Assembly (NCBI GenBank): GCA_003697085.1
Contig: RFFU01000094.1
Coordinates: forward strand, 1 to 64,000
Reading direction: 5' to 3'
From: Candidatus Hydrogenedentota bacterium
Lineage (GTDB): Bacteria > UBA8481 > J006
Length of the DNA stretch: 64,000 bases
Made by a program: the position numbers and the translations under genes. The notes below the pieces were generated by a model that did not search any database, was not told where the DNA came from, and saw only the letters and a list, made by a program, of their open reading frames with translations. The number at the start of each line of letters is the position of its first letter. Position 1 is the stretch's first letter. Shown here in pieces: positions 1 to 64,000 of the stretch.

Positions 1-295
1 AAGCACACGTACATGGGCCACCCGTGGTGGGAGCAGCCGGCGGTCTCACGGCCGGGTTTGGCGCAACGAATGGAGGCCGAAGGGCCACTTCCTCGTTCCC
101 CGGGTCTCACTTGGGAACGTCTCCACGCTGGCGATCTACCTCGTATTCAGAGGGGCCGGGAAGAGGGCATTCCCGGGTGGAATCGTTGGAACGAGAAATA
201 GAGAAAAGAGTATGGGCAAAGGTAACTCTTCGGTCCGAGCAACGGAATGAAGCGCGGATTCTCCAGACCGTGGAATCCCGTGAAACCCCGTGTCT
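1..295. other. Window edge, no confident gene
   Basis: All three plus-strand frames stay open from the left edge for some distance. The frame that ends with TGA at 248-250 contains one hydrophobic stretch (LAIYLVF) and could be the C-terminus of a membrane protein that begins outside the window. The other two frames are Arg/Pro-rich and look like shadows. No ribosome-binding site, RNA gene or clear hairpin was recognised. This stretch lies immediately downstream of the glycosyltransferase on the minus strand, so any plus-strand gene here would be convergent with it. Confidence 0.25.
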
Positions 296-1327
296 CTAAT
301 TTATGGAGTTATCCTCTGGTGAAATTGACAAATTGTAAGAATGACACCTTTTCTTCAGTAGATCTCGGTACACCGCGATGATGTTTTTCACGTGGCGGGT
401 GAGGGAGAATTTTTTCCCGCGCGCAATCAACCTTCGCCGATCGTACGGAGGATTGTCGAGGAGATGACGGATCGTTTCCGTCCATTCCGCGGGATGTTCC
501 GGTAGGAAGAGAGCATCCAAACCTTCGAGAATCTCCTTCAACCCCCCGACAGGCCGTGCCACGGGCGGAACTCCGTTCACCAACGCCTCGACCGCGATTC
601 GACCGAATCCTTCGATCCGGGAAGGAACCACGACCATATCGAATTCGCCCAAGTGCGCCGCCGCATTGGGGACATACTCGTGGAAACGACATTGCTTTCT
701 CTGCTCTCCCAAAGCCTTTTCTACCCGGCTTTTGATCGGCTCCCTCCGCTCGCCCAGAAAATGAAATTCAATCTCTTCCTTAGAGAGTTCGCGTATGGCC
801 GGCACGAGGTCCTCGATCCCCTTCTCTTCCGTCCAACGCCCCACCACAGCGATGTTTTTCCTTCCCTTTTTTGGAAGCGGTGTCTTTGCCGGAACCGGTA
901 TATCGATACCGTTATAGACGACGCGAACCTTGTTGGAACCGCGAAAACGGTCAGCCGTTGCGAAGGAGTTTGCCACGATCACGGTGGCGAAGCGTTTGAA
1001 GAGAAAGTCATACCGGTCTGGGGCCGCGACGCGAACATGCCAAAGAATCGGCTTTCCCGTCCGTGCGAGATAGGCGGCGGTGAGAGAATGCGGGCCGGTG
1101 GCATGGATTATGTCTATGCTGTGTGCGATTTGCCGGATTCGCGCCGCCATCATCGGAACCGCCCGCGGCAGCAGAACTCTGTCCCCTTCGACCGAAAGAC
1201 CGCCTGGTTCCGGTATCCCGGTCAGTGTCTTGATGCCTCGTGCGTTCAATCCGCGGACGAGGTCTCGAAGGCTGATTTCTCCTCCGCCTACAATTCGCGG
1301 AAAATTCGCAATTAAAAAGGGCCTCAT
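296..1327 (-). CDS. Glycosyltransferase family 4 (group 1)
   Basis: A 343-aa GT-B enzyme likely to transfer a sugar from a nucleotide donor to a cell-surface glycan. The N-terminus carries the GGGEISL glycine-rich loop of the acceptor domain (about residues 12-18). A central NGIDIPVP segment opens the second Rossmann domain, followed by VVGRWTEEKG. The donor-binding EGFGRIAVEAL motif (family pattern E-x7-E) sits near residue 245. The frame is open about 80 codons further upstream, but that part is Arg/Lys-rich and overlaps the upstream gene. The ATG at 1327 follows GAAGGTG and gives the family's usual N-terminus. It is the last of three same-strand glycosyltransferases, about 75 nt after the GT2 gene, so probably one operon. 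Donor and acceptor cannot be predicted. Confidence 0.85.
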   Translation of the reverse strand: MRPFLIANFPRIVGGGEISLRDLVRGLNARGIKTLTGIPEPGGLSVEGDRVLLPRAVPMMAARIRQIAHSIDIIHATGPHSLTAAYLARTGKPILWHVRVAAPDRYDFLFKRFATVIVANSFATADRFRGSNKVRVVYNGIDIPVPAKTPLPKKGRKNIAVVGRWTEEKGIEDLVPAIRELSKEEIEFHFLGERREPIKSRVEKALGEQRKQCRFHEYVPNAAAHLGEFDMVVVPSRIEGFGRIAVEALVNGVPPVARPVGGLKEILEGLDALFLPEHPAEWTETIRHLLDNPPYDRRRLIARGKKFSLTRHVKNIIAVYRDLLKKRCHSYNLSISPEDNSIN

Positions 1328-1401
1328 AACACCTTCAATTCTTCTCTTTCTCCGAAAGACCGTCGGTTTGCCGCGTTCCTTCTCCGCGGTCTCCGGGGTC
1401 T

Positions 1402-2280
1402 TCAGAGATCCTTTGCATTGTTTTCGTATTTCCCGGTTTTCTTCGGCCGCCAGGGATCCGAAGCGGGTTCCGGAGGATGGGAAGAATAAAAGTCCCGTGC
1501 CTTTCGAAAGGCGGCCGCATCGCGCATCATCTGGCGTGCTTTCAGTTTCAACAGCCACCAGAGGCAATTGAGCAGGGTGGAAGTCGTCAGCGTGGAACGG
1601 CCGAACTGTCTGTCTTCATAAATGTAGGGGACTTCACGAAGACGGAACCCCCCCCGAACCACACGATACAAGACTTCTCCGACGATCGCGGGGCCTTCCG
1701 CCGAGAGTGTTTCCAATTCAATTGCTTCGAGGACCCGCCGCCGAAACACGCGATAACCCGCCGTGCAATCGTGAACGGGATACCCCATGACCGTGCGGGT
1801 AAGGAGGTTGGCGCCCTTCGTGATCAAGATACGTTTCAGGCTGCGGTTGACCTCGCCGCCGCCGCGGACAAGACGGGAGGCCAGTACAACGTCCACGTCT
1901 TCCAAGGCTTCGATCAGTACCGGAAGATAGCGGACCGGATGGGAAAAATCGGCGTCCATCTCGATCACGATTTCCGCCCCCAAATCCAGTGCCCGCCGGA
2001 ATCCGGCGACACCGGCCGATCCTCTGCCTCTTTTTTTCGTCCTCAATACCAAATGCACACGTTCGGATTTCTCGATGAATTCCTTTACCACATCGGCCGT
2101 TCCATCGGGGGAATTGTCATCGACGATCAGGATATGAATCTCTTCCTCGAGGCCGAGGATCGCTGGGATGAGCCGAAAGATATTTTCCCTCTCGTTGTAG
2201 GTGGGAATCATGGCAACGATTCGGCAAGGAGCGGGGGGAGATTTCGGGAAAAGATAGGTTCCGTCTTCTTCCGAAAGCAC
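1402..2280 (-). CDS. GT2, polyprenol-phosphate mannosyltransferase-like
   Basis: A family 2 glycosyltransferase close to dolichol/polyprenol-phosphate mannose synthases, which charge a lipid carrier at the inner membrane with a hexose. Visible motifs are IPTYNE at the start of the fold, VDDNSPDGT, the metal-binding MDADFSHP, and GSR-like ASRLVRGG. The C-terminal QFGRSTLT segment is typical of the soluble, membrane-span-lacking DPM1 form. The frame continues far upstream as a shadow of the GT9 gene. I chose the GTG at 2280 (292 aa), just past the upstream stop at 2304. The ATG at 2211 is an alternative but would begin directly at IPTYNE, which is short for the family. The charged 35-residue tail after the catalytic domain is longer than usual. 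Confidence 0.8.
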   Translation of the reverse strand: MLSEEDGTYLFPKSPPAPCRIVAMIPTYNERENIFRLIPAILGLEEEIHILIVDDNSPDGTADVVKEFIEKSERVHLVLRTKKRGRGSAGVAGFRRALDLGAEIVIEMDADFSHPVRYLPVLIEALEDVDVVLASRLVRGGGEVNRSLKRILITKGANLLTRTVMGYPVHDCTAGYRVFRRRVLEAIELETLSAEGPAIVGEVLYRVVRGGFRLREVPYIYEDRQFGRSTLTTSTLLNCLWWLLKLKARQMMRDAAAFRKARDFYSSHPPEPASDPWRPKKTGKYENNAKDL

Positions 2281-2303
2281 GTTTCGTTTCTCGCGGAGAA
2301 GTC

Positions 2304-3353
2304 TCAAGGAGAAAGACGAGCCGTGAGGTGTTCCAGGACAACCTCCGGCTCGATTTCCTCCATACACTCGGGCCACGAGGCGCAATCGGCTCTGTAACAG
2401 GGACCGGATTTCGAAACCAACGCCTCGCCGATTCCGTACCACTCGATCTCCCGCGCCGTCGTGGAACAGAAGAGGCCGATGACGGGCGTTCCAACGGCCA
2501 GGGCGATATGGAGCGCCAAGGAGTCGGCGGTCACCACGGCGGCGGCGCCGGCGATCGTCTGCGCGAAGAGCCGCAAGGGAGCCACAGGCACGTATTCGAC
2601 TCCCGCAGCGGTCGCATAAGATTCCAGTAACGTCTCCTCGGCGGGCCCTCCGCAGAACAGAGGGCTGAACCCTTCGTTCTTCAGAAGCCGCGCACACGCG
2701 ATCCAATTTTTTCGAGGCCAAGCCTTTGTCGGCCATCGCGGGCCGACACCGATGTTGAGCAGAATCCGGCGCGGAGCACGTTCCGGAACCGGCCCGGGAT
2801 TCAGCGCGTAACGTTCGCCCTTGAACTCATATCCGCACATCTCGAAAAGAATTTCGGGAACCGTCTTCTCGTTTTCATAAAACTTCAGCGGGTCGTCGAT
2901 CCCCAAGCGCAACGCATAATGAGAACGTTGATCCAGAACGGTCAACCGTCCTTGCGGAGTCACTCCAAATCCGCGTTTGTCCTTGGCGCGTGCTCGGGCC
3001 GCACACGCCAACGCCGTGGGATGCTTGTCGAGGGACAGAAGAAGATCAAAGGTTTCGACGTCGAGCAAGCCCCAGGTATGCGCCGAGAAGGGGACGAGCC
3101 TGTCGATCCCCGGCACCATCTCGAGAATTTCCCGCGAAACGTCGTCGCAGATCCACGTGATCTCTTCGTACCCTTCCTTTCGAAGTTTTTCGAGCAGGGG
3201 GGTCGTTCTCAAGGCATCGCCGGGAGCCCCGAACTTGATGACCAGGGCCCGTGGAGGAATCGGTGCGAAATCGGAGCACTCCCAACACACTTTCCTCAAG
3301 GAACAAGGGTACTCTCCCCGGTAGTGGCGACAATCTGTTCGGATCTCTTTCAC
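2304..3353 (-). CDS. GT9 glycosyltransferase with Cys-rich N-terminus
   Basis: A 349-aa member of the ADP-heptose:LPS heptosyltransferase family (GT9, GT-B fold), which builds inner-core or O-chain saccharides on the cytoplasmic face. The core begins with ALVIKFGAPGDALRTTPLL (standard KxGxxGDxLxTTP). The second domain contains ILLNIGVGPRWPTKAWP, FCGGPAE and the donor-site TADSLALHIALAVGTPVIGLF. An extra N-terminal segment holds four cysteines (C8, C17, C23, C26) that could bind a metal. I recall this arrangement from GT9 proteins of candidate phyla and Deltaproteobacteria. Two more cysteines (about 322 and 326) near the C-terminus follow a common GT9 pattern. First gene of the three-glycosyltransferase group. 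Confidence 0.85.
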   Translation of the reverse strand: MKEIRTDCRHYRGEYPCSLRKVCWECSDFAPIPPRALVIKFGAPGDALRTTPLLEKLRKEGYEEITWICDDVSREILEMVPGIDRLVPFSAHTWGLLDVETFDLLLSLDKHPTALACAARARAKDKRGFGVTPQGRLTVLDQRSHYALRLGIDDPLKFYENEKTVPEILFEMCGYEFKGERYALNPGPVPERAPRRILLNIGVGPRWPTKAWPRKNWIACARLLKNEGFSPLFCGGPAEETLLESYATAAGVEYVPVAPLRLFAQTIAGAAAVVTADSLALHIALAVGTPVIGLFCSTTAREIEWYGIGEALVSKSGPCYRADCASWPECMEEIEPEVVLEHLTARLSP

Positions 3354-3941
3354 GAAGGAAATTTTAGCCTGGAGCGGGCAAGTTGGTCAAAAAGGGATTC
3401 GACACGGAGACGAAAGAAAAGGCAAAAGGAAAAAGGAGAAGGGCAAAAGAAAAAGGGAAAAGGGAAGCAGGCACGGGAGAAAACACCCGCCGCTCCCTCC
3501 ATCTCGTCCCGCCTATTCGGTTTTCTTTCCTTCCCTTCTTTCCGTGTTCTCCCGTGTCTTCCGTGGTTTCCCTCGTTTACCGTTTTTCGTTTTATTCTGA
3601 ATGCGTTCGGAACATACAATGTCCCTTCGCAGACAAGAGTGTCCGCTTTCCATAATACGGCAGAAGTGGGGCGCAGATTTGGCAACCTGGGAACGCAGGC
3701 ATCTTGCCTGCAAGAATGGGGCGCAGGTTCTCCAACCTGCGGAGCGGATCATGCACTCGTGGGGGATTCCTCGTCGGCTTCCAGCCTCCTCGGAATGACA
3801 GCGGTTCGGCAATTCGCACTCTGGAGAATCTGCATTCGAAATCTTCAATTCCCTTTTGCTTCTTGCCTTCTTCCTTTTGCCCTTTACCTTTTGCCTTTCT
3901 CTTTTTCCGTGTTATTCCGTGTGCTCCGTGGTTCCCTTCTC
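3354..3941. repeat. Intergenic composite repeat field (copy 1)
   Basis: No credible gene. Read on the minus strand it holds, in order: degenerate copies of an ACACGGA-type unit (3900-3950), a purine-rich tract built from AAAAGGCAAAAGG-like words (3845-3900), a module with TCTCCAG and GCGAATTGCCG (about 3815-3845), and GTCATTCCGAG ending in GACGAGGAATCCCCCA (3755-3805). Next come GGTTGGAGAACCTGCG and GCAGGCAAGATGCCTGCG (3690-3745), then a second set of CACGGAA units and a second purine tract (3400-3560). The same modules in the same order recur at 24960-25175, and parts recur at 25355-25630 and 26850-26890. The field separates the GT operon from the convergent-side hydrolase gene. Confidence 0.7.
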
Positions 3942-6053
3942 TCACGTCCCCCAGTAGGATCGGTACATAAAATAAGCCTTGCGGAGACGGCGTTCGAAGG
4001 GACTGTGCTTTCCCGAACCCTGCCCAACGATGCCGAACCATTCCTCGTGAGCCAAACCATCGGGGAAGGGCATCGCGGCCTCCGAGTGGGTATCGTGCAC
4101 GATTCCCGGCTCGACACCGCCTTTCGTGTTCTTCCACCATTCGTCGAGCCACTCGAAGATAACCCCGCCGATGGAATTGCCCGCCCTCGGTCCCGCGGCT
4201 TGATTCAGAACGATGTCTCTGAGCGCGTACTCGTGATACGAGGCCTGGCCGACTTGATCCTCCCCCCGTCCCTCGAAGTAGGCGTCACAACCGTACTCCG
4301 TCACCAGAACGGGCCGGTCGAAACTCCTTTGAATCTCGCGGAAAAGGTCTCCGAATCCCTTCCCTCCTCGATACGCATTGACTCCGAAGACATCGATCTC
4401 CGGAGAAAACCTGTTGTATTCCTTCGTCAGATAGGTCTCGAGGTTTCCGATTGCGACGGGATGGTTGGGATCCAACTCGTGGATCATTTCCGCCACTTCG
4501 TTGACGAAACGGGCATACGCCTCCGGATAGGCGCCCGCGTTCGTTCGCGTCGCATTCGTATGAGCCTCGGTCATCGGCATATTGTTCTCGTTCCCCAGAA
4601 GCCACATCAGGAGGAAGGGTTCGTCCTTGAGCGCTTCGACCTTTTCTCGAACGGTGCGTTTCATATTCGCGAGATGTTGCGGGTTCGTATAATCGGTTCC
4701 TTCCTCCCACGTCGCCCCCGAGCCGACCGTGTAAGCGCCGAGGAAATCCCCCATGATGACCCGGATACCGAATTTCTCGTAAAGTTCCCGAAGAAGCGGC
4801 GCATTGATGTCGCTCGAATCATAACCCGGCTCCCCGGGCTTGTTTCCCGCATAGAGCCGGATTGCATTGATCCCCATCTCCTTCATCAATTGAAAATCTC
4901 CGACCGCCTCTTCCCCTTCGTCTTGCTCTCCGTTTCCGTTTTTATCGACCCAGGCGTCATAGGGCGCGTCGATTCGACCGTTCTTGTTCTCGTCGCGAAA
5001 CATCCAATCGGAGGCGAAGCGCGGGTCGGTGAACGGGCCCAAACCTACTTTCGTCGGAGCGTAGGTGACACCGCGAACGACGAACGGCTTTCCATCGACC
5101 AACATCCTCCAGTGTCCGTTGTCGTAACGAATGAGTTGGACCGTGCCTTCTCCCCGTCTCTCGACGATCTTGCGTGAGGTCAGATCGATCGGGCGAAACC
5201 TCTTCGTCGGATCGCGCTTCACGATTTTTCCCGGATCGACCTTGATGATGTCGTTATCCAGATCGACATCGTGTCCATTCTCGATCGTAATCTCTCCGCC
5301 TTTATACTCCAATCCCATCTCCGGGTAGTCGTTGCACAACCTTCGAATAGCCGCCATCGCGACCGGGGCGGTGTACCAGACGAAGTCGCCGCTGGCGCTC
5401 CAGACCGCCGTTCGGGGGAATTGGACGATCGAGGCGTAATAGGCGCGAACGGCTTGACGGATCAGGCCGCCACGCTCCAAAGCCTCAGCAATGAAATAGG
5501 AACGCACTCCCGGGTCCTCCGGCGCCGTGGCCCAGATGAAAAACGCCCGATGCGGATCCCCCGTCTTGAAGGCATCCCAGTGCGTCACCCCCAGAAGATT
5601 CTTCTCCGCCATTTCCCGGTAAGCGGGATCGTTCTTCACCCCGTCCTCGTTCGGAGGAATTCCTTCTCCAACCGCTTTCCGCAAGCCCTCGTAGTCCGTG
5701 ATTTCATAGCGAAACTCGTTCGTTCCGACGCCGTGAAACCGCCCGTATTTTTTGTAATCAATGATCTCTTCCGATCCGGAATCGAATAGCGAGAATTTCG
5801 GCTTTGGAAGCCGAAATCCCTTGGTGAACCTCACGATCAGTTGAGTGTACGGATCCAATTCGGTCGATTTCACACTCCGCTTCGAAACTCCTTTCGAAGA
5901 AGCCGGTGATTCTGACACTTTGTCCGCGTTCGAAAGCGGTGTCCTGTTACCCCCACATGCGGAAAGAAGAAGAAGCGAGAGGAGAATACCGGCGCCGCCC
6001 GGAATTAGATTGATCTTTCCTCCTCTTTCCCGCAAAGGACGACGCCTCTTCAT
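3942..6053 (-). CDS. Clan GH-A glycoside hydrolase lipoprotein
   Basis: A 703-aa probable secreted lipoprotein. A basic N-terminus and hydrophobic run end in the lipobox LLSAC (Cys33). Residues 60-310 are an unrecognised alpha/beta region. From about 315 (VDGKPFVVRGVTYAP) a GH2/GH5-like TIM barrel begins. The acid/base Glu is E489 in WLLGNEN, the nucleophile Glu is E586 in LVTEYG, and VNAYRG lies between them. Two EF-hand/dockerin-like Asp/Asn loops (354-362, 370-382) interrupt the first barrel strands and probably bind calcium. A strong GGAGG lies 6 nt before the ATG. It follows the LacI-like sensor gene by 61 nt, so it is probably co-transcribed and induced by a sugar ligand. The substrate, most likely a beta-glycan, is not predictable. 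Confidence 0.8.
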   Translation of the reverse strand: MKRRRPLRERGGKINLIPGGAGILLSLLLLSACGGNRTPLSNADKVSESPASSKGVSKRSVKSTELDPYTQLIVRFTKGFRLPKPKFSLFDSGSEEIIDYKKYGRFHGVGTNEFRYEITDYEGLRKAVGEGIPPNEDGVKNDPAYREMAEKNLLGVTHWDAFKTGDPHRAFFIWATAPEDPGVRSYFIAEALERGGLIRQAVRAYYASIVQFPRTAVWSASGDFVWYTAPVAMAAIRRLCNDYPEMGLEYKGGEITIENGHDVDLDNDIIKVDPGKIVKRDPTKRFRPIDLTSRKIVERRGEGTVQLIRYDNGHWRMLVDGKPFVVRGVTYAPTKVGLGPFTDPRFASDWMFRDENKNGRIDAPYDAWVDKNGNGEQDEGEEAVGDFQLMKEMGINAIRLYAGNKPGEPGYDSSDINAPLLRELYEKFGIRVIMGDFLGAYTVGSGATWEEGTDYTNPQHLANMKRTVREKVEALKDEPFLLMWLLGNENNMPMTEAHTNATRTNAGAYPEAYARFVNEVAEMIHELDPNHPVAIGNLETYLTKEYNRFSPEIDVFGVNAYRGGKGFGDLFREIQRSFDRPVLVTEYGCDAYFEGRGEDQVGQASYHEYALRDIVLNQAAGPRAGNSIGGVIFEWLDEWWKNTKGGVEPGIVHDTHSEAAMPFPDGLAHEEWFGIVGQGSGKHSPFERRLRKAYFMYRSYWGT

Positions 6054-6114
6054 TCGAGTCCTCCTCGACCTCGTTTTTCTCCCCTGATCGCCAAGAAACC
6101 GGTACTCTGAATAA

Positions 6115-7086
6115 CTAACGCGTTTCCCGAATCCGCGCTATTACGTCCGTTCCCGGTTCGTAGATGATCTCCCCTTCGTACCCCGCCAGGCAGGAGCCCC
6201 GAAGGACCAGTTGCTCCTTCACCAATATGTCTTCGAGATGACCGGTTCCCTTCAGAACCCCCACTAACATCTCGGAGGACCGCTTCCCCAACTCCGCGAA
6301 CGGTTGGCGTACCGAACTCAAGGGGGGATCCGCCTGGCGGGCCGGCACCGAGTCGTCGAATCCCACGATCGCGATCTCCTCCGGAACCTTCTTTCCTCGT
6401 TCCTTGATCACGCGTAATCCTCCGAGTGCCTGCGCATCGCTGGCGAAAACCATCGCGTCTGGCTCTGTTCCCGCTTCGAACATCGCCGCCGTCGCCTCCG
6501 CCGCTTCCTCCATGTCGTATTTGTATTCGTCCACCGGAATGAATTCGGCTCCCGCCTCCGCCAAAACACTCCTTACTCCTTCCGCACGTTCTCCCCCCGC
6601 CCATCCCCGCTCGTTGATCGGACCGACAAACGCAACTTTCCTCCGACCGATCTCCAACAGTGCCCGCGCAACAAGGGTTCCCCCGTAACGATGGTAGATC
6701 GCGACATTCCCCTTCCGCGATAACGCGGACGGCCGGTCGATGCAAACAACGGGCTTTCCCTTCTCGTACAACGCATCGATATCCGCCTCGGGAAGATCGA
6801 GAAACGCCGTGATCACTCCTTTTACGGACGATTCCTCGTGGATTCGCTTGAGAAAATGTTTCAAATCCCATTCCAGTTTCTCGGGTTCGTCGGAAAGAAG
6901 ATCCAGTCGCATCGTGGAAAAACCCGCCGTTTCCGCTACCTCATCGATCGCTGCTTGGATCGTGCGCGAAAGATTCAAGCCGACCGGACTCCATAAAACG
7001 GCTATCTTGTCCCGGTCATCCTTCTCGAGACGTCGTGTCGGCAAGGGAATACTTACAGGTGGTGGAACCGCCCCTGTCGCAGCCAT
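6115..7086 (-). CDS. LacI-family sugar-sensor domain lacking the HTH
   Basis: A 323-aa protein whose whole length matches the periplasmic-binding-protein-like effector domain of LacI/PurR regulators. Features are KIAVLWSP at residue 27, GVITAFLDLP, KPVVCIDRP, RRKVAFVGP, PDAMVFASD, and the classical EEIAIVGFDDSVPARQADPPLSSVRQP near the C-terminus. There is no lacI-type helix-turn-helix at the N-terminus, only a Pro-rich 25-residue leader, and no signal peptide or lipobox. The start is well fixed: AAGGAGGT at 7098-7105 on the minus strand lies 11 nt before the ATG, and no HTH is encoded upstream in any frame. Either it acts with a partner protein or it has lost regulator function. First gene of the hydrolase operon. 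Confidence 0.8.
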   Translation of the reverse strand: MAATGAVPPPVSIPLPTRRLEKDDRDKIAVLWSPVGLNLSRTIQAAIDEVAETAGFSTMRLDLLSDEPEKLEWDLKHFLKRIHEESSVKGVITAFLDLPEADIDALYEKGKPVVCIDRPSALSRKGNVAIYHRYGGTLVARALLEIGRRKVAFVGPINERGWAGGERAEGVRSVLAEAGAEFIPVDEYKYDMEEAAEATAAMFEAGTEPDAMVFASDAQALGGLRVIKERGKKVPEEIAIVGFDDSVPARQADPPLSSVRQPFAELGKRSSEMLVGVLKGTGHLEDILVKEQLVLRGSCLAGYEGEIIYEPGTDVIARIRETR

Positions 7087-7127
7087 ACTCTTTTCTTACC
7101 TCCTTCCCCTTTTTCCAATCCCCCGCC

Positions 7128-7133
7128 ATTATA
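7128..7133 (-). promoter_or_regulatory. Candidate -10 box for sensor/hydrolase operon
   Basis: A consensus TATAAT on the minus strand, 42 nt upstream of the LacI-like start codon. The matching -35 position (about 7150-7157) does not resemble TTGACA. The promoter would therefore be weak alone and could need an activator. The LacI-type operator lies about 90 nt further upstream. Confidence 0.45.
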
Positions 7134-7224
7134 GACGATCCGTCCCTTAATCAGGCGAATTTTCGTAAGTTTCTCCCTTCTCCTCCTGCTCCTCCTGGCC
7201 AACTTACACGTCCGGTCGGAATTG

Positions 7225-7238
7225 TGCAAGCGCTTTCA
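7225..7238. promoter_or_regulatory. LacI-family operator TGCAAGCGCTTTCA
   Basis: The 14-mer fits the palindromic consensus TGNAANCGNTTNCA recognised by LacI/CcpA/PurR-type regulators, including the central CG. It sits in the 212-nt gap between the TPR gene and the LacI-like gene, upstream of the operon's -10 box. Because the adjacent LacI-like protein has no DNA-binding domain, another LacI-family protein encoded elsewhere is the more likely ligand of this site. Confidence 0.55.
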
Positions 7239-7298
7239 TTGCTCGCTTCTGCGAGGTTGGAACCTCCGCCATGCCTCCTCTACAGGAAGCAGGTCCTT

Positions 7299-8057
7299 TT
7301 ATTCCCTCCCTTCCTCCTTCCTTCTCCCGGCATCTCGTGCCGCAGCTCTTGCGGTACCGCGTTCCTCCTTGCTCAAGAGTCGAATCTCTCTCTCGGCGCG
7401 TTCCCGCAATATCCTATTATACCCGTAAATGCGACGGATTCTTTTCCAAAGGGAAAGGGCTTCGGACATCTTTCCCTCCTTGCGCAGTTGGTCCGCCTTC
7501 ATCACCCAAAAAACGGCCAATATCTCCTTCGCTTCGAAGAACTCGGGGGACCTGTCGGGAATCTTTTCGATCTCGCGGAGGTCGGGAACGATTTTGAGTG
7601 CTTCTTCGAGGTCGGCTCCGAAGACCGTTACGGCTCCGAACAAGGCCATGCGGATCCTCCGATCCTTCGGATATTTTTTCATTCCCTCTTGGGCGAATTT
7701 CAGCGCCAGATCGTTTCTGTGCCACATACACATCGCCAAGGTACCGAAGAAATAGGGTTCACTGTTCGCGGGGTTCATACCGGCGGCAAGACGAAAAAGA
7801 TGATAATTCCGTTCGGCGTCGCGAGCGGTCACCCGTGTCGGCCATGCGACGCGTGCGGTCGCTTTCAGCCAGATGAGATCCGAGACCGTGCGGCCGATCC
7901 CATCGAAGCGAAGATCCGCGGGGACAGGAGTCCGCGGAATTCCTGTCCAGACGAAGAGTCTCGTGACGATGATGCCGGTGAGGAGAAGGAACGCGAGCGT
8001 CTTTCCTCCCTCCCGAAAGAACGAAGCAAGCGTCACTTCAGAGATCCCTGCGTGCAT
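7299..8057 (-). CDS. Membrane-anchored TPR-like protein
   Basis: A 252-aa protein with a single N-terminal membrane span (about residues 20-36, LAFLLLTGIIVTRLFVW). It is followed by a helical domain that reads as degenerate tetratricopeptide repeats: NYHLFRLAAGMNPANSEPYFFGTLAMC, ALKFAQEGMKKYPKDRRIRMALF, and AKEILAVFWVMKADQLRKEGKMSEALSLWKRI in part. The domain should face the periplasm or the far side of the inner membrane. Its start overlaps the permease gene by 20 nt and it is the last gene of the ABC operon, so it may be an accessory subunit of that transporter. No enzymatic motif is present. The Lys/Arg/Glu-rich tail follows the helices. Confidence 0.65.
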   Translation of the reverse strand: MHAGISEVTLASFFREGGKTLAFLLLTGIIVTRLFVWTGIPRTPVPADLRFDGIGRTVSDLIWLKATARVAWPTRVTARDAERNYHLFRLAAGMNPANSEPYFFGTLAMCMWHRNDLALKFAQEGMKKYPKDRRIRMALFGAVTVFGADLEEALKIVPDLREIEKIPDRSPEFFEAKEILAVFWVMKADQLRKEGKMSEALSLWKRIRRIYGYNRILRERAEREIRLLSKEERGTARAAARDAGRRKEEGRE

Positions 8058-8790
8058 AACGGGAATGAGCCAAAAACAGAAAGACGATGACGTAGATCAA
8101 CGTCTGAAGGAAGGGGGCGAAGAGGAGATGCAACGAGAAAGAAGAATGCAAGCGAGGGTTGTACATCTCGCTGTCCGGGAAGAGGTAGCCGGCGAAATAG
8201 ATCACCCAGCCGATCGTTCCCTTCACGATGCGGCCGTAACGAAAAGGATGATAATGGAGGTGGGCCATGGCCCAGTAGGCGAAGGAGGCGGCGACGGCGG
8301 GAGCCCGCGGAAGAAGGACCAAAAGGAACGTTGCGACGGCCGAGAGCAAAACCGCCTCCTGGGGAAGAAGGACGATGGCGGAAATCAGATCCGACTGGTT
8401 GAAGGATCGAAGGCCGAGGAAACGGAAAGCCGCCAAAAGAGCGGCGGGGGCCAGGGCGGAAAAGAGCGCGATACACAGCGCCGCCGCCGCCCATCTTCCG
8501 AGAAGAAGCGCCGAACGGCTTGTTCCTTCGGCCAACAGGGGATAGACGGCCGGCCGAACAAGTCGGCCCAACATCTCGGCCGTGACAAGAATCGAAAGGA
8601 TTCCCGCAAAGAACCCCGTTCCGGTGATACCCAGATCCACGGCCACCGCCGCCTTCGATTCGAAGGTCAGGCTTCCCAGAAAGAGACTTCCCCACGCCAG
8701 AATCACCAGAAAAGCCAGAAAAACGGTCGGAACCTTTGCGCGGATAATCTCGAGGACCCCCTGACGAACGAGCGGGCCTAGCCTTCTCAT
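8038..8790 (-). CDS. ABC-2 type transporter permease
   Basis: A 250-aa integral membrane protein with about six hydrophobic segments (around residues 20-45, 50-70, 100-125, 140-160, 185-205, 225-245). It lies between the ABC ATPase and the TPR gene and overlaps both. The start overlaps the ATPase stop by 4 nt (ATGA), indicating translational coupling. Together with the ATPase it should form a homodimeric exporter of the ABC-2/GldF-like class. The cargo is unknown. The neighbouring GT2-methyltransferase makes a glycolipid or surface glycan plausible, but this is inference from context only. Confidence 0.7.
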   Translation of the reverse strand: MRRLGPLVRQGVLEIIRAKVPTVFLAFLVILAWGSLFLGSLTFESKAAVAVDLGITGTGFFAGILSILVTAEMLGRLVRPAVYPLLAEGTSRSALLLGRWAAAALCIALFSALAPAALLAAFRFLGLRSFNQSDLISAIVLLPQEAVLLSAVATFLLVLLPRAPAVAASFAYWAMAHLHYHPFRYGRIVKGTIGWVIYFAGYLFPDSEMYNPRLHSSFSLHLLFAPFLQTLIYVIVFLFLAHSRYARRDL

Positions 8791-9518
8791 CGCGTCTTTT
8801 CTCCCGGCACTTTTCCCTCCTCCGGAAGACCGATTCGTTCAAAGAACCTTCTCTTGAGGTCGCCCGGTCTCTCGAGATCGGATTGCAGAATTTCGTCCAC
8901 GATTCGTCCCTGGTGGAAGATCAGAATTCTATCGCCGATCTCCTCCACTTCCGTCAAATCGTGGGATGCGAAGAGAACCGAACGGCCGTTGGAGGTTCGG
9001 GAACGAAGGAGGCGTCCGAGTTCGAGACGGGCCAGGGGATCCAGCCCCGCCTGAGGTTCGTCGAGAATCAGGACCGTCGGATCGGAAGCCAAAACAGCCG
9101 CCAGTGCCACCCGACGTCGCATTCCCTTCGACATCTCGAGTACTCGAAGCCGCGCGGCCCGTTTCATTTTTGTCATTTCCAGAAATTCCTCCGGGCTTCG
9201 CTCAGTCTTCACCCCGCGCGTGGCGGCTCGCTCCTTCGAGAAACGCACTATTTCCCCGCCCGTCAATTCCGGCGGTAACTCCGTTTCCTCCGGGAGGAAC
9301 CCGAACCGCGGCTTGCCGCGGGGAAAATCGATCGCTCCTTCCGTCGGCCGGATCAACCCGAGCAAAGCCTTTAACGCCGTCGTCTTGCCTGCGCCGTTCA
9401 AGCCTGCGATGCAAAGGACCTCTCCTTCACGGATCGAGAAATCCACGTTGCGAAGAGCAATTTGTCCGGGAAGATAGACCTTGGTTAGATTCCTGACTTC
9501 CACCAGCATTTCCTTCAT
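8787..9518 (-). CDS. ABC transporter ATP-binding protein
   Basis: A 243-aa nucleotide-binding subunit. Walker A is GLNGAGKTT (about residues 39-47), the signature motif is the variant MSKGMRRRVALA (LSxGQ position reads MSKGM), Walker B is VLILDEP, the D-loop GLDP, and the switch His is in FASHD. It resembles the CcmA/GldA group that pairs with ABC-2 permeases. It overlaps the preceding GT2-methyltransferase gene and the following permease gene by 4 nt each, so all four genes of 7.3-11.1 kb should be one transcript. The C-terminal 30 residues extend beyond the usual domain. Confidence 0.85.
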   Translation of the reverse strand: MKEMLVEVRNLTKVYLPGQIALRNVDFSIREGEVLCIAGLNGAGKTTALKALLGLIRPTEGAIDFPRGKPRFGFLPEETELPPELTGGEIVRFSKERAATRGVKTERSPEEFLEMTKMKRAARLRVLEMSKGMRRRVALAAVLASDPTVLILDEPQAGLDPLARLELGRLLRSRTSNGRSVLFASHDLTEVEEIGDRILIFHQGRIVDEILQSDLERPGDLKRRFFERIGLPEEGKVPGEKTR

Positions 9519-11092
9519 AATTCCTTTTCCTTTTTCTCTTCGGAGAATCGCTTTTCGTCCTGTGTCCTCGAACCCGGGACATGTTTTTCCGCGCGATCCC
9601 CCGCCCGCTCCGCCGAATGACGTTGCGCTGATTCGAGAAGCGTTTCCAGCGTCGGTTGCGCCGCGGCTTCCGCGTAGATCTGGTAGGAAAACAGCCCAGG
9701 CAGAACGGAGAGAGCGATTCCATTGAACGCCAAAAGAAAACGCGACAGAAAATTCCTTCCCAATGCCTTGGGAAAAGGGGCAGGCACGCCGCGGACCCGT
9801 TGCACGTCGTACCCGGTTTCACGCAGCAAACGGAGAAAACTTGAAAACGTGAAGAGGCGCCGGTGCGTCTTGTCGAGGATACCCGTTCTGCTGTAATTGA
9901 ATTGGCCGAGAAGAAGCATAAGCCGGACAGGAAGAAAAGCGACATTCGGAACCGTCATTATGATTCTCGGTGAGTTCGCTCCCAAGGCTCTTCGCAGACG
10001 CAGGAGAAATCCCTCCGGGTCGCCGAGATGTTCGATTACGTCCAACAGAAGGATTATATCGACGGATGAGACGACTTCCGGAAGGGGATCGCGGTCGATG
10101 TCAAGACACCAAAACCGCTCGAACGATCCCGTTCCCTTTTTCAAGGGAACCACATCCACCCCGAAGACAGTGCACGAACGCTCCTTGAGAAGTGGAGCCA
10201 GGGCAGCCGCCTCGGATGCCACCATCTCCAACACGCGGCTTCCGTCCGGAATTCGTTCCAGGGCGAAGGTGTGGGAGGAGGGATACCCCAATTTCAAATC
10301 ATAACGGGGACGGCCATCCTCCACTTCATAACGGATCCGGCTGAAGATTCCCATCTGATGAATCCGCCATGCCAGCGTCGTCTTCACGACATTCCACGCG
10401 TAAGGGATTCCGTTGACGTGACAGATCTCGTCTCCGTAGTAAGTCGGGATGGGAACCTCGCGGATCCGCGCGCGCGCGGAAGCCAGTTGGAGAATAATCT
10501 CCGTGTCGAAATGAAAATCGTTCGTATTGAATTCGAACGGGATCTTTTTCAGCATTTCCACGGAATAGGCCCGATATCCCGAATGATATTCCGAAAGCCC
10601 CAGGCCCGTTATGCGGTTCTGGAAAGAAGAGAGAATCCGATTGCCGAGGAACTTGTAGAGCGGCATGCCCCCTCGCCTTGCGTCTTTTGGAACAAGCATG
10701 CGACTTCCGAAAACGGCGTCGGCTTCTCCTGTGAGAATCGGTTCCAAGATGTCTCCCATAACCTCCGGAGCATACTGGCCGTCACCATGCAGAAGAACGA
10801 CGGCATCGAAGTCATTCCGAATCGCATAATGATACCCGATCTTTTGGTTGCCTCCGTAGCCTTGGTTGACGGGATTTCGCAGAACCGTGATGGGATAGGG
10901 GTGTTGGAGCCGTTCTTCCAACCCGCGTTCGAAGGTGCGATCGCGGGAGGCATCGTCGATAACGAGAACCTCCAGTTCGCAGGAATGTCGAGGAAGAGCG
11001 ATTCTCCGAAGAACATCCGACAACGTCGTTTCGGCATTGTAGGCGACGATGAAAACGAGCACTCGCGGGATTACCTTTGTCTCTCGTGTCAT
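9515..11092 (-). CDS. GT2 glycosyltransferase-methyltransferase fusion
   Basis: A 525-aa two-domain protein. Residues 8-240 are a GT-A family 2 transferase: FIVAYNAE, VIDDASRD (45-51), NQGYGGNQ, the LHGDGQYAPE metal site (101-110), and SGYRAYS. Residues 265-470 are a class I SAM-dependent methyltransferase: FGVDVVP, ILLLDVIEHL (347-356), and IMTVPNVAF. The SAM-binding motif I position reads SRVLEMVASEAAAL rather than the usual LDxGCGxG, so cofactor binding may be altered or lost. The C-terminal 50 residues are charged and probably disordered. First gene of the ABC operon. The likely role is glycan or glycolipid synthesis coupled to export. Confidence 0.8.
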   Translation of the reverse strand: MTRETKVIPRVLVFIVAYNAETTLSDVLRRIALPRHSCELEVLVIDDASRDRTFERGLEERLQHPYPITVLRNPVNQGYGGNQKIGYHYAIRNDFDAVVLLHGDGQYAPEVMGDILEPILTGEADAVFGSRMLVPKDARRGGMPLYKFLGNRILSSFQNRITGLGLSEYHSGYRAYSVEMLKKIPFEFNTNDFHFDTEIILQLASARARIREVPIPTYYGDEICHVNGIPYAWNVVKTTLAWRIHQMGIFSRIRYEVEDGRPRYDLKLGYPSSHTFALERIPDGSRVLEMVASEAAALAPLLKERSCTVFGVDVVPLKKGTGSFERFWCLDIDRDPLPEVVSSVDIILLLDVIEHLGDPEGFLLRLRRALGANSPRIIMTVPNVAFLPVRLMLLLGQFNYSRTGILDKTHRRLFTFSSFLRLLRETGYDVQRVRGVPAPFPKALGRNFLSRFLLAFNGIALSVLPGLFSYQIYAEAAAQPTLETLLESAQRHSAERAGDRAEKHVPGSRTQDEKRFSEEKKEKEL

Positions 11093-11320
11093 CGGAACGA
11101 CGCGGCTCTTGCGAACGAGAAAGACCGTTCTTGAAACAAAGCGGGCGATTCAAAAACTATCGAAGGAAGACCACGCATCTGTTTGAAAATATCATTACGG
11201 GACCTCGAATTCAAACCGCCTGTTTTCGCGTTTTTGAAAGAGGCTCAACACTTTTCAAGAAACAGCCGACGGAGAAGGAAGAGCCCCCTGATATCGTCGA
11301 ATGAGAAAGGAGCCGCTGCG

Positions 11321-11410
11321 ATGTTTCAAAAAGATTGGAGAAACAGAAGAAACTTCCTTCCGCGTTCGGTGAGGTCATGGCGGGTTCTGTTGAAAGGGAG
11401 TATCGTATGA
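11321..11410 (+). CDS. Possible 29-residue leader ORF
   Basis: ATG at 11321 is preceded by AAAGGAG with 8-nt spacing, one of the better ribosome-binding sites in this part of the window. The 29-codon frame is basic (MFQKDWRNRRNFLP at its start) and its TGA overlaps the ATG of the next gene as ATGA. This could be a coupled leader peptide that sets translation of the downstream exported protein. No homology is recognised and it may be coincidental. Confidence 0.3.
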   Translation: MFQKDWRNRRNFLPRSVRSWRVLLKGSIV

Positions 11411-11763
11411 CGTCCGGAGTGCTCATCCTCTTGTTGGTTCTCACCCCCGGCCCGCTGGATTCCCAAGGAGGGCACATCGATCCAGCAACGGGACAGTACC
11501 ATTTCCACGCGGGGCCTTCCGTGCAATTCCGCTATGTGGACAAGGAGGGGCGAATCTGGGAGGGAAACAGCCCTTTACCGGACGAGGTGCACACAGTGGA
11601 GTGGAACGACACGGTATGGAACAGCGGCTTTCTTCTTTTCGTTCTGGTAGGGGCGGTTCTTTCGACCGGTCTCGCCTTTTTCCTGGGGCCCCGGGTCCGC
11701 GGGTACCGGTCTTACCGGAGAATACGCCGGAGGAGAAAACGGCGTTCTTCCCGCGCGACGTAG
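11407..11763 (+). CDS. Small exported protein with GHIDPATGQYHFH motif
   Basis: A 118-aa protein. A short hydrophobic N-terminus (MTSGVLILLLVL) acts as signal or anchor. It is followed by a His-rich GGHIDPATGQYHFHAG segment of the kind seen in small exported TGxYHxH proteins, and a second membrane span near residues 75-95 (FLLFVLVGAVLSTGLAFFL). A strongly basic tail (RRIRRRRKRRSS) should stay cytoplasmic. The start is fixed by AAAGGGAG 8 nt before ATG 11407. The His pattern suggests metal binding, but function is unknown. It is convergent with AsnB. Confidence 0.55.
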   Translation: MTSGVLILLLVLTPGPLDSQGGHIDPATGQYHFHAGPSVQFRYVDKEGRIWEGNSPLPDEVHTVEWNDTVWNSGFLLFVLVGAVLSTGLAFFLGPRVRGYRSYRRIRRRRKRRSSRAT

Positions 11764-11783
11764 GTCTGTTTTCGCCGTCTCTT

Positions 11784-11835
11784 CAATATCGGCCGAAGGG
11801 GGGCGGCGGTTACATCACACCTCGGTCCGATATTG
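11784..11835. terminator. Inverted repeat between convergent genes
   Basis: CAATATCGG (11784-11792) and its exact complement CCGATATTG (11827-11835) flank a 34-nt GC-rich loop in the 72-nt gap between the exported small protein and the AsnB stop. A 9-bp hairpin here could end one or both transcripts, but there is no following T run, so intrinsic terminator activity is uncertain. Confidence 0.35.
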
Positions 11836-13749
11836 TCAGCGTTCCAGAAAGGTCTCGGCCCAAAAATTAAGATTGATGTACTGCCAAAAGAACATATAGT
11901 GGTTTTCCCCGGCAAGATGGCGTCGAAAAAGAGCTTTGACAGCCTTTTGTGAATAGATGGATTGGTTCACATAGGAATGTCGGGCAATCATTTCTTCCAA
12001 GGGTTTTCTTAAATCGTTTCTGATCCATTCGTCCAATGGAGCATTGAACCCGGTTTTATCCTTTCGCGTACGAACTTTTTCGGGAAGAACACCTCGCATG
12101 GCTTCCCGGAGAATCCACTTGCCCAGTCCGTTTCGTATCTTGTATTCGATGGGAAGGCGAAAACAGAACTCCGCCAGTCGGTAGTCCAAAAAGGGAACGC
12201 GGGCTTCTATCGAGAAGGCCATGGTGTTTCGATCCTCAGCCCTCAGGACCGGCGGCACCGTCTCGTAGAGCAATTCGAGCCAACAGCGCCGACGAAGCGA
12301 ATCCCGGAAAGGCGCATCGAAATTCGGTTCCTCGATCGACGACTGAAGTTCTGGGCTCAACGCGGAAAGGTATTGGGAAAAACGGCGCACTTCAAGGGAA
12401 TGGTCCTTTTGCAAGTCTTCGACATACTTCTTTTCACGACGATATTCATCCGGGTCCCGCCTATGATTTCGAAGCCAAGCCTGGTATTCGGCCGAGTCAT
12501 CCTTTCCGGCGGAGCGAAGATCATAAAAGAAGTGATGATAGTGGTCCCAATATCCTGCTAAGAGTTCGTCTCCTCCGTGCCCCGTGAGAATAACGGGAAT
12601 TTCCGCGGAAGATATTTCCTTGGCAATAAGGAAAAGACTCAACCATGTCACGGTACAGACGGGTTCGTCGTGACGTAGCAACATTTCTTTCAGCGTGGGA
12701 AGAACCTCGGCGGGCCGCGGTCGTACGTAACAGGAACGAATGCCGGTTTTTCCTACTACGGCGTCGATGTACTTGCTCTCGTCATAGTACCCCGTTCCCG
12801 TTACGCCGGAAAATGCGGTGAAATCGGGGTTGACTTGAGCCGCCAGCGAGGTGATGGAAGTGGAGTCCATGCCGCCGCTGAGCATACAAGCGACCGGAAC
12901 ATCACTTCTCAAACGGAGGGTCACGGCACTGTGCAGCAAAGAGCGGAATTCCGCGACGATCTCATCTTCGGAATGTTCGGCATCCAAAAGAGGATCTTGG
13001 GGCAGGAGAGACCAATAACGTTGCGTGTGAAACGAACCGTCCGGACGGACATGCCCATGGCATGCTTTGGGGAATTGCGAGATCTCCCGAAAGAAGGAAC
13101 GATCGTCGATATCGACATAGCGGTAATGCCGTCCCGCGTAATTGATGATCCGGACCAGATCCGGTTCCCGGGAGACGGCCGAGTGTTTCAACAAGGACTT
13201 GATTTCGGAAGAGAAAAGAACCCCGCCGGGGACCCGCACGTAGTACAAGGGCTTCTTGCCGAAGCGATCCCGCGAGAGAATCATCTTGCGCACGCGGTGA
13301 TCGTAGATCGCCAACGCCCACATTCCGTTGAACTTGGCGAAACAATCCGTTCCCCAAGCAAGGTACGCTTTCAAAACGACTTCGGTATCCGACGTGGTGT
13401 GGAAGCGGTATCCGTTTTCTTTTAATTCTTCACGCAGTTCAATGAAATTATAGATTTCGCCGTTAAAGACCAGCCAAACCCCTGCTTCCTTTTCCCCCAT
13501 AGGTTGGGAGGCGTGGGAGGAGAGGTCCAGGATACTGAGCCGACGGTGTCCGAGGGCCACGGGGGCGTCCGTCAAGCGAGAGGGGTCTTCAGGGTTCCGT
13601 AGTCTTTCGAAGAGGCCTTTTTCAGGGTCGATCAGAAGAATCCCCCGATCGTTTGGACCACGGTGCTGAAGACAGTCCGTCATCTTTTCGATCAAGCGTC
13701 GTTCAATAGTACCTCCGTTCAGGCCGAGAAAACCGGCGATTCCGCACAT
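11836..13749 (-). CDS. asnB: Asparagine synthase (glutamine-hydrolysing)
   Basis: A 637-aa two-domain enzyme. The class II glutaminase domain starts with the nucleophile Cys2 (MCGIAGF) and contains RGPND, GHRRLSILDLS and FNGEIYN. The ATP-pyrophosphatase domain holds the PP-loop LSGGMDST and the C-terminal KTGFNAPLDEW. The usual reaction is ATP-dependent transfer of glutamine ammonia to aspartate. In surface-polysaccharide clusters, paralogues amidate sugar acids or other acceptors. It is the third gene of a tight unit with the 115-aa protein and the N-acetyl sugar amidotransferase (3-6-nt gaps), so a glycan-amidation role is as likely as asparagine supply. The gene looks more AT-rich than the flanks. 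Confidence 0.85.
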   Translation of the reverse strand: MCGIAGFLGLNGGTIERRLIEKMTDCLQHRGPNDRGILLIDPEKGLFERLRNPEDPSRLTDAPVALGHRRLSILDLSSHASQPMGEKEAGVWLVFNGEIYNFIELREELKENGYRFHTTSDTEVVLKAYLAWGTDCFAKFNGMWALAIYDHRVRKMILSRDRFGKKPLYYVRVPGGVLFSSEIKSLLKHSAVSREPDLVRIINYAGRHYRYVDIDDRSFFREISQFPKACHGHVRPDGSFHTQRYWSLLPQDPLLDAEHSEDEIVAEFRSLLHSAVTLRLRSDVPVACMLSGGMDSTSITSLAAQVNPDFTAFSGVTGTGYYDESKYIDAVVGKTGIRSCYVRPRPAEVLPTLKEMLLRHDEPVCTVTWLSLFLIAKEISSAEIPVILTGHGGDELLAGYWDHYHHFFYDLRSAGKDDSAEYQAWLRNHRRDPDEYRREKKYVEDLQKDHSLEVRRFSQYLSALSPELQSSIEEPNFDAPFRDSLRRRCWLELLYETVPPVLRAEDRNTMAFSIEARVPFLDYRLAEFCFRLPIEYKIRNGLGKWILREAMRGVLPEKVRTRKDKTGFNAPLDEWIRNDLRKPLEEMIARHSYVNQSIYSQKAVKALFRRHLAGENHYMFFWQYINLNFWAETFLER

Positions 13750-13752
13750 AGA

Positions 13753-14100
13753 TCAGCGTCGGGCTTCGGGGCCCTCGTCCAACCAAAACAGAAGGCGACT
13801 GCCCTGTTCCTTGAGGTATCGGAAAAACAGGTCCGTTTTCTCCTTTTCAACGGCGTTGATGAAGTATTTCCCGGCTTCGTTGACGACCAAGGCGACTTTG
13901 TATCCTTCTCTGCGAAGACGGGCGTTGAGCGAAGGAGCGAGGTAATAACCCCATGAGGTTGCTGTAATATCGCACTCCTTCCCTTCCGGGGTTTTCAGCG
14001 TGATCATCTCCCAAGGTTCGAGGAGAATCTTTCCCAAATCTGTGATCTCGATTTTTCCACAGCGAAAGACGCGCGGCGGCCGGTTGAAATCCGTTTTCAA
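13753..14100 (-). CDS. 115-aa protein of unknown function
   Basis: Not recognised. A mostly beta-type N-terminal half (FRCGKIEITDLGKILLEPWEMI, then TPEGKECDITATSWGYYLAPSLN) is followed by an alpha/beta half with KVALVVN and KTDLFFRYLKEQGSRLLFWLDE. No signal peptide or membrane span. It sits between two ammonia-transferring genes with 3- and 6-nt gaps, and its compact size suggests an accessory or adaptor to one of them. A sugar-side role is inferred only from context. Confidence 0.6.
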   Translation of the reverse strand: MKTDFNRPPRVFRCGKIEITDLGKILLEPWEMITLKTPEGKECDITATSWGYYLAPSLNARLRREGYKVALVVNEAGKYFINAVEKEKTDLFFRYLKEQGSRLLFWLDEGPEARR

Positions 14101-14106
14101 TTTATA

Positions 14107-15252
14107 CTATTCCTTCTCCTGAGGAAGAATGCCGTTCAGATGTCCGGGAATGAACCATTTCCCCTCCTTGTCCTGCTTCCAGATCTCTCGGTTCCTCATC
14201 CTTTCGAGGATGGCGAAGAATTCCTCGCGTGTGTAACCGAGAAACTCCAGGTAAGACTGAATGTAATCGTCGGAAATATCCTCAAGATCGTATTGCTTTA
14301 CGAGCCGGGCTCCTTCCTCGCGGGTCAGTCGTCCGTTGCGAATATCCTCGCAAGCGTGATCCGTTGCTCGGCCGTATCCGAATTTCAAGACCTTCAAATA
14401 TTGGTGTAACCGATTAATCTTTTCGTCGATTCCAACATAGGTTCGGTATGTTCCCTCGCGCGGTGATTGCAACTCGCGAAATCCGTATCGCTTTGCAATT
14501 TCCAAATGACGTTCGGAGTCCCAATGAAAATAATAACTCGTGAAAACGGCCTTCGTCGATTGCTGTTTGTCCATCTCCTCGGGATATTCGTAGGGAACGA
14601 GTTGTTCATAAGGTATGCCGTGCGTTTCCGAGACCCACTTTGCTGTCCGGCCGGCGTTGGCGGCATAGCGTTCGAACCACTCTCGGCTGATTGTGTTCTG
14701 TTGCGCAAGGGAACTTGAGCCGCCGTATTCGAAGGCCGAATTTTCCCCGAGAAGCACGAGCGGTATGTGAAATTTCAAGGCCACATGGAGAGGGTAGGCG
14801 TGGAGCAGAGTGTGGCTCATCAGGTCCGGATCGCCATACTCCTCCAGGCCGAGGCGAATCAATTTCCGCTGCAGTTTTCGATCTGGACGATATATCGTCA
14901 AATTCGCGCCCATTTCCGGGATCAGCATTAAATTGTGCCATCCGATCTCCGTCTTGATTCCGTAATCGACGTTTACGGCCAGTATTCGGAGATCGTATCC
15001 CAAAAGACGATGAACCTGGGAAATGCTGTCCTTCCCGCCGCTGACGGGAACGGCGACATCATAATAGGGAGCCTTGACCGCCCGGGCCTCCTTGACAACC
15101 GATTTGAATTCCTCCTCCCGAGCTTTCCAGTCGATACCGTGCAAAGCCGCGTTCTTCTTCTCGTGTGCGCGGCAGGCCGAACACACACCCTTCTCGTCGA
15201 ATTCGACGTAGGGTTTCGTGTCGGGAACGAGGCATTTTCGACAATATTTCAT
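14107..15252 (-). CDS. N-acetyl sugar amidotransferase (WbpG/PseA/WbuX type)
   Basis: A 381-aa PP-loop ATP pyrophosphatase of the N-acetyl sugar amidotransferase family, which activates a sugar carbonyl and installs an amidine/acetamidino group during O-antigen or flagellin-glycan synthesis. The N-terminal CRKCLVPDTKP and CSACRAHE form a likely four-Cys zinc site (C4, C7, C23, C26). The PP-loop is VPVSGGKDS at about residues 68-76. LLGENSAFEYGG and a C-terminal LVKQYD segment follow. Full family length. The partner glutaminase (HisH-like) usually found beside it is absent here, while a glutaminase-containing AsnB lies two genes downstream. Start ATG at 15252, with GGGAG about 13 nt upstream. 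Confidence 0.85.
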   Translation of the reverse strand: MKYCRKCLVPDTKPYVEFDEKGVCSACRAHEKKNAALHGIDWKAREEEFKSVVKEARAVKAPYYDVAVPVSGGKDSISQVHRLLGYDLRILAVNVDYGIKTEIGWHNLMLIPEMGANLTIYRPDRKLQRKLIRLGLEEYGDPDLMSHTLLHAYPLHVALKFHIPLVLLGENSAFEYGGSSSLAQQNTISREWFERYAANAGRTAKWVSETHGIPYEQLVPYEYPEEMDKQQSTKAVFTSYYFHWDSERHLEIAKRYGFRELQSPREGTYRTYVGIDEKINRLHQYLKVLKFGYGRATDHACEDIRNGRLTREEGARLVKQYDLEDISDDYIQSYLEFLGYTREEFFAILERMRNREIWKQDKEGKWFIPGHLNGILPQEKE

Positions 15253-15544
15253 TATTTGAAGTATCTCCCTTTTCCAGGAGTTGTCCTTTTAAGCGTCTCA
15301 CTCAAATTCCAAACACCATCCTACAAAATCGCTCCTGCCCGGTCAATATCGTCCGCTTTTCAGGAACAAGGCGCTTTCCATTTCGTTTTCCGTTTTACGA
15401 GTCATTCCCGCCGTGCGGTTGAAAAATCCACCACGGATATCTCCACGCTGGAACCAAATCTTTCCTCTCACTTCGGTTTCCGTATAGAGTAGTTTGAACA
15501 GTGGGGAGTTGAAAGAAAGGAGAAAGCGGGAGGCGGTTGTAAAC

Positions 15545-17185
15545 ATGATTACTGTGACATTTCCACGAGGCGGGCAGATCGAGGTGGAAGAGGGGACGCC
15601 GGTGCGCACCGTGATCGAAGATGACGGGAAGATTCTGGCGGCCAGTGTCGATTTTCTCACCGTCGATCTCGGCTACCGGCTCTTGCGGGACTGCTCGGTT
15701 CTTCCGCTCACCTACGATTACAAGGAAGGGCGCGAGGTCTATCGCCGAACGCTTTCGTTTATTCTTGCCGCGGCTGTCTCCCGTGTCTGTCCCGGCCATC
15801 TTCTCAAGATCGGGCATTCTCTCGCCGGGGGGTATTACTACGATCTCGAGGGAATCGAGGAGGTGTCTCCGAAATTGCTTTCGAAGATCGAAGAGGAAAT
15901 GAAGAAATTGATTCAAGCCGCCCGGCCGATCCAAAAGCACTTCGTGTCGGCGGCTCGGGCGATGGAGATATTCAGCGAGCGTGGTCGTGAGGACAAGGTG
16001 CTTCTCTTGAAACGGAATCTCCGGCACGACATCGGTGTCTATGAACTCGACGGTTTTTTCGATATCCCCATCGGCCCGTTGGCTCCGGATACGGGGCGAA
16101 CCCCGTTCTTCCGCCTTGTCCCGTATAATCTGGGGTTCGTCCTTCGCTTTCCGGATAAGAAGGACATTACCAAGATGACGGCTCCGAGTGAACAGACGAG
16201 ACTCTTTGCGGTTTATCACGAATCGAAGAAATGGAGCTCGATCCTGGGGATCAGCACGGTTGGAGACATCAATGAAGTGATTGCCGAAGGGAACTTCGCG
16301 GAATGCGTTCAGGTGGCCGAGGGTCTTCATGAGAAAAGGATCGCCGCGATTGCCGATCAGATCGTCGAATCCCACCGACGAGGCGCGCCCTTGGTCTTCA
16401 TCGCCGGCCCGTCCTCGAGCGGAAAGACGACCTTCGCGAAGCGGCTCAGTGTCCAACTCCGCGTCAATGGACTTCGACCTCTCGCCCTTGGGCTCGATGA
16501 TTACTTCGTCGATCGCGAGAAGACGCCACGCGACGAACGGGGAGAATTCGATTTCGAATCCCTTTATGCCCTCGATATCGAGCGGTTCAATGACGACCTT
16601 TTGGCGTTGCTCGACGGACGAACGGTGACGCCGCCGCGCTTCGATTTCAAGTCCGGGCTTTCCGTTCCCGGGGAACGTTCTCTCCGTCTCGAAAAAGACC
16701 AGGTGCTCATTGTCGAGGGAATCCACGGCCTCAACGACGCTCTTACGCCGCGAATCCCCGGGGAGCGGAAATTCAAGATCTACGTGTCCGCACTTACTCA
16801 ATTGACGATCGATTTCCACAATCGCATTCCGACGACGGATACGCGTATGATTCGTCGAATCGTTCGGGACAGGAAATTCCGGGGGTACAGCGCGGCCGAG
16901 ACGATCCGCCGCTGGCCCTCGGTGATTCGAGGCGAAAGCCGCAATATCTTTCCTTTTCAGGAAAGCGCCGATGTCATCTTCAATACGGCACTGCTTTATG
17001 AATTGGCGGTTCTTCGTCCCTATGCGCGGCGGGCGTTGGAGGAGGTTCCCCCCGATCAGCCGGAGTTCGCCGAGGCGCGGAGGATTCTCGAGTTCATTCA
17101 ACTCTTTCTCGAAGGCGACGAGCGGGTCGTCCCCCCAACCTCGCTTCTGAGGGAATTCATCGGGGGTTCATCGTTCAAGTATTGA
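15545..17185 (+). CDS. Nucleoside (uridine) kinase with TGS/ThrRS-like N-terminus
   Basis: A 546-aa protein. Residues 1-60 resemble a TGS domain (VTFPRGGQIEVEEGTPV) and residues 60-230 resemble the second additional domain of threonyl-tRNA synthetase (SFILAAAVSRV, GHSLAGGYYYD). Residues 280-500 are a uridine kinase-like P-loop domain, with AGPSSSGKTTFAKRL at about 287-301 and DDYFVDREKTP for substrate binding. This architecture is known in Thermotoga, Clostridia and others. The predicted reaction is NTP-dependent phosphorylation of uridine/cytidine or a related nucleoside. ATG 15545 has GGGAGG 12 nt upstream, better than an in-frame TTG at 15494. Divergent from the amidotransferase over a 292-nt gap with no recognised elements. 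Confidence 0.85.
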   Translation: MITVTFPRGGQIEVEEGTPVRTVIEDDGKILAASVDFLTVDLGYRLLRDCSVLPLTYDYKEGREVYRRTLSFILAAAVSRVCPGHLLKIGHSLAGGYYYDLEGIEEVSPKLLSKIEEEMKKLIQAARPIQKHFVSAARAMEIFSERGREDKVLLLKRNLRHDIGVYELDGFFDIPIGPLAPDTGRTPFFRLVPYNLGFVLRFPDKKDITKMTAPSEQTRLFAVYHESKKWSSILGISTVGDINEVIAEGNFAECVQVAEGLHEKRIAAIADQIVESHRRGAPLVFIAGPSSSGKTTFAKRLSVQLRVNGLRPLALGLDDYFVDREKTPRDERGEFDFESLYALDIERFNDDLLALLDGRTVTPPRFDFKSGLSVPGERSLRLEKDQVLIVEGIHGLNDALTPRIPGERKFKIYVSALTQLTIDFHNRIPTTDTRMIRRIVRDRKFRGYSAAETIRRWPSVIRGESRNIFPFQESADVIFNTALLYELAVLRPYARRALEEVPPDQPEFAEARRILEFIQLFLEGDERVVPPTSLLREFIGGSSFKY

Positions 17186-17241
17186 CGAGTGGGTGGGGGA
17201 TGGATCGTTCAGGGCGACCCGGGCGCGGCGGAGCGGGTGCA

Positions 17242-17420
17242 TGGCGAAAAATGGGTACCTTTTGCCGGATCGTATCAGTCGACTTCTGGACGAAACCCCG
17301 GATAGGATCGATGAGGCCGAAAGGTGGACCTCTACGAACCCGTTTTTGCAGTCAAGATGCCTGCGCTCCCAGGAAGGCCTGTCCGCCGAAATTTGACACT
17401 GCCCACACTTTGCGCTGCAC
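17242..17420 (+). repeat. Dispersed 180-bp repeat, copy A
   Basis: About 80% identical by eye to the reverse complement of 25454-25630. Shared blocks include ACCTTTTGCCG, CGAAACCCCG, CCGAAAGGT, CAAGATGCCTGCGCTCCCAG and TGCCCACA, in the same order with near-constant spacing. It lies between the nucleoside kinase and the tRNA pair, in non-coding DNA. A 28-bp part (TTGCAGGCAAGATGCCTGCG and flank) is also present at 3690-3717. Confidence 0.75.
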
Positions 17421-17441
17421 TCCGGCGGAGCAGCGATTTGC

Positions 17442-17470
17442 TTGAAAGAGACCGGTTTTGCGGGTAGGAT
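17442..17470 (+). promoter_or_regulatory. tRNA promoter (TTGAAA-17-TAGGAT)
   Basis: TTGAAA at 17442-17447 and TAGGAT at 17465-17470 are separated by exactly 17 nt. Predicted initiation is near 17477, five nt before tRNA-Ala. It probably drives both tRNAs as one transcript. Confidence 0.6.
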
Positions 17471-17481
17471 TTCCTCGTGTT

Positions 17482-17554
17482 GGGGATGTAGCTCAGCTGG
17501 AAGAGCGCAGCATTCGCATTGCTGAGGTCAGGGGTTCGACTCCCCTCATCTCCA
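17482..17554 (+). tRNA. tRNA-Ala (CGC)
   Basis: A 73-nt cloverleaf. The acceptor stem GGGGATG/CATCTCC includes the G3:U70 wobble that defines alanine tRNAs. The D stem is GCTC/GAGC. The anticodon stem CAGCA/TGCTG has loop TTCGCAT (anticodon CGC, reads GCG). The T arm is GGGGTTCGACTCCCC. Discriminator A; the 3' CCA is not encoded. Confidence 0.95.
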
Positions 17555-17618
17555 AAGTATTTCTTTTGAACCCGACCTCTTTTTAAACGAGACCAGGAAG
17601 AATTCAACGATTCTAAGG

Positions 17619-17705
<87 letters not shown>

Positions 17706-17710
17706 AACGG

Positions 17711-17742
17711 AAAGGCGGCGTCCCGAAGGGACGGCGGCTTTT
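17711..17742 (+). terminator. Hairpin after tRNA-Ser
   Basis: AAGGCGGCGTCCC and GGGACGGCGGCTT form a 13-bp arm with two mismatches around a GAA loop, followed by TTTTCG. It sits 6 nt after the tRNA end and is a likely intrinsic terminator for the tRNA transcript. Confidence 0.6.
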
Positions 17743-17756
17743 CGTTTGAAATGTTG

Positions 17757-17920
17757 GGATTCGAACGGGCGTGAGCCGTTTCCGCACAAGCGGAACGCGC
17801 GGCAGGGAAGCCACGCGAGGCGAGGGGCCAGGCCCGAAGGGAGGAGGCAGGATGCCGACGAGCGAAGGGCGAATCTCCCCTTTCCGAGATTCCAAAGAAA
17901 AATAAACCGGGATTCGAACG
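17757..17920. repeat. T-arm-like repeats downstream of tRNA-Ser
   Basis: GGGATTCGAACG occurs at 17757-17768 and 17909-17920. It is the complement of the TTCGAATCCC part of a tRNA T arm, here inverted relative to tRNA-Ser. The 140 nt between them is GC-rich with many short inverted words and the sequence GAATCTCCCC near 17871. No complete tRNA folds in either direction. The stretch up to the diguanylate cyclase leader (18040) contains no gene that I can support. Confidence 0.5.
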
Positions 17921-18040
17921 CCGCGTCCGCGGGGTGCCACGAGGCGCGCGAGGAAAATTGCCATTGTCGCGGAATCAGTTCCGGAATGCGAATGGAACAA
18001 GGAAAACGGTGACGAATTTCACCGGAAAAATGCTTCTCTC

Positions 18041-18075
18041 AAGGAGAATTTATGCCGATTAAGATAATGGTCTGA
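18041..18075 (+). other. Seven-codon ORF MPIKIMV with strong RBS
   Basis: AAGGAG at 18041-18046 lies 5 nt before ATG 18052, which opens MPIKIMV and then stops (TGA 18073-18075). The peptide matches the usual first residues of response-regulator receiver domains, which continue with VDD. It lies 30 nt before the diguanylate cyclase. It may be a leader ORF or the remnant 5' end of a deleted receiver domain. Confidence 0.35.
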
Positions 18076-18105
18076 TAGCGTTTTTGGAAAGGGTGAATCC
18101 GTCGA

Positions 18106-18834
18106 ATGAGCGATAACAGTGAAGCGATGGCGGCGCGTCGAAGACGATACCAGGTGATCGACGGCGGTGTCGGGAAAAGGGATGACTTCTCCGGTCGAGC
18201 CGCGAGAGTCGATGGCCTACTCCGGAGGCGCTGGCGGGAGTTGAATCACGAACACGCCAAGATGCAGAGGGAACTGGAGCGATTGCGACGACAAAACACG
18301 GAACTGAAAAAAATTCTCTTCTCTGATCCGATGACGGGGGTCTTCAATCGATTTGCGCTCGAGAACTTTCTCGTGGAGCGCTTTGAGGATACGGAGCGCG
18401 CGCTTTTGATCGTTTTGGATATTGATCATTTCAAAAAAATCAATGATACCTATGGGCACTCGGTGGGGGACCAGGTCCTGAAACGTTTCGGCCGTCTGTT
18501 GCGGGAAAATATCCGGATCGGGGATGCGGCGGTTCGGTACGGCGGGGAGGAGTTTCTGGTTATGGCCTTCGGAATCGGCCTCGGAGACGGATTGCGGATT
18601 GCAGAACGAATCCGGACGGCCACGGAATCGGAGAAATTGCCGGGAGAGATTGCAATAACGGTCAGTATCGGAGTCGCGGCCGGACGATCTCCCGAATGGG
18701 AAGCGATCTTCGCAATGGCGGATGGCGCGCTTTACCAAGCGAAGAGAATGGGGAGGAATCGAATTGTGGCCGCCGACGACCGAGAGGAAGCACGGCGTCC
18801 GCAATTCTATCGTTACATTCCGATGGCCGGATGA
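18106..18834 (+). CDS. Diguanylate cyclase (GGDEF)
   Basis: A 242-aa cytoplasmic protein. Residues 1-40 are basic, 40-72 form a coiled coil (HAKMQRELERLRRQNTELKK), and 73-232 form a GGDEF domain (DPMTGVFNR, LDIDHFKKINDTYGHSVGD). The active-site loop GGEEF is intact at 146-150, and the allosteric I-site RIGD (137-140) lies five residues before it, so product-inhibited synthesis of c-di-GMP from two GTP is expected. No receiver, PAS or membrane sensor is present, so input must come through the coiled coil. AAAGGGTG lies about 10 nt before the ATG. Convergent with the RmlD-like gene. Confidence 0.9.
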   Translation: MSDNSEAMAARRRRYQVIDGGVGKRDDFSGRAARVDGLLRRRWRELNHEHAKMQRELERLRRQNTELKKILFSDPMTGVFNRFALENFLVERFEDTERALLIVLDIDHFKKINDTYGHSVGDQVLKRFGRLLRENIRIGDAAVRYGGEEFLVMAFGIGLGDGLRIAERIRTATESEKLPGEIAITVSIGVAAGRSPEWEAIFAMADGALYQAKRMGRNRIVAADDREEARRPQFYRYIPMAG

Positions 18835-18855
18835 GAGCAGCCGGGTTTTCGTTCA

Positions 18856-19605
18856 TTACGAACGTCCCGTAAGTTCGTTCGCTTCCTTCGCTTTCCATTC
18901 CTCCAGTCGCGTGAGGTCGAGTGAGGTATCCCGCGGGACGGGGTATTCGAGGTCGGCGAGGCGGATCGGCTGAACGTCCGGTCGGGTTTCGAGGGCGTAG
19001 TCATAGAGCGAACGTCGTTTTCCGCCGACGTTGATGACTCCCCTCAAATCGGATTGCGCCAACGCCAGCAAGATCGGAGCCGCCTCATCCACGTAAAGGC
19101 GGGACGTTATCTTATCGGTCGCGCCTTGCGCATATTCGAACGGCCGAGGCCCGAAACTGGTGCGGATGATCAAGGAGTCGGGAACGAGCCGAACGGCGCA
19201 TTCGCCGCCCAACTTCGTCCAAGCATAAGGATTTCCGGGTTTGAGCGGTTCGGTTTCCGAATGTGGGCCATCCCGATCTCCGTCGTAGACGTAGTCGGAA
19301 GAGATATAGACGAGCCGGAATCCGGCCCGGAGAGCGGCGGAAGCAATCACGGCGGTCGCCGCGATATTCGTGATGACAGCCTCGGCGGGTTTCGAGCGAA
19401 CCGCTTCCGTTTTCGTCATGGCCCCGGCGTGAATGACGATCGCGGGGGCGTAGTGATCGAGTGCTTCGGGAAGAACATCGAGACGGATTAAATCGAGTTC
19501 CGATCGGGAAGGAGCAATGAGATCGGGAGCGAGCCTCCGGAGTTCTCGGCCGAGGAGTCCGGAACCGCCGATCAACAGAATCCGCTTTTTTTCGTTCACA
19601 CCCAT
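18856..19605 (-). CDS. RmlD-like NAD(P)-dependent sugar reductase
   Basis: A 249-aa extended short-chain dehydrogenase of the dTDP-4-dehydrorhamnose reductase family. Features are the nucleotide-binding LIGGSGLLGRELRRL, VIHAGAMTKT, YISSDYVYDGDRDGPHSE, the catalytic Tyr/Lys in NPYAWTKLGGE, and LIIRTSFGPRPF. It is about 40 residues shorter than typical RmlD, mainly in the C-terminal substrate lobe. The substrate may therefore not be dTDP-rhamnose precursor, and methionine adenosyltransferase beta-like relatives also fit. It follows the PHP-TPR gene by 24 nt and is probably co-transcribed. No other rml genes are nearby. Confidence 0.75.
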   Translation of the reverse strand: MGVNEKKRILLIGGSGLLGRELRRLAPDLIAPSRSELDLIRLDVLPEALDHYAPAIVIHAGAMTKTEAVRSKPAEAVITNIAATAVIASAALRAGFRLVYISSDYVYDGDRDGPHSETEPLKPGNPYAWTKLGGECAVRLVPDSLIIRTSFGPRPFEYAQGATDKITSRLYVDEAAPILLALAQSDLRGVINVGGKRRSLYDYALETRPDVQPIRLADLEYPVPRDTSLDLTRLEEWKAKEANELTGRS

Positions 19606-19629
19606 CGAACCCCTTCTCGGCCGAACACC

Positions 19630-21327
19630 TCAGGCGCGACCGCGCGCGAGGCGTTCGAGAGCCTCCTGCGCCTCGAGGATTCGTGAATGATCCGGCGCTT
19701 TCTCCACGAATTCAAGGAGAATCTCGCGGGCTCTCTTCGGCTGACCCTTTTGTTCCAAAGTCAATCCCAATCCCAGGCGGCTGTCAGGGATATCCTTGAG
19801 ATCGAGCGATCGCTGGAAAGCATCCTCCGCTTCCTCCAGTCGGTTCAAACGAAGACGGCACCAACCGAGGTAAGAGAGAAGATGCGGAAGGCGCTCGAAT
19901 TCCGGCGCCTCCCGCAGGAGTTCTTCAAGGTGTTCCAAGGCTTCGCCGACCCGCCCCGAGTAAAAGAGAGCGACGCCGAGCTGATAGCGCGCATTGAGAA
20001 AACCTCTTTCGCGCGCAAGAACCCTTTCGAAGTAGTCGACGGCATGGTCCAGATTTCTCCTCCGGTATTCCGCCATTCCCTTGAAGAAGAGATGGATCGT
20101 TTCCGCGGCCCGCGCCGTTGCGGGATGATCCTTCGAATCGATGATTCGAGCCCCGGCTCTCCGGCACTCCTTCTCATCCCACATCGTGAAAAGGATCGTT
20201 TGCGTTCGGCGCAATGGAATGCGAGATTCAATATCCGAGGCGACAACCGCCTTCTTCAGTTCCGGCTCGATTCGTTCGTTGAGAGGAGCCAGTTTCACGG
20301 CCAGGGAATGGACGTCGGGAAAATGTTCCGCCAGGTCTTCGGGAGACATATTCTCGATCCGCGACTGAACCGACCTGGAATAATTGAGCACGGCGGCCGC
20401 CTTGGCGGCGGCCCGGCGGAATCGAATCGGTCTTCGGCGTCCGAGGAAGACGGCCATCTCGTCTTTTGTTTCTGTTCCGTCGTCCGTTGGGGGGGGAGAA
20501 AGGATTTCTTCCGGTTCCAACTCGATTCGATCCGCGACTTCCAGTGTCCGATCAGCGTATTCCGAGGGAAAACCGAGTCGTCGCATCTCCTCCTCGCTCT
20601 TGACGTAATACTCGTGCCGGCTCAATTCAAAATCCGTCGGCCTCCCGAAGCGTGTCTTGATCAGAACGTCGTGAACGCGCCAGTCCTCCGGACGATGGTA
20701 ATGGCAGTCGTTGGTAAGAACACACGGTCTTCCGAGCCGCTTTGCAGTCTTTTCGAGAGCCGCGACGGCCTTCCGTTCTTCCTCCATTCCATGAGCGTAC
20801 ACTTCGATGAAAAGGCGTTCGCCGAAGAGGTCGTAGAGCCGTTCAGCGAAACGGTGGGCTTCTTCCGGTTTGTCCTCGATGGCGCTCCACCCGATCGGCC
20901 CCGCCAGACATCCCGTCAAACAAAGCAGCCCTCGATGATGAGATTCGAGTGACGCCCAATCGACAAGGCCCAGTTTCTGCATCAAGCAGTTCTTCTTCCA
21001 GGAAAGGGAACAGAGGCGGAGAAGATTGCGCCATCCGATCAGATCTTGGGCGAGAAGAAGAAGATGATAGCGATGATTGACGCGATTGGCGATGTTCGTC
21101 GCGGCTTCCTCGACAAAGTACGCCTCCATCCCGACGATCGGTTTGATTCCTCGCGCGGCTGCTTTTGTGACGAAGGCCGGCACCGCTCCGAGGTCACCGT
21201 GGTCGGTTACGGCAAAGGCCGGCATTCCGAACTCCTCGACTCGATCCAGTGCGTCATCGATTCGCAGTGCTGAGTCGCAGTAGGAAGCCTCGAGATGATT
21301 GTGGAGATGAACAAAGCGCGCGTTCAT
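19630..21327 (-). CDS. DnaE-like PHP phosphoesterase fused to TPR
   Basis: A 565-aa protein. Residues 1-270 match the PHP domain that opens DNA polymerase III alpha subunits: VHLHNHLEASYCDSA (metal ligands H7, H9), FAVTDHGDLGA, GIKPIVGMEAYF, YHLLLLAQDLIGWRNLL, FIEVYAHGMEEE, LTNDCHYH (D207, H209), and YYVKSEEEM. The polymerase palm, fingers and tail are absent. After an Arg/Ala-rich linker, residues about 410-560 are four to five tetratricopeptide repeats (FFKGMAEYRRRNLDHAVDYF, ARYQLGVALFYSGRVGEALEHL in part). ATG 21327 gives the canonical N-terminus. An in-frame TTG lies 18 codons upstream. A metal-dependent phosphoesterase or nuclease brought to a partner by TPRs is the natural inference. 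Confidence 0.8.
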   Translation of the reverse strand: MNARFVHLHNHLEASYCDSALRIDDALDRVEEFGMPAFAVTDHGDLGAVPAFVTKAAARGIKPIVGMEAYFVEEAATNIANRVNHRYHLLLLAQDLIGWRNLLRLCSLSWKKNCLMQKLGLVDWASLESHHRGLLCLTGCLAGPIGWSAIEDKPEEAHRFAERLYDLFGERLFIEVYAHGMEEERKAVAALEKTAKRLGRPCVLTNDCHYHRPEDWRVHDVLIKTRFGRPTDFELSRHEYYVKSEEEMRRLGFPSEYADRTLEVADRIELEPEEILSPPPTDDGTETKDEMAVFLGRRRPIRFRRAAAKAAAVLNYSRSVQSRIENMSPEDLAEHFPDVHSLAVKLAPLNERIEPELKKAVVASDIESRIPLRRTQTILFTMWDEKECRRAGARIIDSKDHPATARAAETIHLFFKGMAEYRRRNLDHAVDYFERVLARERGFLNARYQLGVALFYSGRVGEALEHLEELLREAPEFERLPHLLSYLGWCRLRLNRLEEAEDAFQRSLDLKDIPDSRLGLGLTLEQKGQPKRAREILLEFVEKAPDHSRILEAQEALERLARGRA

Positions 21328-21802
21328 TGGTCTTGGAGTGCTAAGGGATAGGCCGCTGTGTTCGCTGTGTGCCGGCGACAAAGAAACTTTCCACGACCCG
21401 CAAGGCGTTTTTTTTCATTCAGCAAAGAAACCTCAATCTAGCCGGCCGCCTTCCTTCCAGTGCGGGAGAAGACAGGCCGGAAAAGGAACAGGCGTGACGG
21501 TACGAAATCCTTCTTCAAAAGTAAAGCCCCGAATAGGGGGGCGTGGGGTTTTGCCGTGAGAGGGCTAAAGCGCGTTTTTTTCTCCTTTCCTTATTCTGCG
21601 CGGGAACACAGACGCCGCCGCAACGCGGGGCGAGCCGGCACCCGAGGGCGGAGCCAAAGGGCGGAGTTGTTCCGCGGCGGGAGCCGCGGGGATCGGGAAG
21701 CGACGAGGGGAAAGACCCGCCTTCCTTGCGGCTGCCTCCTTCCGACCCCCCTGCGGTGTTTTCTCTTTCCCGTCGATGAAGATTTGAGGTTAGGATTCTC
21801 CT
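21328..21802. other. 475-nt divergent intergenic region
   Basis: It separates PHP-TPR (minus) and TrmJ (plus). It contains AGCCCCGAATAGGGGGGC near 21521-21540, a short GC hairpin, and a very GC-rich stretch 21600-21770 with many small inverted words (CGCGGCGGGAGCCGCGG). All frames here are Arg/Pro/Gly-rich without coding character. It does not match tmRNA, SRP, 6S or RNase P signatures that I know. A structured RNA cannot be excluded. Confidence 0.4.
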
Positions 21803-22564
21803 ATGAGAGAGATTTCTTTGGAAGAGAGGAAGCACGCGACGACGGAGGAGGAAGTCCTGGGGAGAATCGTTCCCTGTTTGGTGCGGCCGGAGGGGTCGGG
21901 CAACATCGGTTCCGCCGCCCGCGCGGCCGCCGTCATGGGATTGGGAACGTTGCGACTCGTTCAACCCCACGCTCCGATCAACCTGGAAGCAAGGAAAATG
22001 GCGGCGGGGGCTCAGGAGGCCTTACGCGCGGCGCGCTCCTGTGCTTCGCTCGATGAGGCCCTTCATGATGCCGTTTTCGTCCTGGGATTCTCCGCGCGCC
22101 GGCGCGAGCATCGGATTCAACCCGTCTGGCTCGAATCGGCCGTGCCGAAAGCCTTGGCGGCGGCGAGAAAGGGAACGGTTGTTCTTCTTTTCGGGAATGA
22201 GCGGACCGGGTTGGAAAATCCGGAACTGGACCGCGCGCATCAGGTTGTGAGAATTCCGACGTCTCGCGTCTTCTCCTCCCTCAATCTTGCGCAGGCGGTG
22301 ATGACCGCGGCCTATGAATTTCGCCGGCACGCGGGTGCGGAGATGGAAGAGTACCATTATGAACTGGCACCTGCGGAAGACGTAGAACGCTGTATTCAGG
22401 CGCTGGCCGCCGCATTGGACAGGCGCCGTTTCTTTGCAAAAGCGAAACGCACTCTTGCCCTCCGCCGTCTGCGCGATCTTTTCGGCCGTGCCGTTCCGTA
22501 TAAGAATGAAATCTCTCTCTTGCGTGGAATGATTCGTTCCCTCGACGAAGACCCGCCGGTTTAG
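21803..22564 (+). CDS. trmJ: tRNA (Cm32/Um32) methyltransferase, TrmJ-like
   Basis: A 253-aa SPOUT methyltransferase. The characteristic pieces are PEGSGNIGSAARAAAVMGLGTLRLV (motif 1, N-terminal Asn-Ile-Gly), LLFGNERTGLENPEL (motif 2 of the SAM knot), and VRIPTS-x-SSLNLAQAVMTAAYEF (motif 3). The C-terminal helical extension (residues 180-250) is the one found in TrmJ. Expected activity is SAM-dependent 2'-O-methylation of the tRNA wobble-loop nucleotide 32. It stands alone, divergent from PHP-TPR and convergent with the oxoamine synthase. Confidence 0.85.
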   Translation: MREISLEERKHATTEEEVLGRIVPCLVRPEGSGNIGSAARAAAVMGLGTLRLVQPHAPINLEARKMAAGAQEALRAARSCASLDEALHDAVFVLGFSARRREHRIQPVWLESAVPKALAAARKGTVVLLFGNERTGLENPELDRAHQVVRIPTSRVFSSLNLAQAVMTAAYEFRRHAGAEMEEYHYELAPAEDVERCIQALAAALDRRRFFAKAKRTLALRRLRDLFGRAVPYKNEISLLRGMIRSLDEDPPV

Positions 22565-22600
22565 AAACGCTTTTCCGAAAGGAAAATCAGGTCTCGAAAC

Positions 22601-23779
22601 TTACCGGAAATCTGCTCTGATCAGACGCAAAACGCGGCTTAGTTCTTCCCGCGGGTGATCCGCTTGGAGGGAGAAACGCAGTCTGTCCGTTCCACGAGGA
22701 ACCGTCGGAAAGCGGATCCCACCGACCAAAACTCCTTTCTCGAGAAAAAATCTCTTTCGTTCCATCACGAGATTGGGGTCTCCCAAGACGACCGGAACGA
22801 TCGGAGAGGGGATCGAATCCAAATGGAGGGCTTCCCGAAAAGAAAGGGTCATCTCAGTGAGACGTTTTCGCCGGAGAGGTTCTTTGCGGAGGAGTTTCAG
22901 AGCCGCGCGCGCGGCACCAACCGATGCCGGATTGATCCCTGTCGTGTAAACGAAGGACGGGGCTTTTTGCAGAGTCAAGGCGATGATCGCTTCGGATCCA
23001 GCGAGAAACCCTCCCTGGCTTCCCAAGGCCTTCGAGAGTGTCCCCATTTGAACGATGTCTTTCTCGGGTAGGAGAGAGAAATATTCACAGGTTCCGCGGC
23101 CTTCCGTTCCGATGACGCCGGTTGCGTGAGCGTCGTCCACGATGGAAAGGGCTCCAAAACGCCGCGCGATGGAGAGGATTTCGGGAAGAGGGGCGATATC
23201 CCCGTCCATCGAATGGATGCCGTCGAAGACGACGAGGAGTCGCTGAACGTGATGCCGGTCGCGAAGGTTTCGGAGCGCGGATTCGAGAGAAGCGAGGCGG
23301 TCCCGCCGAAAGACGGCGATCCGTGCTCCGCTGAGGCGACTTCCTGATACAAGGCAATTGTGAGAGGATTTTTCCAGAACGATTCCGTCGTTCCGTCCCG
23401 CCAAGGCCGTCAGAACCGCCAGCGCTGCCATATACCCCGTCGGTGTAACCAAGGCTCGTGGAGCCTGCTTGAAGTCCGCCAGTTCTTCCTCCAGAGCCGT
23501 CACGGCCGGCGATGTTCCGGCCACGAGTCTCGAGGAGCCGGCGCCGGTTCCATGATCGCGCAAAGCCGCAACGGCGCCTTCGATGACCTCGGGATGCGTG
23601 GCCAGAGAGAGGTAGTTGTTGGCGCTGAGGTTGAGCAGTCTCTTGCCGTTGTGGAAAAGAATCGGCGCGGCGCCTTTCGGAAACGTCTCGGCTTCGCGGC
23701 GGTACGCCGGATCGAGCGCGCGGAGTTCCTCCGCTACACCGGAATGCGTGGAGTGTTCCGGAGGAAAGGGAGTCTTCAT
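22601..23779 (-). CDS. Alpha-oxoamine synthase (BioF/KBL/SPT family)
   Basis: A 392-aa PLP enzyme that condenses an amino acid with an acyl thioester. Features are LSANNYLSLATHPEV, the GTGAGSSRLVAGT phosphate region, KSSHNC (His140 stacking on PLP), VDDAHATGVIG (D215, H218), and GTLSKALGSQGG with the PLP lysine at K250. The best-known members make 8-amino-7-oxononanoate (biotin), 2-amino-3-ketobutyrate or 3-ketosphinganine. Sequence alone does not decide among these. ATG 23779 overlaps the ketosynthase stop as ATGA. The coupled ketosynthase makes an ACP-bound acyl substrate likely. No other bio genes are in the window. Confidence 0.8.
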   Translation of the reverse strand: MKTPFPPEHSTHSGVAEELRALDPAYRREAETFPKGAAPILFHNGKRLLNLSANNYLSLATHPEVIEGAVAALRDHGTGAGSSRLVAGTSPAVTALEEELADFKQAPRALVTPTGYMAALAVLTALAGRNDGIVLEKSSHNCLVSGSRLSGARIAVFRRDRLASLESALRNLRDRHHVQRLLVVFDGIHSMDGDIAPLPEILSIARRFGALSIVDDAHATGVIGTEGRGTCEYFSLLPEKDIVQMGTLSKALGSQGGFLAGSEAIIALTLQKAPSFVYTTGINPASVGAARAALKLLRKEPLRRKRLTEMTLSFREALHLDSIPSPIVPVVLGDPNLVMERKRFFLEKGVLVGGIRFPTVPRGTDRLRFSLQADHPREELSRVLRLIRADFR

Positions 23780-24936
23780 CGCCTGCCGGATTGTTCCGGC
23801 GCTCTCGCGCGAAAGGCCGGTCTGTTCGTCCGCCCTTCGACGGCTTCCACAACGAGCGCCGTCATCGGTCCCCCGAAGCCGTACGAAAGCAGGAGCGCGC
23901 GGTTTCCTTCGAGCGGGAAATCTCTGGTCAGGATACAGTCGGTGCGGAAAGAGGGATCGATCGTTTCGCAGCCCGTGGTCGCGGGAGCGAGACCGCGGTG
24001 AAGCGCGTCGATGGTCAAGAGGAGTTCGACGGCGCCGGCCGCTCCGAGACAATGTCCGGTCAAGCCCTTCGTGGACGACGCCGGAACGAAGACGCCACGC
24101 GAGTCGAAGAGGAGCCGGAGGGCGTCCGCCTCGGCGGCATCGTTGATTTGAGTTCCGGTTCCATGAAGGTGAACGTAGTGAAGGTCGGAGGTTTCGAGGC
24201 CGGCGGAGTTCAGGGCGGCCAAGGCAAGTTCTGCTATCGCTTCGCCATCGGCCGTTCCACCGTAGGCCGAGGTGGTGTTGGCGCGCTGGGCGTATCCGAG
24301 AATTCGTGCCGAAAACGCGCGCCCGTCCGCGCGGGCGTCACTTTCTCGCTCGAGAAGAATGACACCGGCTCCTTCGCAGGGGACGAATCCATCGCGCCGA
24401 AGATCGAAGGGGCGAGGCCTCGTTCGACTCAACACCCCCATTCTGTCAAAACCGGCTAGGACGAGTTCGTTGAGCGTGCCCTCTGCGGCGCCCGTCAAAA
24501 CGATGTCCGCCTCGTCCCACTCGATCATCTGGACACCGCGAATAAGACTGAGAAATCCGGTTGCGCAAGCACCGATGCACGTCGTGGCGGGACCGGTTAC
24601 ACGTGCCGGTACCGGGGCAGGGAGGAGTGTTTCGAACCACGTTTTCGCCTCCGGCCACTTATCCTGGAGATCGGGGGCAAGGCACTGTTTGTAGAGACCA
24701 TCGATGCCGAGTTTGGAGGCGGAGAGAGTGGAAGCGATTCGCGCGCCGCGGCGATTTTCGATTTCGCCTCGGACCATCGTTTCCTCGACCGCCAGACGCA
24801 ACAACGCCGCGCTACCGTCGCCTTCGACCCCCGCCGTGAGACGGCGAGGGTGGGAATCCGTTAAGGGTTCGGTGGACGCAAGAAGAAGATGCGAGGCCGA
24901 AACCACGGCGGTGCGTGAGACGTCATTTCCGTGCAT
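23776..24936 (-). CDS. Beta-ketoacyl-ACP synthase (FabF-like)
   Basis: A 386-aa thiolase-fold ketosynthase. The Cys-His-His triad is present: C124 in GACATG, H258 in HLHGTGT followed by INDAAEADAL, and H295 in STKGLTGHCLGAAGAVELL. EGAGVILLE and SYGFGGPMTALVVE are also standard. The decarboxylative condensation of malonyl-ACP with an acyl group is the family reaction. It is shorter and more divergent than housekeeping FabF (about 410 aa) and lies alone with the oxoamine synthase, so a dedicated pathway is likely. The frame continues upstream through repeat DNA. ATG 24936 was chosen as the first start outside the repeat with a plausible N-terminus. Confidence 0.8.
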   Translation of the reverse strand: MHGNDVSRTAVVSASHLLLASTEPLTDSHPRRLTAGVEGDGSAALLRLAVEETMVRGEIENRRGARIASTLSASKLGIDGLYKQCLAPDLQDKWPEAKTWFETLLPAPVPARVTGPATTCIGACATGFLSLIRGVQMIEWDEADIVLTGAAEGTLNELVLAGFDRMGVLSRTRPRPFDLRRDGFVPCEGAGVILLERESDARADGRAFSARILGYAQRANTTSAYGGTADGEAIAELALAALNSAGLETSDLHYVHLHGTGTQINDAAEADALRLLFDSRGVFVPASSTKGLTGHCLGAAGAVELLLTIDALHRGLAPATTGCETIDPSFRTDCILTRDFPLEGNRALLLSYGFGGPMTALVVEAVEGRTNRPAFRARAPEQSGRR

Positions 24937-24959
24937 AACAGAGAAAAGTCTAACAGGAG

Positions 24960-25175
24960 CCTCAACACGGAACCACGGTAGAAATACAAGGATAGGGGCA
25001 AGGACGAAGAAAAAGGCAAAAGTCAAAAGGAAAAAGGCAAAACGGAAAAGGGAAAAGGGAACGGAAGATTTGGAGCGGAAACTCTCCAGTCTGCGAATTG
25101 CCGATCCGCCCGTGGTGTCATTCCGAGCGAGGCGGCGCGCAGCGACGCCGACGAGGAATCCCCCAAGATTGCTGA
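24960..25175 (+). repeat. Composite repeat, copy 2
   Basis: The same module order as the minus strand of 3755-3950: ACACGGAACCACGG, a purine tract of AAAAGGCAAAA words, GGAAGATTTGGAG, CTCTCCAGTCTGCGAATTGC, GTGTCATTCCGAG, and GACGAGGAATCCCCCA. It occupies the promoter side of the ketosynthase gene. No gene is supported in it. Confidence 0.7.
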
Positions 25176-25182
25176 CAACCGC

Positions 25183-25230
25183 CTCGTTCTCCCTCGCCCC
25201 TCGGGGGAGAGGGTTGGGGTGAGGGGGGCG
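25183..25230 (+). repeat. CTCGGGGGAGAGGGTTGGGGTGAGG-type element
   Basis: A copy of the GC-rich CCTC...GGGGAGAGGGTTGGGGTGAGGGG element that is scattered in intergenic DNA of many bacteria. Its imperfect palindrome (CCCTCGCCCCTCGGGGGAGAGGG) can form a hairpin. It is inserted between composite-repeat modules here. Confidence 0.55.
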
Positions 25231-25354
25231 CTTTGGAACCACGGCGGGATACCGCGAGAAGGGGTTTCCTCGCTAGCGCTCGGAATGACAACGCGGACGG
25301 CGATCCACCCCACAGGTTCGAGAACCTGCGCTCGATTTTCGCCGTGTTATGGAG

Positions 25355-25450
25355 CGCAGACTCTTCAGTCTGCGTTTGGCTGATCCGCCCCTCCGGGGTG
25401 TCACTCCGAGGAGGGTGGAGCCCGACGAGGAATCCCCCACAAATGCCCCC
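25355..25450 (+). repeat. Composite repeat, partial copy 3
   Basis: GCAGACTCTTCAGTCTGCG (an internal palindrome), GGCTGATCCGCCC, GTGTCACTCCGAGGAGG and GACGAGGAATCCCCCACAAATGC. It repeats the second half of copies 1 and 2 without the purine tract. A further fragment, CCGAGGAATCCCCCACAAATGC, lies at 26863-26884 after the SGNH gene. Confidence 0.65.
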
Positions 25451-25453
25451 GGG

Positions 25454-25630
25454 TGCATGGCAAATTGTGGGCAGGGTCAAGTTCGGCAGACAGCCCTTTC
25501 TGGGAGCGCAGGCATCTTGCCTGCCAAAACGGGCTCTTAGAAGGTTACCTTTCGGTCTCCCCGATCATATTCGGGGTTTCGCCCAGGAGCGGACCGATAG
25601 GATTCGGCAAAAGGTGCTCATTTTCGCCGT
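25454..25630 (-). repeat. Dispersed 180-bp repeat, copy B
   Basis: Inverted counterpart of 17242-17420, about 80% identical by eye over the full length, abutting the partial composite repeat. It carries the palindrome GCAGGCATCTTGCCTGC. From 25631 to 25813 I see no further feature apart from the leader of the SGNH gene. Confidence 0.75.
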
Positions 25631-25813
25631 GACACAACGGAGATTTTTCCGTTGAATGGGGGCAGGACGATGTATATTTTTTGCGGTTGGGGATAAGGCA
25701 CGAGGGAAGTGGGAAGCGAGGAAATGGATGTCAGACCATCGTGAAACGAGGGAAGGTATTGTGCCGAAACGTGGCGAAGAAATCGTGTTGCACGTTATTC
25801 GGCGTTTTTCCGT

Positions 25814-26818
25814 GTGAAGGAATTTCGGGCGCGGGAAGTCATTATCGGACTCGCGCTCGGATTTTTGTGCTCGGTTGTTCTTGCCGAGGTATATCTGCGT
25901 CTTCAAGTTTCTCAAGACAATTACCATTTCCGAAATTACATACGTGAGGTGGAAACTCGTCGCAAGTATGGTCTGAAGCCCGGAACGTATCCGGGCAACA
26001 TAACGATTCTTCCGGAAGGCATTCGTGGACCGCGTTCCCTATCCGATACCGCCGAATTCACGATCGCTTGGATGGGAAACAGCGTTGTATTTGGCGCCGG
26101 TGTTCCCGATTCGTTCACCTTGCCCCACCTTTTGGAGACTTCTCTCCGAGAGCAGTTTCCCTCTATCGTCGTATGGAACCTCGGCATTCCCTCATATTCC
26201 AGCACCCAGGTTCGCGCCTATCTCGAGGAGATACTCGATTCCCACACTTTCCAATTACTGATCATTACCGTGGGAGGAAATGACCTGTCACTTGCCTCTC
26301 AATTCGGCAATGAATTCGATTCCTCTTCAAACTGGCGCGACATCCGTTTTCGAAAAGAAATAGTCCGAAATCAGAAAATCCATTCCGAACTGGCTGTTCG
26401 GCTACAAGACTTCTTTTCAAAAAAAGAAGTTCCTTTCTTCCGAACCAACCCTGAACGAGCCCTCCAACGTGCCTGGCCCGTGATCCGGAACAACCTCTTC
26501 GCAATTGCCTCTTTATGCCATAAGAAGAATATTCGTCTCGTCCTGACCACCTATTATCTCAAAGACAGTTTTACCGCGTCAGACGATAGTCATACGCGGT
26601 GGGGGAACACGGTTCGCGAAATGAGCTCCCGCTTTATGCAATTCGGAAAAGAACAGGGAATTCTCGTATTTGATGTAGCACGGGTTATCGCGAAATCTCC
26701 TCACCCCAACTCCTTTTATATCGATAACGTCCACTATTCGCCAAGAGGCGCGAAAATGCTATCAAAACAGTTGGCAATTTTTTTGCGAAAAAGATTCCTT
26801 GGTTCTTACAAAAATTGA
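25814..26818 (+). CDS. Membrane-anchored SGNH hydrolase
   Basis: A 334-aa protein with one N-terminal span (residues 9-27, VIIGLALGFLCSVVLAEVY), then an SGNH/GDSL-type esterase fold. Catalytic Ser90 is in block I (MGNSVVFGAG), N156/D157 are in VGGNDL, and Asp304/His307 are in YIDNVHYSPRGAKML. Members act as acetyl-esterases or O-acetyltransferase partners on cell-surface polysaccharides, which fits the periplasmic orientation. The GTG start at 25814 has only a weak RBS. Base composition looks more AT-rich than neighbouring genes, and the gene is flanked on both sides by repeat modules, which may mark a mobile or recently acquired segment. Confidence 0.75.
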   Translation: MKEFRAREVIIGLALGFLCSVVLAEVYLRLQVSQDNYHFRNYIREVETRRKYGLKPGTYPGNITILPEGIRGPRSLSDTAEFTIAWMGNSVVFGAGVPDSFTLPHLLETSLREQFPSIVVWNLGIPSYSSTQVRAYLEEILDSHTFQLLIITVGGNDLSLASQFGNEFDSSSNWRDIRFRKEIVRNQKIHSELAVRLQDFFSKKEVPFFRTNPERALQRAWPVIRNNLFAIASLCHKKNIRLVLTTYYLKDSFTASDDSHTRWGNTVREMSSRFMQFGKEQGILVFDVARVIAKSPHPNSFYIDNVHYSPRGAKMLSKQLAIFLRKRFLGSYKN

Positions 26819-27004
26819 TTTCATCAACGGAATTCGCGGGTGAATTGCGGGGCTGTGAGACCTCCGAGGAATCCCCCACAAATGCTGGCGGCGCCCTCGG
26901 AGGAATACGGGGAGGAGATACGGGTTTCTTCTTGGCAGAGCCTGGACCCCGGACGCAACGGCGAGTCCGTAGAAGGAAGAGGTGAGTCCAAGGGTGAAGA
27001 AAAA

Positions 27005-30000
27005 CTATATCGCCAACGTTGGGATCAGGATCAGTGTCGCGAAGAGAGAGGTTGTCAGTCCGCCGATGACGGTTATAGCGAACGGTTGAAAGATGTGAGA
27101 GCCTGTGTGAAGCGCCAGTGCAGCCGGAATCAACGCACCGATGGTGGTCAGCGATGTGAGCAGGATCGGGCGCAAGCGGATCGAGACGGCTTCCTTGAAG
27201 GCGTTGATGCGGAGTGTACGATCCAGGCCCCCGGCGGCGTTGCCGTGCTGCATTTCAAGGCGGACGAGACTTCGATCGGCGAAATCGAGGAGAACGATGG
27301 CGTTGTTGACCGCAACCCCCACGAGGGTGATTACGCCCAAGGCGACGGAGACGTCGAGGGCCTGATTGAAGAGGCGGAGGGCCACGACGGCTCCGGTCAA
27401 TGCTGTCGGAACAGTGACCAAAATTAGAATCGGCCGCATACCGGAACCGGTCTGAAGCACCAGGATGAAGTAGATCAAGAGAATTGCACCGGCGAGAAGA
27501 AGAACCAGGTCGAGCGCGGAACGCATAAGAACCTTGTACTGTCCGCTGATGGAGATACTGTATCCGCTGGGAAGGGACAGTGTCCGAAAACTCTTCTTCA
27601 GGTGCGCCGCCACACTCGGAATATTTCCCTCGACCTCCGCAATCAGAGTCAATTCCCTTTGACCATTCAAGCGGTGAAGAGCGGAAGGGGTCTTACGGCG
27701 GGAGATACTGGCAACCGCGCTCAACGGTACGAGCGTTCCCTGGTAGGTTCCAATGGGAAGATTCACGAGATCCGAACCGGCCGTCGCGGAGTTATGATCA
27801 AGCGTCACGATAACGGAGACCGTCTCTCGAGGTTTAATGATCGATGTGGCGACGAGATCTTGATGCGCGGCCTTGAGAGTCTGAAAGACATCTTCCGGCT
27901 CGAGGTGAAAGCGTTCCAATTTCGCCGGATCGATGCGCACATCGACCTGCGACGCCTTGAATTTCGTGTTGTTGACGATATTGGAGATGGCCGGATCGGC
28001 TGCCATGATCTTCTCGACCTGTCCCGCGATTTTCTCCAGTTCCTCCTCGTCGTCGCCGTAGATCGTGACGCCGAACACGGCGGGGAGACCGGAAAAACTC
28101 TCGTCCATCTTCTCCTGTGTCGGCTGATGGTAAACGAGAACAGCGCCCTCCAGTCCATCGAATGACTTGCGCAATGTCCGGATGACGTCATCCGCCGATC
28201 TCCGCCGGAGTGTTCTCTTTTTGAGTTTTATCAAAATCTCGCCGAGATTGACGCCTTCGATCTGGAAACCTCCCTCGGGAGATCCGCTCATCCGAAAAAC
28301 GCAGGCGACAGCGGGATCGGAAAGGACGGTTTTTACCAGTTCCGCGCCGAGCCGATTGCTTTGGGTCAAAGATGTTCCCGGAGGAAGAGTGTACTCGACA
28401 AGAATGCCGCCTTCGTCAATTGGTGGAAGAACCGCCACGTTCATTCCGAGACTGCAAAGAACACCGGCGACGCCCCCGAGAGCGGCCGCTCCAACGACGA
28501 CCTTCCGGTGATCGAAACAGAAGTCGAGCAGGGATAACAAGGGTTCTTGGAGAAGTCGCAAAACGTGTTCCCCGGCTCGCGACTCTCTCGGGAGGCGCTG
28601 GGCCACGGGCAAGCGGCAGAAGAGAATGGGAACGAGGGTCAGGGAAAAGAGAAGGGAAATCATCAATGCGGAGCTGATCGTGACTCCGAAGGGTTTGAGG
28701 AAGAGCCCGAAGATGCCGGTGATGAAGACAAGAGGGAGAAAGGCCGCGGCTGTTGTCACGGTGCCGGCCGTGTCCGCCGCGGCAATCTCAACCGTGCCCC
28801 TCCAGGCTGCGTCGATCGGGGAGAGTCCCTTCGAGGAATGACGGTGGATATTCTCTGCAACGACGATCGTGTCGTCGACGATCATTCCAATGGACAGTAC
28901 CAGAGCGCTCATCGTGATGACGTTAAAACTCAGTCCAAAAAATCGCATAATGACGATGGTGCCCAGCAGTGTTAAGGGAATCGTGATGACGACGATCAGG
29001 GTCGGCCGGAATGCCCCGAGGAAGAAGGCGAGAACAGCGATGGCGATCCCGGCGCCGAGAACCATATCTTCGAGAATCTCGTGCTGGGACTCGTGGACGA
29101 TTTCGGATTGGTCGTAGTACTTCTGAACAATTGTACCATGAGGGAAAAGAGATCTATTTTCCGAGAGAAATTTGTCGACCGCGGCGACGACGTCCGTGGT
29201 ATTCGCGCTTGGTTGTTTGCGGACCAGAAGCGCCACGGCCGGGTGCCCGTTCCCCGTCACGGTGTAGTGTTTCGGACGAACCCCCTCCGAAAGAGTAGCG
29301 ACGGCGGAAAGGGGAACCGAGGTTCCATCTCGATCGGACAAGGCGAGGTGTTTCAGGTCCTCGATCGTTCGAATGCGTCCCTCCGCGCGAATTCTGTATT
29401 CCCGTCCGGCGTCCTCGTAATAGCCCGCGGATTCGAGAGAATTGTATTTTTGCAAGGTCCGGACGAGATTAGGAATCGATAGTCGCGCCGCATCCAACGC
29501 CTCAGGACGGACCCGAACGAAGAAGGCTCTCTCCTCACCGCCGATCACATCGACGGAGGCCACACCCGGAACCTCGTTGATGCGCCCCGCGATCTTGTAA
29601 CGGACGAGATTCGTTAGGGCAACCGGGTCGTCAACGCCGTAAACGACGTAATCACAGACTTCCTGAAGCGTGGTCCCGATGTTTTCCAGGCGGGGCGTGG
29701 CGCCCTGCGGGAGAAGAGAGCGGAGGCGTGCGAGCCGCGCCTGAACAATCATCCACGCATCCTGAACCCGTGTTCCCCACGCAAACTGAATGGTGACGCG
29801 CGAGATCCCTTCAGCGGAGACGCTGGAGACGCGCTGGACCCCGGGAATGCTTTGCATCTGACTCTCGATCGGCCGCGAGACGAGAAATTCAATATTCTCG
29901 GCCGATGCTCCGGGCAAATGAGTAATGATATTGACGAGAGGAACATTGAGGTCGGGAAAGAGGCCGACCGGCATCTGGTCCGCCGATCCAATTCCAGCCA

Positions 30001-30070
30001 ATGTCAGCGCAAGCATCAGAATCAAGACGACGATCGGCCGCCTTCCCATTGTTTGGAGAAAATCACGCAT
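27005..30070 (-). CDS. RND efflux transporter (AcrB/HAE1 family)
   Basis: A 1021-aa inner-membrane proton antiporter. The N-terminal span is PIVVLILMLALTLAGIG, followed by a first periplasmic loop (MPVGLFPDLNVPLVNI) and TM4 with the proton-relay Asp pair in SIGMIVDDTIVVAENIHRH (the DD form of HAE1, not the DG form of CzcA). FGLSFNVITMSALVLS is typical, a second periplasmic loop follows, and GVAVNNAIVLLDF lies near the C-terminus. Full family length (1000-1050). Third gene of a TolC-adaptor-RND operon, 20 nt after the adaptor. Substrate could be drugs, detergents or metals. The motif favours organic compounds. Confidence 0.9.
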   Translation of the reverse strand: MRDFLQTMGRRPIVVLILMLALTLAGIGSADQMPVGLFPDLNVPLVNIITHLPGASAENIEFLVSRPIESQMQSIPGVQRVSSVSAEGISRVTIQFAWGTRVQDAWMIVQARLARLRSLLPQGATPRLENIGTTLQEVCDYVVYGVDDPVALTNLVRYKIAGRINEVPGVASVDVIGGEERAFFVRVRPEALDAARLSIPNLVRTLQKYNSLESAGYYEDAGREYRIRAEGRIRTIEDLKHLALSDRDGTSVPLSAVATLSEGVRPKHYTVTGNGHPAVALLVRKQPSANTTDVVAAVDKFLSENRSLFPHGTIVQKYYDQSEIVHESQHEILEDMVLGAGIAIAVLAFFLGAFRPTLIVVITIPLTLLGTIVIMRFFGLSFNVITMSALVLSIGMIVDDTIVVAENIHRHSSKGLSPIDAAWRGTVEIAAADTAGTVTTAAAFLPLVFITGIFGLFLKPFGVTISSALMISLLFSLTLVPILFCRLPVAQRLPRESRAGEHVLRLLQEPLLSLLDFCFDHRKVVVGAAALGGVAGVLCSLGMNVAVLPPIDEGGILVEYTLPPGTSLTQSNRLGAELVKTVLSDPAVACVFRMSGSPEGGFQIEGVNLGEILIKLKKRTLRRRSADDVIRTLRKSFDGLEGAVLVYHQPTQEKMDESFSGLPAVFGVTIYGDDEEELEKIAGQVEKIMAADPAISNIVNNTKFKASQVDVRIDPAKLERFHLEPEDVFQTLKAAHQDLVATSIIKPRETVSVIVTLDHNSATAGSDLVNLPIGTYQGTLVPLSAVASISRRKTPSALHRLNGQRELTLIAEVEGNIPSVAAHLKKSFRTLSLPSGYSISISGQYKVLMRSALDLVLLLAGAILLIYFILVLQTGSGMRPILILVTVPTALTGAVVALRLFNQALDVSVALGVITLVGVAVNNAIVLLDFADRSLVRLEMQHGNAAGGLDRTLRINAFKEAVSIRLRPILLTSLTTIGALIPAALALHTGSHIFQPFAITVIGGLTTSLFATLILIPTLAI

Positions 30071-30090
30071 CAGACGAATGGAATTCGCAT

Positions 30091-31194
30091 TCAGTCGGAG
30101 ACCTTGAATGTCCGACTGAAATCGCGGTGAAAGAGTTCGTAGGCACCGTGTACGACGATCTCATCGGAGGGATCGACGCCGCCAATCACTTCGATGAGAT
30201 CCCCGTCGGCTTCCCCGAGGGATACGGAAATTTTTTCAAATCCATTCTCGGTTTTCCGAAAGAGAAAAGGCATGCCCTTCTCGTCTTTTACGATCGCGGT
30301 TCTTGGAACGGCCGGAGAATTCTTATGACGTCCAACGATGATCGAACCGGAGACGAAGGCGCCGGGGGAGAAGAATTTCGAGAGCGAGTCACCATCGATC
30401 CAGACCTGCGTCGCACCACCGGCCGAACGGCGAGGAAGGACTCTGATAACCCGCGCGCTGATTTCAAACGCTTTGCCGGGGACGCGACAGGTCGCCTTCT
30501 TTCCAAGGAAAACGTCTCCAGACGGTGAAAATACCGTCGCGAGGATACGAATTCCGCGCGAATCAATGATGTCGGCAAGATGGGCCCCTGTGTTCACGAA
30601 TTGCCCCCGAGAGACGGTTCGACTCGTGAAGATACCTGAGACAGGGGCGGGGACGGAGGCGGCGTCGTCGAGCAGTGACAATTCCTGCTGCGTCCGAGAG
30701 AGTTCCAGCCGCAAGCGATTGAGGTTGTCAAGTGCGGCAAGGGCCTCTCTGCGCGAGACCAGTTTCTCCTTCAAAGCTTCTCGATATTTCCCCGCATCCG
30801 CTTCCGCGATCGAAATCTGCCGCCCAAGGAATTCCTGTTTTTCCTCCAGGACCTTCCGTCGGGTGATCAGTTGAGTTCCACCGATGAGAAAGAGCGATTC
30901 TCCCGCGCGGACACGCCTTTCATCCGGAACGCGTTGCGCGAGAATCTCGCCGTCCACCCGCGCCGTTATCTCGATCCGATTGGTCGCCACAACCTTGCCA
31001 TACCAAGGGATCCGAACGGAAAAATTATGGCGCGAGGGACGCGCCGTTTCGATGAGAACGGGGGAATCAAGAGTGACCCGTGATCGAGTGTTGCGACGGG
31101 AGTACGCGGCAAAGAAAAGGAGCCCAAGTGCGATGAGAGCGAAGAGCAACAGAATACCGAGGCGGCGGGAAGATGGTTTTCTCCGATCCTTCAA
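30091..31194 (-). CDS. RND periplasmic adaptor (membrane fusion protein)
   Basis: A 367-aa HlyD/AcrA-type adaptor linking pump and outer-membrane channel. It has an N-terminal anchor (LGILLLFALIALGLLFFAAY) without lipobox and a lipoyl half (ITARVDGEILAQRVPDERRVRAGESLFLI). The coiled-coil hairpin spans residues 110-175, and the second lipoyl half is ASVPAPVSGIFTSRTVSRGQFVNTG. It ends with beta-barrel and membrane-proximal segments (VKDEKGMPFLFRKTENGFEKISVSLGE). It overlaps the TolC-like stop by 4 nt (ATGA). Confidence 0.9.
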   Translation of the reverse strand: MKDRRKPSSRRLGILLLFALIALGLLFFAAYSRRNTRSRVTLDSPVLIETARPSRHNFSVRIPWYGKVVATNRIEITARVDGEILAQRVPDERRVRAGESLFLIGGTQLITRRKVLEEKQEFLGRQISIAEADAGKYREALKEKLVSRREALAALDNLNRLRLELSRTQQELSLLDDAASVPAPVSGIFTSRTVSRGQFVNTGAHLADIIDSRGIRILATVFSPSGDVFLGKKATCRVPGKAFEISARVIRVLPRRSAGGATQVWIDGDSLSKFFSPGAFVSGSIIVGRHKNSPAVPRTAIVKDEKGMPFLFRKTENGFEKISVSLGEADGDLIEVIGGVDPSDEIVVHGAYELFHRDFSRTFKVSD

Positions 31195-32570
31195 CGCTCG
31201 TGGCTCCGGTCCGCCGGGATCGTCCCGATCAGTGTTCGTCCTGACGAAATCTCCAACGCAATGACGAGATCGGCCAAGCGGCCTTGGAGGGAACGCTTTT
31301 CCAATTGTTTCTTCAATAGGCGAGAGACCGTCTTGTAGTAATCGAAGATGTCGGTTCGACCGTCGTCAGCGGCTTTTTTCGCCCAACGTTTCTGAAGCAG
31401 GAGGTTATCGATTTCCGTATTCACGGTTTCTATTTTCGCCCGAACGGCGGCGATTTCATTCAAAATCTTTCCGATCTCGGAGCGCGCATCAAAGAGCCGA
31501 GCGTTGTATTCATCGAAGAGTTGTTTTCTGGTGGCTCGTTCCCGGGCGATCTCACCCTGATTCTGGTTGAAGAGCGGCAGTGTGATTGAAATCTCCGCCC
31601 CGTTCGTCTTGACGGAGTCGATATCCCGCGCGGTGAGGAAGCCGATATTAATCCTGGGAAACTGCCTCAGGATTGCTCTGCGAACTTTCTCCTCCTGACT
31701 TTCATATCCGCGGCGAAGAGCGAGCAGATCGAGGCGCCGTGTTTCGAGATTTTTTGTCAGTTCGGATTCATCGGGAAGCCCCCTCGGCGGTGCAAAGACA
31801 ACACCCGTTTCCGGTTTGAGTTTCATTTCAGGGGGGACGCCGAGGGCGCGATTGAGCGCGAGGCGTTCCCGTTCGATATGGTATCGATTTTGTTCGAGAG
31901 AATCGCGTGCGCGGAGAAGACGATTTCTTTCCGCCGCCAAGGTTGATCTGTCCGCAAGGCCGAGTTCAACCACCCGCCGTTCCGCCGCGTATTCCTCACG
32001 AACGTTCCTTAACAGTTCCTCCCAGAGAGGGCGTTGAGATTGCGAGAGGACCAGACGATACAGATGAAGTTTGGCCGCCTCCGCCGTCTGCCATTCACTC
32101 CAGGCGATGTCGAGATCAACGGATGCCGCGTGCTTCTTTTCCGAACGGATCGTCCCGTTGCGGGAAAGAAGCGATGTGATATTCCAATTCACACCGTACG
32201 AAACGGCGTTCTCCTTTTCGCCGGCGTTTCGTCCACGCGGCGATTCGAAACCGTAGGAGAAGGTCGGGTTGGGAAGGAGGCCGGCCTGAAGAACCTGCGC
32301 GGCCGCCCGGCCGCGTTCATCCCGTAGGGCTTTCAAATGAGGATTAACGATGACCGCCATTACGGCGGCCTCCTCCGGAGAGAGCCCGTTGCGATAATCG
32401 ACAATGAGAGGAGGCAAAAGAGGATGACTGATGGAATCGGAAAGAATCCGAATCGCTTCGGCGTCCGGCACGAAATCCGTATTCTTCAGAGGAAGTGGAT
32501 GATAGGAAGCGCAAGCACCGATCAGACAAATGGACAGCAGAGTTGTTCCTTGTTGAAGAAACCGGAGCAT
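31191..32570 (-). CDS. TolC-family outer-membrane efflux lipoprotein
   Basis: A 459-aa OEP-family channel with the duplicated helical hairpins of the family: LSPEEAAVMAVIVNPHLKALRDERGRAAAQVLQAGLLPNPTFSYGF in part, then TLPLFNQNQGEIARERA in the second half. The start at 32570 gives a signal peptide ending at the lipobox LIGACAS, so the protein is probably lipid-anchored like OprM/CusC. The frame opens about 30 codons earlier, but those lack signal features. First gene of the efflux operon, divergent from an isoprenylcysteine methyltransferase-like gene across a perfect inverted repeat. Confidence 0.85.
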   Translation of the reverse strand: MLRFLQQGTTLLSICLIGACASYHPLPLKNTDFVPDAEAIRILSDSISHPLLPPLIVDYRNGLSPEEAAVMAVIVNPHLKALRDERGRAAAQVLQAGLLPNPTFSYGFESPRGRNAGEKENAVSYGVNWNITSLLSRNGTIRSEKKHAASVDLDIAWSEWQTAEAAKLHLYRLVLSQSQRPLWEELLRNVREEYAAERRVVELGLADRSTLAAERNRLLRARDSLEQNRYHIERERLALNRALGVPPEMKLKPETGVVFAPPRGLPDESELTKNLETRRLDLLALRRGYESQEEKVRRAILRQFPRINIGFLTARDIDSVKTNGAEISITLPLFNQNQGEIARERATRKQLFDEYNARLFDARSEIGKILNEIAAVRAKIETVNTEIDNLLLQKRWAKKAADDGRTDIFDYYKTVSRLLKKQLEKRSLQGRLADLVIALEISSGRTLIGTIPADRSHER

Positions 32571-32732
32571 AATGATGGCATAATCGGAATCCCGCGGATT
32601 GTCCAGCAAAGGAATTGTTCTCCGTGGGAAAGGTACTTGGTGAGCCATCTCTGTAAAGAACAATTACCAACCGATTCCCACCCGCGAATTTTGCTGCGGA
32701 ACCCCCAATTTTTTCTCAAAAACGAGGTAAAT

Positions 32733-32752
32733 CTGATGTATAATCACATCAG
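32733..32752. promoter_or_regulatory. Perfect inverted repeat, operator-like
   Basis: CTGATGT and ACATCAG are exact complements separated by the 6-nt spacer ATAATC. The core contains TATAAT (32739-32744), so a bound repressor would cover the -10 box of a rightward promoter. It lies in the divergent region between the efflux operon and the methyltransferase gene. No good -35 was found for either direction. Confidence 0.5.
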
Positions 32753-32807
32753 GCGAGAACGGAGGGAACGCGGGGGCGGGGAGGGAAGAGCAGAAGCGAG
32801 AGAGCGG

Positions 32808-33518
32808 ATGTCGGGAACGTCTTCGAACGTGTTGAAAGAAAAGCCTGGTGACGTGCGGCAGCGCGCGGAACGGAGAGAATGGCGAAGGGACAAGGAACGA
32901 CCGTCTTCCCAGAGCAGCCGCCTGGTTGGAATTTTGACGCGTTATCGGGTACCGGCCGCGTTTTTTCTGGTCCTTTTTCTTTTCGCGAAAGACCTCCTTT
33001 CCGGAACTCGCCCGCTTGATCTCGATGCGTTTGTTACCGGAAAATTTCCGTGGACGGGAAGTGTGGCGGTTTTGGTGATCCTCAGTGGGATCTTGTTTCG
33101 GGCTTGGGCCGCGGGGACGATCGAAAAGAGCCGGAAGGTCTGTCGTAAGGGACCCTACGCCGTCGTACGGCATCCGCTTTATCTCGGGTCGCTTCTCATT
33201 GCCCTCGGGTTTTGCGCGGCGCTCAACAGTGTCGAGAATATCTTCGCGGTTTTGCTTTTCGTCGTGGTCTTTTATGTGCCAAAAGTGCGTCAGGAAGAAA
33301 AGGAGTTGTTGGAGAAGTTTGGAGAGGATTACGCGCGGTATATGGCCGAAGTCCCCGCCCTGTTTCCTTATCGAATTCCGAGAAGAATCGCGGGAGAATG
33401 GTCTTGGAGACGTTATTGGCGCCATCGGGAATGGCGGCTGGCGGTCACCTCGATTACGGCGTTGATACTTTTGGAACTGCTCTCGGAACGGGTCATTTCC
33501 TTTTCAATGTTTCCCTGA
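32808..33518 (+). CDS. Isoprenylcysteine carboxyl methyltransferase-like membrane protein
   Basis: A 236-aa integral membrane protein with about five spans. The C-terminal half has the ICMT/PEMT SAM-binding signature: GTIEKSRKVCRKGPYAVVRHPLYLGSLL, then RQEEKELLEKFGEDYARYMAEVPALFP. Prokaryotic members are common next to metal or drug efflux genes, although their substrates are mostly unknown. That fits the divergent RND operon. The start is uncertain. ATG 32808 has GAGAG upstream and lies downstream of the TATAAT/operator. ATG 32736 has a well-spaced GAGGT but would sit inside the operator. The hydrophilic 50-residue N-terminus is unusual. Confidence 0.75.
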   Translation: MSGTSSNVLKEKPGDVRQRAERREWRRDKERPSSQSSRLVGILTRYRVPAAFFLVLFLFAKDLLSGTRPLDLDAFVTGKFPWTGSVAVLVILSGILFRAWAAGTIEKSRKVCRKGPYAVVRHPLYLGSLLIALGFCAALNSVENIFAVLLFVVVFYVPKVRQEEKELLEKFGEDYARYMAEVPALFPYRIPRRIAGEWSWRRYWRHREWRLAVTSITALILLELLSERVISFSMFP

Positions 33519-33795
33519 ATGTCATTAGATCCATCCCGGCTCTTTCTTCCACGGGTCCCGTATGGATCGTGTTGTTCCGTCTCTTCGTCGTTATTCGTTT
33601 CTCGTTTCTGATTGTTCAGTGTTGAACGACGAACGGTAAACGTTTGTAGATGCCGCCTTTCCCTCCCCCTTCCGCGTTTTCGGTGTGTTCGGTGTTTTCC
33701 CACTTTCCGAGAATTCAGCGTGTTCAGCGGTTTTGATGTGCGATTTCCGTCTTTCTCGACTATAATTGCGACGAAAGGAAAGAAAGGCAGAGACG

Positions 33796-34776
33796 ATGGG
33801 AGTGACATTGGAGGAAAAACTGTCCCGATTGGGAGCCGGACTCTATGATGCCGAAACGGTGGCGGAACTCGAGAGGGACCTCGAGGAAATACGCCTCCTG
33901 AAGAAGAAGCACGGAGCGGTTCTTCTGGCGCACAACTACCAACGGCCGGAGATCTTCGAAGTGGCGGATTTCGTGGGAGACTCCCTGGAACTGGCGCGGA
34001 AAGCGGCGGAGGTCTCGGCTCCCGTGATCGTCTTCTGTGGAGTCCACTTTATGGCCGAAACGGCCAAGATTCTCTGTCCCGAAAGCCGCGTTCTTCTTCC
34101 GAACCTGGCGGCGGGCTGCAGTTTGGCGGAGGCGGCGACTGCGGAGGCCGTGCGCCGAAAAGCAGCCGAACTTCGAAAAGACTATCCCGATCTCGCCGTG
34201 GTCTCTTATGTGAACACGACGGCGGAAGTGAAGGCGGTTTCCGATGTCTGTGTCACATCGGCCAATGCCGTCAAGATTGTCAACGCGCTTCCGAACGAGA
34301 CGATCCTCTTCCTTCCCGACAGGAATCTCGCGGCTTATGTCGCCAAGAACTCGAAAAAACGAATTATTCCGTGGGAAGGAGATTGCTACGTTCACCACCA
34401 GCTTGCACCGAAGGATATTCTCGAGACGCGGAAGGCCTTTCCGAAGGCGAAGGTACTCGTTCACCCCGAATGCCGAACCGACGTTCTTGATCTTGCCGAC
34501 GCCATCCTCTCCACTTCGGGAATGATTCGGTACGCTCAAGAATCCGACGCGGAAGAATTCATCGTCGTTACCGAATGCGGACTTTCCGACCGCTTGATGA
34601 TCGAGGTTCCGCACAAGCGCTTCTACAAATCTTGCAATCTTTGCAAATATATGAAGATGATTACCGTTCCGGACACGAGAAGAACTCTGGAACGGTTGGC
34701 GCCGGAGATCCGACTTTCGAGGGAGGTGATGGACGCGGCGCGAAGAACCATAACGCGGATGTTGGAATTGGCTTGA
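33796..34776 (+). CDS. nadA: Quinolinate synthase A
   Basis: A 326-aa iron-sulfur enzyme that condenses iminoaspartate with dihydroxyacetone phosphate to quinolinate for NAD synthesis. Typical elements are LLAHNYQRPEIFEVADFVGDS, VFCGVHFMAETAKIL (first cluster Cys), TTAEVKAVSDVCVTSANAVKI, VHPECRTDV (second region), TECGLSDR, and a C-terminal CNLCKYMKMI (third cluster Cys). ATG 33796 follows AAGGCAGAG; the frame extends 10 codons upstream without need. nadB and nadC are not in this window. A methyltransferase gene begins 37 nt downstream on the same strand. Confidence 0.92.
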   Translation: MGVTLEEKLSRLGAGLYDAETVAELERDLEEIRLLKKKHGAVLLAHNYQRPEIFEVADFVGDSLELARKAAEVSAPVIVFCGVHFMAETAKILCPESRVLLPNLAAGCSLAEAATAEAVRRKAAELRKDYPDLAVVSYVNTTAEVKAVSDVCVTSANAVKIVNALPNETILFLPDRNLAAYVAKNSKKRIIPWEGDCYVHHQLAPKDILETRKAFPKAKVLVHPECRTDVLDLADAILSTSGMIRYAQESDAEEFIVVTECGLSDRLMIEVPHKRFYKSCNLCKYMKMITVPDTRRTLERLAPEIRLSREVMDAARRTITRMLELA

Positions 34777-34813
34777 TTGCCGACCGGCGGTTTTGCTCTT
34801 CCTTTCCGAGGCC

Positions 34814-35618
34814 ATGAATTCCTTTTCGACCGATTCCTATTGGCGTTCCGTGCACCGGGAGACCGTCGATGATCTTGCGGCTGTCAATTATCCGTCTCTT
34901 CCCGCTGGTTTCAATCGTCTCGTCGATCGCATTTTTCGAGAGGCGATCGAGGAGGTCCTGCGGGAACTCCCTTCGGGCCGAGCGTTCGAGATCGGATGCG
35001 GACGCGGGCGATGGATGCGGTTGCTGCGGGGGCGAGGGTGGGTCGCGCATGGCTGCGATATTGCTCTGTCCGCCCGTCCCTCGGTCGTCGCTTCCGAGCT
35101 CGCCGTGCCGATTCGAAGCCGTTCGTGTAATCTCGTGCTCGCCATTACCGTGTTGCAACATATTCGGGAGAAGGAATTCGTGCTCGATGAAATTTTCCGT
35201 ATTCTCGAACCGGGCGGGCACGTTCTCCTGGTCGAGATTCTGGAGCGTCCGGGGGGTCACCTGGCAGGCGCATATGTTTCCTGAACGGTTGGAGTGGTGG
35301 CGTGAGCAATTGCGCCGGAGCGGATTCGTGATCGTGAAGGAAAGGCCGGTGGAGTATCTCCCTGTGCTGCGTGCCGTGGAATGGGCGAAAGGGATCGAAA
35401 AACGATTGCGGGGGAAAGGGAAAAATGACTCATCGTTGCCGAGAACGGCGGAACGGGAGCGCGTGTCTCCGCAAGGTGTTCCAAAGAAGCAGCCGATGTG
35501 GAAGAATCTCTTCTGGGAAGTCTTGACGCCGATCTCAAGCCTTTTGGAGAAACCTGCTGGATTTCTTCCGTTTTTCAAGGCCAGTCACCGCCTCTTCCTT
35601 CTTGAAAAGAGGAACTGA
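34814..35618 (+). pseudogene. SAM methyltransferase broken by a +1 frameshift
   Basis: The first part (from ATG 34814) encodes a class I methyltransferase: RAFEIGCGRGRWMRLL (motif I), AITVLQHI, and EIFRILEPGGHVLLVE. It runs into a stop at 35284. The expected C-terminal part (MFPERLEWWREQLRRSGFVIVKERPVEY, then WAKGIEKRL) continues in the next frame to 35618. The shift coincides with six G (35251-35256). Removing one G joins the frames into a 267-aa protein with normal family length. It may be a sequencing/assembly indel, a real disabling mutation, or programmed shifting. Downstream of nadA. Confidence 0.7.
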
Positions 35619-36099
35619 TTTTTTTCGAAAGATAAGAGCCTGGTGTTTCGAAGGAGATAAGAGACTTGTGGAGAAACGAATGGAAAGACGGGAAAGCGGG
35701 AAAAAGAGTGACGAATCAGGTGAAGTTATAAACCGGGATCATGCAACTTTATCCGAAACAAGATTTGCTACGGGGACGCAGAGATCACGGAGAATGGAAA
35801 GTGGAGAATGAAAAGTGGAGAAGAAGAAGTCCGGCCGAGCGAGAAGGTCCGCTTAACCGTTTTGTATATCTCTCGCCCCGTCGGAGCCCTTCTTTTCGGG
35901 ATGTCGTTTTTTTCGAAAACGACATTCGCCATTCCCTTTTTCCATTTTTTCTCTGTGCCTCCTCGGTATGTCCTCCGTGATCTCTGTTGATTTGAGAAGA
36001 GCAACCGCTTCTTCCCAAAATGTCAAAAAGTAAACCCCTGGGGCAAATCGCTGGGGCAAATCGGGGCTGGGGCAAATCGGGCGCAAATCGCGAATCGAG
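35619..36099. other. 480-nt intergenic with ACGGAG repeats
   Basis: It contains GGGGACGCAGAGATCACGGAG (35772-35792) followed by a purine tract, and the inverted form CTCCGTGATCTCTG (35968-35985) preceded by a pyrimidine tract. The outer parts thus form a large imperfect inverted repeat of the ACACGGA/purine family. No coding potential is supported between the methyltransferase and lpxA. Confidence 0.5.
36038..36089. repeat. Tandem 13-bp repeat CTGGGGCAAATCG
   Basis: Three copies start at 36038, 36051 and 36067 (a 3-nt insert before the third), then a partial GCGCAAATCG at 36080-36089. It lies just after the lpxA stop codon. Confidence 0.7.
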
Positions 36100-36933
36100 T
36101 TATCGGAGAATTCCCCGTTCGGACTTCCTCAGAAATTCCAGGATCAATCGAATCTCCTGAATATTGCGGCATTCCGAAGCGATTCTTTTAACAGCAGCGT
36201 GGATGGTTAGTTTTCCTCGGAAAAGAATCCGCAAGGCCTTGGAGATTTCTTCGACGACCTCTTCGGAGAAACCGCGTCGTTTCAAACCGATGGAATTGGC
36301 CCCGAGAAAAAGGGGAGGAATTCCCGCGATGCGCGCGAAGGGAACGACATCCTGGCTTATGCGTGTCTGACCTCCGATGAAGGCGTACGGTCCGATTCTC
36401 ACGAATTGGTGGACGGGCGTCAACCCCCCGACCGCGGCGCAATCCCCTATCGTGACGTGCCCGGCCAGCGTGGCCGCATTGGCTAAAATCACCTCGTTAC
36501 CAAGATGACAGTCATGCGCGACATGGGAGTAGGCCATAAAAAGGCATCCGTTTCCAATCGACGTCTTGCCGCCTCCTCCAACGGTCCCTCGATTGATTGT
36601 GACGCATTCTCGGAAGATGTTTCTCGAACCGACGACCAGAAGAGTTTCTTCCCCGCGGTATTTGAGGTCCTGCGGCCGCGATCCCACGACACTTCCTGGA
36701 AAGAAATGATTCTCGTCGCCGATTTCCGAGGGACCTTCGATCGTGACGTGGTTTCGGAGTAGACATCGGGCCCCCAGGCGCACCTTCGGGCCGATGACGC
36801 AGTACGGCCCGACAATGGTTCCCGAACCGATGACGGCTTCGGCATCGACCACGGCGGTCGGGTGAATCTCCGCCCCTCCGTCGATACCGGAACCGGTGTG
36901 TCCGGTTGAATTCGCGGAGACGGGCGAAGTCAC
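36100..36933 (-). CDS. lpxA: UDP-GlcNAc O-acyltransferase
   Basis: A 277-aa left-handed beta-helix acyltransferase, first step of lipid A synthesis (3-hydroxyacyl-ACP to UDP-GlcNAc). Hexapeptide repeats run from IHPTAVVDAEAVIGSGTIVGPYCVIG to about residue 200. Signature parts are GSRPQDLKYRGEE, NRGT, the catalytic-His region MAYSHVAHDCHLGNEVILANAATLAGHV, and GLTPVHQFVRIGPYAFIGG. The C-terminal helical bundle is GLKRRGFSEEVVEEISKALRILF. An extra 20-residue N-terminal leader is not typical. Two nt after lpxC/fabZ. Confidence 0.93.
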   Translation of the reverse strand: MTSPVSANSTGHTGSGIDGGAEIHPTAVVDAEAVIGSGTIVGPYCVIGPKVRLGARCLLRNHVTIEGPSEIGDENHFFPGSVVGSRPQDLKYRGEETLLVVGSRNIFRECVTINRGTVGGGGKTSIGNGCLFMAYSHVAHDCHLGNEVILANAATLAGHVTIGDCAAVGGLTPVHQFVRIGPYAFIGGQTRISQDVVPFARIAGIPPLFLGANSIGLKRRGFSEEVVEEISKALRILFRGKLTIHAAVKRIASECRNIQEIRLILEFLRKSERGILR

Positions 36934-36935
36934 GT

Positions 36936-38240
36936 TCAGCCCTCCTCCGGAATCGAGAATTTCAGATCGGCCTCCGCCACCAGGGTTCCTTCCACGTAGG
37001 CTTCGCCGCGCATCAGTCCCGTCCTCGATCGAATCTTGACGGCTTCCACCTCGAAGATGACCTGATCGCCGGGAACGACGGGTTTGCGGAACTTGACGTT
37101 GTCCAGCCCCATAAAGAAGACGAGGCGACCGGGCATATTCGAGCCGGAGAGCAGCATCACTCCCCCGACCTGAGCCATCGCCTCGATCAAGAGAACCCCG
37201 GGCATAATCGGATACTGCGGAAAATGCCCCTGGAAAAAGTGTTCATTACCGGTGACGTTTTTAAGACCGACGATCTTCTTCCCCGGCTCGATGGAAAGGA
37301 TGCGGTCCACGAGAAGGAAGGGATAACGATGCGGAAGGATCCGTTTGATGGCCTCGATGTCGAGCTGTTCATTCGTGACGGAAAGGGAACGGTGGTAATG
37401 AGCGACGGTTTTTTGCTTCAACTCGTCGAGTTTTCGGGCCATGCGGACGTTGAGCGCGTGGCCGCCACGGATAACGATCACGTGTCCCTTCACTTGGCAG
37501 CCGAGAAACATCAGGTCGCCGATGAGATCGAGGATTTTGTGTCGTACGGGTTCATCGGGGTAACGCAAGCGACACTGTGGAAGAACGCCCTTCTCATCGA
37601 AGACGATGGCGTTTTCGAGGGATCCGCCCTTGATCAACCCGGCGCCGCGCAGTTCCTCCACCTCGTCCTTCGTGCAAAAGGTTCGCGCCCCCGCCAGCTC
37701 CTTCTCGAAACTCTCTGCGGTCACCGATAGGGAATAGAACTGAGAATGAATGCCGGATTCCGGATAGTGAATCGTGTAGGAAACGCGAAAATCGGTGGAA
37801 GGGAGAATGATGATCTGCTTGTCGTTATCTTCGAGCCAGACGGGTTCCCTGACTCGAAAGATCCGCCGCGGAGATTTGAGGGATTTGATACCGACCTTTC
37901 TTATCTCCTCGACGAACGGAGCGGCGCTGCCGTCGAGGATCGGTACTTCGGGTCCGTTGATGTCGATGATCGCGTTGTCGATGCCGAGTCCGCCGAGTGC
38001 GGAAAGGATATGTTCGACGGTGTGAACGGTGACTTCGCCGCGCCCCAGAGTCGTTTCTCGTTCGGTGCCGATGAGGTAATCGAGACGGACCGGGATCTCG
38101 GGGGATTCCGCGAGATCGGTTCGGACGAAGATGATTCCTCGGTCGGCTTCGGCGGGCCGGATCCGCATCCGCACGTCGACGCCCGTATGTAATCCGGCTC
38201 CTTCAAATGTGATCGCTCTTCCCAGAGTAGCCTGGTTCAC
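36936..38240 (-). CDS. lpxC/fabZ: Bifunctional LpxC deacetylase / FabZ dehydratase
   Basis: A 434-aa fusion. Residues 1-280 are LpxC, the zinc deacetylase committing to lipid A. Zinc ligands H77 (HTVEHIL), H234 and D238 (HKILDLIGD) are present, as is H261 (RGGHALN). Residues 295-434 are FabZ, the 3-hydroxyacyl-ACP dehydratase, with His304 in [13 protein letters not shown] and the Glu helix in [21 protein letters not shown]. The fusion is known in Bacteroidetes/Chlorobi and some candidate phyla and links acyl-chain elongation to lipid A synthesis. ATGA overlap with lpxD; lpxA follows. Confidence 0.95.
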
Positions 38241-39295
38241 ATCGGTCCTCCTTCCAATTTGTCGATCCTACGGGCCAGGCGCTGGACCGCCGTTGTGAGC
38301 TGCCCGACCTTTCTAACGAGTTCGGGAAGGCGCGGCAGGCTGACCACGATCTTCTTCTCTTCGTTGTGCGGTTTGGCGGGGAAACCCGAGACGTGCATAT
38401 GACCGGGAAGAGACTTCGTGACGCCGGATTTCGCCGCCACGACGGTGCCGGGGCCGATGGTCAAATGCCCCGCCACTCCCGCTTGACCGGCAAATACTAC
38501 GTGGTCTCCTACGCGAACGGAACCTGAAATTCCCACCTGTGCGACAATCAGACAGTCCGAGCCTATGACGACGTTGTGAGCGATGTGTACCAGATTATCG
38601 ATCTTCGTTCCGGAGCCGATCACGGTCTGTCCCGAAGCCGCTCGGTCGATCGTGCAGTTCGCGCCGATCTCGACGTTGTCTTCAACCACAACAGTCCCGA
38701 TCTGAGGAATCTTGTAATGCTTCCCCTTGTCCTCGACGAAACCGAATCCGTCCGAGCCGATGACGGTTCCGGCGTGGATGACACAGTGACTGCCGATCGT
38801 CACGCCATCTTCGAGGGAAACATTGGAATGGATATGGGTATGATCGCCGATCGAGACATCCCGGCCCACGATCACACCGGGAAAAAGGACGGAGCAATCT
38901 CCAATGCGAGCGTTTTCACCGATGACAACGTTGGCCCCGACGGCGATCTCCCTTCCCAAAATCGCGGTTTCGTGAATGACGGCCGTGGTGTGGATCCCGG
39001 GTTCAAAACGGCGTTGAGGCGCATAGAGGGATGCAATGCGGGCGAAAGCAAAGCGGGGATTCTCCACTTGCAACAACGGAAGTTCGGATTCCGTGATGTG
39101 AGGAGGAACAATGATGCAGGAGGCCTCCGTGGCGGCGGCGTTCTGGAGGTACTTTTCCTCCACCGCGAATGTGATGTCTCCTCGCCGGGCGTTCTCGATC
39201 GCCGAAACCCCGGTGATGATCGTTTCTGGATCTCCCACGATCCGGCCGCCGACGAACTCAGCCAGCTCCGCCAAACTGCGTCGCTCGCGATTCAT
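38237..39295 (-). CDS. lpxD: UDP-3-O-acylglucosamine N-acyltransferase
   Basis: A 352-aa enzyme, third step of lipid A synthesis. It has an N-terminal uridine-binding domain ([21 protein letters not shown]) and a left-handed beta-helix of hexapeptide repeats (residues 100-290). The catalytic-His region is [29 protein letters not shown], and SDGFGF is conserved. A C-terminal helix ([26 protein letters not shown]) completes the fold. It starts 64 nt after the skp stop and overlaps lpxC/fabZ by 4 nt. Confidence 0.94.
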
Positions 39296-39359
39296 CGTTC
39301 CGCGCCCGAAACCCGACGAAGATTCCGGCGTATCACGCCGTCGGTCTCCTCTTCCGCGT

Positions 39360-39992
39360 TCAGCGGAAGGGCCAGTGTCCCGAGCCGACCGCCGGTTGGG
39401 AAGCCGAGGGAAAGGCCGTGGGAGCCACTGACGGAGCGTTTCCGGAGGAAACAGAGGTCCCCTTGGCGGGATGACGACGGTTCAATTCCGCAACCACCTC
39501 GTTCGTGATTTCCAAGGCCTCGGAAGAAAAGATCAACATTCCCTTTTCCAAAACCAGATCGAGTTTCCGCTCTTTGGCTATCGACGCGACCACATCCTCG
39601 ATCTCTGCTCGAATCTGAACCTGGAGACTGTCGAGTTCGTTTCGGAACTGGATGTTGGTTCTGGTCACGAATTCCCGCAAGTCCTGGTCTCGGGCCTGAA
39701 TCTCCTCCCGCTTCTTCTTCAGTTCTTCGTCGCTGGCCGTCGCACGGACCTTCTCGAGCGAGTCGATTAAGGCCAGGACTTCCTTCTCCTCGCTGTCCAC
39801 GACCGACTGCAGCTGGGCCTTTTTGTCCTCCAGCGCCTTGACGGCCGCACGGTAACGATTGTATTGCTGGCCCACCGTTTGCAGATCCACGACGCCGATC
39901 CGTAAATTTCCCTCGTCCGCGCCTACCGGAGAGACGAACCCCGCCACCAGCGCGATGCCGAGAAGAAAGACCGAAATACGAATGATTTTCAC
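39360..39992 (-). CDS. skp: OmpH/Skp periplasmic chaperone
   Basis: A 210-aa exported protein: signal peptide ([17 protein letters not shown]), then the Skp fold with a small beta core ([15 protein letters not shown]). Long coiled-coil arms span residues 45-130 ([27 protein letters not shown] in part), and [21 protein letters not shown] returns the strand. The Pro/Ser-rich tail of about 35 residues is longer than in E. coli. Skp holds unfolded outer-membrane proteins. The start is GTG at 39992, with AAGGAGG 9 nt upstream. BamA, often adjacent, is not in the window. Confidence 0.85.
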
Positions 39993-40398
39993 AACACCCT
40001 GCCTCCTTCTTCACTAGGGGAAACGGAACGAAGGTTCCGGTACGAAGTCCCTTTTCTCAAGGAAACTTTATACCAGAAAGATACAGGTCGCCTATCAAAA
40101 AACCAGGAAAGAGGGAAAGGAAGGCAAAAGTCAAATGGGAGGGGGCGAAAGGAAAAACAAAGTATTCCTCCTATTCCGCCCCCTTCGATTTTTGTTTTTT
40201 GCCGGCGGTATCTAACGCTGAACTTTATGGAAAACACGGCAATGGAAAGAGGTGTGGAACTTCAGGAGAGAGAACGTCTGCCTTTTTTTCAGCCCTTGCG
40301 CCTTTTTCCCTGGGGGTCTTTTTCCTTCGTCCCAGTAAGCACCGTATTTCCTACGGCTCAACTCTTTCTGGCACACAACTTGTCCGCTTCCGAATTAT
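39993..40398. other. 405-nt gap with repeat tract
   Basis: Between skp and lolD, both on the minus strand. It holds the candidate skp promoter (40067-40098), a purine-rich tract of the composite-repeat type (40105-40165, AAAGGCAAAAGTCAAA), a pyrimidine tract, and a T-rich segment up to the lolD stop. No gene or recognised RNA. Confidence 0.5.
40067..40098 (-). promoter_or_regulatory. Candidate skp-lpx operon promoter
   Basis: On the minus strand TTGATA (40093-40098) is followed, after a long 20-nt spacer, by the extended -10 element TGG-TATAAA (40067-40075). The extended -10 could compensate for the spacer. It lies 75 nt upstream of the skp GTG. Confidence 0.4.
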
Positions 40399-41121
40399 TC
40401 AGCCCGCCCGCTCCGTTTCCGGTATGAGACGGCCGTGTTCGAGGCGGAAGAGGCGATCGGCGCGGGCGGCGACCTTTGGATCGTGAGTCACCACAACCAG
40501 GGCCGCTCCCCGGTCCCGGACGGTGCGAAACAACACTTCCGTGACCTGTTCCGAGGTTTCCTCGTCCAGACTGCCGGTTGGTTCATCCGCCAAAATCAAC
40601 CCCGACTCGGCCGCCAAAGCGCGCGCCAAGCCCGCCCGCGCCAGTTCTCCGCCGGAGAGTTCCGTGGGAAGATGCTTGCGCCTTTCAAGAAGCCCGACGG
40701 CACGAAGATACTCTTCCGCGATCTCCCGTGCCGCCCGCCGCTCCTTGCCGGCCAAACGTGCGGCCATGGCAACGTTTTCCCAGGCGGTGAACTCCGGCAT
40801 CAAATAGTGGTGCTGAAAGACGAGGCCGGGATGTTCCACTGAAGACCTTATCTCTCCTCCGTCCGGACTTTCGATGCCGGCCAAAATGTGCAGCAAGGTC
40901 GTTTTTCCGCTTCCGCTGCTTCCCATCACGGCAACCGTTCTTCCCACCTCCACCTGAATCGAGGCGTCCTTGAGAATCGGAAGCGGCGAGCCGTCGGGGT
41001 TGAGGAAGGATTTTTGCAGCCCAAAAGCCTCAAGAATAAAAGGCACCGCACCGTTTCCTTCTTCGCCTTTCCTTTTCACCGCCTTTGCGCGCGGCCCGCC
41101 GTCGGCGTCGTTCCTTCTCAT
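40399..41121 (-). CDS. lolD: Lipoprotein-releasing ABC ATPase
   Basis: A 240-aa ATPase of the LolD/MacB group that powers extraction of outer-membrane lipoproteins from the inner membrane. Walker A is GSSGSGKTT, the Q-loop region is LVFQHHYLMPEFTAWENV, the signature is LSGGELARAGLARAL, Walker B and D-loop are LILADEPTGSLD, and the switch is VVTHDP. The highly hydrophilic first 30 residues precede the fold. ATG 41121 overlaps the permease stop as ATGA. Last gene of the long ftsH-lolD run. Confidence 0.9.
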   Translation of the reverse strand: MRRNDADGGPRAKAVKRKGEEGNGAVPFILEAFGLQKSFLNPDGSPLPILKDASIQVEVGRTVAVMGSSGSGKTTLLHILAGIESPDGGEIRSSVEHPGLVFQHHYLMPEFTAWENVAMAARLAGKERRAAREIAEEYLRAVGLLERRKHLPTELSGGELARAGLARALAAESGLILADEPTGSLDEETSEQVTEVLFRTVRDRGAALVVVTHDPKVAARADRLFRLEHGRLIPETERAG

Positions 41122-42518
41122 ACCTCGAACCTCAACGCGCGCGATGGAGAAAGTTTTGAGGCGGATCGGGCGGGATAGAGCGAGGCCCCCAGGCTCATCA
41201 AGAGCGCCGCTGTCGTGGTTGCGACCACGAGCGCGGGGGACATTTGGACGGGAACGGAATCGATATAATAAACGCTTCCTCCTCCCGGCATCGGCACGGG
41301 GAAGTATTCGAGATACTTGCAAAAAGCGACACCGAAGAAGAGGCCGAGGAAGGTTCCCGTACCTCCCAACAAGAGTCCCTCGAGGCCGAAGAGCAAAAGG
41401 ATCCGCATTCGGCTCATTCCCATCGCCAACAAGAGCCCGATCTCCCGCGTCTTTCTTCCGACGGCCATAAAGAGGGCGGAGGAGATATTGAAGGAGGCGA
41501 CGAGCACGAGGAAGGCCTCGATGATGAACATCGCCGTTCGCTCCGTCCGCATCGCCTTATAGAGGTTGCGCCGCATTTCTTGCCACGAGAGAACCAACAG
41601 CGGAGCAGGGATCGAGGTGGCGATCTTGTCCGCCAGCCGTTTCGCGTCCATCGGATCCCCTCCGGACACTTCAATACCGCTGATGAACCTTCCCATCGCG
41701 AAGAGCGTGGACGCCGTCTTTACGCCGGTGAAGATCATGCTTCGATCCACCTCATAGAAACCCGTGCGAAAGATTCCCGCGACGGTGAGGTGACGCATCC
41801 GAGGAACGACTCCGGCGGAGGTTACGGCGCCTCGGGCCGTGAGAATCCAAAAGGCGTCGCCTTTCCTCAGCAGGAAGGTCTTGGCGAATTCGGACCCGAT
41901 GAGAGCTTGGTCAGGGGAGTTCAAATCGCCCCAATTTCCCTGGAGGAGTTCAGGCGCGGGACCGGATCGAAACTTGCCCGGATCGATACCGCGTACTTTA
42001 AGGGGGAAGGGGTGTTCCACTCCGTCGATTTTTGCCAGAGCGTTCTCCTCGATATAGGGCCAAGCCGACTTGACTCCGGGGACGCGACGGACCCGTTCGA
42101 GAAAGGCAGGGTCGAGGCGGGAGGAGAAATCGGTCACGACGACCTCCGGCGTCGTCTTGAGAAGCGCTCGACGGATGTCGGCCGAAAAACCGTCCATCAC
42201 GGAGACGACGACGATCAAGGTCATCACACCGATCGCAATCCCGGCCACGGCCACGGTTGAAACGATCGTGGCGTAGGCGCCGCGGGCGGAATCGGGGAGC
42301 GGTTTATGGACGCGCGCGCGAAGAACCAAGAGCACAAGGAAGATTCCCAGTCCCGAAAGAATTCCATAGACGGGATGACCGGCGGCGCCCAAGCGTATTC
42401 CCACCGCGGCGGAGAGGAGGACGGAGAGGCCGAAGGTTGCCCAGCGCGCTCTCCGCCATCGCACGAAATCTCGAAAGCGTCCGCCGAAGAGATGCCGAAC
42501 GGCGATCTCCCCGATCAC
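41118..42518 (-). CDS. lolC: LolC/LolE-type lipoprotein-releasing permease
   Basis: A 466-aa FtsX-like permease. The standard first helix segment (AYATIVSTVAVAGIAIGVMTLIVVVSVMDGF) precedes a large periplasmic domain (residues 120-330) and three C-terminal helices (EAFLVLVASFNISSALFMAVGRKTREIGLLLAMGMS and following). Unlike E. coli LolC, residues 20-68 insert two extra hydrophobic segments between the RHLFGGRFRDF start and the first canonical helix. Only one permease gene is present, suggesting a homodimer (LolF-type) with LolD. Four nt after lysS. Confidence 0.85.
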   Translation of the reverse strand: MIGEIAVRHLFGGRFRDFVRWRRARWATFGLSVLLSAAVGIRLGAAGHPVYGILSGLGIFLVLLVLRARVHKPLPDSARGAYATIVSTVAVAGIAIGVMTLIVVVSVMDGFSADIRRALLKTTPEVVVTDFSSRLDPAFLERVRRVPGVKSAWPYIEENALAKIDGVEHPFPLKVRGIDPGKFRSGPAPELLQGNWGDLNSPDQALIGSEFAKTFLLRKGDAFWILTARGAVTSAGVVPRMRHLTVAGIFRTGFYEVDRSMIFTGVKTASTLFAMGRFISGIEVSGGDPMDAKRLADKIATSIPAPLLVLSWQEMRRNLYKAMRTERTAMFIIEAFLVLVASFNISSALFMAVGRKTREIGLLLAMGMSRMRILLLFGLEGLLLGGTGTFLGLFFGVAFCKYLEYFPVPMPGGGSVYYIDSVPVQMSPALVVATTTAALLMSLGASLYPARSASKLSPSRALRFEV

Positions 42519-42522
42519 CTTT

Positions 42523-44004
42523 TCACTCCCCCACTTCGTCTTTTTCTGATCGGAGATCTTCTTGTACGGGACGCATCGTCGGAAAGAGAATCACGTCGCG
42601 GATCGTGCGCGTCCCCGTCACAAGCATAACGAGGCGGTCGATGCCGATGCCCAGTCCTCCAGCCGGGGGCATTCCCACGCGAAGCGCTCGAATATAATCC
42701 CAGTCGATCTCTCCGGGCGTTCCCTTGGCTTGCGCTTGCTCGAGAAAACGCCGCTCCTGTTCCCGTGGATCGTTCAACTCAGTGAACGCGTTCGCGATCT
42801 CCATTCCCCCAATGAAGACCTCGAAGCGCTCGACGATTCCGGGAGATCCGGGCCGGGATTTCGCCAAAGGGCTCATCACAAGCGGGAAGTCCGTGATGAA
42901 GACGGGGCCGACTAAATATGGTTCCGCATATCGATCGAAAAAGGCATCAAAGCAGGCGGCGGGGTCGGCGAGGTCGCATTCCAGTGCGCGTTCCTCGGCG
43001 CTTTTGCGGACGGAATCGAGGTCGGCGGGATCGAGGTCCGGACCTCCTCCGTCGCGAATTGCCTTCAAAAAGGGAACTCTCGGCCACGGGGGGGCTACAT
43101 TCGCCGGGCGCCCTTCTTGTTCCGGAAGAGTTTCCCGGCCGTGAATCTCTCGAACGACAAAGGCAATCAGTTCCTCCGTCAAGTTCATCATCGTTTCGTA
43201 ATCTCCGTACGCCTCGTAAACCTCGAGCATTGTGAACTCCGGATTGTGGTTTCGATCCATTCCCTCGTTTCGAAAGTTCCGGTTCAACTCATAAACCCTC
43301 TCAAATCCTCCGACGAGGAGTCGTTTGAGATAGAGTTCAGGAGCGATGCGGAGAAAGAGATCGATGTCGAGGGTGTTGTGATGGGTGCGGAACGGGCGCG
43401 CGGCGGCTCCGCCCGCCAAGGTCTGCATCATCGGCGTCTCCACCTCCACAAATCCGCGATCGTCGAGAAATTTTCGAATGGTTTTGATCACCCGCGCGCG
43501 AATCTCGAAGATCTCTTTCACTTGCCGATTGGCGAGGAGGTCGAGGTAACGCCGGCGGAACCGAATCTCCACATCGGAAAGACCGTGCCACTTTGCGGGA
43601 AGCGGTTCGAGGCTTTTGCAGAGCAAGCGCACTTCCCGGGCCAAGACCGTTATTTCCCCCGTCTTCGTCCGAAAGAGTTCCCCCGTGGTTTCGATGAAAT
43701 CTCCGACATCGAGGCGTTTCTTCCAGATCCGATAGGATTCCCCCAGGATATCGAAACGAAAATTCAGCTGAATCCGGCCCGAGGCGTCCTCGATCGTCAG
43801 AAACATCGTTTTACCGTGTCCGCGGATCGCGCGCACGCGCCCCGCTACGGTCACACTCACGGCTTTCGTAGTTTCATCAGAAAAACAATTTCTTGCTTCC
43901 TCACAGGAATGGGTCCGTTCGGAGCGGGGGGGATAAGGATCGACGTCGTCCGCGATCCAGGCGTCTCTTTTGGCGCATCGAACCTCGTATTCGCTTTCCG
44001 ACAT
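42523..44004 (-). CDS. lysS: Lysyl-tRNA synthetase, class II
   Basis: A 493-aa enzyme charging tRNA-Lys. The N-terminal OB-fold anticodon-binding domain (VTVAGRVRAIRGHGKTMFLTIEDASGRIQL) is followed by a class II core: motif 1 around GFVEVETPMM, motif 2 NRNFRNEGMDRNHNPEFTMLEVYEAYGDY, and motif 3 GLGIGIDRLVMLVTG. ITDFP and PLAKS confirm the lysine subclass. ATG 44004 has CAGGA about 13 nt upstream and trims three codons from the open frame. It is embedded in the cdaA-lol operon, 16 nt after the HD-GYP gene. Confidence 0.94.
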   Translation of the reverse strand: MSESEYEVRCAKRDAWIADDVDPYPPRSERTHSCEEARNCFSDETTKAVSVTVAGRVRAIRGHGKTMFLTIEDASGRIQLNFRFDILGESYRIWKKRLDVGDFIETTGELFRTKTGEITVLAREVRLLCKSLEPLPAKWHGLSDVEIRFRRRYLDLLANRQVKEIFEIRARVIKTIRKFLDDRGFVEVETPMMQTLAGGAAARPFRTHHNTLDIDLFLRIAPELYLKRLLVGGFERVYELNRNFRNEGMDRNHNPEFTMLEVYEAYGDYETMMNLTEELIAFVVREIHGRETLPEQEGRPANVAPPWPRVPFLKAIRDGGGPDLDPADLDSVRKSAEERALECDLADPAACFDAFFDRYAEPYLVGPVFITDFPLVMSPLAKSRPGSPGIVERFEVFIGGMEIANAFTELNDPREQERRFLEQAQAKGTPGEIDWDYIRALRVGMPPAGGLGIGIDRLVMLVTGTRTIRDVILFPTMRPVQEDLRSEKDEVGE

Positions 44005-44020
44005 AACGTTCAAATCCTGA

Positions 44021-46216
44021 TCAAAAACGGCCCGTCACGGATACCGGCGTCTCTCCATCCTCGCCCTCCGGCTTCTCGTCGAACTCCTCACCGGACGCGT
44101 CGAACCCCAATATCATTTCAAGCGCGCCGACGACGAGCGGATGAAATTGGGTTCCACTGCATTTCTTCAATTCCGCCATCGCTCCTTTTCGCCCGATCGA
44201 TTTCCGATACGGACGATCCGAGGTCATCGTATCGTACGCATCGGCCACAGCGATGATGGCACTGCCGATCGGGATTTCCTCGCCTTTAAGCCCGTCGGGA
44301 TATCCCTTTCCGTCCCAACGCTCGTGGTGGTGGCGGACGAGCACGGCTTCCTCGCGCAACATCCGGATCGGTTTCAGGATGTTTTCACCGAAGATGACGT
44401 GCCCCTTCATCGTTTCGTATTCCTCGGGAGTGAGTTTTCCGGGCTTGAAGAGGATCGCGTTCGTGATTCCGATCTTTCCTATGTCATGAAGCAACGCCGC
44501 ACGCTCGATCACCTCGACCTCCTTCGGGCTCAGGCGGAGTTTTCGCGCCAGGGCCATCGAGAGACGACTGACGCGGCGGGAATGTCCGTGCGTGTAGGCG
44601 TCCTTCGTATCGACGGCCTGGGCGAAGGCCTCGAGAGTCTGGCGGTTGAGTTCGCGCAGTTCCTCGAAATGTTTCGCTTTCTCGATCGCCTGCGCCGCCG
44701 AACCCGCCAAGCCCTTCAAGAGGCTCTCGTCCTCGCGGGTAAAGACCCCGAATTTCACATCGCGTTCCACATTCAAAACCCCGATGATGCGTTCTTTGAT
44801 TTTGAGCGGCACCGCCAGAAGCGTTTCATCCCGTCCGACGTCTTCCCCTCTCCGAACGACGAAAGCATCTTCCTCGCGGATGTTCTCGACGATCCGCGAA
44901 TGGCCGGTCTTGGCAACCATTCCGGCGATCCCCTCGCCGATCCGGAACTGAATGATCTTACCCGCGGGGATTCCGCGCGTGCAGCGCGCCGTCAAGACGT
45001 CACCGTCGAGCATCAACAACGATCCTTTGTCGGCGCGCATCACCCCGCAGGCCTTCTCGACGATCAACCCCAGCGTTTCATCGAGATCGGTGCTGGTTCC
45101 CAGGACGTTGCTGACCTCGAGCAGCGTCGAGACTTCGTTGAGGCGGTTCTCGAGTTGTTCGTGGGAACGTTGGAGGCTGTCGGCGTATTCGCGGATCAAT
45201 TTGTGGCTCCGTTCCAATTCGTCCGTCTTCTGTTGAAGGCCGCGGATCAGCATAGCGTTGGCAAAGAGAGCGCGCACCTGATGCGAAAAGAGGCCGATGA
45301 ACCGTTCTTGATCCGGATCCCGCGCTGCGTTCTCCATCAGAATGAATCCCATCGTCTGTTTTTCTTGAGCACGGAGAGGAATCACGACCAGCTCGTAGCA
45401 CCGCGGCGAGCAGACGATGGGGCGCACGAGGGAAAAGTCCTCGCGATCGATCGCTCCCGTCTCTCCATCGGCCAGGATTCGCTCGATCCTCTCCGGCATC
45501 GATTGCCGCGTAATGACTCCGGGAGGGGGGACGGACGGCATCGAGGAGCGGAATACGACGCGGCTCCAGCAACCGCGCGCGGAATCGAAGAGGTAGATGG
45601 CGATCGAGGTCAGCCCCCGCAGTTTGACTCCCTCTCCCGCGATCCCCTCGAGAATCTTGTCGAGGTCACCGCGAGAGGAGAGGGCGCGGAAACTTCTCTG
45701 CAATCCGACCAATACCGCCAACCTCTGTTCCGACTGTTTGTAATGGCGGATGCTGTCGAGGGCGACCGCAAGATGAGAGCCGAGCGAGAAGAAGAGGTCC
45801 CGGTGTTGTTCCGAAAAGTGTTGCGGAAATCGGCTGCCGAGCATAAAGAGTCCGACGACATCGTTGTGCGTGATCAAGGGAACGAGGATATAGGATCGAA
45901 TCGGGCCACCGGGGGGAAAGATCACGTTCGCCGTCTCTTCAACGACCTCCGATACGATATACTCTTCGGAATTCCGCGGATAAAAATCCTCGAGGTTAAG
46001 ACTTCCCGGAGGGATCGCGAGACCGGACGAGACCTTCAATTCGATCTCGTCCGAAGGTTGGAGCAACGCCAACGCGTACTCGTCGAAATCCCGGATATTG
46101 CGTGCCGCCTCGAGACAGCGTTCGAGGACGGCGTCGACGTCGTAATTGAAGAACTCGAAGAGCGTGGCCATCTCGGCCAGAAGCGCCGCGCGCTGTTCCT
46201 CGTAACTCCGCGTCAT
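44021..46216 (-). CDS. Triple-GAF HD-GYP phosphodiesterase
   Basis: A 731-aa soluble sensor. Three GAF-like domains occupy about residues 15-160, 165-325 and 360-515; the third ([29 protein letters not shown]) is the clearest. The HD-GYP domain covers 525-700, with H577/D578 in HDIGKIG, HH at 629-630, GYP at 638-640 and [14 protein letters not shown], all intact. HD-GYP proteins hydrolyse c-di-GMP (some hydrolyse cGAMP). ATG 46216 overlaps the pdxJ stop as ATGA. Its place in a c-di-AMP synthase operon is notable. Confidence 0.9.
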
Positions 46217-46944
46217 TCCGCCGCCTCCTCCGCCGCATCGATGGCCCTTCGCATCTCCCTGACAGCCTCCTCGAGCCCCACAAAGACGGCCCGGGCGACG
46301 ATCGAAAAGCCGATGTTGAGTTCCTCGAGATCGGGCAGGGCGGCCACGAAGCCGACGTTGTTCAGGTCCAGACCATGACCGGCGTGAAGATGCAGGCCCG
46401 CTGCGACGGTCGCGGCCGCGGACTCGCGAAGAACCTCCCGCTCCGCCTCGTTCGGCGTCCGCGCATACCGTCCCGTGTGGAGTTCGACGGCGTCCGCGTT
46501 CACAGAAGCGGCCGCCTCGACCTGAATCGGATCGGGATCGATGAAGAGCGACACCCGGATTCCGGCGCCTTTCAAGGTCCTCACGACCGTCGCGATCCGC
46601 TCGCAGTTCCCCGCGACGTCGAGGCCGCCTTCGGTCGTCAATTCCTCGCGCCGTTCCGGAACCAAGCACGCCGATACCGGAAGGGGATCCTTCAGCGCAA
46701 TCTTTGTCATTTCCTCCGTCGCGGCCATCTCGAGGTTCAAGGGAAAGCGGGATGCGATTCGGGGTAGATCCTCATCCTGAACGTGGCGGCGATCCTCGCG
46801 CAGATGCATCGTGATTCCGTCGGCGCCGCCTTTCATCGCCGCTTCGGCCGCCTCCAGAATGTCGGGAACCCCCTCGCGACGCGCCTGCCTCAGCGTCGCG
46901 ACGTGATCGATGTTCACGCCCAACCGGATCGGACGATCCCGCAT
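46213..46944 (-). CDS. pdxJ: Pyridoxine 5'-phosphate synthase
   Basis: A 243-aa TIM-barrel enzyme making pyridoxine 5'-phosphate from deoxyxylulose phosphate and aminoacetone phosphate. It has [15 protein letters not shown] at the N-terminus, [68 protein letters not shown] and [16 protein letters not shown]. Full family length. ATG 46944 overlaps the ybbR stop by one nt (TGATG). The much longer open frame upstream is a shadow of ybbR. Confidence 0.95.
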
Positions 46945-47624
46945 CAGCGCTCCTCCTTCTCTTTCGTATCCGCCTCCACCGGCGTGTCCCGCGTCTCCAG
47001 TTCGAAGGTCGCGGTCACGTATGGAGGATAAGCGGAACTCTTTCCCGGCGCAACGACTCCCACGGCAATCCCTTTCTTCCCTGGTCCCCCCGCGACTGTG
47101 ATCGGCTTCGTCAAAACCTCGCGAATCCCCTTGAGTTCCTCCTTCGTTCCCTTCAGGCGGACTCTCGTCGGTTCCAAGATGATCTTTCCGGCGATCGCCA
47201 TCGTATCCGGAAGCGCACCGAGGCGGGGTTTGACCCGCACCTCCCGCGTAAAGAGCGGTTCCGTCTTGACGCGAACCTCCGAAGGATCGATTCGGACGAT
47301 CTCCAAGCCCGGGGGAATTCCGGCGACGAGCGAAGGGACGAGCGCTCGGGTGTACTCGCCCGGCTTCGATTCCGCCAAGACCAGTTTCACTTCGAGGTTC
47401 TTCAGGCGTTCGGAGGCGAGAAGCCGGCGGGGGCCGCGAAGCAAAACCGCCACCGTGCGGGGAAAGGCCTCGCCGCGCAGGTCCGACGTTTCGAGCCGGA
47501 CGTTGACGGGAATCTGGAACGACCATTCCGACTCCCGTTGTCCGACGACGTACACCCAAAGAAGACCGGCCGAAAAGAGGGAGACCAAGGCCAGGACGAG
47601 GTTCTGGATGCGACGCGGCGTCAT
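46944..47624 (-). CDS. ybbR: YbbR-domain protein (CdaR)
   Basis: A 226-aa protein with an N-terminal span ([20 protein letters not shown]) and two YbbR-type beta domains outside the membrane ([56 protein letters not shown]). YbbR/CdaR binds and modulates the membrane diadenylate cyclase. It starts directly after the cdaA stop codon, the conserved cdaA-ybbR order. Most Firmicute proteins carry four domains; this one has about two. Confidence 0.85.
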
Positions 47625-48398
47625 TCAACCCGCCTCTTCGTCCTTCGCCGCACCGACATACAACGCCAGCATCTCCTTCAGCGTCTCCTTGTTCACGTTG
47701 GTGACAAGTTTTCCATTCACGGCCAGCGAAACCCATCCGGTCTCTTCAGAGATCACGACGACAAGCGCATCGGTTTCGCGGCTGAGACCGAGCGCGGCGC
47801 GGTGACGCGTGCCGTAGCGACTGCTGATCTCCTCCTCCGTCGCCAACGGAAGAATGCAGCCGGCTGCGATCACTGAATTTCCCCTGAGGATGACAGCGCC
47901 GTCGTGAAGACGTGTTCCCGGAAAGAAGATCGTCTCGAGAAGTTCCTCCGTCACTTCGGCGTTGAGAAGCGTTCCCGTCTCGATGAACGGGTTCAAGGCG
48001 ATGCGGCGCTCGAAGACGATCAGCGCTCCATGCCTCTTCCGCGCCAATTCTTCCGCTGCGGCGCAAACCTCCTCCATCACCCGCATCTCCTCGGTCGAAT
48101 AAAAGGTTCCGAACCAGCGCTCGCCCAGTCGGGCGAACCCCCTCCTCAACTCCGGCTGAAACAGAACGATGACTCCGATCAGGATGACCGGCGTGAGCCG
48201 TTCGACGATCCAACTCAATGTCTCGAGATGAAAGAAACTGGCCAAACCGACGATGATGCCGAAGACCGCCAGACCTTTCATCACCTGCGCGGCGTAAGAT
48301 CCGCGGAGAAGAAGAAGGAAGGAGTAGATCACAACGGCCACGACGAGAATGTCGAGAAGATTCCGCGGCTGAAACATCTCCTCGGCCAACCCGCTCAC
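47625..48398 (-). CDS. cdaA: Diadenylate cyclase CdaA
   Basis: A 257-aa membrane enzyme making c-di-AMP from two ATP. Three N-terminal helices ([57 protein letters not shown] in part) precede the DAC domain. The catalytic motifs [10 protein letters not shown] (DGA) and [11 protein letters not shown] (RHR) are intact, as is [20 protein letters not shown]. It overlaps the PilZ gene by 4 nt and is followed immediately by ybbR. c-di-AMP typically controls osmolyte/potassium balance and envelope stress. Confidence 0.93.
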
Positions 48399-49069
48399 TC
48401 TCCCGGCTCCTCCTTTCCGGCCTCCCCCTTCTTCTTCTTCTGTTGTTCATGCTGGACGCGGAAGGTGTATCGTATGATCTCCGTCCTCTGCTCGTCGTCA
48501 ATTCCTTCGAACTGCATCACGTGAAGACGGGTTCCGCTTTCCCCCGGACGAATCGTGAGGATTCGGGCCGTAACCCCGCTGATCGAGGGGCCGTCTTCTC
48601 CAAGATCGAACTTCAATTCCACGACCAGATTCGGCGGAATGGTCGTCATCAAGGCGGCCACGAGGCCGCCGCCGGAGATGTTCGTGATGACTCCCGTGAT
48701 CGCGTTCCTCCGGCGATCATCCGAACGGATCATCGAGACGGGAATTTCACAATCCACCCTCAGATAGGCCCGCAACTGCCTCCGCTCGATGGCCGTGGGA
48801 CGCGGGACGTAGAGCAAAGGGAAGGGTTTCTTCTTCACGGCCAACACGATCGTATCGAATTGATATCCGGCGTCCCGCCGGTGATACCGAACCTTCAAAG
48901 ACGCGTCTTCTTTCGGCAGGAAAACCTCTCCTCCTGAATCCGGTCCGGAAAGAATCAGTCCCTTCTCCGTCTCATCCAGAACCTTCGCCAACCCGTGCCG
49001 CGTCAAACCGTCGTCCTCGAACTCCACCTCGACCGCCATCCCGACCTCGGGCGAATCCGGCTTTACCAT
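48395..49069 (-). CDS. PilZ-domain protein (YcgR-like)
   Basis: A 224-aa soluble protein. The N-terminal half (MAVEVEFEDDGLTRHGLAKVLDETEKGLILSG in part) resembles the YcgR-N domain. The C-terminal half is PilZ, with the c-di-GMP-binding arginines in IERRQLRAYLRVDCEIPV (RxxxR) and the NISGGGLVAAL loop ([D/N]xSxxG). Asn replaces the usual Asp, a tolerated change. A charged KKKKGEAGKEE tail follows. ATG 49069 overlaps the folP end by 7 nt. It lies between folP and cdaA, where PilZ proteins are not usual. Confidence 0.8.
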   Translation of the reverse strand: MVKPDSPEVGMAVEVEFEDDGLTRHGLAKVLDETEKGLILSGPDSGGEVFLPKEDASLKVRYHRRDAGYQFDTIVLAVKKKPFPLLYVPRPTAIERRQLRAYLRVDCEIPVSMIRSDDRRRNAITGVITNISGGGLVAALMTTIPPNLVVELKFDLGEDGPSISGVTARILTIRPGESGTRLHVMQFEGIDDEQRTEIIRYTFRVQHEQQKKKKGEAGKEEPGE

Positions 49070-49971
49070 GCGGCTCTCCTCGTCGTCTCGATCCGCTCTT
49101 TTCCCTCGTTCAACGCGGCGATTACGTTCAGCGCCTTCTTCGTGGCCGCGATATCGTGGACGCGAAACACCTCGACCCCCGCGCAAAATCCCCATGCGGC
49201 GGCGGCCAAACTTCCCTCGAGACGATCCTCCGGCGTCTCACCCGCGCCAAGCAGCCCGAGGAAACTCTTCCTCGAGACGCCTAAAACTTGCCCCGCTGCT
49301 AGGTCGGAAAAGTGATCGAGGTGGCGTAGGAGAGCAAGGTTGTCCTCCAAGCGCTTTCCAAAGCCGATACCGACGTCCACGAGAATCCTTTCTCGAGAGA
49401 TTCCGGCTCGCTCCGCGCGACCCACCGCCCGCTCCAGTTCCTCGTGGACTTCCGCCAAAACGTTCTCGTAATGAGGATTCCGCTGCATCGTCTTCGGTTC
49501 TCCCCGGGAATGCATGATCACCATCCGGGCCCCGTGTTCCGCCGCGACTTCCGCCAAGGCGATATTGCGCAATGTCGAAACATCATTCACGATCCGCGCC
49601 CCCGCCTCCAGACACCGGCGCGCCACTTCCGGATCACGCGTGTCGATCGAGAGGATCGCGTCGGGAGCCAACGCCTCAATGATCGGAAGAACCCGCGCAA
49701 TCTGTTTGTCCGTTGGCACGGGATCAGAACCCGGTCGTGTCGATTCTCCGCCGATGTCGATCAGACTCGCTCCTTCGCCGATCATTTCTCGTCCCCGACG
49801 TACCGCCGCCTCCGGAGAGAAATACCGTCCGCCGTCATAGAAAGAATCCGGTGTAACGTTGAGCACCCCCATTATCGCGAAGGAAGCGCGGTCGGAAAAG
49901 ATATCGTTCCATGCGGAAGCGGCAAGACGCTCGGCCCGGTTCGAGGTTTTCCGGGTCGAGACGATCGTCAC
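49063..49971 (-). CDS. folP: Dihydropteroate synthase
   Basis: A 302-aa TIM-barrel enzyme joining p-aminobenzoate to the pterin pyrophosphate. Signature 1 is IMGVLNVTPDSFYDGGRY and signature 2 is LIDIGGESTRPGSDPV. SIDTRDPEVARRCLEAGARIVNDVS, MHSRGEP and DVGIGFGKRLEDNLALL are also present. The GTG at 49971, 7 nt after the ftsH stop, leaves a 30-residue N-terminal leader and avoids a long overlap with ftsH. The start is moderately certain. Confidence 0.9.
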   Translation of the reverse strand: MTIVSTRKTSNRAERLAASAWNDIFSDRASFAIMGVLNVTPDSFYDGGRYFSPEAAVRRGREMIGEGASLIDIGGESTRPGSDPVPTDKQIARVLPIIEALAPDAILSIDTRDPEVARRCLEAGARIVNDVSTLRNIALAEVAAEHGARMVIMHSRGEPKTMQRNPHYENVLAEVHEELERAVGRAERAGISRERILVDVGIGFGKRLEDNLALLRHLDHFSDLAAGQVLGVSRKSFLGLLGAGETPEDRLEGSLAAAAWGFCAGVEVFRVHDIAATKKALNVIAALNEGKERIETTRRAAW

Positions 49972-49978
49972 GGTTTCG

Positions 49979-51913
49979 TTAGGCGGGCTGAGTGGCGGGT
50001 TCGAGCCCTCCGGGGGATTCGGGAACGGACGGTTCCTCCTCGCGCAAACCCCCGGAGGCAGGAGCATCCGAGGCGCCCGCGGCCTGTCGCGCCCGCAAAT
50101 CCTCCAGCGTCCCTCCGGAGATCAAAATCTCGATTTCTTCACCATCGAGCACTTCCCGTTCCAAAAGCGCGGCGGCGACGCGATCGAGCACCTGGCGTTC
50201 GGCCAACAGGATTTCTCGGGCCCGCGTGTAGGCCTCCGTCACCATCATCCGAATCTCGGCATCGATTTCCCGCGCCGTACTCTCGGAATAATCCTGGACG
50301 CGCTGAATATCCCGCCCCAAGAAGAGTTCCTCCTGTCGTTCTCCATACGCCAAGGGGCCCAGCTTCTCCGACATACCCCATTCGCAAACCATCTTCCGCG
50401 CCAAATCCGTCGCTCGGCGGATGTCGTTGCCCGCGCCGCCCGTGATCTCGCCGAAGACGATCTCCTCCGCGACCCGCCCCCCCATCAGCACAGCCATCTC
50501 CGCTTGATACTCTCCCCGCTCCTTCAAATAGCGGTCCCGTTCCGGCAACTGATACGTCGCTCCCAAGGCTGCGATTCCTCGAGGGATCAACGTCACCTTA
50601 TGAACGGGGTCGGTCCCTGGCAATTTGCGGGCCACGATCGCATGCCCCGCTTCGTGATAGGCCACAATTCGTTTCTCTTTTTCGGAAATCTTGCGTGTCC
50701 GCCGTTCCGGGCCCATCATCACCTTATCACGAGCATCCTCGAGATCTTCCTGGATGATTTCGTTTCGCCCGCGCCGCGCGGCCAAGAGTGCGGCCTCGTT
50801 CACCAGGTTCGCCAAGTCCGCACCGGAGAAGAACGGCGTGCCCCGCGCCACCAATTTCAGATCGACCGACGGAGACAAGGGAACGTTGCGGGTGTGTACC
50901 TTGAGAATGCCGAGGCGGCCGTCGAGATCCGGCAGATCCACGACAACGCGACGATCAAATCGTCCGGGACGCAGAAGCGCGGGGTCGAGAATGTCCGGCC
51001 GGTTTGTCGCCGCCAACAACACGACACCTTCCTTCGTCTCGAATCCGTCCATCTCCACCAGCAAGGCGTTGAGCGTCTGTTCGCGCTCGTCGTGCCCCCC
51101 TCCCATCCCCCAGCCGCGGTGCCGCCCCACGGCATCGATCTCATCGATGAAAATGATGCAGGGCGCGTTCCGCTTCCCCTGCTCGAACAAGTCCCGCACA
51201 CGGCTCGCTCCCACCCCCACGAACATCTCGACGAAGTCGGACCCGGAGATCGAGAAGAAGGGAACATTCGCTTCTCCCGCGATGGCTTTCGCCAGCAGCG
51301 TCTTTCCCGTTCCCGGAGGCCCCACGAGAAGAACCCCCTTCGGAATTCGAGCCCCTAATCTCGTGAACCGCGCGGGCTCCTTTAGAAACTCGATGATCTC
51401 CTCCAACTCCGCCTTCGATTCCTCGATTCCCGCCACGTCCGCGAACGTCGTCTTCGGCCGTTCCTCCGTAAGCAACTTCGCGCGGGATTTTCCGAAAGAG
51501 AAGGCGCGGTTGCCGGCCGTGTTCACCTGCCGGAAGAAGAAGAACCAGAGAACCCCGATCAAGAGCAACGTCGGAGCCCAGTAGTAGAGGAAGTTCTGAA
51601 GAATTTCACTCTCCGGCTCCTTCGCTTCGTATTCCGGAACCTTCATCTTCTCGAGTCGTTCCGCGAGGGTGAGATCGGTGGCGATGATGTAGGTGAGATA
51701 CTTCTTTCCGTTCGCCAACTCCCCGGTGATCGTTCCCTCCTGGTTATCGATCGAGGCGTTGCGGACCTTGCCGTCTCTGGCCAACTGCCAGAATTTGCTG
51801 TAGCTGATTTTTTCCGTCGCCTTCGGCTCATGCGTCTGTTTCTGCCAGACCAGCATCAGGACGAAGAAGAAGAGGAGCCAGATACCCAAATTGACGAAAT
51901 TCCTCTGTTTCAT
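49979..51913 (-). CDS. ftsH: ATP-dependent zinc metalloprotease FtsH
   Basis: A 644-aa membrane AAA protease that degrades membrane and short-lived regulatory proteins, in many bacteria including LpxC. Helices at residues 9-24 and 110-127 flank a small periplasmic domain. The AAA module has Walker A GPPGTGKT (198-205), [19 protein letters not shown], and zinc motif HEAGH (420-424). The LPERDRY segment and the C-terminal helix region [23 protein letters not shown] complete it, followed by a Pro/Glu-rich tail. First gene of the long operon. Confidence 0.95.
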
Positions 51914-52164
51914 ATCTTCATTCTAACAAAGTTCAAGCCGAAAGAAAGCCGAAAGAGGAGGGATTCCGGATTTCCGCGCCCGGACGATACGGAGTATAAT
52001 TTTTTCGATGAAGGCAGGCGAACGCGAGAAATCGTTTCGGGGGAGGCTCCGGAGTAACGTGCCGGGAGCCGTTTGGCGCATCGGATTTCGTCTCCGAGGA
52101 ACGGCTGGTCCCGGGGACGCCCCATTGCGGTCTCTTCCCGCGTCTTCCGGGAAGGCGTAGTCTC

Positions 52165-53025
52165 GTGGCAACCCCCGACACTTCGCGGAAATGCTCCCTC
52201 CGTATCTCTCCTTGCCGACTCTGTCCGCGGCGGTGCGGTGCCCGGCGAAGCGCTGGAGAGATCGGCGTCTGTGGAGCCGGGGCGGAACCTGTGGTGAGCA
52301 GCGCCTTCGCACATTACGGTGAGGAGCGGGTTCTCAGCGGCCGGAGAGGCTCGGGAACAATCTTTTTCGAGGGTTGCGGGCTCCGCTGTGTCTTCTGCCA
52401 GAACTACGATATTTCTCATTTCGTGTCGCGGAGTTGTGTGAACAGGGAAGAATTGGTCGAGATGATGTTGCGGCTCGAACTCGCTGGGTGTCACAACATC
52501 AATTTAGTGACTCCAACACATTTCGCCCATATCATCGCTGAGGCAATTCCTCAGGCGCGACGGCGCGGTCTTTCGATTCCCACTGTTTACAACTGCGGTG
52601 GATACGAATCCGTGGAGACTCTCCGTGCTCTGGAAGGCCTGATCGACATTTATATGCCGGACGTGAAATTCTTCGATCGCGGTGCAGCGCGTCGCTATTT
52701 GCAAGCCGCCGATTATCCCTCAGTCGTCCGCGCCGCTTTGGTCGAGATGCACCGCCAAGTCGGTGATCTTGTCATAAATTCCGCAGGAATCGCTAAGCGC
52801 GGATTGCTCGTGCGCCATCTCGTTATGCCCGATTTCATCGAGGATTCACGAGCCATCGTACGCTTCCTCTCCCGCGTGTCCCGAAGGACCTTTCTCAATG
52901 TTATGGGACAATACAGGCCCGAGGGGGAAGCCCACCGCTTTCCGCGCATCGCCCGGCGCCCGTCGTACGAGGAAATCGCGATCGTGAGAGAAGAAGCCCT
53001 TCGCCTCGGCCTTCGCCTCGGGTGA
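52165..53025 (+). CDS. PflA-like radical SAM protein (COG1313 type)
   Basis: A 286-aa radical SAM enzyme. An N-terminal CRLCPRRCGARRSAGEIGVC stretch gives four extra cysteines, then the cluster motif is GCGLRCVFCQNYDIS (CxxxCxxC). VYNCGGYESVETL and DVKFFDRGAARRYLQAADYP follow the family of uncharacterised pyruvate formate-lyase activase homologues. The GTG start at 52165 has GGAAGG about 9 nt upstream. A consensus TATAAT at 51995-52000 may be its -10. Its last 180 nt overlap, antisense, the C-terminus of the convergent lipoprotein gene. Confidence 0.8.
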   Translation: MATPDTSRKCSLRISPCRLCPRRCGARRSAGEIGVCGAGAEPVVSSAFAHYGEERVLSGRRGSGTIFFEGCGLRCVFCQNYDISHFVSRSCVNREELVEMMLRLELAGCHNINLVTPTHFAHIIAEAIPQARRRGLSIPTVYNCGGYESVETLRALEGLIDIYMPDVKFFDRGAARRYLQAADYPSVVRAALVEMHRQVGDLVINSAGIAKRGLLVRHLVMPDFIEDSRAIVRFLSRVSRRTFLNVMGQYRPEGEAHRFPRIARRPSYEEIAIVREEALRLGLRLG

Positions 53026-54495
53026 ACCACACTCGTAATCCGGTGCCATAAACCGCGCAATGTCCCGTGTGGTCGCGGCCGTCTTCTTCGCTATGACCTT
53101 CGTCGGCGTCCGCATCACCGAAACCGACCTCCATTTGAGCGGCCCCGGCGCCTCCTCGTAATCGAGATCGCGGATAATACCGCATCCGTCTCCGCCCCGC
53201 GCCGAAAATCTGAAGGACATCAACTGGTTGTCCTTGTCCGGCGAGTTATAAATTCCGACCCCGACGAGGGAACCGTCCCTCAGTTCCACGAGATCATCGA
53301 GATAATCCAAACGCCCCTTCTTCTCTTGGAACGCCCAACGAATTCCGCCCTCCGCATCCATCCGAATTCCCGACGAATACCAATCTTCTTCCCCGCGCTC
53401 GAAATAGCCCGCAAGAAGAATACCCCCGTCACGGGTCGCCGAGGCGTTGAGCGGTTCACTCGAGGCGCCGGCGATCCCGATTTCCTTTTGCCACACGATC
53501 GTTCCGTCTTTCTCTCGAACTCTGGCGATCCACTCCACTTCCTCGTAATCCCGCTTTGGATCCTCGCGGATTCCGGGAATGAGGTAGTCTCCGTTCTCGA
53601 GGCCTGCGATAGTCCAGATTCCCTCCGCTTCCTCCGTTCCGTAAAGTCTCTGCCAGATCGGGAGCCCCCCCTCCGGCTCCAATTTCAAGACGAGGATGTC
53701 GCCGTTCTCCTCGTAGGAGAGGGACGTTGCTCCCGCGACGATGTTTCCCTTCTTGTCGAAAAAGGCTCCGACCGCGAACTCTCCGTAATCGCTCGGAGGA
53801 GACTCGTCCTTCGGACCGCCATAAGCGTTCTGCCATAGAATCTTGCCGTCGCGAGAGAGGCACAGGATCCAGATATCCGTTTGCCCGGCTCCAAACGACG
53901 TCGTTCCGGCCCCGACAACGAAACCGCGGTCGTCGGCATCGATGGTCGTCGCCTGTTCATCCCCATCTCCTCCATATCTCCGCTCCCATTCGATTTCCCC
54001 CTCTTCGTCGATTTTGACGACCCACACGTCGGTCCCCTCCGCGCCGAAGGATTTCGTCCAACCCGCCGCGATGTAGCCTCCCTCGGGGGCGACGGCAATG
54101 TCAATCAGTGCATCATCCTCATTTCCGCCATAGGTCTTGGCCCAGAGCACGTTGCCGTATTCGTCCAGTTTGATTGCGATCGCATCCCCCTCGTCGTCTC
54201 CGCTGTAAGCATCGGCCCCCCCGACGGAGACGAGGTCTCCGCGGGAATCCTGCACGACATTCTCGAATTCCTCCGCGTCTTCTCCACCGTAGAACGCCAG
54301 CCATCGCTTATACGTCTGCGAAGTGTTCCGACGCCGGCGTTTCGGCGGCCTTACATCGGAAATCACTCCCGCGGAACCGGGCGCCTCTACGCTCCGCCCG
54401 CGTTCAGGCGAACCACATCCTCCGGCGAAAAGAAAGATGGTGATAAGCGGAGCGAAGAAGAAAAGTGTTTTCCGGGAAGAATGTTTTCCGGGCAT
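52846..54495 (-). CDS. Lipoprotein with YGG/DGGYI propeller repeats
   Basis: A 549-aa exported lipoprotein (hydrophobic run then FAGGCGS lipobox, about Cys27). From residue 60 on it consists of about six repeats of roughly 50-55 residues with the pattern W-x-YGG-x2-D/E-E ... GGYIAAG ... DVWVVKID-x2-G-x-I-x-W (AKTYGGNEDDALIDI, ERRYGGDGDEQATTI, QNAYGGPKDESP). This is the beta-propeller-like repeat common in bacterial surface proteins. Residues about 430-490 are a separate Cys-containing region, and the last 60 residues are encoded opposite the radical SAM gene. No enzymatic motif. Confidence 0.75.
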   Translation of the reverse strand: MPGKHSSRKTLFFFAPLITIFLFAGGCGSPERGRSVEAPGSAGVISDVRPPKRRRRNTSQTYKRWLAFYGGEDAEEFENVVQDSRGDLVSVGGADAYSGDDEGDAIAIKLDEYGNVLWAKTYGGNEDDALIDIAVAPEGGYIAAGWTKSFGAEGTDVWVVKIDEEGEIEWERRYGGDGDEQATTIDADDRGFVVGAGTTSFGAGQTDIWILCLSRDGKILWQNAYGGPKDESPPSDYGEFAVGAFFDKKGNIVAGATSLSYEENGDILVLKLEPEGGLPIWQRLYGTEEAEGIWTIAGLENGDYLIPGIREDPKRDYEEVEWIARVREKDGTIVWQKEIGIAGASSEPLNASATRDGGILLAGYFERGEEDWYSSGIRMDAEGGIRWAFQEKKGRLDYLDDLVELRDGSLVGVGIYNSPDKDNQLMSFRFSARGGDGCGIIRDLDYEEAPGPLKWRSVSVMRTPTKVIAKKTAATTRDIARFMAPDYECGSPEAKAEAKGFFSHDRDFLVRRAPGDARKAVGFPLGPVLSHNIEKGPSGHAGEEAYDGS

Positions 54496-54763
54496 GGCGA
54501 GCCTCCCTTGTCCCCCTACTTCACCTCTTGGAAGGGGGTTGTCGACTTCCCTTTTACCACAACGATACCCGGCTCGAAAACATTTTGTGAGAGGCGCTGC
54601 TCATTCCGGCCGGAACGGGAAAGGAAGAGGAAGAGGAAGAGGAAGAGGGGAAACAGGGGACCGCAGGAATCCCGCACCGAACATGCGCATTTTCTCTACG
54701 TTATCGCTACCGTCCTTCTGAGACACCCCGCTTCTCTCCGATAACGGTGTGTCAAATATCACA

Positions 54764-54792
54764 TTGACAGATGTTTTTAGGGGGAGCAGAAT
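54764..54792 (+). promoter_or_regulatory. Candidate promoter TTGACA-17-CAGAAT
   Basis: A perfect -35 TTGACA (54764-54769), a 17-nt spacer, and CAGAAT (4 of 6) at 54787-54792. Predicted transcripts would start near 54800 with a 100-nt leader before the secreted-protein gene. Confidence 0.5.
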
Positions 54793-54902
54793 AGAATTGA
54801 AATTCAAAAGGATTTCCGCTCGTCAATCGGAATCTCTGGGGGTGGGTCGTTTCCCTGGTGTTAAGTTTTCGAGTTTCAGGGTTTCCGGAAAAGGAGAATA
54901 TC

Positions 54903-56069
54903 ATGAAGAATGCCGAGCGTCTGGCGTCATTGGTTCTTGTGGTCGCGGGAACCCTCGTGTTCGGATTTGGAGTTGGAGGATTCGCAACCCCCGTCTCCGC
55001 CGCGGAAGTCGGGACAGAGCAGACGGTAACGAAGGAGGAATTGGCGGAAGTAGGCCGCTGGGTTGAGGAACGGTTGTTCAGTTCTCTTTCGCTCACGGAA
55101 GAACATATCGATGAGAAGATCGCCCAAGCGGAATCCCAGCCGATCGATAACGATGGTCTTGAAGTGAATCTCCTCCGTCACGCCGTCGAAATGTGGAACG
55201 AGAGTTCTGAAAATCCGATCGATGAAGCGGAAATTGATACGAAGTTGCTTCGGAGGATACACATCTATTTCCTCACCGGCATTGATCCCGTGACGCGGCG
55301 CCCGACAACGATGTTGGACATATCGGAGGATCTCGGGATTCCCTCGGGGGATTTCTCGGGCGGAGGCGGAACGGATATGGGAAATGAAGCGAGGAAAGAT
55401 CCCATCCCGGATCAAGGATTGGTTGTTCCCGTGTTCGGGATTGTTCACGACGGAGCCCGGTACGAGGCGACCTGGTTGGAGAGGAACCGGGGGCCCGACG
55501 GCGGTCTCACCCTCTGCGGAAAGACAGCGGTCGATCTTGCTTCAGCGCGCTCCCGCGCAAAACAGATGGAGGAAACGTATCTTGACGTCCTGGACGCCGA
55601 AAAGCGCCTCAACGCGGTTCTCACCGTTTACGGGATGAGCAAATCGGGCCGGGAGGCCATCCTTATCACGCATATGAAATACAAAAACACGAAAGACCAA
55701 GGAACGGATCCGACATCGTTCATCACCTACGTGAATGTGGGAAAGGCGGCGAGAGCGGCTCTGGCTTCGGCCGGAAGGGCCGTCATAAAGTTCGCCAGTT
55801 TCGCCAATCCGTACAACTGGCTCCTGGGTTCTTTCGATGCTTTTGTGAAAGAGGAACACCTTCGCCATCTGATCGATGAAGTGGGCGAGGGAAGCGTGGC
55901 GGCGAAGGCGGAGCTGGACTTGGCTCTGGGGCAGCTCAAACAGGCGCTCGAAGCAGCGAAGGCATGTCCCGGTGTCGAGGTTCCTCCGCTGACCTGCGTC
56001 CTGCACGACGCCCCGCATTACATCTGGTATTATCAGGTGATGCAGAACCAAGTGTCGATGCCGCAATAG
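54903..56069 (+). CDS. Secreted protein of unknown function
   Basis: A 388-aa protein, not recognised. The signal peptide (LASLVLVVAGTLVFGFGVGGFATPVSAA) is cleaved near residue 35. The mature protein begins with an acidic helical region, then a Gly-rich SGGGGTDMG linker near 160. A central region with LCGKTAVDLASARSRAKQMEETYLDVLDAEKRL in part looks coiled-coil. The helical C-terminus ends in CPGVEVPPLTCVLHDAPHYIWYY (two Cys, likely disulfide). AAAAGGAGAATATC before ATG 54903 is an excellent RBS, and promoter and terminator bracket it as a single-gene unit, suggesting high expression. Confidence 0.7.
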   Translation: MKNAERLASLVLVVAGTLVFGFGVGGFATPVSAAEVGTEQTVTKEELAEVGRWVEERLFSSLSLTEEHIDEKIAQAESQPIDNDGLEVNLLRHAVEMWNESSENPIDEAEIDTKLLRRIHIYFLTGIDPVTRRPTTMLDISEDLGIPSGDFSGGGGTDMGNEARKDPIPDQGLVVPVFGIVHDGARYEATWLERNRGPDGGLTLCGKTAVDLASARSRAKQMEETYLDVLDAEKRLNAVLTVYGMSKSGREAILITHMKYKNTKDQGTDPTSFITYVNVGKAARAALASAGRAVIKFASFANPYNWLLGSFDAFVKEEHLRHLIDEVGEGSVAAKAELDLALGQLKQALEAAKACPGVEVPPLTCVLHDAPHYIWYYQVMQNQVSMPQ

Positions 56070-56094
56070 CAAAACGTTAATTGTTTCGAGAAGC

Positions 56095-56128
56095 GATGCT
56101 GGGGGGGCTCGCCCCCCCAGCATCCTTT
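56095..56128 (+). terminator. Strong hairpin terminator
   Basis: GATGCTGGGGGGG and CCCCCCCAGCATC form a perfect 13-bp stem around CTCG, followed by CTTTT. It begins 26 nt after the secreted-protein stop. The remaining 298 nt before tmk (56129-56426) show no other feature. Confidence 0.8.
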
Positions 56129-56426
56129 TGAAATGCGACCCCACCTTGTCTTCTTTCCAAGAACGGAGTGCCCCGTTCCAAAGCACACGTTCCTCTCTCC
56201 GCCGCCTGCGTTTCGAAGGATTTTTTCAGGTTGAAAAAGAGTCGGAGTGATAGTATCAAGGCGCGTTCGGATCGGCGCCTCGTTCGCCCGGGAAACGCTC
56301 GATATTTCAAATTTCAGTTACTGCGACGGCACGGAGACGATAAGATATCTCGCGTGCCGTTCGAGCGATACGGCCGGCGGGTGGAACAAAGAAGAAGAAA
56401 CGGAACGGAAAGGGAAGAACGGCTTG

Positions 56427-57173
56427 ATGGTCTTGCGAGGAAAACGAAAGAAGAAAGGACTCCTGATCACCTTCGAAGGGCCGGATGGAAGCGGGAAAAC
56501 CACGCATGCGCGCCGTTTGGTCCGAAAACTGCGTCGGCAAGGGTGGGAGGTCGTATTGACGAGGGAACCCGGGGGAACGCCGTTTGGTGACCGCGTCAGG
56601 AAGATTCTTCTCGATAGGAAATTCGAGGAAGAGATCGGAGCGCGGACGGAATTGCTCCTCTACGAAGCGATTCGCGCGCACCACGTCAAAAACGTGATCG
56701 CTCCCGCGATCGCCAACGGTGAGATCGTAGTCTGCGACCGTTTCACCGATGCTTCGGTGGCGTACCAAGGGTGGGGACGACGGCTGGGAGAAAAGGAAGT
56801 GAAGGCGATCAACGCATTCGCCACCGGAGGGATCACACCGGATCTGACGATCTTGTTGGACCTCAAACCCGAGGTAGGACTGGGAGTGATCGAAACCCGT
56901 CGGAATGGCGGGAAAGACGGCCTGGACCGGGTCGAGGCGGCCGGGATCACCTTTCATCGACGCGTCCGGCGGGGATACCGGTCGCTCGCCCGGAAGGAAA
57001 GGAACCGAATCGTGATGATTCGCAGGGCCGAGGATCCGGAAGAAACCTTCAAGAAGATCGAAGATGCTGTTGAGACCTTCCTGAAAAGAAAGGGCGCCGG
57101 TGTGTCAGGGGTGGGGAAGGAGCCGAGGCGGCGCCGGCGCGTCGCCGGGATGAAGATGCCGAGGAAGCGATGA
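56427..57173 (+). CDS. tmk: Thymidylate kinase
   Basis: A 248-aa kinase phosphorylating dTMP. The P-loop is FEGPDGSGKTTHARRL and the DR[Y/F] motif is VVCDRFTDASVAYQGWGRRLG; PDLTILLDLKPEVGL is standard. LTREPGG carries the conserved Arg-Glu-Pro. The lid is short. A basic extension of about 35 residues (GVGKEPRRRRRVAGMKMPRKR at the end) exceeds the normal 205-215 aa length. ATG 56427 was chosen at the usual distance before the P-loop, with AAGGGAAG upstream. It overlaps yaaR by 4 nt. Confidence 0.92.
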   Translation: MVLRGKRKKKGLLITFEGPDGSGKTTHARRLVRKLRRQGWEVVLTREPGGTPFGDRVRKILLDRKFEEEIGARTELLLYEAIRAHHVKNVIAPAIANGEIVVCDRFTDASVAYQGWGRRLGEKEVKAINAFATGGITPDLTILLDLKPEVGLGVIETRRNGGKDGLDRVEAAGITFHRRVRRGYRSLARKERNRIVMIRRAEDPEETFKKIEDAVETFLKRKGAGVSGVGKEPRRRRRVAGMKMPRKR

Positions 57174-57631
57174 AGGTTGAGGGAAAGGGAAAAGTGGGTG
57201 GAGCGGGAATCCGCGGGAAAGCGGCGCGGGTCAAGACGCCGGCTGTGTCCGGCGGTGGAGCGGTGGAGGCTGCGGAAGAAACGAAGGAAACATTCGCGAC
57301 AAAGGTGCGCGAGGCGGAACTGGAGGAGTTGCTTCGCGAAATCGAGGAGAGAGGCGAGCGCCTTGTTGAGCGAAGGACCGAAACCGAGCTCGTCGCGTAT
57401 CGGGATGCGGTGAAGGAATTTATGGCGCGGGTTGTCGGAGAAGGATGGGTGATTGAGGAAATTCCATCCGCGCGGTTCATGGAGAACAACAAGGTCTTTT
57501 TGATCGCCAAGACCGTGAAGAAGCGACTCCTGGATCTGGCGGAGGAGATCAGGCGGGAACAGTCGGACGCGATGACGGTGACCGCGTTGACGAGTGAAAT
57601 CCGGGGACTCTTGCTCGATCTAAGAGGGTAG
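57170..57631 (+). CDS. yaaR: YaaR-like (DUF327) protein
   Basis: A 153-aa protein of the DUF327/YaaR family: a low-complexity Gly/Ala N-terminus, then a helical domain (ELEELLREIEERGERLVERRTETELVAYRDAVKEFM in part) ending in AMTVTALTSEIRGLLLDLRG. Function unknown. In Bacillus and Thermotogae it also follows tmk, so the coupling here (ATGA overlap) is conserved context. Its end overlaps the convergent trmFO end by 12 nt. Confidence 0.75.
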   Translation: MKVEGKGKVGGAGIRGKAARVKTPAVSGGGAVEAAEETKETFATKVREAELEELLREIEERGERLVERRTETELVAYRDAVKEFMARVVGEGWVIEEIPSARFMENNKVFLIAKTVKKRLLDLAEEIRREQSDAMTVTALTSEIRGLLLDLRG

Positions 57632-58933
57632 CGGAGACAGGAGGCGGAGGCGCCGCGCGTAGTTCTGGACGGCCGCGGTGGAAATTTCGGCGCGCCGCTG
57701 GTTCCGCTCCCGTTTCCGGAGGCGCCCCGGCGGCTCGGGAACGAGTCCCCAGTTCGCCTTCATCGGTTGAAACGGAGTGGCGGCCGAGGTCGTGATGTAG
57801 CGAACGAGCCCGCCGAGGACGGTTTCGACCGGCGGTAATTCCTGCTCGCCGCCGGCCAGAATTCCGGCGAGAAGTCCCGATGCGGCGGACTCGACATACC
57901 CTTCGACACCGGAGATTTGACCGGCGAAACGGAGACGGGGAAAGCGGAGGACCGAGAGATCGGGAGCCAACAGGCGGGGAGAGTCGAGATAGGTGTTCCG
58001 ATGAGCGGAGCCGTAACGGGCGAAGCGGGCACTGCGGAAGGGGAAGAGCGAACGGAAGAGCGTTTTTTGATCGGGAATGGAAAGTTGCGTTTGAAAACCG
58101 ACGAGGTTGTAAAGTTCTCCGTGGAGGGATTCTCGCCGGAGTTGAATCACGGCGTAGGGCCGCTCGTTCGTGCGGGGATCCGTCAGACCGACCGGTTTGA
58201 GGGGGCCGAAACGAAGCGTTTCTTCCCCTCGCCGAGCCATCTCCTCGATAGGAAGGCATCCCTCAAAAAACGAGGGTTTTTCAAGTTCCGGGAGATGGGA
58301 GCGCACGGAGGCGCGGCGGAGAAAATCGACGAGAAAGGAATATTCGGATTCCGTCAGGGAAACGTTGAGGTAATCGCCGTCTTTGGTACCGTCATAGCGT
58401 GACTGACGAAAGACGCGCGAAGGCTCGATGGTCGTGGCGTCAACGATGGGGGCGATGGCGTCGTAGAAGGAGAGGGTTTTCGTACCGAGGAGTTCGATGA
58501 GGGAACGGGTGAGTGCGGGGGAAGTCAAGGGTCCGGTTGCGATGATCGTATCGGTCTTTTCGGGGAGAAGCGTAATTTCGTCCCGATGGATACGGATTCG
58601 GGGATGGCTTTCGATCGCGGAAGTGATGAAACGGGCGAAGGCCGTCCGATCGACGGCGAGCGCCTTTCCCGCGGGAACCCGGCTGGCCTCCGCGGCGGCG
58701 AGAACGAGGGAATGGAGAACCTTCATTTCGCTCTTGAGCGCGCCGACGGCGGAAGAGGGGGCTTCCGAACGAAAAGAGTTGCTGCAAACGAGTTCGGCGA
58801 GGTCGCCGGAAGTGTGGGCCGGCGTCATTCGCTTCGGTCGCATCTCGTAAAGATCGACATTGCGCCCCCGGGAAGCAGCTTGCCAAGCGGCCTCACACCC
58901 GGCAAGCCCGCCGCCGATGACGGTGAGGCTCAT
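57620..58933 (-). CDS. trmFO: Folate-dependent tRNA U54 methyltransferase TrmFO
   Basis: A 437-aa FAD enzyme making ribothymidine 54 in the T arm with methylenetetrahydrofolate. The N-terminal FAD motif is LTVIGGGLAGCEAAWQAASRG. LYEMRPKRMTPAHTSGDLAELVCSNSFRS is diagnostic (catalytic-Cys region). KDGDYLNVSLTESEY, FFEGCLPIEEMARRG, GPLKPVGL, FAGQISGVEGYVESAASGLLAG and PFQPMKANWGL follow. ATG 58933 lies 8 nt after the topA stop, the same topA-trmFO order as in many Gram-positives and others. Confidence 0.95.
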   Translation of the reverse strand: MSLTVIGGGLAGCEAAWQAASRGRNVDLYEMRPKRMTPAHTSGDLAELVCSNSFRSEAPSSAVGALKSEMKVLHSLVLAAAEASRVPAGKALAVDRTAFARFITSAIESHPRIRIHRDEITLLPEKTDTIIATGPLTSPALTRSLIELLGTKTLSFYDAIAPIVDATTIEPSRVFRQSRYDGTKDGDYLNVSLTESEYSFLVDFLRRASVRSHLPELEKPSFFEGCLPIEEMARRGEETLRFGPLKPVGLTDPRTNERPYAVIQLRRESLHGELYNLVGFQTQLSIPDQKTLFRSLFPFRSARFARYGSAHRNTYLDSPRLLAPDLSVLRFPRLRFAGQISGVEGYVESAASGLLAGILAGGEQELPPVETVLGGLVRYITTSAATPFQPMKANWGLVPEPPGRLRKRERNQRRAEISTAAVQNYARRLRLLSPLPS

Positions 58934-58941
58934 CTGGAGAA

Positions 58942-61455
58942 TCAGGTTTCGGATTCGGCGATGGAGACGGTGTCGGGAAGGACTCCCGAGCAATCCTTAC
59001 GGGCGCAGACGAGGCTCCCGTCTTTTCGGAAGAGTGCGGGGGCGGAACATTCGGGACAGGTTTGAGCAACCGGTTCGAGGGAAGAGCGAAAGCGGCACTG
59101 GGGATATTGCGAACAGGTGTAATATAGCCCGCTCTTCCCGCGCCGTTCGCAGAGTTCTCCGGAACAACCGGGCGCCGGGCAAGGCACGTTGACGAAGTAC
59201 GGAAGGGCTCCCTTGCAATCGGGATAACGGGTACAGGCGAGAAAGCGGCCGAAGCGGCTCTTTTTCACTTCCATCTCTCCCCCGCACTCGGGACACTCTC
59301 GATCGACGATCTCGACCTTTTCCACTTCGTACTGCTCCTCACCCACTTTTTTGAGCGAACGCGTTCCGCGGCATTCCGGATAGCGGGAGCACGCGAGAAA
59401 AGCGCCGAACCGCGATTTCTTGAAGAGCATGGGGGAGTGACATTTCGGACAGACCTCGTCGAACTCAGGAGTCTCGATCTTCCGCAGATTCCCTTCCGCG
59501 TCCTCGGTCACTTCAAAAGTGGTCGAGCACTGGTTCGTGTCGAAGGCGCTGCAAGCCAAGAAACGACCGTTCTTCCCGTAGCGAAGCCGCATAGGGGAGC
59601 CGCATTTTGGGCAGGTGAATTCGGTATCGACGCCCGCCTTGAGATTCGGCATCGTTTCCTGCGCCGCTTGAAAGACGTGGCGAAAGCGGCCATAGAAATC
59701 CGAAAGGACCTTCTGCCAGTCGATCTCACCTTCTTCGATGGCATCGAGTTCGTTCTCCATCTCGGCCGTGAAGTTGTAGTCGAAGATTTCAGGGAAAGCA
59801 CGGATGAGCATATCGGTGACCGCGATTCCAAGGTCGGTCGGAACGAGCCGGCGTTGGACGACGTGTGTGTATTTCCGGTTCTTGAGGGTCGCGATGATAC
59901 TGGCATAGGTGGAGGGGCGGCCGATACCACGCTTCTCCAACTCCTTGACCAGCGTGGCTTCGGAATACCGGGGAGGAGGTTGTGTTTTATGTTGGGCCGG
60001 CTCGAAGCGCTTGGTTTCGAGACGATCTCCTTCCTCGAGTTCCGGGAGACGTTGGTTCGTTTCCGATTCCGATTCCTTCTCCGCCGTCTGATAGACCTTC
60101 AGGAATCCGGGGAACTTGAGCACAGAGCCGGTGGCGCGGAAGAGAGCCGGTCCCAGCGAAATGTCGACGCTGACCGTATCGAAAACCGCCGGACGGCACT
60201 GACTTGCGATGAAGCGCGACCAGATGAGGCGGTAGAGTTGGTATTGTTTTCTGTCAAGATACGGCCGGACGGACTCCGGGTCGCGCAAGGCGGAGGACGG
60301 GCGGATCGCTTCGTGAGCATCCTGGGCTCCCTTCTTGTTCCGGTAACGATTTGGTTTTTCGGGAAGGTATTGTTTTCCGAAACATTGTTCAATCAAACGG
60401 CGCGCTTCGCCCACGGCATCGTCCGAAACCCGGACGGAATCCGTTCTCATATAGGTGATCAGTCCTGTCATCCCGTCGGGGCCGAGTTCGATTCCCTCGT
60501 AAAGTTGTTGGGCGACGCGCATCGTCTGGGAGACGGGAAAACGGAGTTTCGCAGCCGCTTCCTGTTGAAGCGTCGATGTAATGAAAGGCGGCGGAGCCGA
60601 TCGCTTCCTTTCACTCCGAGTGACCTTCGTGACCTTGGGAGGAAGCGTCTTTATCTTCTCCACGATCTTTTCGACCGAGGCACGGTTCAGCAGGACCGCG
60701 CTTCCTTTTTTCACGGGAAACGGTTCCGTGATCGGTTTGCCCCCGGAGGAATCGAGGAACTTGAGTATCTTCCGCGCAACGGATTCGTTGGGAGTGACGA
60801 TGAGAGTATTATCGAAGGAAAAGAGACGAGCGGAGAAGGCGGTGGCGCCTTTCCGGAAGAGAGCGTTGAGCGTCCAGTATTCCACGGAACGGAACCTTCG
60901 AATCTCCTTCTCTCGTTCCACGAGCAGACGCAAGGCAACGGTTTGGACGCGGCCCGCGCTGAGCCCCCGAGCGATCTTTTCCCAGAGAAGTTGGGACACG
61001 TCGAAACCGACGATGCGGTCCAGCAAGCGCCGCGACTGTTGAGCATTGACGAGATTTGAATCGATTTCCTTGGGGTGCCGAAAGGCTTCCTGAACCGCCT
61101 TTTTGGTGATTTCGTGGAAGAGGACGCGGTGAATCCGTTTGTGGTCGATCAGAGTTGCAATATGGTAGGCGATTGCTTCCCCTTCGCGATCCGGATCCGG
61201 TGCCAAAAAGACCTCCGTGCTCTTTTTCGCCGCGGTTTTCAATTCACGGATCGTCTTGGCCTTGGATTTGATCGGCACCAGTTCCGGCTCGAAACGATAT
61301 CCTCCGTTTACCGATTCGACCTTGTATCCGCCTCCTTTCTTCGGGAGATCCATGACGTGTCCCATCGAGGCTTTCACGTCGAATTCAGAGCCAAGATACC
61401 GTTGGATGGCCTTGGCTTTTGTGGGGGATTCCACGACGACGAGTTTCTTGCTCAT
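58942..61455 (-). CDS. topA: DNA topoisomerase I
   Basis: An 837-aa type IA topoisomerase relaxing negative supercoils. It has a TOPRIM domain (KLVVVESPTKAKAIQRYLG; APDPDREGEAIAYHI), RVLFHEITKKAVQEAF, the active-site Tyr in LITYMRTDSVRVSD, and GRPSTYASIIATL. Four to five C-terminal zinc-ribbon modules each carry CPxCxxxM/x2 pairs (FTCPKCGSPM, VCPKCHSPM, RECPECGGEM, PCPAPGCSG, TCPECSAPAL). Full length. Second gene of smg-topA-trmFO. Confidence 0.96.
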   Translation of the reverse strand: MSKKLVVVESPTKAKAIQRYLGSEFDVKASMGHVMDLPKKGGGYKVESVNGGYRFEPELVPIKSKAKTIRELKTAAKKSTEVFLAPDPDREGEAIAYHIATLIDHKRIHRVLFHEITKKAVQEAFRHPKEIDSNLVNAQQSRRLLDRIVGFDVSQLLWEKIARGLSAGRVQTVALRLLVEREKEIRRFRSVEYWTLNALFRKGATAFSARLFSFDNTLIVTPNESVARKILKFLDSSGGKPITEPFPVKKGSAVLLNRASVEKIVEKIKTLPPKVTKVTRSERKRSAPPPFITSTLQQEAAAKLRFPVSQTMRVAQQLYEGIELGPDGMTGLITYMRTDSVRVSDDAVGEARRLIEQCFGKQYLPEKPNRYRNKKGAQDAHEAIRPSSALRDPESVRPYLDRKQYQLYRLIWSRFIASQCRPAVFDTVSVDISLGPALFRATGSVLKFPGFLKVYQTAEKESESETNQRLPELEEGDRLETKRFEPAQHKTQPPPRYSEATLVKELEKRGIGRPSTYASIIATLKNRKYTHVVQRRLVPTDLGIAVTDMLIRAFPEIFDYNFTAEMENELDAIEEGEIDWQKVLSDFYGRFRHVFQAAQETMPNLKAGVDTEFTCPKCGSPMRLRYGKNGRFLACSAFDTNQCSTTFEVTEDAEGNLRKIETPEFDEVCPKCHSPMLFKKSRFGAFLACSRYPECRGTRSLKKVGEEQYEVEKVEIVDRECPECGGEMEVKKSRFGRFLACTRYPDCKGALPYFVNVPCPAPGCSGELCERRGKSGLYYTCSQYPQCRFRSSLEPVAQTCPECSAPALFRKDGSLVCARKDCSGVLPDTVSIAESET

Positions 61456-61464
61456 TTCCCTTTC

Positions 61465-61938
61465 CTAATGCCGCGTGTTGGGATCGAGCAAAAGAAGGCG
61501 CAGCAAGGAGCCTTCCTCCGCCGTCTCGGAAGCCAGTTCCTTCAGAGCCGCCGTGTCGAGTTCTCCCGTGTTCGCGAGACTGGAATGTTGGAGGATCACC
61601 TCGAGTTGAGAGCGGGAGAGCACTCCCATGGCCCGCCATTCGTCGAGCAACCCCCGGGCTTCTTCCGTCATTCCCAGTTCTTCCCGCGGCGTCAACGGCC
61701 GTTCGTCGGCGAGTTCAGAACCACAGGGCCGGAAGATGTTGACCTCCACGGGCAATTTCTGGAGTACATCCGTCAGAACACCGACGGCCTCATGAATGTC
61801 TCCCGGCGTGAAATCCTCCTGAAGCATCAACTCGTGAATTCGATCTTCGACCTCGGCGCGCTCCGTGCTCGTCGAGACGATCTCGACGAGATGAGCCACG
61901 AGGGTGAATATCTTACGATCGATGCCTTTTTCGGTCAT
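61465..61938 (-). CDS. smg: Smg family (DUF494) protein
   Basis: A 157-aa acidic, all-helical protein matching the Smg/DUF494 family in length and layout (residues 1-60 helical, then LTPREELGMTEEARGLLDEWRAMGVLSRSQLEVILQHSS in part). Function unknown. In proteobacteria smg also lies just upstream of topA, supporting the call. ATG 61938 has GAGAGGT 4 nt upstream and was preferred over the 38-codon longer basic frame. Divergent from a radical SAM gene. Confidence 0.7.
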   Translation of the reverse strand: MTEKGIDRKIFTLVAHLVEIVSTSTERAEVEDRIHELMLQEDFTPGDIHEAVGVLTDVLQKLPVEVNIFRPCGSELADERPLTPREELGMTEEARGLLDEWRAMGVLSRSQLEVILQHSSLANTGELDTAALKELASETAEEGSLLRLLLLDPNTRH

Positions 61939-62077
61939 GATACCTCTCCCTCGAATTCGTCCTCGTTTCTTCCGAGACTCCCTTCCCGGTGAAGGGATAT
62001 CGCGAAAAATATGCGAGGTTTCCGAAAAGCGGAAGAGTTTTATTTGCGCCACATCAGAAGAAGATAGAATATCTTCA

Positions 62078-63277
62078 GTGAAAGCCGAAAGGAAAACAGA
62101 GAAGAAAAATTTGCCGGAATCGTTTGTTGATCTCCGCTCGGAAATGGCCGTTATCGCTCGAGGCGAGGAACGGATACTTCGTTTCGACGGCGAGGGGCGC
62201 CTCTTTCTCGCTCAGGAGGGAGGATTCTCGTTTCGCAGGGGCTTCGACGGACGTATCCGGAAACGGCCTCGCGCCGTTCGCTTCCGGGAACGGACTTCGA
62301 AGGCACAGTGGCTCGACGGACACCAGGCAGAGGACTTTCTGGTGCGCTCTCACGAAACGGCGCTACGGTCCCTCGAAGAGGCGTTGCGGGGAGACTTGCC
62401 GTTTTTGAAAAACACAGCCGCGGAGGAAGCAGTTGAATGGAAGAAGCGGATCGCCTCGTGGACGCCACGGCGGTATGCAGATTCGGCCTCGGAATTTCGG
62501 CGCCTCTACGGCTCCATCCCCGTGCTCCCCCCCGATCAGTATTACGCCGTCTATCTCCAGGTCGTGTTCGGTTGTTCCTATAACCGGTGCTCTTTCTGTA
62601 CTCTTTACGCGGACCGTTCCTTTCGCGTGCGGACCATGGAAGAATGGAGGAGACACCTTGAGGAAGTGAAACGATTTTTTGGACGCGGTCTCTTCTTGAG
62701 ACGGAGTTATTTTTTGGGGGACGCCAACGGATTGGCGATGGAACAAGAGGAGATTCTGACCCGATTGGCAATGGCCCGAGAGTCGTTGCCGGCGCTTCGC
62801 GACGGTTTTCACGCCTTTCACGATACCTTTTCAGGAAAGGAACGAACGGCGGAGGAATACAAGGCGCTCCGCAACGCCGGCCTGCGAAGAATCTATATCG
62901 GAGTCGAGTCAGGATGCGACGAGTTGCGCCGGCGTATGGCGAAGCCCGGTAGCGCGGAAGCGGTCCGCAGGCGGGTTCTTCTGGCGAAGAAGGGAGGATT
63001 GGCGGTCGGATTGATGATCCTTTTGGGAATCGGGGGGGAGGAATTCTCCGATCGGCATGTCGAGGAGACCCGAAACCTTCTTGATTCCTTATCGTTGAGC
63101 AAGGAAGATATAGTGTTTCTCTCCCCGCTCTTTGTTGGGGAACGAGAGGAGGTTCTTCCGGGGGTGCCTGCCCCCCCCTCTCTGGAGAGGGTGATTCGAC
63201 GGGAGGAGAAATGTTTTCGTGATTCTCTTTCCGGCCCGCGGATTTCGAGATACGACGTTGAACAATTCGTTTATTGA
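62078..63277 (+). CDS. Radical SAM protein (Elp3/HemN-like)
   Basis: A 399-aa protein. Residues 1-140 are a poorly conserved charged region. The 4Fe-4S motif is VVFGCSYNRCSFCTLY (CxxxCxxC) near residue 168. FLGDANGLAM, RIYIGVESGCDELRRRMAKPG and GLMILLGIGGEEFSDRHVEETRNLL are typical of the B12-free Elp3/MiaB/HemN-type radical SAM core. No TRAM, B12 or second cluster domain. The start is uncertain (GTG 62078 or ATG 62144; both have weak RBS). Substrate unknown. Confidence 0.75.
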   Translation: MKAERKTEKKNLPESFVDLRSEMAVIARGEERILRFDGEGRLFLAQEGGFSFRRGFDGRIRKRPRAVRFRERTSKAQWLDGHQAEDFLVRSHETALRSLEEALRGDLPFLKNTAAEEAVEWKKRIASWTPRRYADSASEFRRLYGSIPVLPPDQYYAVYLQVVFGCSYNRCSFCTLYADRSFRVRTMEEWRRHLEEVKRFFGRGLFLRRSYFLGDANGLAMEQEEILTRLAMARESLPALRDGFHAFHDTFSGKERTAEEYKALRNAGLRRIYIGVESGCDELRRRMAKPGSAEAVRRRVLLAKKGGLAVGLMILLGIGGEEFSDRHVEETRNLLDSLSLSKEDIVFLSPLFVGEREEVLPGVPAPPSLERVIRREEKCFRDSLSGPRISRYDVEQFVY

Positions 63278-63456
63278 GGAAAACGATTCGATTCGGGAAC
63301 GAAGGGAGGAACGGGAAGGTTTCGAACCAAACGGAGGGGGGCGTCCCCGCTCCTCCTATCCTGCGAAAAAACTTTAAATCCCGTGTTTGCATCTTTTTAT
63401 TTAGCAAATCATCAATTATGATTTAAAGTATGGAGGGAAAGGGCTTTTTGTTCCTT

Positions 63457-64000
63457 ATGGTCAAACAGTTTTTCAGAAGTCCGTATGCGCCCGCGGTTGC
63501 GGCGGTTTTGTTGCTTGCCGGAGAAATTGCGTCTCAGGGCGGCGCGCATCTCCGGGAGTCTTCTGTTGAGAGACTGGTTTCCTCGACCGCTATCGCCTCT
63601 TCCCCTTCTCCCTACCTCGATGCTCAACTCACGCGACCGCCGCAACATCCCCGACTCGTTACCGAAAACACGCCGGCGGTCTCCCGAGAACCGCCCCGAG
63701 GAATCCGCTTGGCCGGCGCGGATATTCGAAGAGTCGATACCATAATCGGAAGAGAACCATTCCATTCGAGTCGCGGTGTTGAAGAAAAGGAATCGGCGAA
63801 GTATCCCGCGTTCTCCCCTCCTTCAGACTCCCGTGCGCTTTCTGCAAACTCCCCTTCCCCTTACGATGCGATCAGCGCGGGGGAAAGTAACTCGGAAGAA
63901 CCTACCGGAACAACGCCTTCCGGGAAAACAGTACCGGAGATCCCCGTCCTTCCCGTGGAATCTCCTTCGAAAACGAATTCTCAATCGGCTTCCGCCGGAG
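63457..64000 (+). CDS. Secreted Ser/Pro-rich protein, 5' part
   Basis: An open frame of at least 181 codons running off the right edge without a stop. The N-terminus MVKQFFRSPYAPAVAAVLLLAGEIASQGG is signal-peptide-like in its first 25 residues. The rest is low-complexity, rich in Ser, Pro, Thr and Glu (SSPSPYLDAQL, EEPTGTTPSGKTVPEIP), a typical stalk or linker before a surface domain. An in-frame ATG at 63430 would add MEGKGFLFL. Neither start has a well-spaced RBS, though GGAGGGAAAGGG lies between them. Confidence 0.6.
   Translation, partial: MVKQFFRSPYAPAVAAVLLLAGEIASQGGAHLRESSVERLVSSTAIASSPSPYLDAQLTRPPQHPRLVTENTPAVSREPPRGIRLAGADIRRVDTIIGREPFHSSRGVEEKESAKYPAFSPPSDSRALSANSPSPYDAISAGESNSEEPTGTTPSGKTVPEIPVLPVESPSKTNSQSASAG

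Follow-up and report, generated by a model that had tools for sequence, protein, structure and literature searches.

The window analysed here, the whole 64,000-nucleotide stretch of DNA, contained a compact three-gene cassette that probably (we would put it at roughly 0.6) belongs to an acetamidino-sugar system independent of HisH/HisF, with a dedicated small partner protein and with an AsnB-type enzyme, here called AsnB2, as an extra amidotransferase; we infer its product, its acceptors, the binding of its parts and the route of the ammonia. The cassette would form part of a pathway to a nine-carbon (nonulosonic) acid that is modified with an acetamidino group and destined for the cell surface. 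WbuX would use ATP to activate the sugar's N-acetyl group and would add ammonia to give an acetamidine, and the type of WbuX that occurs with the small protein would do so without the HisH/HisF pair of glutaminase and channel. The small protein, whose gene appears to be translationally coupled in most relatives, most likely binds WbuX and may help to present the sugar or to deliver nitrogen. WbuX and the small protein would be accompanied by a glutamine enzyme of the AsnB type, the usual one (AsnB1) being encoded elsewhere in the genome, and AsnB2 would be an additional ATP-dependent amidotransferase with its own glutaminase; its target is probably a carboxyl group, either on the same sugar or on the sugar's acyl group.

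The preliminary description of the sequence had singled out an amidotransferase, a 115-residue protein and an AsnB separated by gaps of 3 to 6 nt, and the positions, order and gaps (6 nt between WbuX and the small gene and 3 nt between the small gene and AsnB2) were confirmed (Table 1). It had also described the segment as richer in AT than its surroundings, and the cassette indeed had a G+C content of 52.3% as against 57.2% in the remainder of the window, with none of 606 equal-sized sliding windows (step 100) falling below the cassette. Third-position G+C of the cassette genes (0.59 to 0.63) differed little from the values of eight neighbouring genes (0.61 to 0.68), and the low G+C is therefore only a weak sign of transfer.

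Table 1. Genes of the cassette and their positions in the window
Gene product	Positions	Strand	Details and basis
WbuX/WbpG/PseA-type N-acetyl sugar amidotransferase (NASAT)	14107..15252	-	381 aa; TIGR03573, 8WEX match, motifs
115-aa small protein of an unnamed family, proposed dedicated WbuX partner	13753..14100	-	TTG start; 66-member alignment
AsnB-like enzyme, putative second lineage (AsnB2)	11836..13749	-	637 aa; TIGR01536, site comparison with E. coli AsnB

The window WbuX matched TIGR03573 with 308.3 bits (cut-off, 203.2) over model positions 1 to 343 of 344, and its translation contained both the tetracysteine CRKC...GVCSAC (CxxC...GxCxxC) and the PP-loop SGGKDS, which upheld the earlier assignment to the WbpG/PseA-type sugar amidotransferases. 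In the available text of PMC10607449, the NASAT motifs are defined as CxxCxn[GN]xCxxC and SGGxDS. The sole PDB sequence match at E ≤0.1 was 8WEX, the LpNASAT of Legionella pneumophila (E 3.6e-38, residues 13 to 352), which is a family match but a different member; the main text of the LpNASAT paper contains no occurrence of HisH or HisF, and its available part names no small partner (PMC10607449). The clade test, made with a careful tree of 39 selected rows, did not reject a single clade of small-gene-linked WbuX (p-AU, 0.17). Support at the base of the WbuX lineages was weak, and neither this tree nor a quick tree of 108 rows showed one small-gene clade. The quick WbuX tree mixed phyla, which suggests that the clusters move. 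One genome (G638) carried a WbuX of the small-linked clade and an AsnB, with no detectable small gene.

The known WbpG-HisH2-HisF2, WbuX-WbuY-WbuZ and PseA-type systems have in common with the window WbuX the amidotransferase family TIGR03573, the tetracysteine and the PP-loop, but they use dedicated HisH/HisF-type partners, such as those of the WbuZ and AglZ/HisF2 models, whereas here the small protein and AsnB-type enzymes are found. This division was also seen in a census of 386 diverse genomes, in which WbuX was counted only above the TIGR03573 cut-off (23 genomes); sub-cut-off matches in 159 further genomes were left uncounted, with eight of the strongest among them read as well. The small protein was clear in 7 of the 386 genomes, all among the 23 with WbuX (hypergeometric probability, 1e-9, ignoring shared ancestry), after exclusion of two partial, weak matches (E 4e-4 and 6.7e-4). 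HisH and HisF lay beside WbuX in 12 of the 23 genomes, none of which had the small protein, so that WbuX in the census was accompanied by HisH/HisF in 12 genomes or by the small protein and AsnB in 7. At the level of the genome, one system does not exclude the other, because one genome (G589) had HisH, HisF and AsnB together beside WbuX, and HisH occurred in the same cluster as the small gene in 13 of the 80 small-gene loci considered below.

The preliminary description had noted the lack of a HisH-like glutaminase with the amidotransferase, and none of the HisH or HisF matches of the genome lay on the window's contig. The only HisF of the genome scored 347.5 as a histidine HisF (over the cut-off) and fell below the WbuZ and HisF2 cut-offs, and HisH matches at two contig ends, overlapping by 99 nt, were interpreted as a single gene split in two. 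A HisH/HisF pair serving sugar amidation elsewhere in the genome, which had been named beforehand as evidence against the proposal, was rejected on finding histidine-type genes only; as the assembly is 94.6% complete, a dedicated HisH-like and HisF-like (WbuZ/HisF2) pair, not found in it, could have been missed.

AsnB2 matched TIGR01536 with 437.7 bits (cut-off, 267.1) and retained the glutaminase residues Cys1, Arg49, Asn74 and Asp98 together with the PP-loop SGGMDS, as expected from its earlier description as a glutaminase-bearing AsnB. In comparison with E. coli AsnB, the position of Glu348, a residue of the aspartate-activating site of asparagine synthetase, was occupied by His, and an ordinary asparagine synthetase was rejected on this replacement in the acceptor site. 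Glu348 was found in none of 40 usual cluster AsnBs (Thr in 34, Val in 5 and Ile in 1), all 40 of which kept the glutaminase residues and the PP-loop. AsnB2 was 46.7% identical to the second AsnB of locus L177, which overlaps the small gene, and 50% identical to a partial second AsnB of locus L005; identity was 31% to the AsnB1 of L005 and did not exceed about 35% for the other aligned cluster AsnBs. The AsnB1 of the window's genome, 56% identical to that of L005, was located on a different contig (C111). The window AsnB was thus rejected as the standard WbuX partner and, by identity only, appears to represent a second lineage distinct from that directly before WbuX; this lineage occurred near WbuX in two other genomes. 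The proposed tie of AsnB to the amidotransferase and the small protein therefore stood in that AsnB-type enzymes accompany both, but not in that the window's AsnB is of the usual partner lineage. Viral carriage of AsnB was rejected by a single-sequence pattern scan of viral contigs, which is sensitive to close relatives only.

Among 47 near-full-length cluster AsnBs, 40 were followed by a WbuX beginning within 300 nt downstream, and the full glutaminase site of those 40 makes it possible, although well short of an even chance, that WbuX obtains its ammonia directly from AsnB in place of HisH/HisF, with the small protein as a coupling or channel piece. The pairing seen in the census is in keeping with such a role, as is the nonulosonic acid cluster for glycosylation in Tannerella forsythia, whose AsnB-like gene has likewise been suggested to serve an acetamidino modification; the available text on that cluster differs in leaving WbuX and a small partner unnamed, and the glycan also has a uronamide, which could need AsnB (PMC6120980). 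However, the ATP PP-loop, kept in 40 of 40, would be superfluous for a mere glutaminase; AsnB1 lies on a separate contig in the window's genome; the second copies of the small protein in loci L018 and L067 adjoin an AsnB away from WbuX; and G589 combines HisH, HisF and AsnB. Conservation of the ATP site is an argument for AsnB performing a reaction of its own, beyond ammonia supply. It is doubtful that a second, convergent mode of ammonia handling for sugar amidine formation operates here, in which an AsnB-type enzyme and the small protein form a complex that couples glutamine hydrolysis to the sugar for a WbuX without HisH/HisF. The available text of PMC7371886 contains none of the terms “asparagine,” “amidotransferase,” and “HisH.”

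The small protein had 87 relatives, from which 80 loci were kept for counts; these represented 18 named phyla and included an archaeon, cyanobacteria and proteobacteria. Six residues were invariant in an alignment of 66 members (the window and 65 of the 80 loci), in which the window protein belonged to a minority subtype with YLAPSLN replacing YATPSLN. The window protein had nothing above the Pfam or NCBIfam cut-off, and at E 0.01 the 66 members had no Pfam match and a single NCBIfam match, at E 0.002 to an unrelated lanthipeptide model. The predicted structure had a pLDDT of 92.8. A PDB sequence search gave no match at E 1, and fold searches gave no whole-model match (best Foldseek E, 0.53; best VIA Z, 5.0 over 41 to 47 residues); the partial matches to a phycobilisome linker and to pieces of DdrB, at about residues 61 to 110 with Z ≤5, are read as probably reflecting a common arrangement. 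The small protein had no match in phage records, nor in viral contigs scanned with peptide patterns, and carriage by phages or viruses was rejected. Named isolates carrying the small protein include Azospirillum brasilense, Paramagnetospirillum marisnigri, Leptolyngbya PCC 6406 and Methylocystis sp. B8.

In 54 of the 80 loci the gene immediately upstream of the small gene was WbuX, on which chance neighbours were rejected and which indicates that the tie to WbuX, for which a neighbourhood search had been advised, recurs. The frames of the two genes overlapped in 44 of these 54 pairs, by exactly 4 nt in 35. The commonest gene order was oxidoreductase, DegT, epimerase, GNAT, NeuB, AsnB, WbuX, small protein and methyltransferase, and from this content the clusters are taken to be a predicted pathway for a nonulosonic (legionaminic/pseudaminic-like) acid. 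NeuB was present within the available stretch of 48 of the 80 loci; the 45 loci with >16 kb available included AsnB in 40, WbuX in 41 (HisF-fused copies included), NeuB in 36 and the methyltransferase in 36. In the window, neither NeuB nor the usual methyltransferase was adjacent to the cassette, and no NeuB match was found on its contig; in the genome as a whole, four NeuB-family matches passed the cut-off, two of them strong, on contigs C121 and C75. The preliminary description had set the small gene occurring without the enzymes against the proposed link. WbuX was absent from the available stretch of 13 of the 80 loci (12 genomes), yet 10 of these 12 genomes had a WbuX above the cut-off elsewhere, arranged as NeuB-AsnB-WbuX in all nine that were read, and the link survived. 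No WbuX was matched in two of the small-gene genomes (G311 and G316), and both assemblies look partial.

The small protein could have a partner other than WbuX, because a cytidylyltransferase, not WbuX, lay directly upstream in 12 of the 80 loci and the small protein was naturally fused to the methyltransferase in three (L007, L016 and L043). Together with the methyltransferase directly downstream in 50 of the 80 loci, these arrangements favour a rather unlikely alternative in which the small protein serves the methyltransferase (or a CMP-sugar synthetase) instead of WbuX, as a sugar-binding piece for later N-methylation. According to the available text of PMC3958885, Campylobacter flagellins carry Leg5Am7Ac and Leg5AmNMe7Ac, the acetamidino and N-methylacetimidoyl groups of which fit WbuX plus a methyltransferase, whereas the window cassette has no adjoining methyltransferase of that kind. 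Furthermore, no usual methyltransferase was matched in the available stretch of the window, L003 or L005, and the matches in L177 and L179 were weak (51 and 37 bits) and some kilobases off, but WbuX adjoined the small gene in all five; a further 11 of 53 majority-subtype loci with at least 12 kb also had no match to the usual methyltransferase. It is quite improbable that the small protein is a conserved but passive cluster member, its gene order due to whole-cluster transfer and its role a separate one in the sugar pathway: the mixing of phyla in the WbuX tree suggests mobile clusters and the small gene lies among unrelated genes in L015 and L019, but both of those genomes still carry a NeuB-AsnB-WbuX cluster, and the frame overlaps with WbuX speak against it.

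On surface sugars, amidine groups alter the charge and can affect recognition, and the nitrogen supply of the sugar amidotransferases is little known. The mechanism of these enzymes is described as little known in the available text of PMC10607449, and a conserved, unnamed small-protein family linked to roughly a third of the WbuX genomes (7 of 23 in the census) would give a direct handle on it. The small protein identifies a recognisable class of genomic clusters and would predict WbuX enzymes that are independent of HisH/HisF, and its presence in named isolates opens the hypothesis to testing there.

The three genes that the preliminary description had located, encoding a WbuX/WbpG/PseA-type N-acetyl sugar amidotransferase (WbuX), a 115-aa protein of unnamed family (the small protein), and an AsnB-like protein, were all confirmed on the minus strand, with coordinates and 3- to 6-nt gaps as claimed (6 nt from WbuX to the small gene and 3 nt from there to the AsnB-like gene). 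The window WbuX had both the tetracysteine and the PP-loop, which PMC10607449 gives as family features, and it matched the structure from that paper, 8WEX. The segment had also been described as apparently richer in A+T than its surroundings, and its G+C content was indeed 52.3%, versus 57.2% for the rest of the window, the lowest among 606 same-sized sliding windows; the codon check placed its third-position G+C close to that of neighboring genes.

Features of the window and of related loci (L numbers)
Feature	Position	Strand	Remarks
WbuX	14107-15252	-	TIGR03573, 308.3 bits (cut-off, 203.2)
Small protein	13753-14100	-	Pfam and NCBIfam: nothing above cut-off
AsnB-like	11836-13749	-	TIGR01536, 437.7 bits (cut-off, 267.1)
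Glycosyltransferase family 2 fused to methyltransferase domain	9515-11092	-	first large minus-strand gene beyond the cassette
142-aa protein	11335-11763	+	YHYH_alt domain near threshold (27.4 bits; cut-off, 30)
563-aa protein	15494-17185	+	uridine kinase-like domain; threonyl-tRNA synthetase match below cut-off, residues 87-205
Carbamoyltransferase	L005:5079-6869		between AsnB and WbuX; locus among the two nearest the window WbuX
Second small-protein copy	L018:8001-8357		motif changed to YLSNSLN; a further AsnB gene follows closely
Second small-protein copy	L067:8001-8351		motif changed to YLSNSLN; a further AsnB gene follows closely

With the single sequence as query, relatives of the small protein were found in 2 of 60 genomes (its own included) and on one Azospirillum brasilense plasmid, and none was found in phage records or in the first genome scan. 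A three-row profile search of genome contigs yielded 87 relatives, 80 of which were kept; 79 of these loci were bacterial and one was archaeal; 77 came from 18 named phyla, and the other 3 had no phylum name. Locus genes were labeled by clustering ORFs on similarity and testing representatives against Pfam, and labels at individual loci may therefore be wrong. The neighborhood search tied the small gene to WbuX, which lay directly upstream in 54 of the 80 loci; this position was held by a cytidylyltransferase in 12, by another gene or a contig end in 6, and by none of the labeled genes in 8, and a methyltransferase lay directly downstream in 50. The common order was Gfo/Idh oxidoreductase, DegT aminotransferase, NAD-dependent epimerase/dehydratase, GNAT acetyltransferase, NeuB, AsnB, WbuX, small protein, and methyltransferase. 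The WbuX and small-gene frames overlapped in 44 of the 54 loci (by exactly 4 nt in 35 of the 44), which suggests coupled translation.

A small gene occurring without the enzymes had been named as evidence against the cassette. WbuX was absent from the examined stretch in 13 of the 80 loci, in several because the contig ends, but these loci represented 12 genomes, 10 of which had WbuX above cut-off elsewhere, and all nine of those whose WbuX surroundings were examined had the order NeuB-AsnB-WbuX. L015 and L019 held the small gene among unrelated genes, yet both genomes have the cluster. No WbuX above cut-off was found in genomes G311 (1.7 Mb, with an isolate name that suggests a single-cell assembly) and G316, from which L016 and L064, both on short contigs, come.

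In a census of 386 genomes spread over the domain, WbuX scored above cut-off in 23, and a clear small protein was present in 7, all among those 23 (hypergeometric, about 1e-9, a statistic that ignores shared ancestry). HisH and HisF lay near WbuX in 12 of the 23, none of which had the small gene, and in the 7 with the small gene the stretch surrounding WbuX contained no HisH/HisF. The remaining genomes were G638, with AsnB and no small gene found, and G449, G030, and G624, with neither; in G589, one of the 12, an AsnB also adjoined HisF. Counting against strict exclusion by genome, HisH and HisF shared a cluster with the small gene in 13 of the 80 loci (L011, L012, L014, L026, L028, L055, L057, L060, L061, L065, L070, L075, and L082). 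In 12 of these an unfused WbuX lay near the small gene; HisF was fused to a second WbuX in 8 (ORFs of roughly 660 to 910 aa), and in the other 5 the stretch ended inside HisF. Only the fused copy was present in the L075 stretch, with another WbuX 13 kb away in its genome. These loci apparently hold two amidination systems side by side; coexistence is thus possible, and as far as seen each system has a separate WbuX copy. In L160, L161, and L166, a pair of neighboring WbuX genes was accompanied by HisH and HisF.

The window genome contained one WbuX, and NeuB was matched strongly on contigs C121 and C75. A HisH/HisF pair elsewhere in it had likewise been named as contrary evidence; its single HisF scored as the histidine type (347.5) and fell short of the WbuZ and HisF2 cut-offs, and its HisH pieces, at two contig ends overlapping by 99 nt, were read as one gene. 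In a careful 39-row tree, a single clade of all small-linked WbuX (24 rows, including that of G638) was not rejected (p-AU, 0.17), a result that does not establish a clade; the window WbuX grouped with those of L003 and L005 at 100/100.

On sequence identity, the window AsnB is of a second lineage, not the usual WbuX-paired one: it was 46.7% identical to the L177 AsnB that overlaps the small gene, 50% to a partial second AsnB of L005, and 31 to 35% to the usual lineage, whose representative in the window genome (contig C111) was 56% identical to the usual AsnB of L005. L177 had the window order, WbuX, small gene, and AsnB, and then NeuB. The second lineage appears to supplement rather than replace the other AsnBs, since all three genomes seen with it have a further one, which in L177 is not of the usual type. 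Compared with Escherichia coli AsnB, 40 of 40 usual cluster AsnBs kept Cys1, Arg49, Asn74, Asp98, and the PP-loop, and none kept Glu348 (34 Thr, 5 Val, and 1 Ile), a residue with a role in aspartate activation; the window AsnB matched them in its glutaminase residues and PP-loop and had His in place of Glu348. Because of this pattern, both lineages are expected to hydrolyze glutamine and to act, with ATP, on some acceptor that is not aspartate, a prediction that favors, but does not decide for, a second amidation reaction over a role in ammonia supply alone.

In an alignment of 66 small proteins (the window and 65 of the 80 loci), Arg10, Asp44, Trp50, Gly51, Tyr53, and Ser57 were invariant, mostly inside WGxYATPSLNxRL. 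The predicted model was confident (pLDDT, 92.8; pTM, 0.79) and beta-rich with one long helix, and against the PDB it gave a best Foldseek E value of 0.53 and a best VIA Z score of 5.0, for a fragment only. L003, L005, L177, L179, and the window formed a minority subtype with L[ASG]PSLN; the usual methyltransferase was unmatched in three of the five and only weakly matched, some kilobases off, in L177 (51 bits) and L179 (37 bits), which weakens the case for a methyltransferase-tied role of the small protein. However, among 53 majority-type loci spanning at least 12 kb, 11 likewise gave no methyltransferase match, and natural small-protein/methyltransferase fusions occurred in L007, L016, and L043.

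Known forms of legionaminic acid include the acetamidino and N-methylacetimidoyl ones (PMC3958885), and for Tannerella forsythia an AsnB has been proposed to serve an acetamidino modification (PMC6120980). Among the papers that searches of an open-licence library turned up, none was seen to name the combination of WbuX, the small protein, and AsnB-type enzymes. We take the cassette as part of an acetamidino-nonulosonic-acid pathway in which a HisH/HisF-free WbuX would work with a dedicated small partner and AsnB-type enzymes may either supply it with ammonia or form a second amide.
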